DNA of 32,539 nucleotides, from contig JAGQIK010000547.1 in NCBI GenBank assembly GCA_020431405.1, positions 1 to 32,539 of the forward strand. The letters run 5' to 3'. Under the pieces are notes generated by a model. That model saw nothing but the letters and a program-made list of their open reading frames with translations. It was not told where the DNA came from and ran no database searches. Positions 1 through 32,539 of this stretch are shown here, piece after piece. How positions within the stretch are numbered: the stretch's first letter is position 1; each line of letters begins with the position of its first letter. This DNA comes from Myxococcales bacterium. GTDB lineage: Bacteria > Myxococcota_A > Polyangia > GCA-2747355. A program made the translations under genes and the position numbers.

Positions 1-1
1 G

Positions 2-895
2 GCGCTGGTGGCCGAGCTCTCGGCGCACGGACTGCCCGCGCGTTTCGTGCCCCTCTCGGCGTTCGCCTCGCCGAGCCTCGGCGACAGCGACGCCACGTTG
101 GTGATCTTCTCGCAGCGCCTGTCGCCCAACGCGCGCCTGGCGCTGCGGGCCAGCCCGCGCTTCGCCAGCACCATCGTCTGCACTACCGTCGATGACGCCA
201 CGCTGCGCGAGCGCGGCGGCGCGGGGCTCGAGGTCGTCACGCGCCGGCTGCCCGACCTCAACGAGCCCCCGACGCTGGTGCGCGTGCTGGGACCACCTTG
301 CGCGACGCTCGACGCGCTGCGCCTCGCCGCCCAGCTGCTGGCGCTCGCCGGCGTGCCGCCGCGTTTCGACGACGACGCGATCAGCGCAGCGGTCACCGCG
401 CTGGATGACCGCGCCGACGACATCGCAGCGCAGTGCGCCGCCGCCCTCGCCGACTACGGCGACGACGAGGTCGTGTTCGTCACCGTCGGCGGCTACGACG
501 CGTGGGTTCGCGGCATCCGCTGCACCTGGCAGGAGGGGCTGCTCGTGGCGCGGCCACCGATCTACGACGCCCTCGCCTTCGCCCACGGACCACTGCAGCA
601 GCTCTACCCGCGCCGTGCCGCCATCATCGCGCTGGGCTGCGACGGCGACGACCCTCGCGTGCTCGAGCGGCTGCGCGCCACGCTGGCCCCCCAACACCGC
701 TTCGTCGAGCTGCGCTCGCACCTCGCGGCGCCGCTGAGCGTGCTCGAGCACGACGCGATGGTTGGCTGGTTGGTGCACGCCGCGCTGCAGCGCGCGCCGC
801 GTGATCTCTTCCAGTGGCCCGGCAAGGGCGCCGACGGGCCGCTCTATAAGCTCGGCGAGCTGCGCGACGACAGCGACGGGAGCGCCCAGGCCTAG
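2..895 (+). CDS. SIS-domain (sugar isomerase-like) protein, 5' end outside window
   Basis: The reading frame is open from the window edge (codons GCG CTG before a GTG at 8), so the gene probably starts upstream and only its C-terminal part is here. The first stretch, with DATLVIFSQRLSPNARLAL followed by STIVCTT, resembles a SIS phosphosugar-binding half-domain (beta strand, S-x-S/T-like loop, helix). A second half-domain follows, with VVFVTVGGYDAW, the phrase TWQEGLLVARPPIYDA and an AFAHGPLQQ motif like the E-G-x-x-A...HGP pattern of GlmS-type isomerase domains. The substrate cannot be read. It ends three bases before the left att repeat and converges on the ABC permease gene now displaced to 9901. 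The SIS assignment is by motif only and moderately sure. Confidence 0.6.
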   Translation, partial: ALVAELSAHGLPARFVPLSAFASPSLGDSDATLVIFSQRLSPNARLALRASPRFASTIVCTTVDDATLRERGGAGLEVVTRRLPDLNEPPTLVRVLGPPCATLDALRLAAQLLALAGVPPRFDDDAISAAVTALDDRADDIAAQCAAALADYGDDEVVFVTVGGYDAWVRGIRCTWQEGLLVARPPIYDALAFAHGPLQQLYPRRAAIIALGCDGDDPRVLERLRATLAPQHRFVELRSHLAAPLSVLEHDAMVGWLVHAALQRAPRDLFQWPGKGADGPLYKLGELRDDSDGSAQA

Positions 896-898
896 CCG

Positions 899-910
899 CT
901 ACTTCCAGCG
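899..910. repeat. Left attachment core (attL)
   Basis: The 12-bp core CTACTTCCAGCG is identical to 9901-9912. It lies between the SIS gene stop (895) and the integrase gene, whose stop is at 990. The flanking bases differ on both sides of the two copies, which is what site-specific recombination leaves. The 79 bp between core and integrase stop contain a short inverted repeat (GTGG at 930-933, CCAC at 941-944), a possible arm-type site. Confidence 0.8.
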
Positions 911-989
911 GGTAAACTGCAAGCGAATTGTGGTGCGATTCCACGTAGGGACGGACGCGTATCAAAGCACGCTACGTGTGTACCACCGG

Positions 990-2066
990 CTAGGAAGGCG
1001 TACCAAGCAACACGGCGCCGGCGGCCCGGTCGTCGCGGGCGTGGCGTGCGTCGTCGCGGACGTAGAACGTGCGCGTGGTCGTCACGTCGCCATGTCCGAG
1101 CGCCTGGCTCACCGCGCGATCAGCGACGCCCTGCTCTACCGCCAGCGTGCCGTAGGTGCGGCGCAGCGCCTGGATCGTCAGCGGCGCAACGCTCGCCTCG
1201 CGACAGATGCCCGCGTACACCTCGCGCAGCCACTTGCGCGCCATGTCGAGGTGATTGAGCCGCTCGACGTCACGGCCGAGCAGCGGCGCGTGCGGATCAT
1301 CGCTGACGAGCGCGGCGACGCGCGGGCGCAGCTCGTCAGCGAGCACTACGGAGCGCAGGCGCATCGCGTTCTTGACCTTGCTCCAGACGTTCAGCACGCG
1401 GCCGCCATCGTCGACGTCAGCCACGGTGCGGCGCAGCACCTCGTGTGAGCTGAGGCCGTGGCGCAGGCACAGCAGCACGCCTGTCACGCCCGCAGCCCCG
1501 AGCGGCGCCTCGAGGCCAACGCGGTAAAGGCGGCGCGCATCGTCGCGACGGTGCGCCGCCTTGGAGCGACGACCGGGTGCCTCGACGTCCGACAGCGCAT
1601 CGAGGCACATTTCGAGTGCCGCGTGGCTGATCATGCGCTTCTTGCGCAGAAAGCGAACGAAGGTTCGCACGGCCCGCGCGTTGCTGTGCAGCGTGCTCGT
1701 CGCCACTTCGCCGCGACGCTTGTCGACGAGCTTGGGCAGCACGCGCGGCAACGACGCCAGCGTGGTGTCGAGCCCGAGAAACATGCGCATCTCGAGGCGC
1801 CGCATCACCAACGTGCTCTCAGCGCGACCCTTGCGCTCGAGGTCGGCCATCCACGCATCGAGGGCGCTGGCCACGTTAGGTGCATTCTCGAGGACACCAG
1901 CGGCGATCTGTTGGCGCGCGTGCTCTAGCCCCGATTGGGCTTCTTGCTCTGTCTCAAAGTAGACAGTGCGCTGTCCACCTTCGCCGTCGTAGATGACGAC
2001 GCGCCAGCGGTCGCGCGCTTTGAAGTAGTACGGGCCTCGGGCCCGGGGGCCGGTCTGTCGTGCCAT
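990..2066 (-). CDS. Tyrosine recombinase/integrase
   Basis: This 358-residue protein has the layout of phage-type integrases. An N-terminal arm-binding-like part (about 10-55, with a PYYFKARDRWRV strand) is followed by a SAM-like core-binding domain (about 63-145) and a catalytic domain (about 165-345). Visible catalytic residues are Arg202 (LCLRHGLSSHEVL), a beta-hairpin Lys230 or Lys232, Arg302, His325 (ALGHGD) and the nucleophile Tyr335 (TRTFYV). The usual HxxR box reads Q-A-L-R at 299-302, so the His is Gln. The ATG at 2066 is preceded by GGGAG at a good spacing. The gene is the last of a leftward operon and ends 80 bp from the left att core, the usual place for an element's integrase. 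It should catalyse integration into, and with a directionality factor excision from, the permease gene end. Confidence 0.93.
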   Translation of the reverse strand: MARQTGPRARGPYYFKARDRWRVVIYDGEGGQRTVYFETEQEAQSGLEHARQQIAAGVLENAPNVASALDAWMADLERKGRAESTLVMRRLEMRMFLGLDTTLASLPRVLPKLVDKRRGEVATSTLHSNARAVRTFVRFLRKKRMISHAALEMCLDALSDVEAPGRRSKAAHRRDDARRLYRVGLEAPLGAAGVTGVLLCLRHGLSSHEVLRRTVADVDDGGRVLNVWSKVKNAMRLRSVVLADELRPRVAALVSDDPHAPLLGRDVERLNHLDMARKWLREVYAGICREASVAPLTIQALRRTYGTLAVEQGVADRAVSQALGHGDVTTTRTFYVRDDARHARDDRAAGAVLLGTPS

Positions 2067-2197
2067 GGTGCATCTCCCATGGCGGAACCCTCGACGGCTC
2101 CACCATGCCAGTGGTCGGCGATCTGCGTCAAGCGGCGCGCCAGTTCACGCAGCAGCTCGGGCGTCGGGATGTCGATCGGTCGGCGCTTGCGGCTCAT
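1925..2197 (-). CDS. Small unknown protein overlapping the integrase start
   Basis: The ATG at 2197 overlaps the stop of the upstream 81-residue gene in an ATGA, the coupling seen throughout this operon. The first 35-40 residues (MSRKRRPIDIPTPELLREL onward, a basic start then an amphipathic helix) look like real protein. The remaining frame runs 142 bp into the integrase gene in another phase and is rich in Ser, Thr, Ala and Lys, which suggests shadow sequence. Either the protein really ends inside the integrase gene or its stop was lost. No family is recognised. Translation of this frame could couple the integrase to the operon. Confidence 0.45.
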   Translation of the reverse strand: MSRKRRPIDIPTPELLRELARRLTQIADHWHGGAVEGSAMGDAPWHDRPAPGPEARTTSKRATAGASSSTTAKVDSALSTLRQSKKPNRG

Positions 2198-2439
2198 CTG
2201 ACGGCTCCGCTGTAGTAGGGGCTGGCCTTCGGCGGCTTGCCGGGGTTGTCCTCGCTCCACCGTCCGTCGAGGCTGCGGCGCACGTCGCGGATCAGGTTTG
2301 CGGCTTGGCAGCAGCGCATCGCGTCGGCAGCGCGCTCGCTCTGCGACGGCAGCACGTGCAGCAGCTGGTCGAGGGCATCGAGCGCAGCGGCGCAGCGCGC
2401 GGCCGCCTCGCCATGATCGACCCAGTGGGCGCGGCTCAC
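2194..2439 (-). CDS. Small helical protein of unknown function
   Basis: This 81-residue protein (starts MSRAHWVDHGEAAARCA) is predicted mostly helical over residues 8-60 and contains a Cys pair (RCCQAANLI). Its ATG overlaps the stop of the TSCPD gene (ATGA at 2436-2439) and its own stop overlaps the next ATG (2194-2197), so it is translationally coupled within the rep-TSCPD-integrase operon. No family is recognised. Confidence 0.65.
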   Translation of the reverse strand: MSRAHWVDHGEAAARCAAALDALDQLLHVLPSQSERAADAMRCCQAANLIRDVRRSLDGRWSEDNPGKPPKASPYYSGAVR

Positions 2440-2855
2440 GGCTGCGCCCCGACGCCGTCGAGGGTAGGTGCCGGCGGCGTGTCAGCGGATCGAGGGGGGC
2501 TGCAGCGGGCCTCGACGAGCTCGAGCCACTGCGCCAGGTGGTCGAGCACCGACGACACGCGCGGGATGTCCGCGTCGCCCGTGAGCCCATCCGGGCCGAA
2601 CCGACTGTGACGAAACTTGCTGAGCACCGCACCGATCGGCACATCGTGCTGCAGCGCCACCGACAGTGCGATGCACAGCCCGTCGACCAAGCCGCGCTCG
2701 AGATCGCCGCAGCGCCCAAGCCGAGCGAAGATCTCGCGGACGCGGCCGCGCTCGTCGAGGCTGCAGCTCCATGTCACCTCGAGGTCGGGCAGCTCGAGGG
2801 TGCGCGTGTAGCCGGCGCGCAGCGGCGCGAGGCGAGTTCTGATCGGTGCGTTCAT
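2436..2855 (-). CDS. Free-standing TSCPD-domain protein (ribonucleotide reductase C-terminal-like)
   Basis: The 139-residue protein starts at ATG 2855 (MNAPIRTR), with AGGA upstream; the longer open frame to 3242 is only shadow of the upstream gene. Residues about 18-110 match the TSCPD region found at the C-terminus of B12-dependent (class II) ribonucleotide reductases: a beta strand LPDLEVTWSC, then a helix with DLERGLVDGLCIALSVALQ, then GLTGDADIPRVSSVLDHL and a final QWLEL, like the G-x-T-G-x-x-x-I-P...S-I-x-D-Y...W-L pattern. No catalytic barrel is present, so it cannot be a reductase by itself. Free-standing copies are known from phage genomes, where they are often annotated as reductase. 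A role in binding or tuning host reductase is inference. Confidence 0.75.
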   Translation of the reverse strand: MNAPIRTRLAPLRAGYTRTLELPDLEVTWSCSLDERGRVREIFARLGRCGDLERGLVDGLCIALSVALQHDVPIGAVLSKFRHSRFGPDGLTGDADIPRVSSVLDHLAQWLELVEARCSPPRSADTPPAPTLDGVGAQP

Positions 2856-2865
2856 GGTCGTCCTT

Positions 2866-3954
2866 TCAGCGCCGGCGGCGCTCTTTGCGGGTGCGCCGTT
2901 GCTCGGCTTCCAGCTTGGCGTTGAGCTCGGCGAGCACTTCAGGGGTGGCAAGCGCGCCGAGCTCGCGCTGCGCACGTGCAAGCTCGCGCTGTCGCCCCTT
3001 CGCCCACGACGCCGCGCCGGCGCTGAAGCGATGCAGCTTGCCGTCGACGCGCGTGACGATGTTCGGGCCCTGTCGGCGCCACCGGATCGGCGACAGCGCT
3101 GATTCAGCCTTGCCGTCTTCAGCCCCTCCCGAGCGTTCGTGGTGCGCACGTGGCGGCTGTTGGTCTGGGGACTGCGCGGGCTGATGACGCGATAGGTTCG
3201 CGTTGCTCTCAGTGCTGAGATCAGACCCGGAAGAAGAAACACACGGGGCGGTGCTTGCGCCGCCCCCGCGCCCCGCAGGGGCGCCGCGTCCCGGGCTAGG
3301 GACGCCAGGCCCGACGTGGCCTACCGACGTCGGGGAAGCTTGCGCACCAGGTTGGTCGACATTTGCGGGCTGCGATCGGTTCTCGGCGCCCGTTACATCG
3401 TTCCTTGTTACTGTCCTATTTGCGCACGCAGAATCGTCGTGAATAGGACAACGGTTCGGCGATTCTGACGGCAAAACGGACGTCCGTTTTGCGCACTCAA
3501 CGTCTCCAGAATCGTCGTGAATAGGACGACGGTCCGGCTCCGGCGGCACCTCTGCGGGGCGCCTGCACTTGCCGCGCGCACGGTAGTCGGCGCCGGCCCT
3601 CAGCTCCCAAATCTCGTAGCGCGGATGGCACTTCTTGAACTCCCCCACGCGCAGCAGCCAGCCCGCGGCGAGCAGCTTGTTCAACGCGCGAGTCACGGTC
3701 GTGTGGGCGACGCCTGCCACCTTGGCGAGGCGCTCGCGACCGATGCACACCTGCCCCGACCGTAGGTTGAAGCGCGTGCGGCAGCGCGGGTTCTTGCACT
3801 GCCAGGTGTACTCGCTTCGCACGCTGATCGTGACGAGCGCGAGCATCACGAGTCGATCACCAAGCTTGAGCTCCTGATAGAGCTCGCTCTCGAAAAGCTG
3901 CTCGCTGGCGACCGCGTAGGAACGCAGTTTCTTGCGATGTCTGCTACCGTTCAT
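2866..3954 (-). CDS. Replication initiator-like protein, winged-helix N-terminus (lambda O-like layout)
   Basis: This 362-residue protein begins with a short basic tail (MNGSRHRKKLRSYAV). Residues about 22-115 form a winged helix: LGDRLVMLALVTISV, a Cys pair at 53 and 58, then an HTH with RLAKVAGVAHTTVTRALNKLLAAGWLLRV and a wing strand (HPRYEIWELRA). Residues about 125-290 are a Pro/Ser/Arg-rich linker without apparent fold, and 295-362 are basic and helical (WAKGRQRELARAQREL), ending KERRRR. The linker coding region contains the repeat and palindrome cluster at 3413-3527. This arrangement (N-terminal origin-binding domain, iterons inside the gene, C-terminal partner-binding part) is that of lambda O-type initiators. 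It heads the leftward operon with the TSCPD gene, two small ORFs and the integrase. A plain transcription factor is the alternative. Confidence 0.65.
   Translation of the reverse strand: MNGSRHRKKLRSYAVASEQLFESELYQELKLGDRLVMLALVTISVRSEYTWQCKNPRCRTRFNLRSGQVCIGRERLAKVAGVAHTTVTRALNKLLAAGWLLRVGEFKKCHPRYEIWELRAGADYRARGKCRRPAEVPPEPDRRPIHDDSGDVECAKRTSVLPSESPNRCPIHDDSACANRTVTRNDVTGAENRSQPANVDQPGAQASPTSVGHVGPGVPSPGRGAPAGRGGGASTAPCVSSSGSDLSTESNANLSRHQPAQSPDQQPPRAHHERSGGAEDGKAESALSPIRWRRQGPNIVTRVDGKLHRFSAGAASWAKGRQRELARAQRELGALATPEVLAELNAKLEAEQRRTRKERRRR
3413..3527. repeat. Iteron-like direct repeats plus 22-bp perfect palindrome; candidate replication origin
   Basis: A 21-bp sequence beginning CAGAATCGTCG and ending AATAGGAC is exact at 3429-3449 and 3507-3527. 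Both copies are followed by nACGGTnCGGC. TTTGCGCAC precedes each copy (3419-3427 and 3488-3496). The octamer also occurs inverted (GTCCTATT, 3413-3420) and CGATTCTG (3460-3467) is an inverted piece of the repeat. Between the copies lies a perfect palindrome with arms GCAAAACGGAC and GTCCGTTTTGC (3471-3492). The patch is visibly less GC-rich than the gene around it and lies within the initiator-like gene, encoding PIHDDS twice. Confidence 0.65.
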
Positions 3955-4012
3955 GGAGCATCTGCCCTCGAACGCCGCGCATCGCCCCCGCAGGCCGCGC
4001 GGCGTTCGTCTT

Positions 4013-4228
4013 TCAGCCCACCGTCGCCTCGGGCGCGTTGTCGCCCGCGAGCCACGCCTCGAGGGCGCGCACGCCGATCAGCCACCTGCGGCCAACGCGG
4101 CGCGCAGGGACGCGGCCAGACTGCACGAGCCGGTACGCGTGCTCTCGCGACAGGCCGGTGGCTTGCGCAAACTCGAGCACGCTCAGCGCCAGCCTGTCCG
4201 GCTTTTTGTTCTCATCGGTCGTTTTCAT
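4013..4228 (-). CDS. Excisionase-like helix-turn-helix protein
   Basis: A 71-residue DNA-binding protein of the small winged-HTH (excisionase/AlpA-type) group. The motif runs from about residue 15: LSVLEFAQATGLSREHAYRLVQSGRVPARRVGRRWLI, with the characteristic short wing ending in an aromatic and a following helix (ALEAWLAG). GGAGG nine bases before the ATG at 4228 supports this start. It lies upstream of the initiator operon and divergent from the rightward gene at 4271, so it may be the recombination directionality factor, a regulator of the divergent promoters, or both. The ten bases GGGGGGTATT lie 65 bp upstream of its ATG, as they do for the other HTH gene of the element. Confidence 0.75.
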   Translation of the reverse strand: MKTTDENKKPDRLALSVLEFAQATGLSREHAYRLVQSGRVPARRVGRRWLIGVRALEAWLAGDNAPEATVG

Positions 4229-4270
4229 ACGTCGTCGCCTCCGTGACCGTTTAGTGGTATCAGTGGAGGC

Positions 4271-5050
4271 GTGGCCCGACTAGACGCCATAAAATACCCC
4301 CCATTTAATGGGCATCCGCTCGCGCTGCTCGAAGTCGTGCGCGGCAACAGCGACGCGCACCACCGCGGGGTGTTGCGACTGCAGGGCCGTGAGGACTTCG
4401 CAGCCGGAGATCCGGGCGTGCCTCGGGTCTCTCGCAGCAAGGCGCCGCGCTACTTCGTCAAGCCGCTGGGCCGATTCCTGGAGTGCGAGTGCTGCGGTCT
4501 GTCGCTGGACATGCGCCTACCGCGTGCGCGTCTCGACGAGCCTCCGAGGCGCGCTACGCCCGCCGACGCCGTTCGCGAAGCGCTGCTCTACCTGCAGCGC
4601 GGCGCCGATCTCGCGCGAGAGGTCGAGCAGCTGCACCAGGCTCGTGATGACGTTGCCGCTGTAGCCGCGCGGCTCGAGGCACAGCACAGCGAGTCGGCGG
4701 CGAGGGTCCGCAGCCTCGGCGTCGAGCCGTTCTCACAGTCGGGGGCAAGCACGAGCGCCGAGATCTTGCGGCGCACGGTGCGTCAGCTCGAAGTGCAGGC
4801 AAAGAACCTCTGCCCCTGGCGCGGTGTGAAGCCGCTGCGAGCGCCGACAGGTCGCGGTCGGCCTGGCGCGCCGTGGATAGCCGATCTGTCGCTGTTCCTG
4901 CAGTCGCGCGGGCTCGGCGAAAGCGCGCGGTTTGACGTTCTGGCCAGCCTGAAGCGCGCTCACAGCCCGTGGCTCGACGCGCTGTCAGCAGATCATCGCG
5001 CCCTCGCGAAGCGGGTCGGAGAAGCCGTCAGGCGGCGAGCAGCGTCTTGA
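4271..5050 (+). CDS. Unknown protein, only rightward gene of the element
   Basis: The 259-residue frame starts at GTG 4271, the only in-frame start near the 5' end (an in-frame TGA lies at 4244-4246); GGAGG is only one base before the GTG, so the start is not well supported. The first dozen codons are less G/C-ending than the rest. A short segment with a CECCGL motif (CxxC-like, possibly metal-binding) lies near residue 75. The middle (about 100-160) is helical and charged, and the C-terminal part contains GRGRPGAPW. No family is recognised. It is divergent from the excisionase-like gene and its last 23 bp overlap the end of the convergent sigma gene. Confidence 0.55.
   Translation: MARLDAIKYPPFNGHPLALLEVVRGNSDAHHRGVLRLQGREDFAAGDPGVPRVSRSKAPRYFVKPLGRFLECECCGLSLDMRLPRARLDEPPRRATPADAVREALLYLQRGADLAREVEQLHQARDDVAAVAARLEAQHSESAARVRSLGVEPFSQSGASTSAEILRRTVRQLEVQAKNLCPWRGVKPLRAPTGRGRPGAPWIADLSLFLQSRGLGESARFDVLASLKRAHSPWLDALSADHRALAKRVGEAVRRRAAS
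4293..4302 (-). promoter_or_regulatory. Shared upstream motif, copy 1 (GGGGGGTATT on minus strand)
   Basis: GGGGGGTATT, read leftward, starts a segment that ends 64 bp before the ATG (4228) of one excisionase-like HTH gene. The same decamer lies 65 bp before the ATG (7697) of the second HTH gene. Candidate operator or promoter element. It falls inside the first codons of the rightward gene if that gene really starts at 4271. Confidence 0.35.
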
Positions 5051-5663
5051 GCGTGTCCAGCGCGTCGGATCGCAGCTGCTGCGCCCTAGAGCCGCTGATG
5101 CCCCACGCCTTGCCGATCTCGCCGAGCTTGACGCCGCCGTTGCCGTCGAGACCGTACGAGCGCACGACGATGTCGCGCTCGCGCTCGGGCAGCGCGGCCA
5201 CCGCCTGGCGCAGCCTCGCCACGTCGCGCATCGAGTCGACGGCAGCTGCGAGGTCGGGCTCACCGGGCTCGATGACATCGGCGAGACGTACCTCGCCGGG
5301 CTCGGCCCACGTGCGCATCGTCAGCGGCACGTGTGCCGCAGCACGCTCGGCCTTGTCGCGTGCGCGCGAGACGGCGGTGAAGAGGCCGTAGCTCGCGTAC
5401 GTGGACAGCGCGCCTCGAGCCGGATCGTAGCGCTCGACGGCAACGCACAGCGCCACCGCCGCCTCTTGTTCGAGCTCGTCGAGGCCGATGCGCCCCTCGG
5501 CGATGGCGCGGCCAGCGCAGCGCCAGACGATGCGGCGCGCGAGACGCAGGTTGCCCGCGACCATGCGCTGCTGCAGACGCCGTGCGCGCGCATTGTCGCC
5601 GGCGGCGCGTGCTGCGTCGCGATCGCGGGCGAGGTTGGTGTTGTCGGCCGCCGAGAGCGCCAC
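5028..5663 (-). CDS. Sigma-70-family RNA polymerase sigma factor (element-encoded)
   Basis: The 211-residue protein starts at GTG 5663. Region 2 is clear at about residues 35-105: NLRLARRIVWR, then GLDELEQEAAVALCVAVERYDPARG and LSTYASYGLFTAVSRA, the usual D-L-x-Q-E-G...Y-D...G-x-F-x-T-Y-A-x-x-x-I pattern with L for I at its end. Region 4 is at about 145-205: LPERERDIVVRSYGLDG and the HTH LGEIGKAWGISGSRAQQLRSDAL. Region 1.1 is absent and region 3 is short. It ends the leftward operon 7697-5028 and overlaps the rightward gene tail by 23 bp. It could redirect host polymerase to element promoters; which ones is unknown. Confidence 0.88.
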   Translation of the reverse strand: MALSAADNTNLARDRDAARAAGDNARARRLQQRMVAGNLRLARRIVWRCAGRAIAEGRIGLDELEQEAAVALCVAVERYDPARGALSTYASYGLFTAVSRARDKAERAAAHVPLTMRTWAEPGEVRLADVIEPGEPDLAAAVDSMRDVARLRQAVAALPERERDIVVRSYGLDGNGGVKLGEIGKAWGISGSRAQQLRSDALDTLKTLLAA

Positions 5664-5677
5664 GTCTTGAGCGTACC

Positions 5678-5986
5678 TCAGGCCGGCGGCCAGGGAACCG
5701 GCGTCAAGCCCGTGCTCGCGTCGACCGGCCGGTTGCGGACGATGATCTGCGGCTGCTGTCGCTCGCGCCGGCGTCGGTGCCGCTCTACCAGCGCAGCGAG
5801 CTCGAGGTCGACGGCCGGCGGGACGGGCGCTGAGGCGGCCTGCTCGGGCCGCTCGAGCTCGTCGAGCGCGTCGCCGATGAGCAGCACGAGCTGCGCCGCG
5901 AACGTCGCCTCGGCTCCCTCAGCGCGTTGGTACGCGCGGCGCGCCGCCTCGCGCAGCTGGCGCGCCTGTGCGATCAGCGCGCTCAT
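5678..5986 (-). CDS. Unknown small protein of the sigma-factor operon
   Basis: A 102-residue protein. The N-terminal 55 residues are a long Ala/Arg/Glu-rich helix (IAQARQLREAARRAYQRAEG), followed by a Pro/Ala linker, another charged helix and a Pro-rich tail (TGLTPVPWPPA). Its ATG overlaps the preceding gene by 4 bp (5983-5986), and it ends 14 bp before the sigma gene. No family is recognised. Confidence 0.6.
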   Translation of the reverse strand: MSALIAQARQLREAARRAYQRAEGAEATFAAQLVLLIGDALDELERPEQAASAPVPPAVDLELAALVERHRRRRERQQPQIIVRNRPVDASTGLTPVPWPPA

Positions 5987-6630
5987 GCTGCGCTGTCGCG
6001 GCCGCCCAGCATGGCCGAGAGCCGCGAGGTCGACGTGGTGTCGGTCATGAGGTGCAGCACGCTGAGGTCGCCGCGGTCGTTCGCCGCCGCGATCGCCTCG
6101 TCGCCGGCCGCGATCAGGTCGCGCAGCTTCTTGCGCTGCGCTTCGAGCTTGCGCAGCTCGGTCTGCACTTCCTCCATCGCGCGCGCGGTTGTCGCCGGCT
6201 TGGACTTCAGGCGATTGATCTGCTCGGCGAGGCTGTGCAGATGCTCGTCGATGCGCACCTTGGCGCCGCGCAGCCGCGAGTCGGCGTTGTAGGCCGCGAT
6301 CAGCTCACCGAAGTAAGCGGGTCGCTCGCGTCGCGACGCCTGCAGCTCGGCCCAGAACACGGCGGGGCGAGGCACGCCGTCGGGTAGGTGGCCCTCGGCA
6401 AGGTCTGCGACGTGCCGCCCGCTGCCCGCGGCCCTGATCTGGTAGGCCACGAGGGCCTCGCCGTCCGCGCGCATCGCCTCGAAGGCGCGCTGGTCGGCCT
6501 CGAGCAACGCGGCCTCGTCGGCCAGGTCGGCCAGGCGCGCGAGGTCACGGCTGGCGCGACTGCCGTTGTCGGACGCGGTGCGCCCGAGCATCTTGTCTGC
6601 GGCGCGCTGTCGGAGGTCTTCCATCGACAC
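5983..6630 (-). CDS. Unknown coiled-coil protein
   Basis: The 215-residue protein starts at GTG 6630, chosen because AAGGAG lies eight bases upstream. Residues about 20-60 and 125-185 are charged heptad-like helices (for example LRKLEAQRKKLRDLIAAGDEA), so a coiled-coil or rod-like protein is likely. No enzyme motif is visible. It overlaps the end of the upstream frame by 86 bp and the next gene by 4 bp. Confidence 0.65.
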   Translation of the reverse strand: MSMEDLRQRAADKMLGRTASDNGSRASRDLARLADLADEAALLEADQRAFEAMRADGEALVAYQIRAAGSGRHVADLAEGHLPDGVPRPAVFWAELQASRRERPAYFGELIAAYNADSRLRGAKVRIDEHLHSLAEQINRLKSKPATTARAMEEVQTELRKLEAQRKKLRDLIAAGDEAIAAANDRGDLSVLHLMTDTTSTSRLSAMLGGRDSAA

Positions 6631-6895
6631 GGTGTTTGCTCCTTAGCTGCTCGAGCGCGCGCAGCTCGTCGCGTCGCGCCTCGAGTTCGGTTGCTTGCGA
6701 TAGGCCGCGCATCCACTTCGGAAGCGCGGCGGCGCGGGCTTGGATATCCCGCTCCAGATCCGCCGCGGATACGTCGCGCGCGATACGCGACGCGGCAGCC
6801 GCCAGGACTGGCGAACGAAGCGCGCTCAGCGGCTCGAGGCGGCCATCGTCGAGCACGCGGTGAGGCTCGCCGTTGACCAGAACCAGCACGATCAC
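6545..6895 (-). CDS. Unknown protein; C-terminal third probably out of frame
   Basis: This 116-residue frame starts at ATG 6895 in an overlap with the upstream gene's end (6892-6895). Residues 1-80 look normal: a short beta start (MIVLVLVNGEPHRVL), then helices ending LEARRDELRALEQL. The rest (after about residue 82) is an Arg/Gln-rich string lying over the start of the next gene. A TAA is present in another frame just before that gene's ribosome-binding site, near 6646-6648. This suggests either a true 86-bp overlap or a one-base shift that bypassed the native stop. Function unknown. Confidence 0.5.
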   Translation of the reverse strand: MIVLVLVNGEPHRVLDDGRLEPLSALRSPVLAAAASRIARDVSAADLERDIQARAAALPKWMRGLSQATELEARRDELRALEQLRSKHRVDGRPPTARRRQDARAHRVRQRQSRQP

Positions 6896-7476
6896 GCCTT
6901 GCCTCGCAGCGCGCGCCAGGCTCGGCGCAGCCAGCTACCCCGCGTCTCGCCCTCGGGAACCTTGACGATGGTGCCGGTGGTGCCGACAACACGACGCTCG
7001 GGCATTCGAGGCCCGTCCGGATCGACGCCCATGCGCCGAGCGACCTTGGCGCGCAGGGCGCGCACGCGTTGCTCGTGCGGCGTGCGCAGCTGGCCTCGCG
7101 TGCGGCCGCTCGGATACGTGACCACGCCGTTGCTGTACATCGTCGGCCCGCGCGCGCCGACGCGCCCCAGCGGGGCCATGAAGGCGCAGAACGCCTCGCG
7201 CTCGGCGTGCACGGCCGGCGCGTCCGCGGCGGCGAGGCGCTCCACCTCGGCGACGAGCTCGGCCACGTCGTCAGGCTCGAGATCGGCGCGCGGGCCTTCG
7301 GCGACGGGTCGCCACTTCGGGGGCAGCTCGGCGATACGCGCGTCCAGGTTGCGGTTGAGCAGGTCGAGCCGGCGCGCCTCGCGGTCAACGAGCGCTTGGA
7401 CGGCGTCGGGCTGCTCGGCGCCCGGACGGCGCTGGCCAGCGAGCTCGTACTCGTACTCGAGGTCCGTGCGCGCCAT
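6892..7476 (-). CDS. Unknown protein
   Basis: A 194-residue protein (starts MARTDLEYEYELAGQRRPG). The first 100 residues are helical and acidic; the second half has a Gly/Tyr-rich segment (PTMYSNGVVTYPSGRTRGQL), a basic helix (RVRALRAKVARRMGVD) and a basic tail (WLRRAWRALRGKA). Its ATG overlaps the HTH gene stop as TGATG (7474-7478). It belongs to the operon ending with the sigma factor. No family is recognised. Confidence 0.6.
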   Translation of the reverse strand: MARTDLEYEYELAGQRRPGAEQPDAVQALVDREARRLDLLNRNLDARIAELPPKWRPVAEGPRADLEPDDVAELVAEVERLAAADAPAVHAEREAFCAFMAPLGRVGARGPTMYSNGVVTYPSGRTRGQLRTPHEQRVRALRAKVARRMGVDPDGPRMPERRVVGTTGTIVKVPEGETRGSWLRRAWRALRGKA

Positions 7477-7697
7477 CAGGCGGCCTCGCTCACGTCGAGC
7501 AGCCGCCGCAGCTCCGCGATCGGGATGACCACGCGGCTGCGCAGCTTGACGGCCCGCAGCTCGCCGTCGCTGATCATGCGCAGGACGGTCCCGCGGCTCA
7601 CCGCAAGCGCCTCAGCGGCGCCGTCGATGGTGGTCGCGCGCGGCAACTCGTCGCGCCAGGCTCCTACGTCGTGCTGCGTGTCGCTGTTGTCGGCCAT
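7476..7697 (-). CDS. Second excisionase-like HTH protein, first gene of the sigma operon
   Basis: A small HTH protein: a polar tail of about 25 residues, then TIDGAAEALAVSRGTVLRMISDGELRAVKLRSRVVIPIAELRRLL, the short winged HTH of excisionase-type DNA-binding proteins. I prefer ATG 7697 (73 residues); a GTG at 7724 would add nine residues but lies in the inverted repeat at 7703-7722. Neither start has a strong ribosome-binding site. It heads a six-gene leftward operon ending in the sigma factor, so a role as operon regulator is plausible; a directionality factor for the integrase is the alternative. Confidence 0.75.
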   Translation of the reverse strand: MADNSDTQHDVGAWRDELPRATTIDGAAEALAVSRGTVLRMISDGELRAVKLRSRVVIPIAELRRLLDVSEAA

Positions 7698-7702
7698 GCA
7701 GA

Positions 7703-7722
7703 GCAGTGTATCGCTGCACTGC
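7703..7722. promoter_or_regulatory. Inverted repeat upstream of the HTH gene, candidate operator
   Basis: GCAGTG (7703-7708), eight bases, CACTGC (7717-7722): a perfect 6-bp dyad five bases before the ATG at 7697. A position between promoter and start codon suits an operator, possibly for autoregulation by the HTH protein. No protein has been shown to bind it. Confidence 0.4.
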
Positions 7723-7762
7723 ACACAGGCGAGCTGACTGTATAGCGTTTCTTTCGGGGCTT

Positions 7763-7772
7763 AATACCCCCC
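7763..7772 (-). promoter_or_regulatory. Shared upstream motif, copy 2 (GGGGGGTATT on minus strand)
   Basis: Identical to the decamer at 4293-4302 and at nearly the same distance from its HTH start codon (65 bp to ATG 7697). The 7725-7845 spacer also has a TATACA hexamer (minus strand, near 7736-7741) that could be a -10 element. I see nothing else in this spacer. Confidence 0.35.
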
Positions 7773-7845
7773 GCGCCTCCGCGCGCTTCGGTCCCCAGAA
7801 TGGAAGGTGCGTTTTGCTGTGCTCGAACCCCCCAGGGGCAGGCAG

Positions 7846-8415
7846 CTAGGGCAGCGGGGGTGGCGGGATGTGGGGCGAGGCGAGCGACTGCAGCGCGGCG
7901 GCAGCGAGCGTTGCTCTCACGTACTCCCGTGGCGCTTCCTGCGAGGCGAGGAGCAACGGCGCGTGCTGTCCCGAGACGCATGCTAGCCAGCGCCACGCGG
8001 CGTCAGGGGCAACGAGCAGGCACTCAGGCGTGGATAGGTCGCCGCTCGCGCTCTCGCGGCTGACCATCAGGTGGTGAGGCGCTTCGCTCAGCATCACGGC
8101 GGCGAGTCGGTGCTTTCCGTTCTTCACGTGCGGCCCGGCGCTCCCAGCACCGAGAATGACGGGCGTGGATGCACGCTCTGCAAGCCAACGCCCCGCCTTC
8201 ATGTGCTGGGCGAAGTGCAGCGCCTTGAGGGCGTGTGTCGGCAGCAGGTCGCGCGTGTAGAGCAGAAGCCGCTGCGCTGGCCAGCTGGCGTTGTCAGAGG
8301 CTGAGGCGCCCGCCATCGCTTCCGCGTACCGGGTGAGCACGCGGCGCGCCTGCGAGGGCAGCTCGCGCAGCATGAGCACCAGCCGACGCTCGCTCGAGGT
8401 CAGCTCGACGCTCAT
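7846..8415 (-). CDS. Phage-type 'NGKHRL' protein with an N-terminal helical unit
   Basis: A 189-residue protein. Residues 4-50 (LTSSERRLVLMLRELPSQARRVL) repeat, in diverged form, the helical unit found twice in the neighbouring upstream gene. Residues about 65-110 carry FAQHMKAGRW followed by NGKHRLAAV, which resembles the D-M-x-x-G-x-W...N-G-Q-H-R-L-x-A signature of phage-encoded proteins with a ParB/sulfiredoxin-like core. The usual Gln is Lys here. Its biochemical role in such phages is unclear to me. The ATG overlaps the upstream stop (8412-8415). The tail is Pro-rich (PHIPPPPLP). Confidence 0.6.
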   Translation of the reverse strand: MSVELTSSERRLVLMLRELPSQARRVLTRYAEAMAGASASDNASWPAQRLLLYTRDLLPTHALKALHFAQHMKAGRWLAERASTPVILGAGSAGPHVKNGKHRLAAVMLSEAPHHLMVSRESASGDLSTPECLLVAPDAAWRWLACVSGQHAPLLLASQEAPREYVRATLAAAALQSLASPHIPPPPLP

Positions 8416-8927
8416 TGCGCTTCAGCCGGCGGATAGAGCTCGGCCGGCACCTTGACGCCGCGCGCGATCAGCGCGTTGATCGCGCCCCGCACACGGTCAC
8501 GCGTGGTGGGCGTGCTGTCGCTGGAGTCGGCGCCGAGCGCCTCGCCCAGCTCGAGCATCAGGCCGCGCAGGTCCTCGGGCAACGCACGGAGCAACCGCAG
8601 CGTCTCGCGCTCTACCGGCGAGATGCGAAACGAGCGAGGTGCCCCCGAGGCCCGAAAGTCTCGGAGGTCCTGCAGCATGCGCCGCATGCTCTTGACCGTC
8701 GGGTGGCCTTGAGCGAGCGGCAGGCGCGCGTCAGCCGCGGTGAGCAGCGCCATCACGCGTTCTGTCGCCGCGAGCAGCTGATCACGCGTTGCGGGCGTCG
8801 TATCCGTTGCGTCGGCAGAAAGCGCGGCGCCGAGCTCAAGCATCGCGCCTCGAGGCTCTGCCGGTAGCCGCCGCAGCAGCGAGAGCACTTCGTGTTCTTC
8901 GGCGGTGAGGTCGGTCGTGGTGATCAT
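8412..8927 (-). CDS. Protein with an internally duplicated helical unit, function unknown
   Basis: The 171-residue protein has two copies of a unit of about 57 residues: residues 7-62 (LTAEEHEVLSLLRRLP...LELGAALSADATDTTPATRD) and 105-160 (ISPVERETLRLLRALP...LELGEALGADSSDSTPTTRD). The pattern E-x-x-x-L-x-L-L-R-x-L-P-x-x-x-R-x-x-x-L-E-L-G-x-A-L recalls the helical motif often found beside HTH domains in phage repressors, but no HTH is present. ATGA overlaps link it to the glycosyltransferase gene upstream (8924-8927) and to the next gene, whose N-terminus is a third, diverged unit. Confidence 0.65.
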   Translation of the reverse strand: MITTTDLTAEEHEVLSLLRRLPAEPRGAMLELGAALSADATDTTPATRDQLLAATERVMALLTAADARLPLAQGHPTVKSMRRMLQDLRDFRASGAPRSFRISPVERETLRLLRALPEDLRGLMLELGEALGADSSDSTPTTRDRVRGAINALIARGVKVPAELYPPAEAQ

Positions 8928-9706
8928 CTTCGGTCTCCTCTCGAGCGGCGCTCGCGAAGCGCGCGGCGTTGCTCTTTCAGTGTCTGCTCGCGCCAGGCGA
9001 GCGGGTTGTCGTCGACGCGCTCATCGGGTCGAACTGCCGTTTCCGCGGTGAACGGCGTCGCGCCATGGTGAGTGGTCATGACGCCGAGGTAGGCGTGGAC
9101 GGGCACGCCCGCCTGGTGCGCCCTCTTCACGAGCGCCCAGTCCTCGTAGAGGTAGTCCGGCAGATCGCCGGGCTCGCAGCCCTCCGAGTCGATCATCGGC
9201 ATTGCGAAGGGGATGAACCCCGGCGAGACCAGCGGCAGCTCGAGGCGCTCCGCGATGCGCGTGATGGCCTCCGTGTGGATGGCGACCATGGCGCCGCCGA
9301 CGTAGGACGTGTGGCCCAGCCTCACGAGCTCGTCGCTGCCCACCACGTGCACCTGGCCGTCGCAGATGCGACCGCCGAAGCCACGCTGAAAGCCGCGCAT
9401 CGGCACGATGGCGCCGACGACGCCTCGCGTAGTCTCGCAGTGGCGAGCAAGGCGCAGCAGCCCGCCAGGCTCCCACGCTACGTCGTGATCAACCTGGACG
9501 GTCACGAAGTGCTCGCCGCGCTCGGCGGCCTCCTGCATGGCCCTCGTCATCACGTGCGAGCGCTTGCAGTCGATGGATGCGAACCTGTCGACGATGTGCC
9601 AGCGGCACTCGAACGCGCCGCCGGACTCGGCGAGCTCTCGGTAGAGCGCGTCGAGCGGGCGATCGGCGCCAACCTCGTCACGCATCAGAAAGACAACGAC
9701 CTTCAC
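8924..9706 (-). CDS. GT-A-fold glycosyltransferase (family 2-like)
   Basis: A 260-residue soluble protein starting at GTG 9706, with GGAGG seven bases upstream. A Rossmann-like first strand (MKVVVFLMRDEV) leads to a DxD motif at 73-75 (TVQVDHDVAWEPGGL), a GGAMVAIHTEAI acceptor-side strand (137-148), and YEDWALVKRAHQAG (187-200), the E-D...R...G signature of GT2-like enzymes, then a His pair (TTHHG, 212-214). No membrane segment is present. It should transfer a sugar from a nucleotide sugar using a divalent metal; the acceptor is unknown. It is the main gene of the rightmost leftward operon of the element. Confidence 0.8.
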   Translation of the reverse strand: MKVVVFLMRDEVGADRPLDALYRELAESGGAFECRWHIVDRFASIDCKRSHVMTRAMQEAAERGEHFVTVQVDHDVAWEPGGLLRLARHCETTRGVVGAIVPMRGFQRGFGGRICDGQVHVVGSDELVRLGHTSYVGGAMVAIHTEAITRIAERLELPLVSPGFIPFAMPMIDSEGCEPGDLPDYLYEDWALVKRAHQAGVPVHAYLGVMTTHHGATPFTAETAVRPDERVDDNPLAWREQTLKEQRRALRERRSRGDRR

Positions 9707-9753
9707 GCGGCACCTCCCGGCGGTGATTGGATAAACTTCAGGCGGTCGACCAT
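9703..9753 (-). CDS. Putative 16-residue leader peptide
   Basis: An ATG at 9753, preceded by AGGAGG at an ideal distance, opens a 16-codon frame (MVDRLKFIQSPPGGAA) whose TGA overlaps the glycosyltransferase GTG as GTGA. The strong ribosome-binding site and the coupling argue that it is translated. It may be a leader that feeds ribosomes to the next start. The rest of the 9754-9876 spacer shows no gene; it must contain the operon promoter, but I cannot point to a convincing one. Confidence 0.4.
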   Translation of the reverse strand: MVDRLKFIQSPPGGAA

Positions 9754-9876
9754 GGGCTTCCTCCTGGTCGGCTGGCGCCTCGGCCGTCGTCGCGGTCGGG
9801 GCGCGTTTTGTCTGGTACGGGACTAGCGAGCGTTGTCGGAGGGTTCCGCCGGTTGTATCAAGCGGGTGCGCCGCAA

Positions 9877-9894
9877 GCCCCTGATGTCAGGGGC
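9877..9894. repeat. 8-bp-arm inverted repeat next to attR
   Basis: GCCCCTGA (9877-9884), TG, TCAGGGGC (9887-9894): a perfect dyad ending six bases before the right att core. It could be a binding site for the integrase or directionality factor, or a transcript end for the ABC operon, although no T-run follows on the minus strand. Confidence 0.4.
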
Positions 9895-9900
9895 CAGTGT

Positions 9901-9912
9901 CTACTTCCAGCG
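9901..9912. repeat. Right attachment core (attR), inside the permease 3' end
   Basis: CTACTTCCAGCG, identical to 899-910. On the minus strand it reads CGC TGG AAG TAG, the last three codons and stop of the permease. The gene end is thus retained at the right junction. Confidence 0.8.
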
Positions 9913-10680
9913 CGTCAGGATGCGCTCGCGCTGAAAGAGCCGCACCGCCAGCCACAACAAGAGCGCGTCGGCCAGCGCGGCGACGCCGGAGGCGATGGCG
10001 ATGTGCGTGACGGTGACGACCGTCTTGCCGATCAAGCTCAGGCTACCGAGCGCGAGCACGGGTAGCGCGATGAAGGCCGACGCGCCCTGCGCCACGCGCA
10101 CGTCGTTGGTGCGCGACGAGACGATCACGGTCAGCAGCGTAGAGACGAGCGCCAGCAGCGTCGAGAGCACCAGCATGCCGAGGATCCACGCCGGCCGGAT
10201 GAAGTGCGCGGCGACGCGCGGCGAGGCGAGAAACGTGTAGCCGACGGCGCACATGCCGTAGCTCAGCCAGCCGATGGCGATCGCTGGCAGCACCGCGGTC
10301 AGCGCCTTGGCCACCAGCAGCTCCCACGTCTCCACCGGAGAGGCGAGCAGCGGCTCGAGGCTGCGGGCCTGCTTTTCGCCGACGACACTGTGACCGGCGA
10401 TGGTTGCCGGCAGCAGCGTCGGCGTGAGCAGCAGCAGCGCGGCGAACTGGTCGCAGAGAAGCATCAGCAGCGCCTCGCCGGGCGGGACCCCAGCTAGGCT
10501 CGGCGGCAGGCCGCCCATGCCCTTGGGCTTGGCGCCGAGGTCCATCATCGCCGGCATCACCAACGCGCTGGCGACCAACACCAGCGGCAGCACCGTCATG
10601 CCGCCGATGACGAGCTTGTTCTTGCGCAGCTCGAGCCACTCCTTGCGCAGGATCGCGCGAATACGAGCACCAGCGCTCAC
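9901..10680 (-). CDS. ABC-2 type transporter permease (NatB-like)
   Basis: The 259-residue protein starts at GTG 10680, overlapping the ATPase stop as GTGA, with GGGAG upstream; a longer open frame to 11631 is an artefact of the ATPase frameshift. It has an N-terminal amphipathic helix (RIRAILRKEWLELRKNK), a first membrane segment (LVIGGMTVLPLVLVASAL), then about five more hydrophobic segments, with the cytoplasmic GEKQARSLEPLLASPV motif typical of ABC-2/NatB permeases. It would form the membrane channel of an exporter with the adjacent ATPase; substrate unknown. Its 3' end is the integration site of the 9-kb element. Confidence 0.85.
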   Translation of the reverse strand: MSAGARIRAILRKEWLELRKNKLVIGGMTVLPLVLVASALVMPAMMDLGAKPKGMGGLPPSLAGVPPGEALLMLLCDQFAALLLLTPTLLPATIAGHSVVGEKQARSLEPLLASPVETWELLVAKALTAVLPAIAIGWLSYGMCAVGYTFLASPRVAAHFIRPAWILGMLVLSTLLALVSTLLTVIVSSRTNDVRVAQGASAFIALPVLALGSLSLIGKTVVTVTHIAIASGVAALADALLLWLAVRLFQRERILTRWK

Positions 10681-11631
10681 GGCTCGTCTCCCTTCGACTC
10701 GTCCTCGTCTTCGCCGATCAGATCGAGATACACGCGCTCGAGGGTGGCCTGTGTCTGCTCGAGGTAGACCACCGCCGCGCCGCTGTGCACCAGCGCGCGC
10801 ACGAGCTCGGGATTGTGCCGCTCCTGGTCCTCGACGCTGACCAGCAGCGCCTGCGCGTCTGCCTCGTCGCGCCGCACCGCGCCGACGAAGTCGAGATCCT
10901 GCAGCTTGGCGACGAGCGCGTCGTCGGGTACCGAGGCGAGACGCACGCGCACGCCGGCGCCATACAGCGAGCGCCGCAGCGCGGCGAGCGTGTCGACGCG
11001 GATCAGGCGGCGCTTGAAGATCGCGATGCGGTCGCAGAGCTGCTCGGCCTCGGCGAGGTTGTGCGTGCACAAAAACACGGTGCGCTCTTGGCCACGCAGC
11101 TCGGCGATGGCGTCGCGCACCACGCGCGCCGACTCGGGATCGAGCGCCGACGTCGGCTCGTCGAGGATCACGAGCTCGGGCTCCGGCAGCAGCGCGCGCG
11201 CGATGGCGAGCTTCTGCTGCATGCCCTTTGCTGAAGGTGCCAGCGATGTCGTCGCGCCGGTCCCACAGACCGAGCAAGCGCAGGTAGCGCTCGATCTGCT
11301 GCTCGGCGTGCTCAACGCCGTACATCGCGGCGTAGAAGCGCAGGTTCTGGCGCGCGGTGAGCTGCACGTAGTGGCCCGGCGTCTCGGTGAGAATACCGGT
11401 GCGCTGGCGCACCGCAGGGCCGTCTTTTGCCACGTCGTGGCCGGCCACGCGCGCCTCGCCGGCGCTCGGCGCGATCAGTGCGGCGAGCATGCGCATGGTT
11501 GTGGTCTTACCCGCGCCGTTGGGCCCGAGAAAGCCGAAGACCTCGCCCCGCTCGACGTGCATCGTCAGCTGGTCGACAGCGACCAAGTCGCCGAAGGTGC
11601 GCGTCAGCGCGCGGGTCTCTATCATGGTCAT
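10677..11631 (-). pseudogene. ABC transporter ATPase (NatA/CcmA-like), frameshifted at the signature motif
   Basis: Two frames together make one ATPase of about 317 residues. The first (from ATG 11631) has Walker A (GPNGAGKTTTMRML), the Q-loop region (TGILTETPGHYVQL) and ends its sense at AGTFSKG. The second carries GMQQKLAIARALL, Walker B (LVILDEPTSALDPES), the H-loop (LCTHNLAEAEQ) and the C-terminal regulatory part, ending at 10677 in a GTGA overlap with the permease. The break is at 11224-11226: AGC AAA GGG CAT in one frame against the expected AAA GGC ATG, one extra G in a GGG run. The signature motif (FSKGMQQK) straddles it. As read, the protein loses Walker B. A sequencing or assembly error is as likely as real inactivation. 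Confidence 0.85.
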
Positions 11632-11644
11632 GGGTGCACGTGCC

Positions 11645-12451
11645 TCACGGACCGAAGATCCGCGCGGCGATCTCGAGCTGCTCCATCGCGCGCGAGAGCA
11701 GCGGCGGCAGCGCGGCGAGCAGCAGCGGCGCGGCGATGGCGAGCACGCCGATGCCGAGCAGCGCCTTGGCCGGCATGGCCATGAAGTAGACGTTGATCTG
11801 AGGCGCGAAGCGGTTGATCCAACCCAGCGTGAGGTCGCCGAGCGCCAGCGCCACCACCACCGGGGCGGCCAGCGCGAGGCCGACGAGGATCACGTCGGCG
11901 CTGAGGCGGATGCACAGCGCGCCAAAGCTCGCGACGCCCTTGATCGTCGGCAGCGCTGCGGGCGGGATGGCGGCGTAGCCGTGGGCGACGGCGACAAAGA
12001 ACACGCGGTGGCCGCCGAGCGCGAAGAAGATCACGATCGCGAGCTGCACGTGCAGATTGCCGAGCACCGTCGTGCGCGCGCCGCTCTGCGGGAGCGTTGC
12101 CTCGGCGCTCTGTGCCCCACGCGCGCCGTCGACCAGCGCGCCAGCGGCGGCCGCCGCGTGAAAGACCAGCGAGGTGACAAAGCCGAGCGCGAAGCCGACC
12201 AGCACCTCCTTGGCGACCAGCATCACCACGAGCGCGGGCGCCATCGCGGAAAGCCCATCGAGCGCCGGCGCGACGCTCGGGAAGATCAGCAGCGCGATGG
12301 CCAGTGACAGACCGACACGCACCGGCGCCGGCACCAGGCGGCCGCCGAACATCGGCGCGACCCAGAACAGCGGCACCAAACGCGCCATCAACAGTATCAG
12401 CGCGAGCAGCGCGCGCTCGGCGCCGGCGTCGATGAGCAGCGAGAGGTCCAT
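11645..12451 (-). CDS. fliR: Type III export gate protein FliR/SctT
   Basis: A 268-residue membrane protein, the usual length for FliR (about 260). It has around six to eight hydrophobic segments and the family motif near the C-terminus, WINRFAPQINVYFMAMPAK, matching the R-x-x-P-Q-x-N-x-F...P-K pattern. It forms the export gate with FliP and FliQ in the inner membrane. The start ATG 12451 lies 9 bp after the fliQ stop. The motif is shared by flagellar FliR and virulence-type SctT, so the flagellar name rests mainly on the fliO neighbour. It is followed 13 bp later by the ABC ATPase gene. Confidence 0.9.
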   Translation of the reverse strand: MDLSLLIDAGAERALLALILLMARLVPLFWVAPMFGGRLVPAPVRVGLSLAIALLIFPSVAPALDGLSAMAPALVVMLVAKEVLVGFALGFVTSLVFHAAAAAGALVDGARGAQSAEATLPQSGARTTVLGNLHVQLAIVIFFALGGHRVFFVAVAHGYAAIPPAALPTIKGVASFGALCIRLSADVILVGLALAAPVVVALALGDLTLGWINRFAPQINVYFMAMPAKALLGIGVLAIAAPLLLAALPPLLSRAMEQLEIAARIFGP

Positions 12452-12460
12452 CGCGAGCGC

Positions 12461-12727
12461 CTAGCGCACCAGCGGGATGCCGTCGAATACGGCGCGCGCG
12501 AAGCGAACGAGCTGCGCGCCGATCCATGGTCCGCTGATCGCGAGCGTGGCCAGCACGGCGACGAGCTTGGGCACGAACGAAAGGGTGTGGTCTTGCAGCT
12601 GCGTGGTGGCTTGGAAAAGATTGACGACCAAGCCGACGAGCAGGCTGACAAGCACCGGCGGCGCGCTGACGAGCAGCACCAGGTAGAGACCCTCGCGCAC
12701 GATGGACAGCAGCTGTTGCTCGGTCAT
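12461..12727 (-). CDS. fliQ: Type III export gate protein FliQ/SctS
   Basis: An 88-residue protein with two membrane helices (about 14-37 and 52-72) separated by the family loop FQATTQLQDHTLSFVPKL, nearly the F-Q-A-x-T-Q-I-Q-E-x-T-L-x-F-x-P-K consensus. The start is ATG 12727 (MTEQQLLSIVREG); the longer open frame upstream is shadow of fliP. It lies between fliP and fliR with short gaps (19 and 9 bp), so one transcript is expected. Confidence 0.93.
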   Translation of the reverse strand: MTEQQLLSIVREGLYLVLLVSAPPVLVSLLVGLVVNLFQATTQLQDHTLSFVPKLVAVLATLAISGPWIGAQLVRFARAVFDGIPLVR

Positions 12728-12746
12728 CGAGAGTGGTCCTCTTGTC

Positions 12747-13523
12747 TCAGGCGTAAGACAGCACGAGCCCCTGCGCGAGCAGGACCCAGCCATCGACCAA
12801 CACGAACAGCAGCAGCTTGAACGGCAGCGAGACCGTAGTCGGCGAGAGCATATGCATGCCGAGCGCGAGCAGCACATTGCCCACTACGAGGTCGATGATC
12901 AGAAACGGCACGAAGATCAGAAAGCCGATCTGGAAGGCTAGCGCCAGCTGGCCGACGACAAAGGCGGGCACTACCACCAGCAGATCCTTGTCGCCGACGA
13001 GGTGTGGCTTCTTGCCGGGCCTTTTCCACATGCGGCGCGCGAGGTCGCGAAACATCGCGCGATCAGCCTGGCGGCTGTGTTTGACGAGAAACGCGCGCAC
13101 TGGCTCCTTGGCCGCGCTGGCGGCGGCGAGGATCGAGCGCGCTGACTCGGCGGAGATGAAGTCGACCTTCTTCGCTGGCGCGCCGCCCGCGGGTCGCTGC
13201 TGCTTCTGGATGGCGTCGTACGCGTCGCTCGCGGTGGGCGCCATGACGTAGATGCTGAGCACCACGGCCAGCCCCGTGATGACCATCGACGGCGGCACCT
13301 GCGGCGTGCCGATAGCGTTGCGCAGGATCGACAGCACGACGGCGATCTTGACGAAGCTGGTGATCATCACCAGCACGAAGGGCAGGATCGAGAGCGCCGC
13401 GAGCAGCAGCAACACCGTCACCGGACGGGACCCGAGGCCGCCGCCTCCCGCCGCCCCTTGCGCCTCCGCGAGGCGCGGCGCGAGCGCCAGCAGCAGCGCG
13501 GCGAGCACACCGAAGCTACGCAC
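12747..13523 (-). CDS. fliP: Type III export gate protein FliP/SctR
   Basis: I place the start at GTG 13523 (258 residues), with GAGG seven bases upstream; this gives a clean signal peptide (RSFGVLAALLLALAPRLAEA), as in many FliP proteins, whereas the longer frame begins in fliO shadow. Segments follow in family order: TVLLLLAALSILPFVLVMITSFVKI, VVLSILRNAIGTPQVPP, a soluble part, then AFQIGFLIFVPFLIIDLVV, NVLLALGMHMLSPTTVSLP and LLLFVLVDGWVLL. The GMHMLSPTT and VGNVLLALGM wording is somewhat closer to SctR than to classic FliP, so a non-flagellar system cannot be excluded. It overlaps fliO by 8 bp. Confidence 0.92.
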   Translation of the reverse strand: MRSFGVLAALLLALAPRLAEAQGAAGGGGLGSRPVTVLLLLAALSILPFVLVMITSFVKIAVVLSILRNAIGTPQVPPSMVITGLAVVLSIYVMAPTASDAYDAIQKQQRPAGGAPAKKVDFISAESARSILAAASAAKEPVRAFLVKHSRQADRAMFRDLARRMWKRPGKKPHLVGDKDLLVVVPAFVVGQLALAFQIGFLIFVPFLIIDLVVGNVLLALGMHMLSPTTVSLPFKLLLFVLVDGWVLLAQGLVLSYA

Positions 13524-13905
13524 GAGGCCGCCTCTTGAGCACGTCGAGAAACGACGGCTTGGCGGCTTGCTCGGCAACGTCCTCGAGCGGCGCGTCAGCA
13601 TCGAGCTCGGCGAGGTTGGAGATGCCGCCCTCGGACTCGCCGATCAGAAACCGCCGCCCCTGCGCCTCGACGATCCACAGGTTGCGTCCGCTCGCCAGCG
13701 CGCAGCGCTCCACCACGCGCATCGCCCCCACACCCCGACCGGCGCGCCCCTGGAGCTTCTTCAGCCCATAGCGCAGCGCGACGTAGGCGGCGACGCAGAC
13801 CACCACCAACGCCAGCATCATCTTCACCAGCGCCCAGCCGTACCCACCTGGCAGCGCAGGTTGCGCCGCCGGAGCCAACAACGTCAGGGAAAACACGCCG
13901 CACAC
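13516..13905 (-). CDS. fliO: FliO-like export gate assembly protein
   Basis: A 129-residue protein starting at GTG 13905. It has one strong membrane segment (ALVKMMLALVVVCVAAYVALRYGL) followed by a small cytoplasmic beta domain: MRVVERCALASGRNLWIVEAQGRRFLIGESEGGISNLAEL, the classic FliO pattern. FliO helps FliP assemble in flagellar systems and is absent from most virulence-type systems, which favours a flagellar-type origin of this operon. It is the first gene of fliO-P-Q-R; no other flagellar gene is in the window. Confidence 0.78.
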   Translation of the reverse strand: MCGVFSLTLLAPAAQPALPGGYGWALVKMMLALVVVCVAAYVALRYGLKKLQGRAGRGVGAMRVVERCALASGRNLWIVEAQGRRFLIGESEGGISNLAELDADAPLEDVAEQAAKPSFLDVLKRRPRA

Positions 13906-13918
13906 TAACCCGAGTTAG
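13905..13918. promoter_or_regulatory. Inverted repeat over the fliO start
   Basis: CTAAC (13905-13909), CCGA, GTTAG (13914-13918): a 5-bp perfect dyad touching the first base of the fliO GTG. It could be an operator or a small 5' hairpin. Low evidence. Confidence 0.25.
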
Positions 13919-14410
13919 CGGGATTTGCGCAAGGGCAAACGGGCCTCGGACCTCAGGCCTCGGGCTTCAGTCCGATCGCGGACGCTTTGCAGGTTTCGCA
14001 GCTGTGGTGCTCGTGCGCGCCGCTGCGAAGCGGCTGGCCACGCGCGCAGCAGTACGCGACCGGCACGGGCACGTCGCGCGCCACGAGAGACGCCGAGCGT
14101 CCTCGACTTCGACTTCGACTTCGACCCTGACTTCGACTTGGCCTTGGCCTTGGCCCTAACCCCAGACTTCCGTTTCGACTCCAAGTGGAGCCCTAAGGTT
14201 AGGTCCAAGGCCAAGTCGGGAGTCGAAGTGGAAGGTTGAAGTCGAAGTTGAGGCTCCTCGGTTGGCGCTCGATGTCCTTCACGTGGGCCGCAAACGCGAT
14301 CGCCACACAATGCGTGTTGGCCCGAGGCCCGGTGCACAGTTAGTTGCCGGGTAAAAAGCGGCGCAGCCCGCCGAGATCGCTGAAGCCTGAAGCCTGAAGC
14401 CTGAGGCCCT
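13919..14410. repeat. Gene-free spacer with nested inverted and tandem repeats
   Basis: No convincing gene lies here; open frames encode low-complexity Lys/Ser strings. An imperfect long inverted repeat spans 14101-14253: the left arm is rich in GACTTC and GGCCTT units, the right arm in GAAGTC units, with a well-matched inner stem CCTTGGCCCTAACC (14148-14161) against GGTTAGGTCCAAGG (14197-14210; one mismatch). Outside it, four tandem heptamers CTGAAGC (last one CTGAGGC) lie at 14380-14407, and degenerate inverted counterparts (GCCTCGG, GCTTCAG) at 13951-13970. Both arrays are close to the flanking genes. Confidence 0.6.
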
Positions 14411-15169
14411 CTAATCATCGAAGAAGAGCGGATCGCGATGCTTCAAGAAGAGCTCGATCGCCGCCTTCGCATCCGGCTCGAGCGGACCGAACTGACAGCC
14501 CATGCCTGGCGGTGCGTCGCTCGACGGGTTGTACTCGCGCAGCCATCGGACCTTCACCGTCGCCGTGATCGGACGCGACAAGCCCGGCACGGTGAACTGC
14601 ACGTCGAGCACGTCGCCGATGTCGCGCAGCTGGTGCGTGGCGATGAACAGGCCGCCGCTGGAGATGTTCTCCAGAAAGCCGGTGTAGAAGTTGTGCTCGC
14701 TGCCGTAGTCGACCTCGACCTTGAGCGGAAAGCGCTTCGAGGTGCGGCTGGTGTCGTGTTTGGTGGCGGGCGCGTGCACGCCGCGAAAGTCGGTGCGCGC
14801 TTCCGACGCCGCGTCACCGAAGCGCCGATTGGTCTCTGGCCGGCGCGCGGCGTCAGCCTGCGCCGACTGGCGCGGAACGGGGCCGCCTGGCTTGGATTTG
14901 ACGTTGGTGAGCGGGATCGGCGCCGCCGTCGAGCCAGCGGGCGCGGCTTGGGGCACTGGTGCGGGTCGTGGCACTGGTGCGGATCGTGGCACTGTCGCGG
15001 CGCGTGCCAGTGCGTCGGGCACGAGCGCGATGGGCGCCCCGGTCTTGCGCTTGTCGGTGGCGAGCGCCTGGTAGGTCTCGCTCGAGATCATCGCCATGCG
15101 AAAGCCGCAGACGCCGCAGAATCGGGCGTCCATCGGCAGCTGCTCGTGGCAGGCGGGGCAGGACTTCAC
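14411..15169 (-). CDS. Zinc-ribbon and PilZ domain protein
   Basis: A 252-residue protein starting at GTG 15169. Residues 4-21 are a zinc ribbon (CPACHEQ...FCGVCGF, two CxxC pairs). A long Pro/Ala-rich linker (about 45-135) follows, with repeats of the form PVPRPAPVP. The C-terminal PilZ domain (about 140-248) has SKRFPLKVEVDYGS, ENISSGGLFIATHQ and VRWLREYN. The usual RxxxR at the PilZ start reads S-K-R-F-P-L-K-V, so cyclic di-GMP binding is not certain. Zinc ribbon plus PilZ proteins of this type are common in myxobacteria. It lies 32 bp downstream of the lipoprotein gene. Confidence 0.85.
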   Translation of the reverse strand: MKSCPACHEQLPMDARFCGVCGFRMAMISSETYQALATDKRKTGAPIALVPDALARAATVPRSAPVPRPAPVPQAAPAGSTAAPIPLTNVKSKPGGPVPRQSAQADAARRPETNRRFGDAASEARTDFRGVHAPATKHDTSRTSKRFPLKVEVDYGSEHNFYTGFLENISSGGLFIATHQLRDIGDVLDVQFTVPGLSRPITATVKVRWLREYNPSSDAPPGMGCQFGPLEPDAKAAIELFLKHRDPLFFDD

Positions 15170-15201
15170 TCGACCAGAGTAACGCCCTTTACGTTTTTGG
15201 C

Positions 15202-16632
15202 CTACTCCTCGAAATCGCTCGCCTTGCGCGGCAGGATCTTGAAGTTGTCGAACGAGTAGTGCAGCACGCCGGTGATCGACTTGTACATCTTGCCAGCCGC
15301 CGGTGGGTTGGTGGCGAAGTCGTAGAGGTCCGCGTCGACATGCAGGTTGGAGGTCTTGAGCTTGATACCAACAACCTTGCCCTTGCTGTCCTTCACCGAT
15401 TCGAGCACCTCGGCGTTGGTGATCTTGACCAGCACGCCCTCGAACTTCTCGGCGTCGGCGCCGTTGGTGGCGATGGTCGAGGCGTCGGCGATGTCCTCGG
15501 GCGTCGGCGCCGTCTGGTCGGCGACCTTGGTCCAGGTCACACCCTTGATCTGCGACACGCCGAAGTACTCGTCGTAGGTTCCAGTGATCTCGTAGGTCTC
15601 ACCTTCGACCGGCTTGATCGCGCTCTGGTCGTCCCAGCTGTGGAAGATCTGGATGCCGCTGAAGGCGCCCTGTCCGTCCTGCACCCAGAAGCCGTAGTAA
15701 CGCGGCGTGGTGCCGCTGAGCCGTCCGTCGACCGCGGTCACGGTGCCCGTGAACTTGACCAGGTCGCCCTTGGTCGGGTGATTGGCCGCCGCGTCATCCT
15801 GGATGTCCTTGATCGTCAGCGCGGTGGGCTGCTTGCAACTCGTCGAGGCGACGATGTCTTTGTCCGAGCGTGGCTGCAGCCGATAGGCGTAGAAGTAGAG
15901 CGAGATGCCGGTGACGCTGACGCAGTCGCCCACTGTCGGCGTGTGCTCGTAGAGATCGTTGCCGATGTCGAGGCCGCCCTCGACCTTCCACTCGCCATAC
16001 TGCGGGTCCTTGCCCTCGGTGACGCGCACGTCCTTGACGGTGACGAGCACGCCCTCCCAGCCCTCGGCGTCGGGATCGTCGGTCAGCTCCGTGGCTGCGA
16101 CCTCTGCCGGCGCCGGCACGGTGTCGCTCTTGATGAACGTCAGCTTGGCGTTGTCGATCTCTTTGATGTGCGTCTTGTTGGGGTGGCGCGTGTCATTGAA
16201 GCCGCCCGACGGCGAGAAGTACTTCACCTCGCCCTCGATGTCGACGACATCGCCGGGCTTGAGGTCGGCGAGGTTGCCGCCGTCGATACGCTGCGCGCGG
16301 AAGAGCTTGATGCCGCTGCCCTTGCCGCCCTTGGGGTCTTGAACGTAGATGTCGTCCTTGGGATCGCCGAAGGCGTCGATGGCCGTGATGACGACGCCCT
16401 TGATCAGCACCTTGCTGCCTTCGGAGACCGAGCCGTCGGTGACCTTGAAGATCGTCGTCTCGCCCACCGGACCGACCGCGTCGCCGCCGCCGTCACCGGT
16501 GCCGGTCCCGGCCTCCGGGTTGGGCCCACCATCGCTGTTCTTGTCGCTGCTCTTGCAGCCGCTAGACAAGACGCCGAACAGGGCGAGCGCGCTGCACAGC
16601 GCGACGATCGAGAAAAGACGCGAAGCTCTCAT
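15202..16632 (-). CDS. Lipoprotein with repeated OB-fold-like beta domains
   Basis: A 476-residue exported protein. The signal peptide (RLFSIVALCSALALFGVLSSGC) ends in a relaxed lipobox with Cys26, followed by a flexible Gly/Asp/Asn-rich tether (SDKNSDGGPNPEAGTG). The rest is beta-rich and repetitive: segments such as VLIKGVVITAI...DIYVQDP...GSGIKLF, VKFTGTVTAV...YYGFWVQDGQGAFSGIQIF and closing strands VTGISLYFYAYRLQPRSDKDI and ITGVLHYSFDNFKILPRKASDF show at least two related OB-like halves. Similar domains accompany secreted nucleases in Bacteroidota and others, but no nuclease domain is present here. Location is probably the outer membrane. Confidence 0.75.
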   Translation of the reverse strand: MRASRLFSIVALCSALALFGVLSSGCKSSDKNSDGGPNPEAGTGTGDGGGDAVGPVGETTIFKVTDGSVSEGSKVLIKGVVITAIDAFGDPKDDIYVQDPKGGKGSGIKLFRAQRIDGGNLADLKPGDVVDIEGEVKYFSPSGGFNDTRHPNKTHIKEIDNAKLTFIKSDTVPAPAEVAATELTDDPDAEGWEGVLVTVKDVRVTEGKDPQYGEWKVEGGLDIGNDLYEHTPTVGDCVSVTGISLYFYAYRLQPRSDKDIVASTSCKQPTALTIKDIQDDAAANHPTKGDLVKFTGTVTAVDGRLSGTTPRYYGFWVQDGQGAFSGIQIFHSWDDQSAIKPVEGETYEITGTYDEYFGVSQIKGVTWTKVADQTAPTPEDIADASTIATNGADAEKFEGVLVKITNAEVLESVKDSKGKVVGIKLKTSNLHVDADLYDFATNPPAAGKMYKSITGVLHYSFDNFKILPRKASDFEE

Positions 16633-16704
16633 CGAGGTACCTCCAAAGGTCGCTACGTAAGTCGCGGAAACATAGGCGACCGCCGCTGGCGAGGCAAGTG
16701 ACGG

Positions 16705-17460
16705 TCAGATGGCGAACAGCCGAAGCACTATCGAAGCGCTGATGCCGGAAAAGTCGAGCTGATAGCCTTGCTGCGTTCGCAGGACGCTCTGCGCCGGGAT
16801 GCCGCTGTCCTTTTCGACCAGGTCCGAGGTCTCGAGGTAGCGGCCGCGCAGCTCGAGGCCAATAGACACGCTCTCGGCGAGCATGAAGTCAGCCCCCGCC
16901 ACCGCGACGAAGCCAACTCCAGGGTCGGTCTTCCAGTCCGGCAAGCCGCCGACGATGTTCTGGCCTTCGATATCCCAGTACGAGCGACCGAAGAAGAATA
17001 CGTCGGCGCCGACGCCGCCATAAACGTAGAGGCGACCGGCGAGCGGCACGTAGCCGCCGACGATGATCGGCACCTCCATCACCAGGTTGTGATAGACGGC
17101 GCTGCCCTGGACGGGCCCGAGCGTGAAATCCACCGACGAGCGGTTGTAGATCGATGCGAACCCGACGTGGGCAAACACGTAGTAGGGGAAGTAGTAGCGA
17201 AAGCCGATCTCGCCGTTGATCTGGAAGTTGCTGCCGAGCTCGCCCGAGAGCTTCACGTTGGGGTTGAGCGCCGTGAGCGAGCTCACCGTGTCATCGCGGA
17301 ACGTGCCGAAGCTCGACATCGCCACCGAGCCGATGCCGAAGCCGAGCGAGATCGCCATGCGATGCGGTCGCGCGAGCGGCTGCGCCGGTGCCGCGTTGGC
17401 GATGGCGCCAAAGCTCGCCAGCAGCGTCGTCGCGGCGAGAATGCGCAGGGCGCGCGTCAC
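16705..17460 (-). CDS. Outer-membrane beta-barrel protein
   Basis: A 251-residue protein starting at GTG 17460 in a GTGA overlap with the dehydrogenase stop; an upstream in-frame start at 17508 would lie inside that gene. The signal peptide (TRALRILAATTLLASFGAIANAAPA) is clear. The mature part is alternating amphipathic strands with aromatic girdles (GEIGFRYYFPYYVFAHVGFAS, RLYVYGGVGADVFFFGRS) and ends in a hydrophobic strand SASIVLRLFAI, as for barrel insertion, though the last residue is Ile, not Phe. It resembles the OmpA/OprF-like 8-stranded barrels; function unknown. Confidence 0.75.
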   Translation of the reverse strand: MTRALRILAATTLLASFGAIANAAPAQPLARPHRMAISLGFGIGSVAMSSFGTFRDDTVSSLTALNPNVKLSGELGSNFQINGEIGFRYYFPYYVFAHVGFASIYNRSSVDFTLGPVQGSAVYHNLVMEVPIIVGGYVPLAGRLYVYGGVGADVFFFGRSYWDIEGQNIVGGLPDWKTDPGVGFVAVAGADFMLAESVSIGLELRGRYLETSDLVEKDSGIPAQSVLRTQQGYQLDFSGISASIVLRLFAI

Positions 17461-18362
17461 GAGAGCGCCGCGTAGCGAGCGCCCGTCAGCTCGCAGCTGA
17501 CGTCCCACAAGCGCTCGGCGACGGCGCGGTCATGAGAGGCCGGCGTCGACTGCACCTTCTTCGGCCAGCCGCGCATCTCGCCCATACCGTCGGGACCGAA
17601 GTAGTCGCCGCTGCGCACGTCCGGCGCGGTGGCCGCGTGAAGCGACGGCAACGCGCCCTGCGGCGCCTTCATCGCCAGCAGCGCGCCCATCCACTGAAAC
17701 GACGACACGTCGCGCTGCAGGTTGGTGTTGGTCCAGCCCGGGTGCGAGGCGGCAACGATGGTGCTCGAGCCGGCACGCTCGAGCCGGCGCGCCAGCTCGT
17801 AGGTGAACAGCAGGTTGGCCAGCTTGCTCTGGCCGTAGGAAGCCCAGCGCTTGAACTTGCGCTGCTCCCACTGCAGATCGGAGAAGTCGATCTTGCCGAA
17901 CTTGTGGGCCGTGCTCGCGACGACCACCACACGCGAGCCATCGCGTGTCTGCACCTTGTCGAGCAAGCCGTCGACGAGCGCGAAGTGCCCGAGGTGGTTG
18001 GTGCCGAGCTGGAGCTCGAAGCCGTCGGCGGTCTCGCGCCGCCCTGGCGGCATCATCACGCCCGCGTTGCAGACCACGAGGTCGATGCCGTCGACGGTCT
18101 CGTTCAGCCGCGCACAGCAGGCGCGCACCGAGCCGAGCGACCCGAGGTCGAGCTCGACCACATCCACCGCGCCGCCATCGGCGGGGCGGATGCGGCGGGC
18201 TGCTTCTTCAGCTTTGCTCGAATTGCGACAGGCGAGCAGAACGCGCGCGCCCTTTTCTGCCAGGGCGCGTGCCGTCTCGAAGCCGATGCCAGAGTTGGCG
18301 CCAGTGACAACCGCGGTGCGGCCTCGCTGGCTCGGGATATCACGCTCGGTCCAGCGGGCCAT
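17457..18362 (-). CDS. Short-chain dehydrogenase/reductase (retinol dehydrogenase-like)
   Basis: A 301-residue classical SDR. It has the cofactor loop TGANSGIG (20-27), an Arg after the second strand (LLACRN, 42-47) suggesting NADP preference, LDLGSLGSV (71-79), CNAG (98-101), TNHLGHFAL (121-129), catalytic Ser150 and Y176-G-Q-S-K180. The HPGWTNTNL segment and overall length fit the retinol dehydrogenase/WW-domain oxidoreductase-like subgroup. It oxidises or reduces an alcohol/ketone pair; substrate unknown. It lies 35 bp after rplQ on the same strand, so some read-through from the ribosomal operon is possible, and is coupled to the barrel protein gene. Confidence 0.9.
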   Translation of the reverse strand: MARWTERDIPSQRGRTAVVTGANSGIGFETARALAEKGARVLLACRNSSKAEEAARRIRPADGGAVDVVELDLGSLGSVRACCARLNETVDGIDLVVCNAGVMMPPGRRETADGFELQLGTNHLGHFALVDGLLDKVQTRDGSRVVVVASTAHKFGKIDFSDLQWEQRKFKRWASYGQSKLANLLFTYELARRLERAGSSTIVAASHPGWTNTNLQRDVSSFQWMGALLAMKAPQGALPSLHAATAPDVRSGDYFGPDGMGEMRGWPKKVQSTPASHDRAVAERLWDVSCELTGARYAALS

Positions 18363-18397
18363 ACAAGCTCTCCCAGTTGGAGACTACCCGTCGGGGA

Positions 18398-18913
18398 CTA
18401 CTTCTTGCGGCGGAAGCGGCTGAAGAATCCCTTCTTCTGCTCCTCACCGCCCTCGCCCTCGGCCTCTTCGGCGACCTCGCGCCACTCGCTGTGCGCGGGA
18501 AGCTCGGCGTCGACCAGCTGCACCAGCACCATCGGCGCACCGTCACCACGGCGTGGTCCGATCTTGAAGGTGCGCGTGTAGCCACCGGGGCGGCCGAGGT
18601 AGCGCGGCGCGATGAAGCGGAACAGCTCGAGCACGGCGTCGCGATCGTTGAGCGAGCGACGCACCACGCGCATTGCGTGGATCAGGCGCGCGCGATCCTC
18701 GGTGTCGAGGTTCTCGGGACGCTTGAGCAGGATGTCGCCGAGCGACGTCGCGCGCGTGATCGTCCGCTCGGCCAGCCGACGCAGGTCTTTGCCTTTGCGT
18801 TCGGTGGTCTTGACCTGCCCGTGCTCGAGCAGGCTGGAGATCATGTTGCTGTACATCGCCCGGCGATGGGGCGACGTGCGATGGATATTTCGGCGCTGTT
18901 TGCGATGTCGCAC
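18398..18913 (-). CDS. rplQ: 50S ribosomal protein L17
   Basis: A 171-residue protein with the L17 core at residues 1-120: [20 protein letters not shown], then [12 protein letters not shown] and [19 protein letters not shown]. An acidic then basic tail of about 40 residues ([23 protein letters not shown]) extends past the usual end; such tails occur in other L17s. Last gene of the ribosomal cluster, 49 bp after rpoA. A short GC-poor dyad (CTCC, CAGTT, GGAG) lies downstream, but no T-run, so I do not call a terminator. Confidence 0.97.
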
Positions 18914-18962
18914 GGCTCGTTCCTTCTACTGCGAGATCTCGATGCGGTCTCGACCGCGCCCG

Positions 18963-20006
<1,044 letters not shown>

Positions 20007-20080
20007 GTAGGGCTTCCCTTTTGCCAGAGGCTACTAAGTAGCGTGTCGACCGTTAGGCGGACACTACTGGGATCGAACCG

Positions 20081-20148
20081 TGACCATTCGACCGCGTCAG
20101 CGGTCGAATCTATCTGACCATTCGACCGCGTCAGCGGTCGAATCTATC
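20081..20148. repeat. Two tandem 34-bp units, each a 10-bp hairpin (type B), between rpsK and rpoA
   Basis: Each 34-bp unit contains ATTCGACCGC, loop GTCA, GCGGTCGAAT, with copies at 20086-20109 and 20120-20143. The second unit ends two bases before the rpsK stop. In the minus-strand transcript the hairpins read with a TGAC loop. A diverged relative lies at 20944-20967. The remaining spacer to rpoA has only a small dyad GCTAC TAA GTAGC near 20032 and the rpoA ribosome-binding site. Confidence 0.85.
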
Positions 20149-20150
20149 TG

Positions 20151-20540
20151 TCAGACGCGGCGGCGCTTGGGCGGCCGGCATCCGTTGTGCGGGATCGGCG
20201 TGACGTCACGGATCAGCGTGACCTTGAAGCCCGACCCCTGCAGCGCGCGCAACGCCGACTCGCGCCCCGCGCCCGGGCCCTTGACGAACACCTGCACCTG
20301 GCGAAGACCGTGCTCCGACGCCTTGCGCGCCGCGTCCTCGGCGGCGAGCTGCGCGGCGAACGGCGTGCTCTTGCGCGAGCCCTTGAAGCCGACAACGCCG
20401 GCGCTCGACCACGAGATCACGTTGCCCGTGACGTCGGTGATCGTGACGACGGTGTTGTTGAACGTCGACGTGATGTGCACGACGCCGTTGGGGATGTTCT
20501 TGCGAACTTTGCGCTTGGTGCCTTTGCGGGGATTTGCCAT
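20151..20540 (-). CDS. rpsK: 30S ribosomal protein S11
   Basis: A 129-residue protein, the standard length for S11. Hallmarks are [40 protein letters not shown] and the C-terminal [20 protein letters not shown]. It forms the platform of the 30S subunit. It follows rpsM by 6 bp. The next gene is rpoA, without the usual rpsD between them. Confidence 0.98.
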
Positions 20541-20546
20541 TTCGAA

Positions 20547-20921
20547 CTACTTTCCGCGTTTCCGGCTCATGATTCCGCGGCGCGGACCCTTGCGCGTGCG
20601 GGCGTTGGTATTGGTGCGCTGGCCGCGAACCGGCAGACCACGCTTGTGGCGGATGCCGCGGTAGCAGTTGAGGTCCATCAGCCGCTTGATGTTCATCGAC
20701 ACCTCGCGGCGCAGGTCACCCTCGACCTTGTAGCCCGCGTCGATGACCTGGCGGATGCGACGGATCTGGTCCTCGGTGAGGTCGTCGGTGCGGATACCGC
20801 CGCCAACGTCAGCCTTGTCGAGGATCTCGTGCGAGCGGCTGCGGCCGACGCCGTAGATATAGGTCAGCGCGATGTCGATGCGCTTGTTTCGGGGCAAGTC
20901 GACCCCGGCAATACGTGCCAT
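20547..20921 (-). CDS. rpsM: 30S ribosomal protein S13
   Basis: A 124-residue protein of normal length: [26 protein letters not shown] at the start, a helix-two-turn-helix ([36 protein letters not shown]) and the C-terminal [21 protein letters not shown] tail that reaches the tRNA sites. It is preceded by an unusually long 175-bp leader after rpmJ. Confidence 0.98.
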
Positions 20922-21096
20922 TCTTCGCCTCTAGTCCGCAGCAATTGGAGCGCGTCAGCGTTCCAATCGATCTGATAGTTTGAGCGCGGCGCAAGCCGCG
21001 AACAAAATCGCGCTGTTACACAAGTACACGTCCGCACCCGAAGGGCGCAGAACGTCGCTGTCTAACAGCCGACAGCCGTCAAATCAACAATATTTT
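20922..21096 (-). promoter_or_regulatory. Structured rpsM leader with candidate promoter
   Basis: This is the longest spacer of the ribosomal cluster. Reading leftward: a possible sigma-70 promoter, TTGATT (21082-21087), 17 bp, TAGACA (21059-21064). It is followed by three hairpins: GCGCCC-TTC-GGGTGC near 21035-21049, CGCGGC-TTGC-GCCGCG (20985-21000), and the type B hairpin at 20944-20967 (ATTGGAGCGC GTCA GCGTTCCAAT on the plus strand, one mismatch). In E. coli the corresponding leader is where S4 represses the alpha operon; here rpsD is missing from the operon, so any regulator would be different or encoded elsewhere. Confidence 0.5.
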
Positions 21097-21210
21097 CTAG
21101 CCCTGACGCTGCTTGTGACGAGGGTTGTCGCAGATCACGCGCACCACGCCGCGGCGCTTGATGATCTTGCACTTGTCACACATGCGTCGGACCGAAGCTC
21201 GTACCTTCAT
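21097..21210 (-). CDS. rpmJ: 50S ribosomal protein L36
   Basis: A 37-residue protein, the normal size: [20 protein letters not shown], then [17 protein letters not shown]. The zinc ligands Cys11, Cys14, Cys27 and His32 are all present, so this is the zinc-binding form. Start ATG at 21210. It lies between map and rpsM; the usual infA upstream is absent. Confidence 0.96.
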
Positions 21211-21231
21211 CGTCGTCCTCTTGTCTACTGC

Positions 21232-21257
21232 CTGCGCTCTACCGACTGCGCTCTACC
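21232..21257. repeat. 12-bp direct repeat in the map/rpmJ spacer
   Basis: CTGCGCTCTACC at 21232-21243 and 21246-21257, two bases apart, in the 50-bp spacer where infA would be expected. Confidence 0.6.
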
Positions 21258-21260
21258 AAA

Positions 21261-22055
21261 CTACGCCGTCGCGACGGCGCGTCGGCTGTCGCGTCTGCTC
21301 AGCACCCACGGCGTGTCCCCGAGGATCGCCACCGAGTGCTCGAAATGGGCAGACAGCTGCCCATCCTTGGTGCGGACCGTCCACTGGTCCGCGTCGACCT
21401 TCACGTCGGCGCTGCCGACGTTGACCATCGGCTCGATGGCCAGCACCATGCCGCGCTTGAAGCGCGGGTTGCGCCCGCCGGCCACGTAGTTGGGCACCGG
21501 CGGGTCCTCGTGCATCTTGCGGCCGATGCCGTGCCCGCCGAAGACGCGCACGATACCGAAGCCCTGCTGCTCGACGTAGCGCTCGATGGCCCCCGAGAGA
21601 TCGCTCATGCGGTTGCCCGCGACGCACTGCTCGATCGCGCGCTCGAGCGCCTCCTGCGTGACGTCGAGCAGCTGCCGCGCTCGCGCCGAGATCTCGCCCA
21701 CCGCCACGGTGCGCGCTGAATCACCGAAGTAGCCGTCGACCGAGCAGCCGAAGTCGATGCTGATGATGTCGCCCGACTCGAGCCGCGTCTCGTCGCTGGG
21801 GATGCCGTGCACCACCACGTCGTTAACCGAAGCGCACAGCACCGACGGAAACGGCGGGTGTTGCGGCGGCGCGTAGTTCAGAAACGCCGAGGTCGCGCCG
21901 GCCTTGTCGCATAGCTCAGCCGCGATGCGACCGAGATCCCCCGTGGTCACGCCGGGTGCGATCGTCTCCTCGAGCGCGTCGAGAACGTCGCAGACGACCT
22001 GATTGGCCGCCCACATCTTCTCGAGCTCCGCGTCGCTCTTGAGCACGATCCCCAT
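21261..22055 (-). CDS. map: Methionine aminopeptidase, type I
   Basis: A 264-residue protein, the length of type Ia enzymes. The pita-bread fold motifs are visible: the substrate His in VVHGIP, metal ligands Asp in ISIDFG and DSARTVAV, His in GGHGIGRKMHEDP, Glu in VLAIEPMV and Glu in SAHFEHSVAI. It removes the initiator Met from nascent proteins in the cytosol. It starts 20 bp after secY; adk, which commonly sits between them, is absent. Confidence 0.97.
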   Translation of the reverse strand: MGIVLKSDAELEKMWAANQVVCDVLDALEETIAPGVTTGDLGRIAAELCDKAGATSAFLNYAPPQHPPFPSVLCASVNDVVVHGIPSDETRLESGDIISIDFGCSVDGYFGDSARTVAVGEISARARQLLDVTQEALERAIEQCVAGNRMSDLSGAIERYVEQQGFGIVRVFGGHGIGRKMHEDPPVPNYVAGGRNPRFKRGMVLAIEPMVNVGSADVKVDADQWTVRTKDGQLSAHFEHSVAILGDTPWVLSRRDSRRAVATA

Positions 22056-22075
22056 CGGTCAAAACTCTCAAGTCG

Positions 22076-23398
<1,323 letters not shown>

Positions 23399-23417
23399 TA
23401 GCCTTTGACCCCTAGTC

Positions 23418-23473
23418 GCCGCGGAAACCAATCCGCGGCTGCGCCTTACTGCCGCGGACGACTTCTCCGCGGC
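23418..23473. repeat. Two tandem CCGCGG hairpins (type A) between rplO and secY
   Basis: GCCGCGGA (23418-23425), six bases, TCCGCGGC (23432-23439), and again GCCGCGGA (23451-23458), seven bases, TCCGCGGC (23466-23473). Both stems are perfect 8-bp matches. The same arms occur at 28390-28412 and a variant at 31916-31936. No T-run follows, so these are not standard terminators. Confidence 0.85.
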
Positions 23474-23497
23474 TGGCAGTTGCGTTGCGTGCCGCTG

Positions 23498-24034
23498 CTA
23501 CTCGCCCTGGGCCGCCTCGGGCGCGTCGCCCGGCTTCGCCTGGTAGCGCTTCGATCCCTTCGGACCGACGTTCTTGACGCGCGTCTCGATGACCGCGGCC
23601 TTGCCGCCGGCAGCCTCGAGCTTGCTCTTCGCCGACGCCGAGAACGAATGCGCCTGCACATCGAGCGCGTGACCCACATCGCCCTCGCCGAGGATCTTGA
23701 TCAGCTTCGACGAGCGCGGCACCAGACCGCGGTCGCTGAGCGTCTCGGGGGTCACCGACTCGCCGGCCTTGAAGACCTCGGCGATACGGCCAACGTTGAT
23801 CGCGTAGTAGTCGATGCGGAACGGGTTCTTGAAGCCGCGCTTGGGCACGCGCCGCTGCAGCGGCATCTGGCCACCTTCGAAGCCGACGGTGGTCTTGCCA
23901 CCGCTGCGGCTCTTCTGGCCCTTCTGGCCTTTGCCAGCCGTCGTGCCGTTGCCGCTGCCGGGGCCGCGGCCTTTACGTTTGCGCTTGTGCTTGGCGCCCT
24001 TGGGCGGTGCCAAGGTCGCGAGGGTGGTTCCCAT
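23498..24034 (-). CDS. rplO: 50S ribosomal protein L15
   Basis: A 178-residue protein, longer than the usual 145 or so because of a C-terminal Lys/Ala-rich extension (GSKRYQAKPGDAPEAAQGE). The core is typical: KRKGRGPGSGNGTTAGKGQKGQKSRSG, GFEGGQMPLQRRVPKRGF and the LKILGEGDV-like LIKILGEGDV. It starts 73 bp after rpmD. Confidence 0.97.
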   Translation of the reverse strand: MGTTLATLAPPKGAKHKRKRKGRGPGSGNGTTAGKGQKGQKSRSGGKTTVGFEGGQMPLQRRVPKRGFKNPFRIDYYAINVGRIAEVFKAGESVTPETLSDRGLVPRSSKLIKILGEGDVGHALDVQAHSFSASAKSKLEAAGGKAAVIETRVKNVGPKGSKRYQAKPGDAPEAAQGE

Positions 24035-24107
24035 GGGATTCCTCTACTGATCGGCCGGTAACCTAGCAGCACACATCGGCGTCTGCCAGAGCACCAACAA
24101 CTATTCG

Positions 24108-24293
24108 CTATTCGACTGGCTCGACGGTGACGAGGTGCTGGACCTTGACGATCATCCCGCGGATAGCGGGCGAATCTTCGAGGACGCGTGGGCGTCCCAT
24201 GCGCGTCAGGCCGAGCCCCTTGAGCGTGCGCTTCTGCCGCTCGGTGCGGCCGATACCGGAGCGCACCTGCGTGACTTTGAGCTTGAGGGCCAT
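24108..24293 (-). CDS. rpmD: 50S ribosomal protein L30
   Basis: A 61-residue protein of the usual short bacterial type: [26 protein letters not shown] and then the conserved [19 protein letters not shown]. It lies between rpsE (28 bp) and rplO. Confidence 0.96.
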
Positions 24294-24321
24294 CGTTAGA
24301 TCTCCATACCTCTAGATCGTG

Positions 24322-24867
24322 CTAGCGCGCCGAAACGCGCTGCACACGTGCGACCTCGACGCCGCGCAGCGCCGCCGCCTGCTGCGGGCTACGCAGCTGC
24401 TGCAGTGCGTCGACCGTGGCGTGGATCACGTTGTGCGGGTTGTTGGTGCCGATGCACTTGGTCAGGATGTCCTGCACGCCCGCGACGTCCATCATCGCGC
24501 GCACCGGGCCGCCGGCGATGACGCCGGTACCAGGGCTCGCGGGACGCAGCAGCACGCGGCCAGCACCAAAGTGCCCGAGGGCCTCGTGCGGGATCGTGGT
24601 GCCGTCGAGCGGGATACGGAAGATCGCCTTCTTGGCCTTCTCCGTGCCCTTGCGGATCGCCTCGGGAACCTCGTTGGCCTTGCCCAACGCCGCGCCGACC
24701 CAACCGTTGCCGTTGCCGACGACGACGAGCGCGCTGAAGCTGAAGCGGCGACCGCCCTTGACGACCTTGGCGACGCGATTGATGTAGACGACTCGGTCGA
24801 TCAGCTCGCCGATGTCTTCGAAGTTAACGCCCACGATAGTAGATCTCTCCCCGTTCTCTCGCCCCAC
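24322..24867 (-). CDS. rpsE: 30S ribosomal protein S5
   Basis: A 181-residue protein with the S5 double-stranded RNA-binding core ([29 protein letters not shown]) and the C-terminal domain ([25 protein letters not shown]). The start is either GTG 24867 (no clear ribosome-binding site) or GTG 24834, 12 bases after GGGGAG, which would give 170 residues; both give a complete S5. The protein is in the spc order, between rplR and rpmD. Confidence 0.96.
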
Positions 24868-24879
24868 GGCGACAGAGCG

Positions 24880-25242
24880 CTAGAAACTTAGTCCGCCCTC
24901 GCGGGCTGCCTCGGCGAGCGCACGCACTCGGCCGTGGTACTTGAAACCGTTGCGATCGAATACCACCGCCTCGACGCCCTTCTCTTTGCAGAGCGCTGCG
25001 ATCTTGGCGCCGACCTTCTTCGCCGCGTCGGTCTTGTTGAGACCCTCGACCTCGGCCGCCGAAGCTTTGCTGTTGGTCGTCGCCGTCGCGATGACGCGAT
25101 TCTCGATATCGTTGACAACCTGCACGCTGATGTGGCGCAGGCTGCGGAAGACGGTCAGGCGCGGGCGCTCCGCGGTGCCACGCATCTTCTTGCGAATGGC
25201 CTTCTTGCGGCTCACGCGAGCCTCTTGTCTCGTCTTGGCCAT
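24880..25242 (-). CDS. rplR: 50S ribosomal protein L18
   Basis: A 120-residue protein of normal length: basic N-terminus (RVSRKKAIRKKMRGTAERPRLTVFRSLRHISVQVV) that binds 5S rRNA, then TTNSKASAAEVEGLNKTDAAKKVG and the closing FDRNGFKYHGRVRALAEAAREGGL. It follows rplF by 9 bp. Confidence 0.97.
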   Translation of the reverse strand: MAKTRQEARVSRKKAIRKKMRGTAERPRLTVFRSLRHISVQVVNDIENRVIATATTNSKASAAEVEGLNKTDAAKKVGAKIAALCKEKGVEAVVFDRNGFKYHGRVRALAEAAREGGLSF

Positions 25243-25251
25243 GGCTGACTC

Positions 25252-25788
25252 CTAGTTCGCTCCGGCCTTGCCGACCTTGCGACGGATGTGCTCTTCGATG
25301 TACTTGATGCCCTTGCCCTTGTAGGGCTCGGGGGGCCGCTGACCGCGGATCACGGCGGCGAGCTGGCCGAGCGCTTCCTTGTCGTAGCCGCTGAGCTGGA
25401 TCTGGTTCTTCTCGACCTTGGCGTCGATGCCCTCGGGCAGCAGCACCTCGATGGGGTGCGAGTAGCCGAGCGAGAGGTTCAGCATGCGCCCTTTGACGTC
25501 GGCGCGATAACCAACGCCGTTGATCTCGAGCACGCGCGTGAAGCCGGTGCTGACGCCGGTGACCATGTTGGCCAGCAGCGCGCGCGCCAGACCGTGCATG
25601 GCGCGACCACGACGCGACTCGCTCTGCCGGTTGACCTGAAGCTTGCCGCTCTCGACCTGAATGTCGACGTCCGGCGGGACGGCGCGCGTGAGCGTGCCCT
25701 TCGGGCCTTTGACGGTGATCTCGCCGCCCTGGACCTTGACCTCCACCTTGGGAGGAACGTCGATGGCGAGCTTTCCAATGCGGGACAT
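25252..25788 (-). CDS. rplF: 50S ribosomal protein L6
   Basis: A 178-residue protein: MSRIGKLAIDVPPKVEVKVQGGEITVKGPKG, ARALLANMVTGVSTGFTRVLEINGVGYRA and the 23S-contact loop GQRPPEPYKGKGIKYIEEHIRRKVGKAG, all consensus. It lies 57 bp after rpsH; that spacer contains a CGGCGACAGAGCG string also found between rplR and rpsE. Confidence 0.98.
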   Translation of the reverse strand: MSRIGKLAIDVPPKVEVKVQGGEITVKGPKGTLTRAVPPDVDIQVESGKLQVNRQSESRRGRAMHGLARALLANMVTGVSTGFTRVLEINGVGYRADVKGRMLNLSLGYSHPIEVLLPEGIDAKVEKNQIQLSGYDKEALGQLAAVIRGQRPPEPYKGKGIKYIEEHIRRKVGKAGAN

Positions 25789-25845
25789 GATTGAGCTCCT
25801 TGCTCTCTCACCTCGGCGGCGACAGAGCGTCCTTACTTCTACGGG

Positions 25846-26244
25846 CTACCAGACCTCGCAGAGGACCTCGCCGCCGACAGACTCGCGACGCGCTTTGCGG
25901 TCGCTCATCACGCCTTTGGAGGTCGTGAGGATCGCGATGCCCTGGCCGCCGCGCACCACCGGAATCGACTGCTTGCCGACGTAGCGGCGCTGTCCCGGCT
26001 TGGAGATGCGCTTGAGCCCAGCGATGGCAGGACGGTGGTCCTGCGTCCACTTGAGCTCGACCATGAGCTGCGGGTGCTTGCCCTGCGTGACCTGCTGAGC
26101 GTCAGCGACGAAGCCCTCTTCTTTGAGGATATCGGCGATGCGCCCTTTGAGCCGCGAGTAAGGCATCTCGACGCGCGCTTTGCGCGACATGATGCCGTTG
26201 CGGATACGGGTCAGCATATCGGAGATGGGATCGGTCATACTCAT
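25846..26244 (-). CDS. rpsH: 30S ribosomal protein S8
   Basis: A 132-residue protein: [42 protein letters not shown] and the C-terminal [33 protein letters not shown], the usual S8 ending. Two starts (26244, or 26238 two codons on) are possible. In E. coli S8 represses the spc operon; I saw no obvious S8 target near rplE here. Confidence 0.98.
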
Positions 26245-26252
26245 CGGTTCGC

Positions 26253-26432
26253 CTACCAGCTCGACTTGACGACGCCGGGGATTTCACCGCGCAGCGCGAG
26301 GTTGCGAAAACAGATTCGGCACAGGTCGAATTTGCGGAGGTATCCCCGAGCGCGACCGCAGCGACCGCAGCGGTTGCGATGGCGCACCTGGAAGCGGTGC
26401 TTCTTGGGGACCATGTCGCATGTCTTAGCCAT
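26253..26432 (-). CDS. rpsN: 30S ribosomal protein S14, zinc-binding short form
   Basis: A 59-residue protein (ATG 26432), the short zinc type of S14: [20 protein letters not shown], then Cys22-x-x-Cys25 and Cys38-x-x-Cys41 ([32 protein letters not shown]), ending VKSSW. It is located between rplE and rpsH, its usual place, with 8-bp gaps on both sides. Confidence 0.96.
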
Positions 26433-26440
26433 GTCTGTCC

Positions 26441-27091
26441 TTACTTTCGGAACGGCATTCCCATGTGCCGCAGTAGCGCCCGGCCCTCTTCGTCGGTGCG
26501 CGCGCTCGTAACGATCGTGATGTTGAACCCCATGATCTTCTCGATCTTGTCGTAGTTGATCTCGGGGAAGATGATCTGCTCGCGGATGCCCATCGAGAAG
26601 TTCCCGCGGCCATCGAACGAGCGCGGCGAGATGCCCTTGAAGTCACGCGTGCGAGGCAGCGCGAAGGTCACTAGCCGATCGAAGAACTCGTACATGCGGT
26701 CTTTGCGCAGCGTCACCATGCAGCCGATGCGCATACCCTGACGCAGCTTGTAGATAGCGATCGAGCGACGCGCCTTGGTGATCACCGGCTTCTGTCCGGC
26801 GATGGCGGTCAGCTCGGCCGCGGCGGCGTCGAGCAGCTTCGGGTTGGTGATCGCTTCGCCGAGGCCGGCGTTGAGCGTGATCTTGAGGATGCGCGGCGCG
26901 GCCATCGGCGTGGAGTAGTTGAACTCCTTCATCAGCGCCGGCAGCACTTCCTCGTGATACTTGGTGCGCAGTCGCGGTGGATCGGCGCGCTTGACGAAGG
27001 CCTCGACCTTGTCCTTCTTGGCCTTCTTGCCGCCTTTGTCCTTGGAGGCCTTGGCAGCCTTCTGCTTCTGCTCTTTGGTTTCTTTCGCCAT
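26441..27091 (-). CDS. rplE: 50S ribosomal protein L5 with Lys-rich N-terminal extension
   Basis: A 216-residue protein. The L5 core starts at about residue 40 ([23 protein letters not shown]) and has [68 protein letters not shown] and the closing [16 protein letters not shown]. The first 36 residues are almost only Lys, Ala, Glu, Asp and Gln ([20 protein letters not shown]), beyond the usual length of about 180. The extension has the composition of a disordered tail. Confidence 0.97.
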
Positions 27092-27156
27092 CGTTCAATC
27101 CATCCAGCTGCTCGCCGACGCGTTGGTAGCCGGCGGTCGTCGCTGGTGCAAAGCCT

Positions 27157-27471
27157 TTAGTCGAGGACCTCGCCCGTCTTCTTCGAGACGCGGGCCTTAC
27201 GACCGTCCTCGAGCCGCATCACACCCACTCGGCAAGGCGCCTGCGCCTTGGGGTCCCAGAGCATCACGTTCGAGAGGTTGATCGTGCCTTCCTTCTCGAT
27301 GATGCCGCCCTGCGGGTGCTTCTGGCTCGGGCGCACGTGCTTCTTGATGATGTTGACCTTCTCTACGGTCACGCGGTTCTTCTTCGGATGCACGGCGAGC
27401 ACGCGACCACGACGGCCGATGTCCTTGCCTGCGACCACGACGACCTCGTCGCCTTTACGGATATGGGACAT
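27157..27471 (-). CDS. rplX: 50S ribosomal protein L24
   Basis: A 104-residue protein with the KOW motif at the start ([32 protein letters not shown]), then [19 protein letters not shown] and a C-terminal [24 protein letters not shown] 27471 overlaps the rplN stop by one base (TGATG). The longer open frame upstream is shadow of rplN. Confidence 0.97.
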
Positions 27472-27839
27472 CACAGCACCTCTGGCGCGAGCGAGATGAT
27501 CTTCATGAACTTGCGCGCGCGCAGCTCGCGAGCGACCGGTCCGAAGATGCGGGTTCCGATCGGCTCTTTGGCCTGGTTGATCAAGACGGCCGAGTTGACG
27601 TCGAAGCGGATGTAGCTGCCGTCGGGCCTCGGGATCTCCTTGGCCGTCCGCACGATCACCGCCTGCATCACCTCGCCCTTTTTGACCTTCGCCCCCGGCA
27701 TCGCCTCCTTGACGGAGACGACGACGATGTCGCCGACCGACGCGTACTTGCGCTTCGAGCCGCCGAGCACCTTGATGCACATCAGCTTCTTGGCACCCGA
27801 GTTGTCCGCGACGTCGAGGACGGTCTGCATCTGGATCAT
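27471..27839 (-). CDS. rplN: 50S ribosomal protein L14
   Basis: The standard 122 residues: [59 protein letters not shown] and [28 protein letters not shown], all consensus. It binds 23S rRNA near the subunit interface. It follows rpsQ by 16 bp. Confidence 0.98.
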
Positions 27840-27855
27840 CGGTCTAGTCCTGTGT

Positions 27856-28158
27856 CTATTTCGGGCGCTCGACGAGCTGCTGGACGCGCCAGCGCTTGTC
27901 TTTGCTTCGGGGGCGGTCCTCGACGATGCGCACGGTGTCGCCGGTGCGATACTCGTTGCGCTCGTCGTGGGCCTTGTAACGGGTCTTGCGCAGCACGAAC
28001 TTGGCGTACGTGCGGTGCTTGACGCGCTGAGTGACCTCGACCACGACGGTCTTGTCCATCTTGTCGCTGCGGATCACGCCCTGCAGCACGCGGCGCTTAC
28101 CGCGCTCGTGCGTGCCCGTCTCTGGGGCGGTCTGCGTCTGCGTTTGCGCTTCGCTCAT
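27856..28158 (-). CDS. rpsQ: 30S ribosomal protein S17
   Basis: A 100-residue protein; the core ([49 protein letters not shown]) is S17, with the [25 protein letters not shown] ending. The first 18 residues (a Gln/Thr-rich [20 protein letters not shown]) form an extension beyond the usual 84 or so. It follows rpmC by 4 bp. Confidence 0.97.
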
Positions 28159-28162
28159 GGCT

Positions 28163-28375
28163 CTACTCCGACGCGTTCTGCTCGGTGCCGATCAGGCGCG
28201 CGCGCAGCACGGTTTTGACCTTGGCGAGATCGCGACGCTTGATGCGCAGCGAGCTCGTGTTCTCGAGCTGGTTGGTCGCGCGCTGCACGCGGAGGGTGTA
28301 AAGGTCCTCCGCCAGCTGGCGCGCCAGCGTCGTCAGTTCCTCGTCAGTGCGCTGACGGATCTCTTCAACTTTCAT
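28163..28375 (-). CDS. rpmC: 50S ribosomal protein L29
   Basis: I place the start at ATG 28375 (70 residues, [21 protein letters not shown]) because AGGA lies eight bases upstream; the ATG at 28384 and a longer open frame reaching into the hairpin spacer are less likely. Hallmarks are the two antiparallel helices and [29 protein letters not shown]. It is in its usual place between rplP and rpsQ. Confidence 0.96.
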
Positions 28376-28389
28376 CTCATTCATCCTGG

Positions 28390-28412
28390 GCCGCGGAGAG
28401 GTCTTCCGCGGC
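28390..28412. repeat. CCGCGG hairpin (type A) between rplP and rpmC
   Basis: GCCGCGGA (28390-28397), seven bases, TCCGCGGC (28405-28412): the same 8-bp arms as both hairpins at 23418-23473. It starts two bases after the rplP stop codon (28415-28417), reading leftward, and ends just before the rpmC ribosome-binding site. Confidence 0.85.
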
Positions 28413-28414
28413 AA

Positions 28415-28831
28415 CTACCTCAGCGACTCGCGCCCGATGATTCGCGTACCGACGGGCAGCTTGTGATGCGCCAGGCGGAACGCCTCGCGAGCGATCTCTT
28501 CCGAGACGCCCTCGATCTCGTACAGCACGCGTCCGGGCTTGACGACGCAGACCCACTCTTCAGGGTTGCCCTTGCCCTTACCCATGCGGACCTCGGCAGG
28601 CTTCTTCGAGATCGGCTTGTCAGGGAAGATGCGGATGTAGAGCCGCCCGCCGCGCTTGACGTGACGGTTGATGGCGATACGGGCCGCCTCGATCTGGCGC
28701 GCCGTAAGCCAGCCGCACGACGTCGCCTGCAAACCGAAATCGCCGAAGTCGACGCGGTTGCCGCCTTTGGCCTCGCCGCGCATGCGGCCTTTCATGGCCT
28801 TGCGGTATTTGACTCGTTTGGGAGAAAGCAT
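28415..28831 (-). CDS. rplP: 50S ribosomal protein L16
   Basis: A 138-residue protein of normal length: [88 protein letters not shown] and the C-terminal [10 protein letters not shown]. It lies near the A site of the 50S subunit. It follows rpsC by 8 bp. Confidence 0.98.
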
Positions 28832-28839
28832 CGTAATTC

Positions 28840-29475
28840 CTAGAAGCGGCCGGTCGCCACGTCGCCCTTATAGATCCAGCACTTGACGCCGATGATGCCG
28901 TAGGTCGTCTTCGCCTCGGCGAAGCCGTACTCGACATCGGCGCGCAGCGTGTGCAGCGGCACGCGACCCTCGCGGTACCACTCGCGGCGCGACATCTCGG
29001 CGCCGCCGAGACGGCCAGCGCAGTGCACCTTGATGCCCTTGGCGCCGAACTTCATCGCCGTCTGCACCGACTTCTTCATCGCGCGACGGAACGCGACGCG
29101 ACGCTCGAGCTGCGTGGCGATGCTCTCGGCGACGAGCTGAGCGTTGACCTCGGCCTTGCGGACCTCTTGGATGTTGAGGAAGACCTCGTTGTCCGTGAGG
29201 CGCTGCACGTCCTTCTTGAGGGTCTCGACACCCGCGCCGCGCTTACCGATGACGATGCCGGGACGCGCGGTGTGGATGTTGATCTTCGCCTTGCTCGCCG
29301 CGCGCTCGACCTCGATCGCGCTCACGCCGGCATGGCTCAGCTTGCCCTTGATGAAGGTCTTAAGCTTGATGTCTTCGTGCAGCCACTTGGCGAAGTCCTT
29401 CTCCTGGTACCACTTCGAGGACCAGGTGCGGATGACGCCAAGGCGGAAGCCGACGGGATGTGTTTTCTGACCCAT
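28840..29475 (-). CDS. rpsC: 30S ribosomal protein S3
   Basis: A 211-residue protein: [22 protein letters not shown], the KH domain with [24 protein letters not shown], then [62 protein letters not shown] and [15 protein letters not shown]. All are consensus. It lies 6 bp after rplV. Confidence 0.98.
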
Positions 29476-29481
29476 ATCTGA

Positions 29482-29826
29482 TCAATCCAACTCGTCATTG
29501 AGGACGATATTGATGTGGCTCGTCTTCTTGTTGATGCGCGTGGCGCGGCCCATGGCGCGCGGGCGCCAACGCTTGAGCGTCGGGCCCTGATCGACCGTGA
29601 CCTTCTCGACGACGAGATTGTCGGTGTCGACGCTGCCGCTGGACTTGTCCTCGGCGTTGGCGATGGCCGAGATGAGGACCTTCTTGAGCACCTCGGCGGC
29701 GCCCTTGTTGGCGAACATCAGGATGTTCACCGCCTCGTCGACGCGCTTGCCGCGGATCAGATCAGCCACCACACGCACTTTGCGCGGGGCGATTCGCTCG
29801 TACTTGAGCGTGGCGCTCGCCTGCAT
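29482..29826 (-). CDS. rplV: 50S ribosomal protein L22
   Basis: A 114-residue protein: [48 protein letters not shown], then the exit-tunnel loop ([29 protein letters not shown]). It sits 3 bp after rpsS in the usual order. Confidence 0.98.
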
Positions 29827-29829
29827 GGC

Positions 29830-30108
29830 TTAACGTCCCTTCTTGGCCTTGCGGTCGCCGGCGTGGCCGGTGAAGTGCCGCGTCGGCGCGAACTCGCCGA
29901 ACTTGTGGCCAACCATGTTCTCGGTGACGAACACCGGGATGAACTTCTTGCCCTGGTGCACGGCGAACGTCATGCCGACCATCTCGGGCGTGACCGTCGA
30001 GCGGCGCGACCAGGTCTTGATCACGCGCTTCGACTTGTTCTTATCCGCCTCGAGCACCTTCTTCATGAGGTGGTCGTCGACAAACGGACCTTTTTTGAGT
30101 GAACGCAT
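29830..30108 (-). CDS. rpsS: 30S ribosomal protein S19
   Basis: A 92-residue protein starting at ATG 30108 ([21 protein letters not shown]); the stop of rplB overlaps this ATG by one base (TAATG). Hallmarks are [56 protein letters not shown]. The larger open frame upstream is shadow of rplB. Confidence 0.98.
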
Positions 30109-30941
30109 TAGCCCTTCTTCCCACGTCGGCGAACGATCATCTGATCGGTGCGCTTGTTGTTGCGCGTGCGGGCGCCCTTGGATGGCTGGCCCCACGGGCT
30201 GCAGGGGTGTCGGCCGCCCGACGAACGTCCCTCGCCGCCGCCCATCGGGTGGTCGACCGGGTTCATCGTCACGCCGCGGTTGTGCGGACGGCGACCGAGC
30301 CAGCGCGTGCGACCCGCCTTGCCGTGCGGGATGTTGGAGTGCTGGCCGTTGCCAACCTGTCCAACCGTCGCGCGGCAATCGAGGTGAACGCGGCGAACCT
30401 CGCCCGAAGGCAGACGGACCTGCGCCCAGTCACCCTCTTTGGCCAGAAGCTGCGCGCCGCAACCGGCCGAGCGCACCATCTGCGCGCCGCCGCCGATCTT
30501 GAGCTCGACGTTGTGGATCACCGTGCCCTGCGGGATGTTGCGCAGCGGCAGCGAGTTGCCCGGCTTGATGTCGGCGCTGCGGCTCGAGACGACCTCGTCG
30601 CCAACCTTGAGCTTCGCCGGCGCGAGGATGTAGGCCTTCTCGCCGTCAGCGTAGTGCAGCAGCGCGATGTGCGCCGAGCGGTTGGGGTCGTACTGGATCG
30701 CCGCGACGGTGGCCGGCACCGAGACCTTGTGGCGACGGAAGTCGACCACGCGGTAGCGGCGCTTGTGACCGCCACCGCGGAAGCGCGACGTGATGCGGCC
30801 GTAGCTGTTGCGGCCACCCGAGCGCTTCTTGCCCCGCAGGAGGCCCTTCTCGGGCTTCTTCGAGCCCGAGATCTCGTCGAAGTCGTTGCAACCCGAGCCG
30901 CGGCGGCCCGGAGAAGTCGGCTTGTAGAGCTTGATTCCCAT
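30108..30941 (-). CDS. rplB: 50S ribosomal protein L2
   Basis: A 277-residue protein of usual length: [25 protein letters not shown] (a more variable start than the common K-P-T-S-P-G-R-R), [61 protein letters not shown], and the peptidyl-transferase region [19 protein letters not shown] with the conserved His. It is one of the core proteins of the 50S subunit. Confidence 0.98.
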
Positions 30942-30980
30942 GATTCTCTATTCCTCAGACCAGCAGCGAAGAAGTCCCCC

Positions 30981-30999
30981 GCCGCCGCTAGCCGGCGGC
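30981..30999. repeat. GC hairpin enclosing the rplW stop codon
   Basis: GCCGCCG (30981-30987), CTAGC, CGGCGGC (30993-30999): a perfect 7-bp stem whose loop contains the rplW stop (30988-30990, CTA on this strand). The arms differ from the CCGCGG family, so it may be chance in GC-rich sequence. Confidence 0.5.
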
Positions 31000-31278
31000 A
31001 AAGAAATCAATGTCGCCCTCTGCGAGCGACACAATGGCCTTCTTCCACTTGGGGCGACGACCGACGTTGCGGCCGAGGCGCTTGAGCTTGCCGCGCACCA
31101 CCTGGGTGCGGACCGACTCGACCTTCACGTCGTAGATCGCCTCGACGGCGTCGCGGATCTCGATCTTGTTGGCGTCGAGAGACACCTCGAAGAGCACCTG
31201 CTGCAGGTTCTCGGACAGCTGAGTGCCCTTCTCCGTCAGCAGCGGCCGCTTGATGACCTCGCCCGGTTGCTTGCTCAT
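30988..31278 (-). CDS. rplW: 50S ribosomal protein L23
   Basis: A 96-residue protein from ATG 31278 ([21 protein letters not shown]), overlapping the rplD stop as ATGA. Hallmarks are the helix-strand core [41 protein letters not shown]. It lies at the tunnel exit, where trigger factor and SRP dock. Confidence 0.97.
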
Positions 31279-31898
31279 GACAGACGCTCCTCGATGGCCT
31301 TGACGCTCGCCCGCGTGAGCACGAGCTTCGGGTAGCGCAGCAGGTCGTAGACGTTGAGCCCCTCGGGCGCGACGTACTTCGACGTGGCCAGGTTGCGCAC
31401 CGACTTCTGCAGGTCGGTGTTGCCGCTGTCGTCGACGATCAGACCGCTCTGCACGCCGACGTTGCCGAGCACGGCGATGGCGCGCTTGGTCTTGATCTCG
31501 CCGAGGGCGAGGTCCTCGAGCACGACGAGGTTGCCGTCGCGCGCGCGCAGCGACAGGGCGCTGATCAGCGCGCCGCGGCGCACCTTCTTGAGCACCTTCT
31601 TCTCGAAGTTGCGGGTGTTGCGCGGCCCGAAGACCGTGCCACCACCAACGAAGATCGGCGCGCGGATGCTGCCGTGGCGCGCGCGGCCGGTGCCCTTCTG
31701 GCGATAGATCTTGCGCGTCGAGCCCTGCACATCGGAGCGGCCTTTGGTGTGGGCCGTTCCGCGGCGGCGCGCGGCGCGCTGAGCGACGACCACCTCCCAC
31801 AGGAGGTGCTCTTTGACGGGCGCTGCGAACAGCTCGTCGGACAGCTCGATGGAGCCGACCTTCTCGCCCTGCATATTGACAACGTCGACGGATGCCAT
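31275..31898 (-). CDS. rplD: 50S ribosomal protein L4
   Basis: A 207-residue protein of usual length: [55 protein letters not shown] (the extended tunnel loop), [30 protein letters not shown], and the C-terminal [22 protein letters not shown]. In E. coli L4 represses the S10 operon. It directly follows rpsJ here; rplC, the normal gene in between, is absent. Confidence 0.98.
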
Positions 31899-31915
31899 GA
31901 CTAGCCTCTAGCGGC

Positions 31916-31936
31916 TACCGCGGGGGTTCCGCGGTA
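31916..31936. repeat. CCGCGG hairpin (type A variant) between rpsJ and rplD
   Basis: TACCGCGG (31916-31923), five bases, CCGCGGTA (31929-31936): a perfect 8-bp stem in the 43-bp spacer where rplC would normally lie. The core CCGCGG is shared with the hairpins at 23418-23473 and 28390-28412. Confidence 0.8.
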
Positions 31937-31941
31937 CCGGT

Positions 31942-32250
<309 letters not shown>

Positions 32251-32259
32251 ACCTTATCT

Positions 32260-32539
32260 CTACTTCTCGTCGAGGATCTCGGTCACGACGCCGGCGCCGA
32301 CGGTGCGGCCACCTTCGCGGATAGCGAAGCGCAGGCCCTTCTCGCAGGCGATCGGCGAGAGCAGCTCGACCTCGAAGGTCGTGTTGTCGCCGGGCATAAC
32401 CATCTCGACGCCTTCCGGCAACTGCACCGCACCGGTCACGTCGGTCGTACGGAAGTAAAACTGCGGACGGTAGCCGCGCAGGAACGGGGTATGACGACCG
32501 CCCTCGTCCTTGCTCAACACATACACTTCGCTCTCGAAC
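32260..32539 (-). CDS. tuf: Elongation factor Tu, C-terminal part (runs off the window)
   Basis: The frame is open to the window edge. The visible 92 residues are domain 3 of EF-Tu: [47 protein letters not shown] and the end [22 protein letters not shown]-Tu delivers aminoacyl-tRNA to the ribosome. It is 9 bp upstream of rpsJ, the common str-S10 junction. Confidence 0.97.

Follow-up and report, generated by a model that had tools for sequence, protein, structure and literature searches.

The DNA examined here contains a 115-bp array of repeated and inverted boxes in the middle of an initiator-like gene, which belongs to a putative small integrative element with integrase and excisionase genes, in a genome that looks myxobacterium-like by its size and gene content. 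We consider it probable that this array is the in-gene origin of the element, bound by the winged-helix-like product of the very gene that carries it. The features of the array, the gene and its neighbours are collected in Table 1; 'the window' refers throughout to the whole stretch of DNA that was analysed (32,539 nt).

The array resolves into two kinds of box: five A boxes of 11 bp, present in both orientations and sharing the consensus GTCC(T/G)(A/T)TT(T/C)(G/A)C, i.e. GTCCKWTTYRC, and three B boxes. They are laid out as two A> B> A< units with an inverted B< A< pair between them. The preliminary description had pointed to two exact 21-bp repeats 78 bp apart, each with a conserved sequence in front and a near-conserved tail behind, and to an inverted partial copy and a perfect 22-bp palindrome in a less GC-rich patch; all of these are indeed present. 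The repeat, CAGAATCGTCGTGAATAGGAC, is found on the + strand at 3429-3449 and 3507-3527 (start-to-start 78 bp; 94% identity between the two copies when extended to 32 bp), with the tails CAACGGTTCGGC and CGACGGTCCGGC behind it. Both copies have TTTGCGCAC on their 5' side, but at a gap of 1 nt in one (3419-3427) and of 10 nt in the other (3488-3496), which gives repeat units of 37 and 46 bp, respectively. At 3460-3467, the inverted partial copy CGATTCTG forms the second B box. The palindrome, GCAAAACGGACGTCCGTTTTGC at 3471-3492, lies between the repeats, consists of boxes A3 and A4 placed back to back, and is the longest in the window, the next measuring 16 bp. The GC content of 3413-3527 is 0.53, compared to 0.67 for the whole window.

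Table 1. Coordinates of the array, of the gene that contains it and of the surrounding element (positions in the window)
Feature	Position	Strand	Details
Candidate array in initiator-like gene	3413-3527		115 bp; codons 143-181 of the 362-codon minus-strand gene 2866-3954
Unit 1	3413-3449		37 bp; GTCCTATTTGCGCAC-GCAGAATCGTC-GTGAATAGGAC; inverted boxes around CAGAATCG
Unit 2	3482-3527		46 bp, 9 bp longer than unit 1; GTCCGTTTTGCGCAC-...-CAGAATCGTC-GTGAATAGGAC
Box A copy 1	3413-3423	+	GTCCTATTTGC
Box A copy 2	3439-3449	-	GTCCTATTCAC
Box A copy 3	3471-3481	-	GTCCGTTTTGC
Box A copy 4	3482-3492	+	GTCCGTTTTGC
Box A copy 5	3517-3527	-	GTCCTATTCAC
Box B copy 1	3429-3436	+	CAGAATCG
Box B copy 2	3460-3467	-	CGATTCTG
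Box B copy 3	3507-3514	+	CAGAATCG
Lowest-GC 60-bp stretch of the element, candidate unwinding region	3392-3451		GC 0.45; overlaps unit 1 and extends beyond it in gene direction
Initiator-like gene	2866-3954	-	362 aa; ORF and translation
Initiator-like protein, regions			winged-helix-like ~1-118; low-complexity linker ~119-280; short basic C-terminal part
Tyrosine integrase	990-2066	-	PF00589 E 1e-8; PHROG integrase E 1.8e-22
TSCPD-domain protein	2436-2855	-	directly downstream of initiator-like gene; PF12637 E 3.5e-9
Excisionase/AlpA-like HTH_17 protein	4013-4228	-	71 aa; directly upstream of initiator-like gene; PF12728 E 8e-11; PHROG excisionases
Divergent orphan	4271-5050
Sigma-factor-like protein inside the mobile region	5028-5663		PHROG 351 E 1e-25
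Second excisionase-like HTH protein of the element	7476-7724
Possible left attachment site (tentative)	899-910	+	CTACTTCCAGCG; 12-bp direct repeat with 9901-9912
Possible right attachment site (tentative)	9901-9912	+	holds the stop codon of the ABC-2 transporter ORF

The array exceeds what chance produces. In second-order Markov copies of the window (n=20), the longest nearby exact repeat was 18 bp, compared to the 21 bp observed, while the length of the 22-bp palindrome was also reached in one of the 20 sequences. When the gene itself was shuffled with its codons preserved (n=300), repeats grew to at most 17 bp and palindrome arms to at most 9, with no shuffle reaching either the 21-bp repeat or the 11-bp arms. 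The repeat is also the longest close repeat within any listed gene of the window. Outside the listed genes, just upstream of rpoA, a 36-bp sequence (TGACCATTCGACCGCGTCAGCGGTCGAATCTATCTG) occurs in tandem at a 34-bp offset (20081-20150). Genome-wide, 5 of the 51 matches to the box A motif in 11.2 Mb fall within these 115 bp, a fraction that shows clustering and is no independent discovery, since the motif was derived from the array's own sites. Both of the genome's occurrences of the two-part unit TTTGCGCAC-N(4-30)-GTGAATAGGAC lie in the array, and a search of 240 further genomes of the class gave none; likewise, a DNA search with the 21-mer and a 20-mer of it gave no match outside this genome. 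Since the genome holds a single copy of the array, an origin from a MITE-like mobile repeat was rejected.

The spacing of 78 bp corresponds to exactly 26 codons, so that the repeats lie in frame and encode a peptide repeat, PIHDDS...CA(K/N)RT. For this reason we considered a peptide duplication as an alternative, and with it the reading that the array arose by chance or by a recent in-frame tandem duplication within an unconstrained linker, where duplications are tolerated and the DNA would have no function. Several observations speak instead for constraint on the DNA. The two 32-bp copies differ at two positions, both of them non-synonymous (D/N, R/C), with no synonymous differences. Three of the eight boxes are oriented opposite to their fellows, so no shared peptide accounts for them, and neither inverted boxes nor a 22-bp palindrome would be produced by tandem duplication or be expected under selection on a peptide. 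Codon shuffles fall short of both repeat and palindrome, and the loss of coding bias coincides exactly with the array: third-codon-position GC drops to 0.46 over codons 141-179, below every other one of 6082 39-codon windows from 29 contig genes (the minimum of the next-lowest gene is 0.59), whereas outside the array the same gene has values of 0.85 in its N-terminal part and 0.82 in its C-terminal part. The array is thus a property of the DNA rather than of the protein, and we regard chance or a functionless duplication as distinctly unlikely.

Folding of the coding strand as RNA was unremarkable (z -2.0). As single-stranded DNA, the + strand would form two adjacent hairpins (z -3.5) that none of 200 shuffles equalled in stability, as might suit some other DNA-processing site that a helper element reads, be it for transfer, for packaging or as a folded single-strand origin. 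Such sites are usually intergenic, however, palindromic binding boxes fold in this way anyway, and neither a relaxase nor a terminase was recognised in the element with Pfam or PHROG; we therefore think a site of this kind very improbable here.

The position of the array within the gene was compared to lambda O and seven diverse phage O genes, using a blind scan for the 115-bp window richest in 7-mer pairs, direct or inverted, scored as z against codon shuffles. In the eight O genes the peak lies at 0.40-0.50 of gene length with z from 5.2 to 23.8, and in lambda O most of the annotated iterons (nt 349-433) fall within the peak window (nt 313-427). In the initiator-like gene the scan peaked exactly on the array, at 0.44 of the gene, with z 6.8 and none of 200 shuffles reaching it (in an earlier version that also counted overlapping pairs, 1 of 300 shuffles reached the observed value). 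Among 25 other genes of the window, two scored above z 3, with peaks close to the 3' end (0.81 and 0.91) and not mid-gene. The dense cluster at 0.81 is that of a lipoprotein-like gene (DUF5689, 15202-16632) and probably reflects a peptide or low-complexity repeat; its z of 7.8 means that the scan statistic by itself is no proof.

A low-GC stretch accompanies the array, as it does in the O genes. The lowest-GC 45-mer of the initiator-like gene begins at gene nt 510 (3401-3445), at 0.47 of the gene, and overlaps the last unit, while that of the O genes begins at 0.47-0.54, just past the array. The drop in GC at this 45-mer is 0.22 here and 0.17-0.27 in the O genes (lambda 0.24, PHB10 0.21, MPK9 0.20).

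The protein itself is harder to place. Pfam and NCBIfam gave sub-threshold helix-turn-helix matches alone, with weak ones at residues 64-119; no curated initiator family was found in Pfam up to E 1, Phage_rep_O and the RepA_N domain included, or in NCBIfam, BLASTP gave no match to lambda O, and the PDB held no sequence match. The best PHROG matches were replication initiation O-like (E 0.0035, covering the helix-turn-helix region only) and replication initiation protein (0.0056), with a DnaD-like loader ranking fourth (E 0.015) and matches to initiation or loader families spanning E 0.0035 to 0.09. When the protein was aligned by hhalign to a profile of the eight O proteins, residues 52-118 matched O columns 50-116 (E 1.8e-4, Prob 49), a match that we downgraded and that does not establish membership in the O family, since a GntR-family control scored about equally (E 2.2e-4; other helix-turn-helix proteins 8e-4 to 0.6). 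The alignment fits a winged helix of suitable position and length. An AlphaFold model of the N-terminal domain, made without an alignment, was uninformative (pLDDT 41). By sequence the protein could not be assigned to the lambda O family, the similarity being that of a generic winged helix, and its identity as a replication initiator is suggested by weak winged-helix matches together with layout and context.

A generic helix-turn-helix resembling those of MarR, GntR and Crp regulators is in fact the sole recognisable feature of the protein, and typical operators consist of inverted boxes. The array might then be an operator, at which a winged-helix regulator controls its own operon or neighbouring genes, and no origin at all. 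Yet it lies about 430 bp inside the gene, away from the promoter, its position and low-GC flank match those of initiator genes, and a regulator has no need of such a flank; we judge an operator unlikely, if still worth keeping in mind. In the intergenic region between the excisionase-like and initiator-like genes there is a perfect 12-bp inverted repeat, CGAACGCCGCGC/GCGCGGCGTTCG (3969-4008).

The neighbouring genes suggest an integrative element. The genes for the integrase, the TSCPD-domain protein, the initiator-like protein and the AlpA/excisionase-like protein all lie on one strand, and downstream of the initiator-like gene come in turn the TSCPD gene, a small ORF and the integrase gene. 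Relatives of the sigma-like protein in other genomes resemble ordinary host sigma factors. Beyond the second excisionase-like gene and several orphans the window continues with chromosomal genes (ABC-2 transporter, Fli export genes, rpoA, ribosomal proteins). The 12-bp direct repeat CTACTTCCAGCG is possibly attL/attR of an element of about 9.0 kb; these boundaries are tentative, since chance alone should yield a 12-bp match somewhere in a search of this kind, and relatives showed no empty integration site. With Pfam or PHROG, neither a helicase or its loader nor a primase was recognised in the element. The element contains no DnaA box (the window has one relaxed-consensus match, at 13022), and GC skew, which the preliminary description had proposed as a check, shows no switch within it. 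Elsewhere in the genome (C543, 540-884), a further TSCPD-domain sequence, 42% identical to that of the element, lies in an open frame of 299 codons, with no element recognised around it.

We found no orthologue of the protein in 193 relatives, 379 genomes of the phylum, contigs of 84,980 species, viral contigs, phages or plasmids. Matches from the protein searches were generic helix-turn-helix proteins (a GntR aminotransferase, an ArsR fusion) or spurious, and a search of the relatives with PHROG 345 returned mostly LexA- and ArsR-like proteins. Related integrases occur widely among the relatives (61 of 193 genomes), and 52 integrase neighbourhoods held neither a relative of the initiator nor a comparable in-gene array. 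One family of the class carries about 9-10 related tyrosine integrases per genome (G013, G021, G037, G065; for example L046, L047, L049 and L056), possibly a large and little-described set of integrative elements.

Returning to the in-gene origin, we can present a rough proposal for how it might work, largely by analogy with initiators that carry their own binding sites. The 115-bp array would be the initiator-binding part of the origin, carried within the coding sequence of its own initiator. Once the integrase and the AlpA-like protein had excised the element, replication would begin with the N-terminal winged-helix domain binding the inverted box-A/box-B units as dimers, and the bound complex could then strain or open the less GC-rich stretch that overlaps the last unit and extends past it in gene direction. 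The protein segment encoded by the array would serve as a tolerant linker. Since no loader was recognised in the element, helicase loading would have to be supplied by the C-terminal part or by the host; the C-terminal part may recruit host helicase loading, and this step is the weakest part of the model.

The preliminary description had likened the gene to lambda-type initiators. The layout stands (array at 0.44, low-GC stretch at 0.47, a winged-helix-like N-terminal region to about residue 118, adjoining integrase and excisionase genes), and the initiator identity is suggested by this layout, the context and weak winged-helix matches (best PHROG E 0.0035). Probably we are looking at a distant, hitherto unrecognised example of the known lambda arrangement, in which an initiator gene carries its own start site. 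A bolder proposal, which we hold to be conceivable but less likely than not, is that a little-sampled myxobacterial lineage has integrative elements with a new family of initiators, with opposite boxes around a 22-bp palindrome and no element-encoded helicase loader, whose in-gene origin either evolved independently or was kept beyond sequence recognition. If the array is an origin, the in-gene origin of lambda and of RepA_N plasmids would recur in an unrelated-looking initiator from a myxobacterial integrative element, and a winged helix, an array in the linker and a low-GC flank would amount to a recurring solution. Such a layout could be searched for on its own, by codon-shuffle scan, where sequence homology fails, and the element would be a candidate replicon for a group in which genetic tools are scarce.

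Three known systems invite comparison. The lambda origin lies inside gene O and consists of iterons and an AT-rich stretch (PMC3349717), where O dimers form the O-some (PMC3985674). As in lambda O, the putative N-terminal winged-helix-like domain would end near residue 116-118, a repeat array occupies the middle of the gene (0.44 here, 0.41 in lambda) and encodes the linker, a low-GC stretch, milder here, lies beside the array on the downstream side, and the element has an integrase and an excisionase. Unlike in lambda, where there are four direct 18-bp iterons, the boxes here are of mixed orientation in 37- and 46-bp units, the protein shows generic helix-turn-helix similarity only and no BLASTP match to O, and no P, DnaC or DnaB gene adjoins the initiator-like gene. 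Rep of pSK41, a RepA_N protein, uses its N-terminal 120 residues to bind four mid-rep boxes, and what the origin encodes is a linker (PMC5703833). An N-terminal domain of about 120 residues, the mid-gene boxes and the origin-encoded linker would all have counterparts here, but the protein lacks a RepA_N Pfam match, and RepA_N initiators belong to theta plasmids of Gram-positive bacteria and not to integrative elements. Finally, phage-inducible chromosomal islands (PICIs) of the EcCICFT073 type are likewise small integrated elements with int and an alpA-like gene. Their origins, however, follow directly on the 3' side of a pri-rep gene of primase type and have an AT-rich region between two iteron sets (PMC6092414), whereas the array described here is inside the gene of an element with no recognised primase.

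Follow-up and report, generated by a model that had tools for sequence, protein, structure and literature searches.

The window, by which we mean the whole stretch of 32,539 nucleotides analysed here, contains a six-gene operon on the minus strand (5028-7724; Table 1). All six open reading frames (ORFs) are present and look like coding frames, and Pfam cut-offs are passed by HTH_17 in the first gene product and by Sigma70_r2 and Sigma70_r4 in the last. These results confirm the initial annotation in its order of genes, from an HTH protein to a sigma factor, and support its regulatory reading. The HTH gene also has an in-frame ATG at 7697, which would give a protein of 73 aa and is the operon end given in that annotation. 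Successive genes of the operon overlap by 1, 4, 86 and 4 bp, and a 14-bp gap precedes the sigma gene. Short overlaps of 1-4 bp, previously described for most junctions, are thus found at three of the five; the 86-bp overlap between the 116-aa and 215-aa genes had not been recorded. An AAGGAG sequence lies 8 nt 5' of the GTG of the 215-aa gene. Codon-position G+C tracks each frame in turn and switches frame at the 116-/215-aa overlap. Five of the six genes have a third-position G+C of 0.87-0.92; the 116-aa ORF is the weakest (0.72, or 0.77 outside the overlap).

Table 1. Genes and attachment repeats of the element that encloses the operon (positions in the window).
Feature	Position	Strand	Evidence or remark
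Left attachment repeat CTACTTCCAGCG	899..910	.	TRWK-stop on - strand, counting preceding codon
Tyrosine recombinase (integrase), 358 aa	990..2066	-	PF00589 1e-8; phrog_1 1.8e-22
81-aa ORF, GTG overlaps TSCPD stop	2194..2439	-	Reading of translation
TSCPD-domain protein	2436..2855	-	PF12637 1.3e-8
362-aa winged-helix protein, weakly replication-initiation-like	2866..3954	-	phrog_345 0.0035; phrog_1032 0.0056 (weak)
HTH_17/AlpA-type excisionase or regulator, 71 aa	4013..4228	-	PF12728 8e-11; phrog_66 3.8e-7
259-aa ORF, convergent with sigma gene	4271..5050	+	ORF
Sigma-70 family factor (211 aa) with regions 2 and 4 and a short linker	5028..5663	-	PF04545 3.3e-8; PF04542 1.1e-5; phrog_351 1e-25; TIGR02937 above cut-off
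102-aa orphan	5678..5986	-	ORF
215-aa orphan, GTG start, helical, C-terminal half coiled-coil-like	5983..6630	-	ORF
116-aa orphan	6545..6895	-	ORF; final 28 codons inside 215-aa gene
194-aa orphan	6892..7476	-	ORF; no credible relative found
HTH_17 excisionase-family DNA-binding protein, 82 aa (GTG start)	7476..7724	-	PF12728 1.1e-8; TIGR01764 1.5e-10, above cut-off
189-aa orphan, distant paralogue of 171-aa neighbour	7846..8415	-	Translation
171-aa orphan, internal duplication (54% identity over 50 residues)	8412..8927	-	Translation
260-aa protein, weakly like viral A197 transferase	8924..9706	-	OP947162 7e-8; MW202573 'A197' 0.007
Right attachment repeat CTACTTCCAGCG	9901..9912	.	Final codons and stop of ABC-2 permease gene; also TRWK-stop on - strand

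The initial annotation read the operon without its surroundings and missed its mobile-element context. We take positions 899-9900 (9,002 bp), which enclose the whole operon, as an integrated element, based on its integrase, end repeats, ORFs and domain content. Within the window, the 12-bp direct repeat CTACTTCCAGCG starts at 899 and 9901 only. When it is lengthened by three fixed bases (CTACTTCCAGCGNGTNA), its only two matches in the 11.2-Mb assembly are those at the element ends, and the reversed control has none. By chance, a shared exact run of at least 12 bases turned up once in 2000 Markov shuffles and 12 times when 2000 pairs of stretches were drawn at random from the window. The placement of the repeat, at the permease stop codon on one side and on the integrase side on the other, adds to these chance statistics. 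The integrase gene adjoins the left end, beside the stop of an unrelated plus-strand gene (8-895). An integrase gene at one end and a direct repeat at both ends, placed at the 3' end of a gene, are features of a tyrosine-integrase-type element. The G+C content of the element is close to that of its flanks. No empty site was seen at the loci of the left host gene in nine other genomes: none has the permease within the approximately 1.5 kb examined on each side, and no relative with the same gene order was found.

Fifteen likely genes are found between the repeats, 14 of them on the minus strand. No capsid, portal, tail, relaxase, coupling protein or type IV secretion system family was matched in Pfam and PHROGs by 14 of these ORFs (all listed genes except the 81-aa ORF). 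A match of the AlpA-type protein to the terminase small subunit family phrog_57 (0.047) was set aside as due to a shared HTH, and PADLOC gave weak matches only for the ten ORFs searched. For the 362-aa Rep-like protein, phages, plasmids and viral contigs gave no match, and among 144 genomes three others matched weakly; the one of these three that was examined overlies a GntR/MocR-type regulator gene. Relatives of the integrase are common: they occur in 16 of 39 related genomes at about 30% identity, with up to 14 matches in one genome. We compared 20 stretches around such relatives, several of which end early at contig ends, and searched all their ORFs of at least 50 codons with 13 element proteins for a second copy of the element. 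The integrase alone was matched. By these comparisons, the integrase family appears widespread, and the rest of the element's cargo is not seen again in the stretches compared.

The four middle proteins of the operon were described before as unrecognised, and profile searches bear this out. No family passes the cut-offs in Pfam or NCBIfam, and searches of PHROGs, PADLOC and the PDB sequences gave nothing convincing. The 194-aa protein is found in 1 of 282 genomes of the phylum, which is its own genome, and in no viral contig, genome contig or phage record. Among genomes of the class, 3 of 317 match at E <= 0.001, and the two non-self matches contain internal stops and have no real frame. For the 215-aa protein, genome contigs, viral contigs and phage records likewise gave no match. 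It matches 2 of 309 class genomes; the other match covers 78 residues in a 1629-aa frame and is read as coiled-coil similarity. The 102-aa protein matches 4 of 309 class genomes, of which the three others are partial and lie in longer frames (residues 42-89 twice; residues 17-93 once, with a stop inside). Scoring in these genome searches was confined to the top 9-16 candidates from a permissive first screen, and the contig scans demand an exact short peptide match, so that distant relatives may be missed in both. Several weak matches were set aside as noise or coiled coil: FemAB, BRE1, SMC, LmuB and MobA (E 0.15, noise level) for the 215-aa protein, an arginine hydroxylase (0.01) for the 102-aa protein and phrog_722 (0.008) for the 194-aa protein. 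None of the four has a credible relative in anything searched, which for the 116-aa protein means the family libraries and PDB sequences.

The same four proteins had also been called helical and charged. They are charged, and single-sequence models of the 194-aa and 215-aa proteins are mostly helical at low confidence (pLDDT 60 and 55). All four lack membrane-spanning stretches (highest 19-residue hydropathy 1.06) and cysteine clusters (0-1 Cys each), and none matches an anti-sigma family in Pfam, PHROGs, NCBIfam or PADLOC. On these three counts, the commonest anti-sigma types are unlikely among the four; this argument does not reach soluble partners.

The sigma factor aligns with RpoS and SigA over region 2 and over regions 3.2-4. 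We compared it with five host-type sigmas, three of them from the same genome (loci L007 and L008 were left out of seven). In region 2.3, the SWWIR-type sequence of the host-type sigmas is replaced by SYGLF (WW to YG), and in the recognition helix RER is replaced by GSR. The substituted positions are those by which a sigma factor opens the -10 element and recognises the -35 element. Four of the host-type sigmas align over both regions, and in these the spacing from region 2 to region 4 exceeds that of the element sigma by 48-52 residues. With regions 2 and 4, the protein belongs to the sigma-70 family. It departs from groups 1 and 2 (RpoD/RpoS) in having no Pfam match for Sigma70_r1_2 or region 3 and in the YG that replaces WW in region 2.3. 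Its region 4 is not of ECF type, with 14.3 bits for Sigma70_r4_2 (cut-off 25.7) against 33.4 bits for Sigma70_r4 (cut-off 24.1), although the broad NCBIfam model TIGR02937 'sigma70-ECF' is nonetheless above cut-off. Based on the alignment, the shortened spacing and the substitutions, we read the sigma as RpoD/RpoS-like in origin, compact and probably changed in specificity.

Searches with the sigma matched 213 of 282 phylum genomes, via generic sigma regions, and no viral contig. Of 50,697 phage records 12 matched, the best at 33.7% in an unannotated faecal contig; two of the 12 were examined and, in our reading, look like pieces of gut bacterial chromosomes. Among 72,556 plasmid records one matched, an 11.9-Mb Nonomuraea record. 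A consensus sigma-70 site is not found in the element, and no promoter motif common to the two operons stands out from chance: the score of the shared upstream motif CAAAACGCRCC, picked by eye, was equalled in 65 of 400 and 123 of 387 controls.

Sigma factors on mobile DNA have precedents. Sigma-like genes are present on integrative conjugative elements of the ConjTn1549 family and were suggested to be transfer regulators in the available part of the report (PMC4701971). Conjugative transposons of Clostridioides difficile carry several sigma-like genes with unknown targets and a suggested role in transfer, according to the accessible text (PMC3158075). The ConjTn1549 family and the CTn1/CTn5-like elements are thus likewise integrated with a sigma-like gene of their own, as far as the available portions of both papers tell (PMC4701971, PMC3158075). 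The present element differs from them in being only 9 kb long with no relaxase, coupling protein or VirB4 matched. Its sigma has regions 2 and 4, whereas the accessible portion of the C. difficile paper describes a -35-binding HTH domain (PMC3158075). Phage-borne sigma factors can alter host transcription and programmes, and in them too mobile DNA supplies a sigma that redirects host RNA polymerase, as stated in the available part of PMC9429907; unlike these, the element sigma has no close relative in phage records or viral contigs.

Phage satellites of the P4-like and PICI types are small and capsid-less and carry an integrase, an AlpA-type regulator and a Rep-like protein, and the present element is like them in all of these respects. 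Their hallmark genes are psu, sid, delta and alpha, and stl/rpp and pri-rep; none of these families is among the Pfam and PHROGs matches of the 14 element ORFs. Our literature search turned up no description of a sigma factor in satellites of these types. With the group 1/2 sigmas RpoD and RpoS, the element sigma shares regions 2, 3.2-like and 4, which align with SigA/RpoS; it differs from them in having no region 1 match, in lacking much of domain 3 and in its substituted key positions. Sigma-carrying mobile elements are therefore already known, and the present one is a variant with an unusually stripped-down sigma and with neighbours for which no relatives were found.

The location of the operon inside an integrated mobile element changes the meaning of its sigma. 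We consider it fairly probable that the operon makes up the block of control and element-specific genes in the 9.0-kb integrative element and that the sigma steers host RNA polymerase to element promoters. We base this on the end repeats, the integrase, the AlpA/excisionase HTHs, the 14 of 15 genes on one strand, sigma regions 2 and 4, the substitutions and shortened spacing of the sigma and the documented sigmas of mobile elements. We count against it that no empty site, second copy, common promoter motif or consensus sigma-70 site was found. A satellite-like or mobilizable integrative element is the best reading of its type. In the proposed mechanism, the element would have used its tyrosine integrase to enter the ABC-2 permease gene at the 3' end, with the stop of the permease preserved. 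The excisionase-family HTH protein of the first gene may regulate the operon or excision. When the operon is expressed under HTH control, the compact RpoD/RpoS-like sigma would bind host RNA polymerase and switch on element genes, acting at element promoters for replication, excision or cargo, or possibly at promoters of a helper, either a phage or a conjugative element. The 194-, 116-, 215- and 102-aa proteins would be element-specific.

Other explanations have to be weighed against this one. The initial annotation suggested that the small proteins could be anti-sigma factors or partners, which would restrain or modify the sigma. Their place in the same operon, the overlaps of their genes, their charge and the largely helical low-confidence models of two of them agree with such a role. 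However, nothing found speaks positively for it: the anti-sigma families, membrane segments and cysteine clusters are missing, and four different orphans exceed the needs of a sigma/anti-sigma pair. We regard this role as quite unlikely. A worn-down prophage, stripped of structural genes but still equipped with integrase, replication and early control genes, would explain the integrase, the excisionase-type HTHs and the weak phage-like replication and transferase matches. However, the genes inside the repeats have open frames and mostly stand close together, neither end repeat is damaged, and the 14 ORFs gave no match to a capsid or tail family; we judge a prophage remnant unlikely.

Just as unlikely, in our estimate, is a domesticated island whose sigma acts mainly on host genes or element cargo to the benefit of the host. 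Phage-borne sigmas can change host programmes, as the accessible part of PMC9429907 reports, but the promoter-reading positions of the element sigma differ from those of the three host sigmas compared. Finally, the operon could be an ordinary chromosomal regulatory operon with a coincidental integrase and repeat, which would agree with the G+C content and with the lack of an empty site at the left-gene loci of the nine other genomes. Such a coincidence is very improbable: the extended repeat is confined to two sites in the genome, one coinciding exactly with a stop codon and the other next to the integrase, the HTHs are of excisionase type and orphans occur throughout.

Within the preferred reading, a bolder version is conceivable, though we hold it to be doubtful. 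A minimal mobile element without virion or conjugation genes might commandeer host transcription by a pared-down RpoD-type sigma with changed promoter specificity, with the help of four proteins of a novel type, and act on a private promoter set, either its own or that of a helper.

The mobile-element context of the operon and the pared-down sigma are the main new facts. An integrated element that is small and has no virion or transfer genes that can be recognised is hard to detect. A sigma on such an element would offer a simple and testable route by which the element could time its own excision and replication. The compact RpoD-like sigma itself would be a useful case for learning which sigma parts are dispensable.

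Inside the element, a unit of about 50 residues occurs twice within the 171-residue protein, the two copies being 54% identical, and a third, distant copy forms the start of the neighbouring 189-residue protein. The mobile element also encodes a TSCPD domain as a stand-alone gene. The usual place of this domain is the end of ribonucleotide reductases, and a search of the paper library for 'TSCPD domain' together with 'phage' found no paper containing both.

Positions of the features in the window
Feature	Position	Strand	Detail
TSCPD-domain protein gene	2436-2855	-	
189-residue protein	7846-8415	-	
171-residue protein	8412-8927	-	
13-bp stem, then GTTTTG	9775-9810	+	just inside the element's right end
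ABC transporter ATPase gene, frame-split	10677-11631	-	from ORF translations
Exact tandem pair, 34 nt each	20081-20148		inner inverted repeat ATTCGACCGCGTCAGCGGTCGAAT
74% copy of the 34-nt unit	20939-20972		

The stem near the element's right end reads as a predicted intrinsic terminator. The region has four sites of this kind, where 3.5 would be expected. In the translations, the flanking ATPase gene lies in two frames with a break at about 11210-11240, where FSKG is followed after the shift by AKGMQQKLAIARALL; this split would reflect either a frameshift or an assembly error. Judged from its sequence, the tandem pair is operator- or attenuator-like.

Each of three related genomes from a single family (G263, G290 and G302) has 9-14 matches to the element's integrase type, which suggests a large family of integrated elements that are as yet unexplored.
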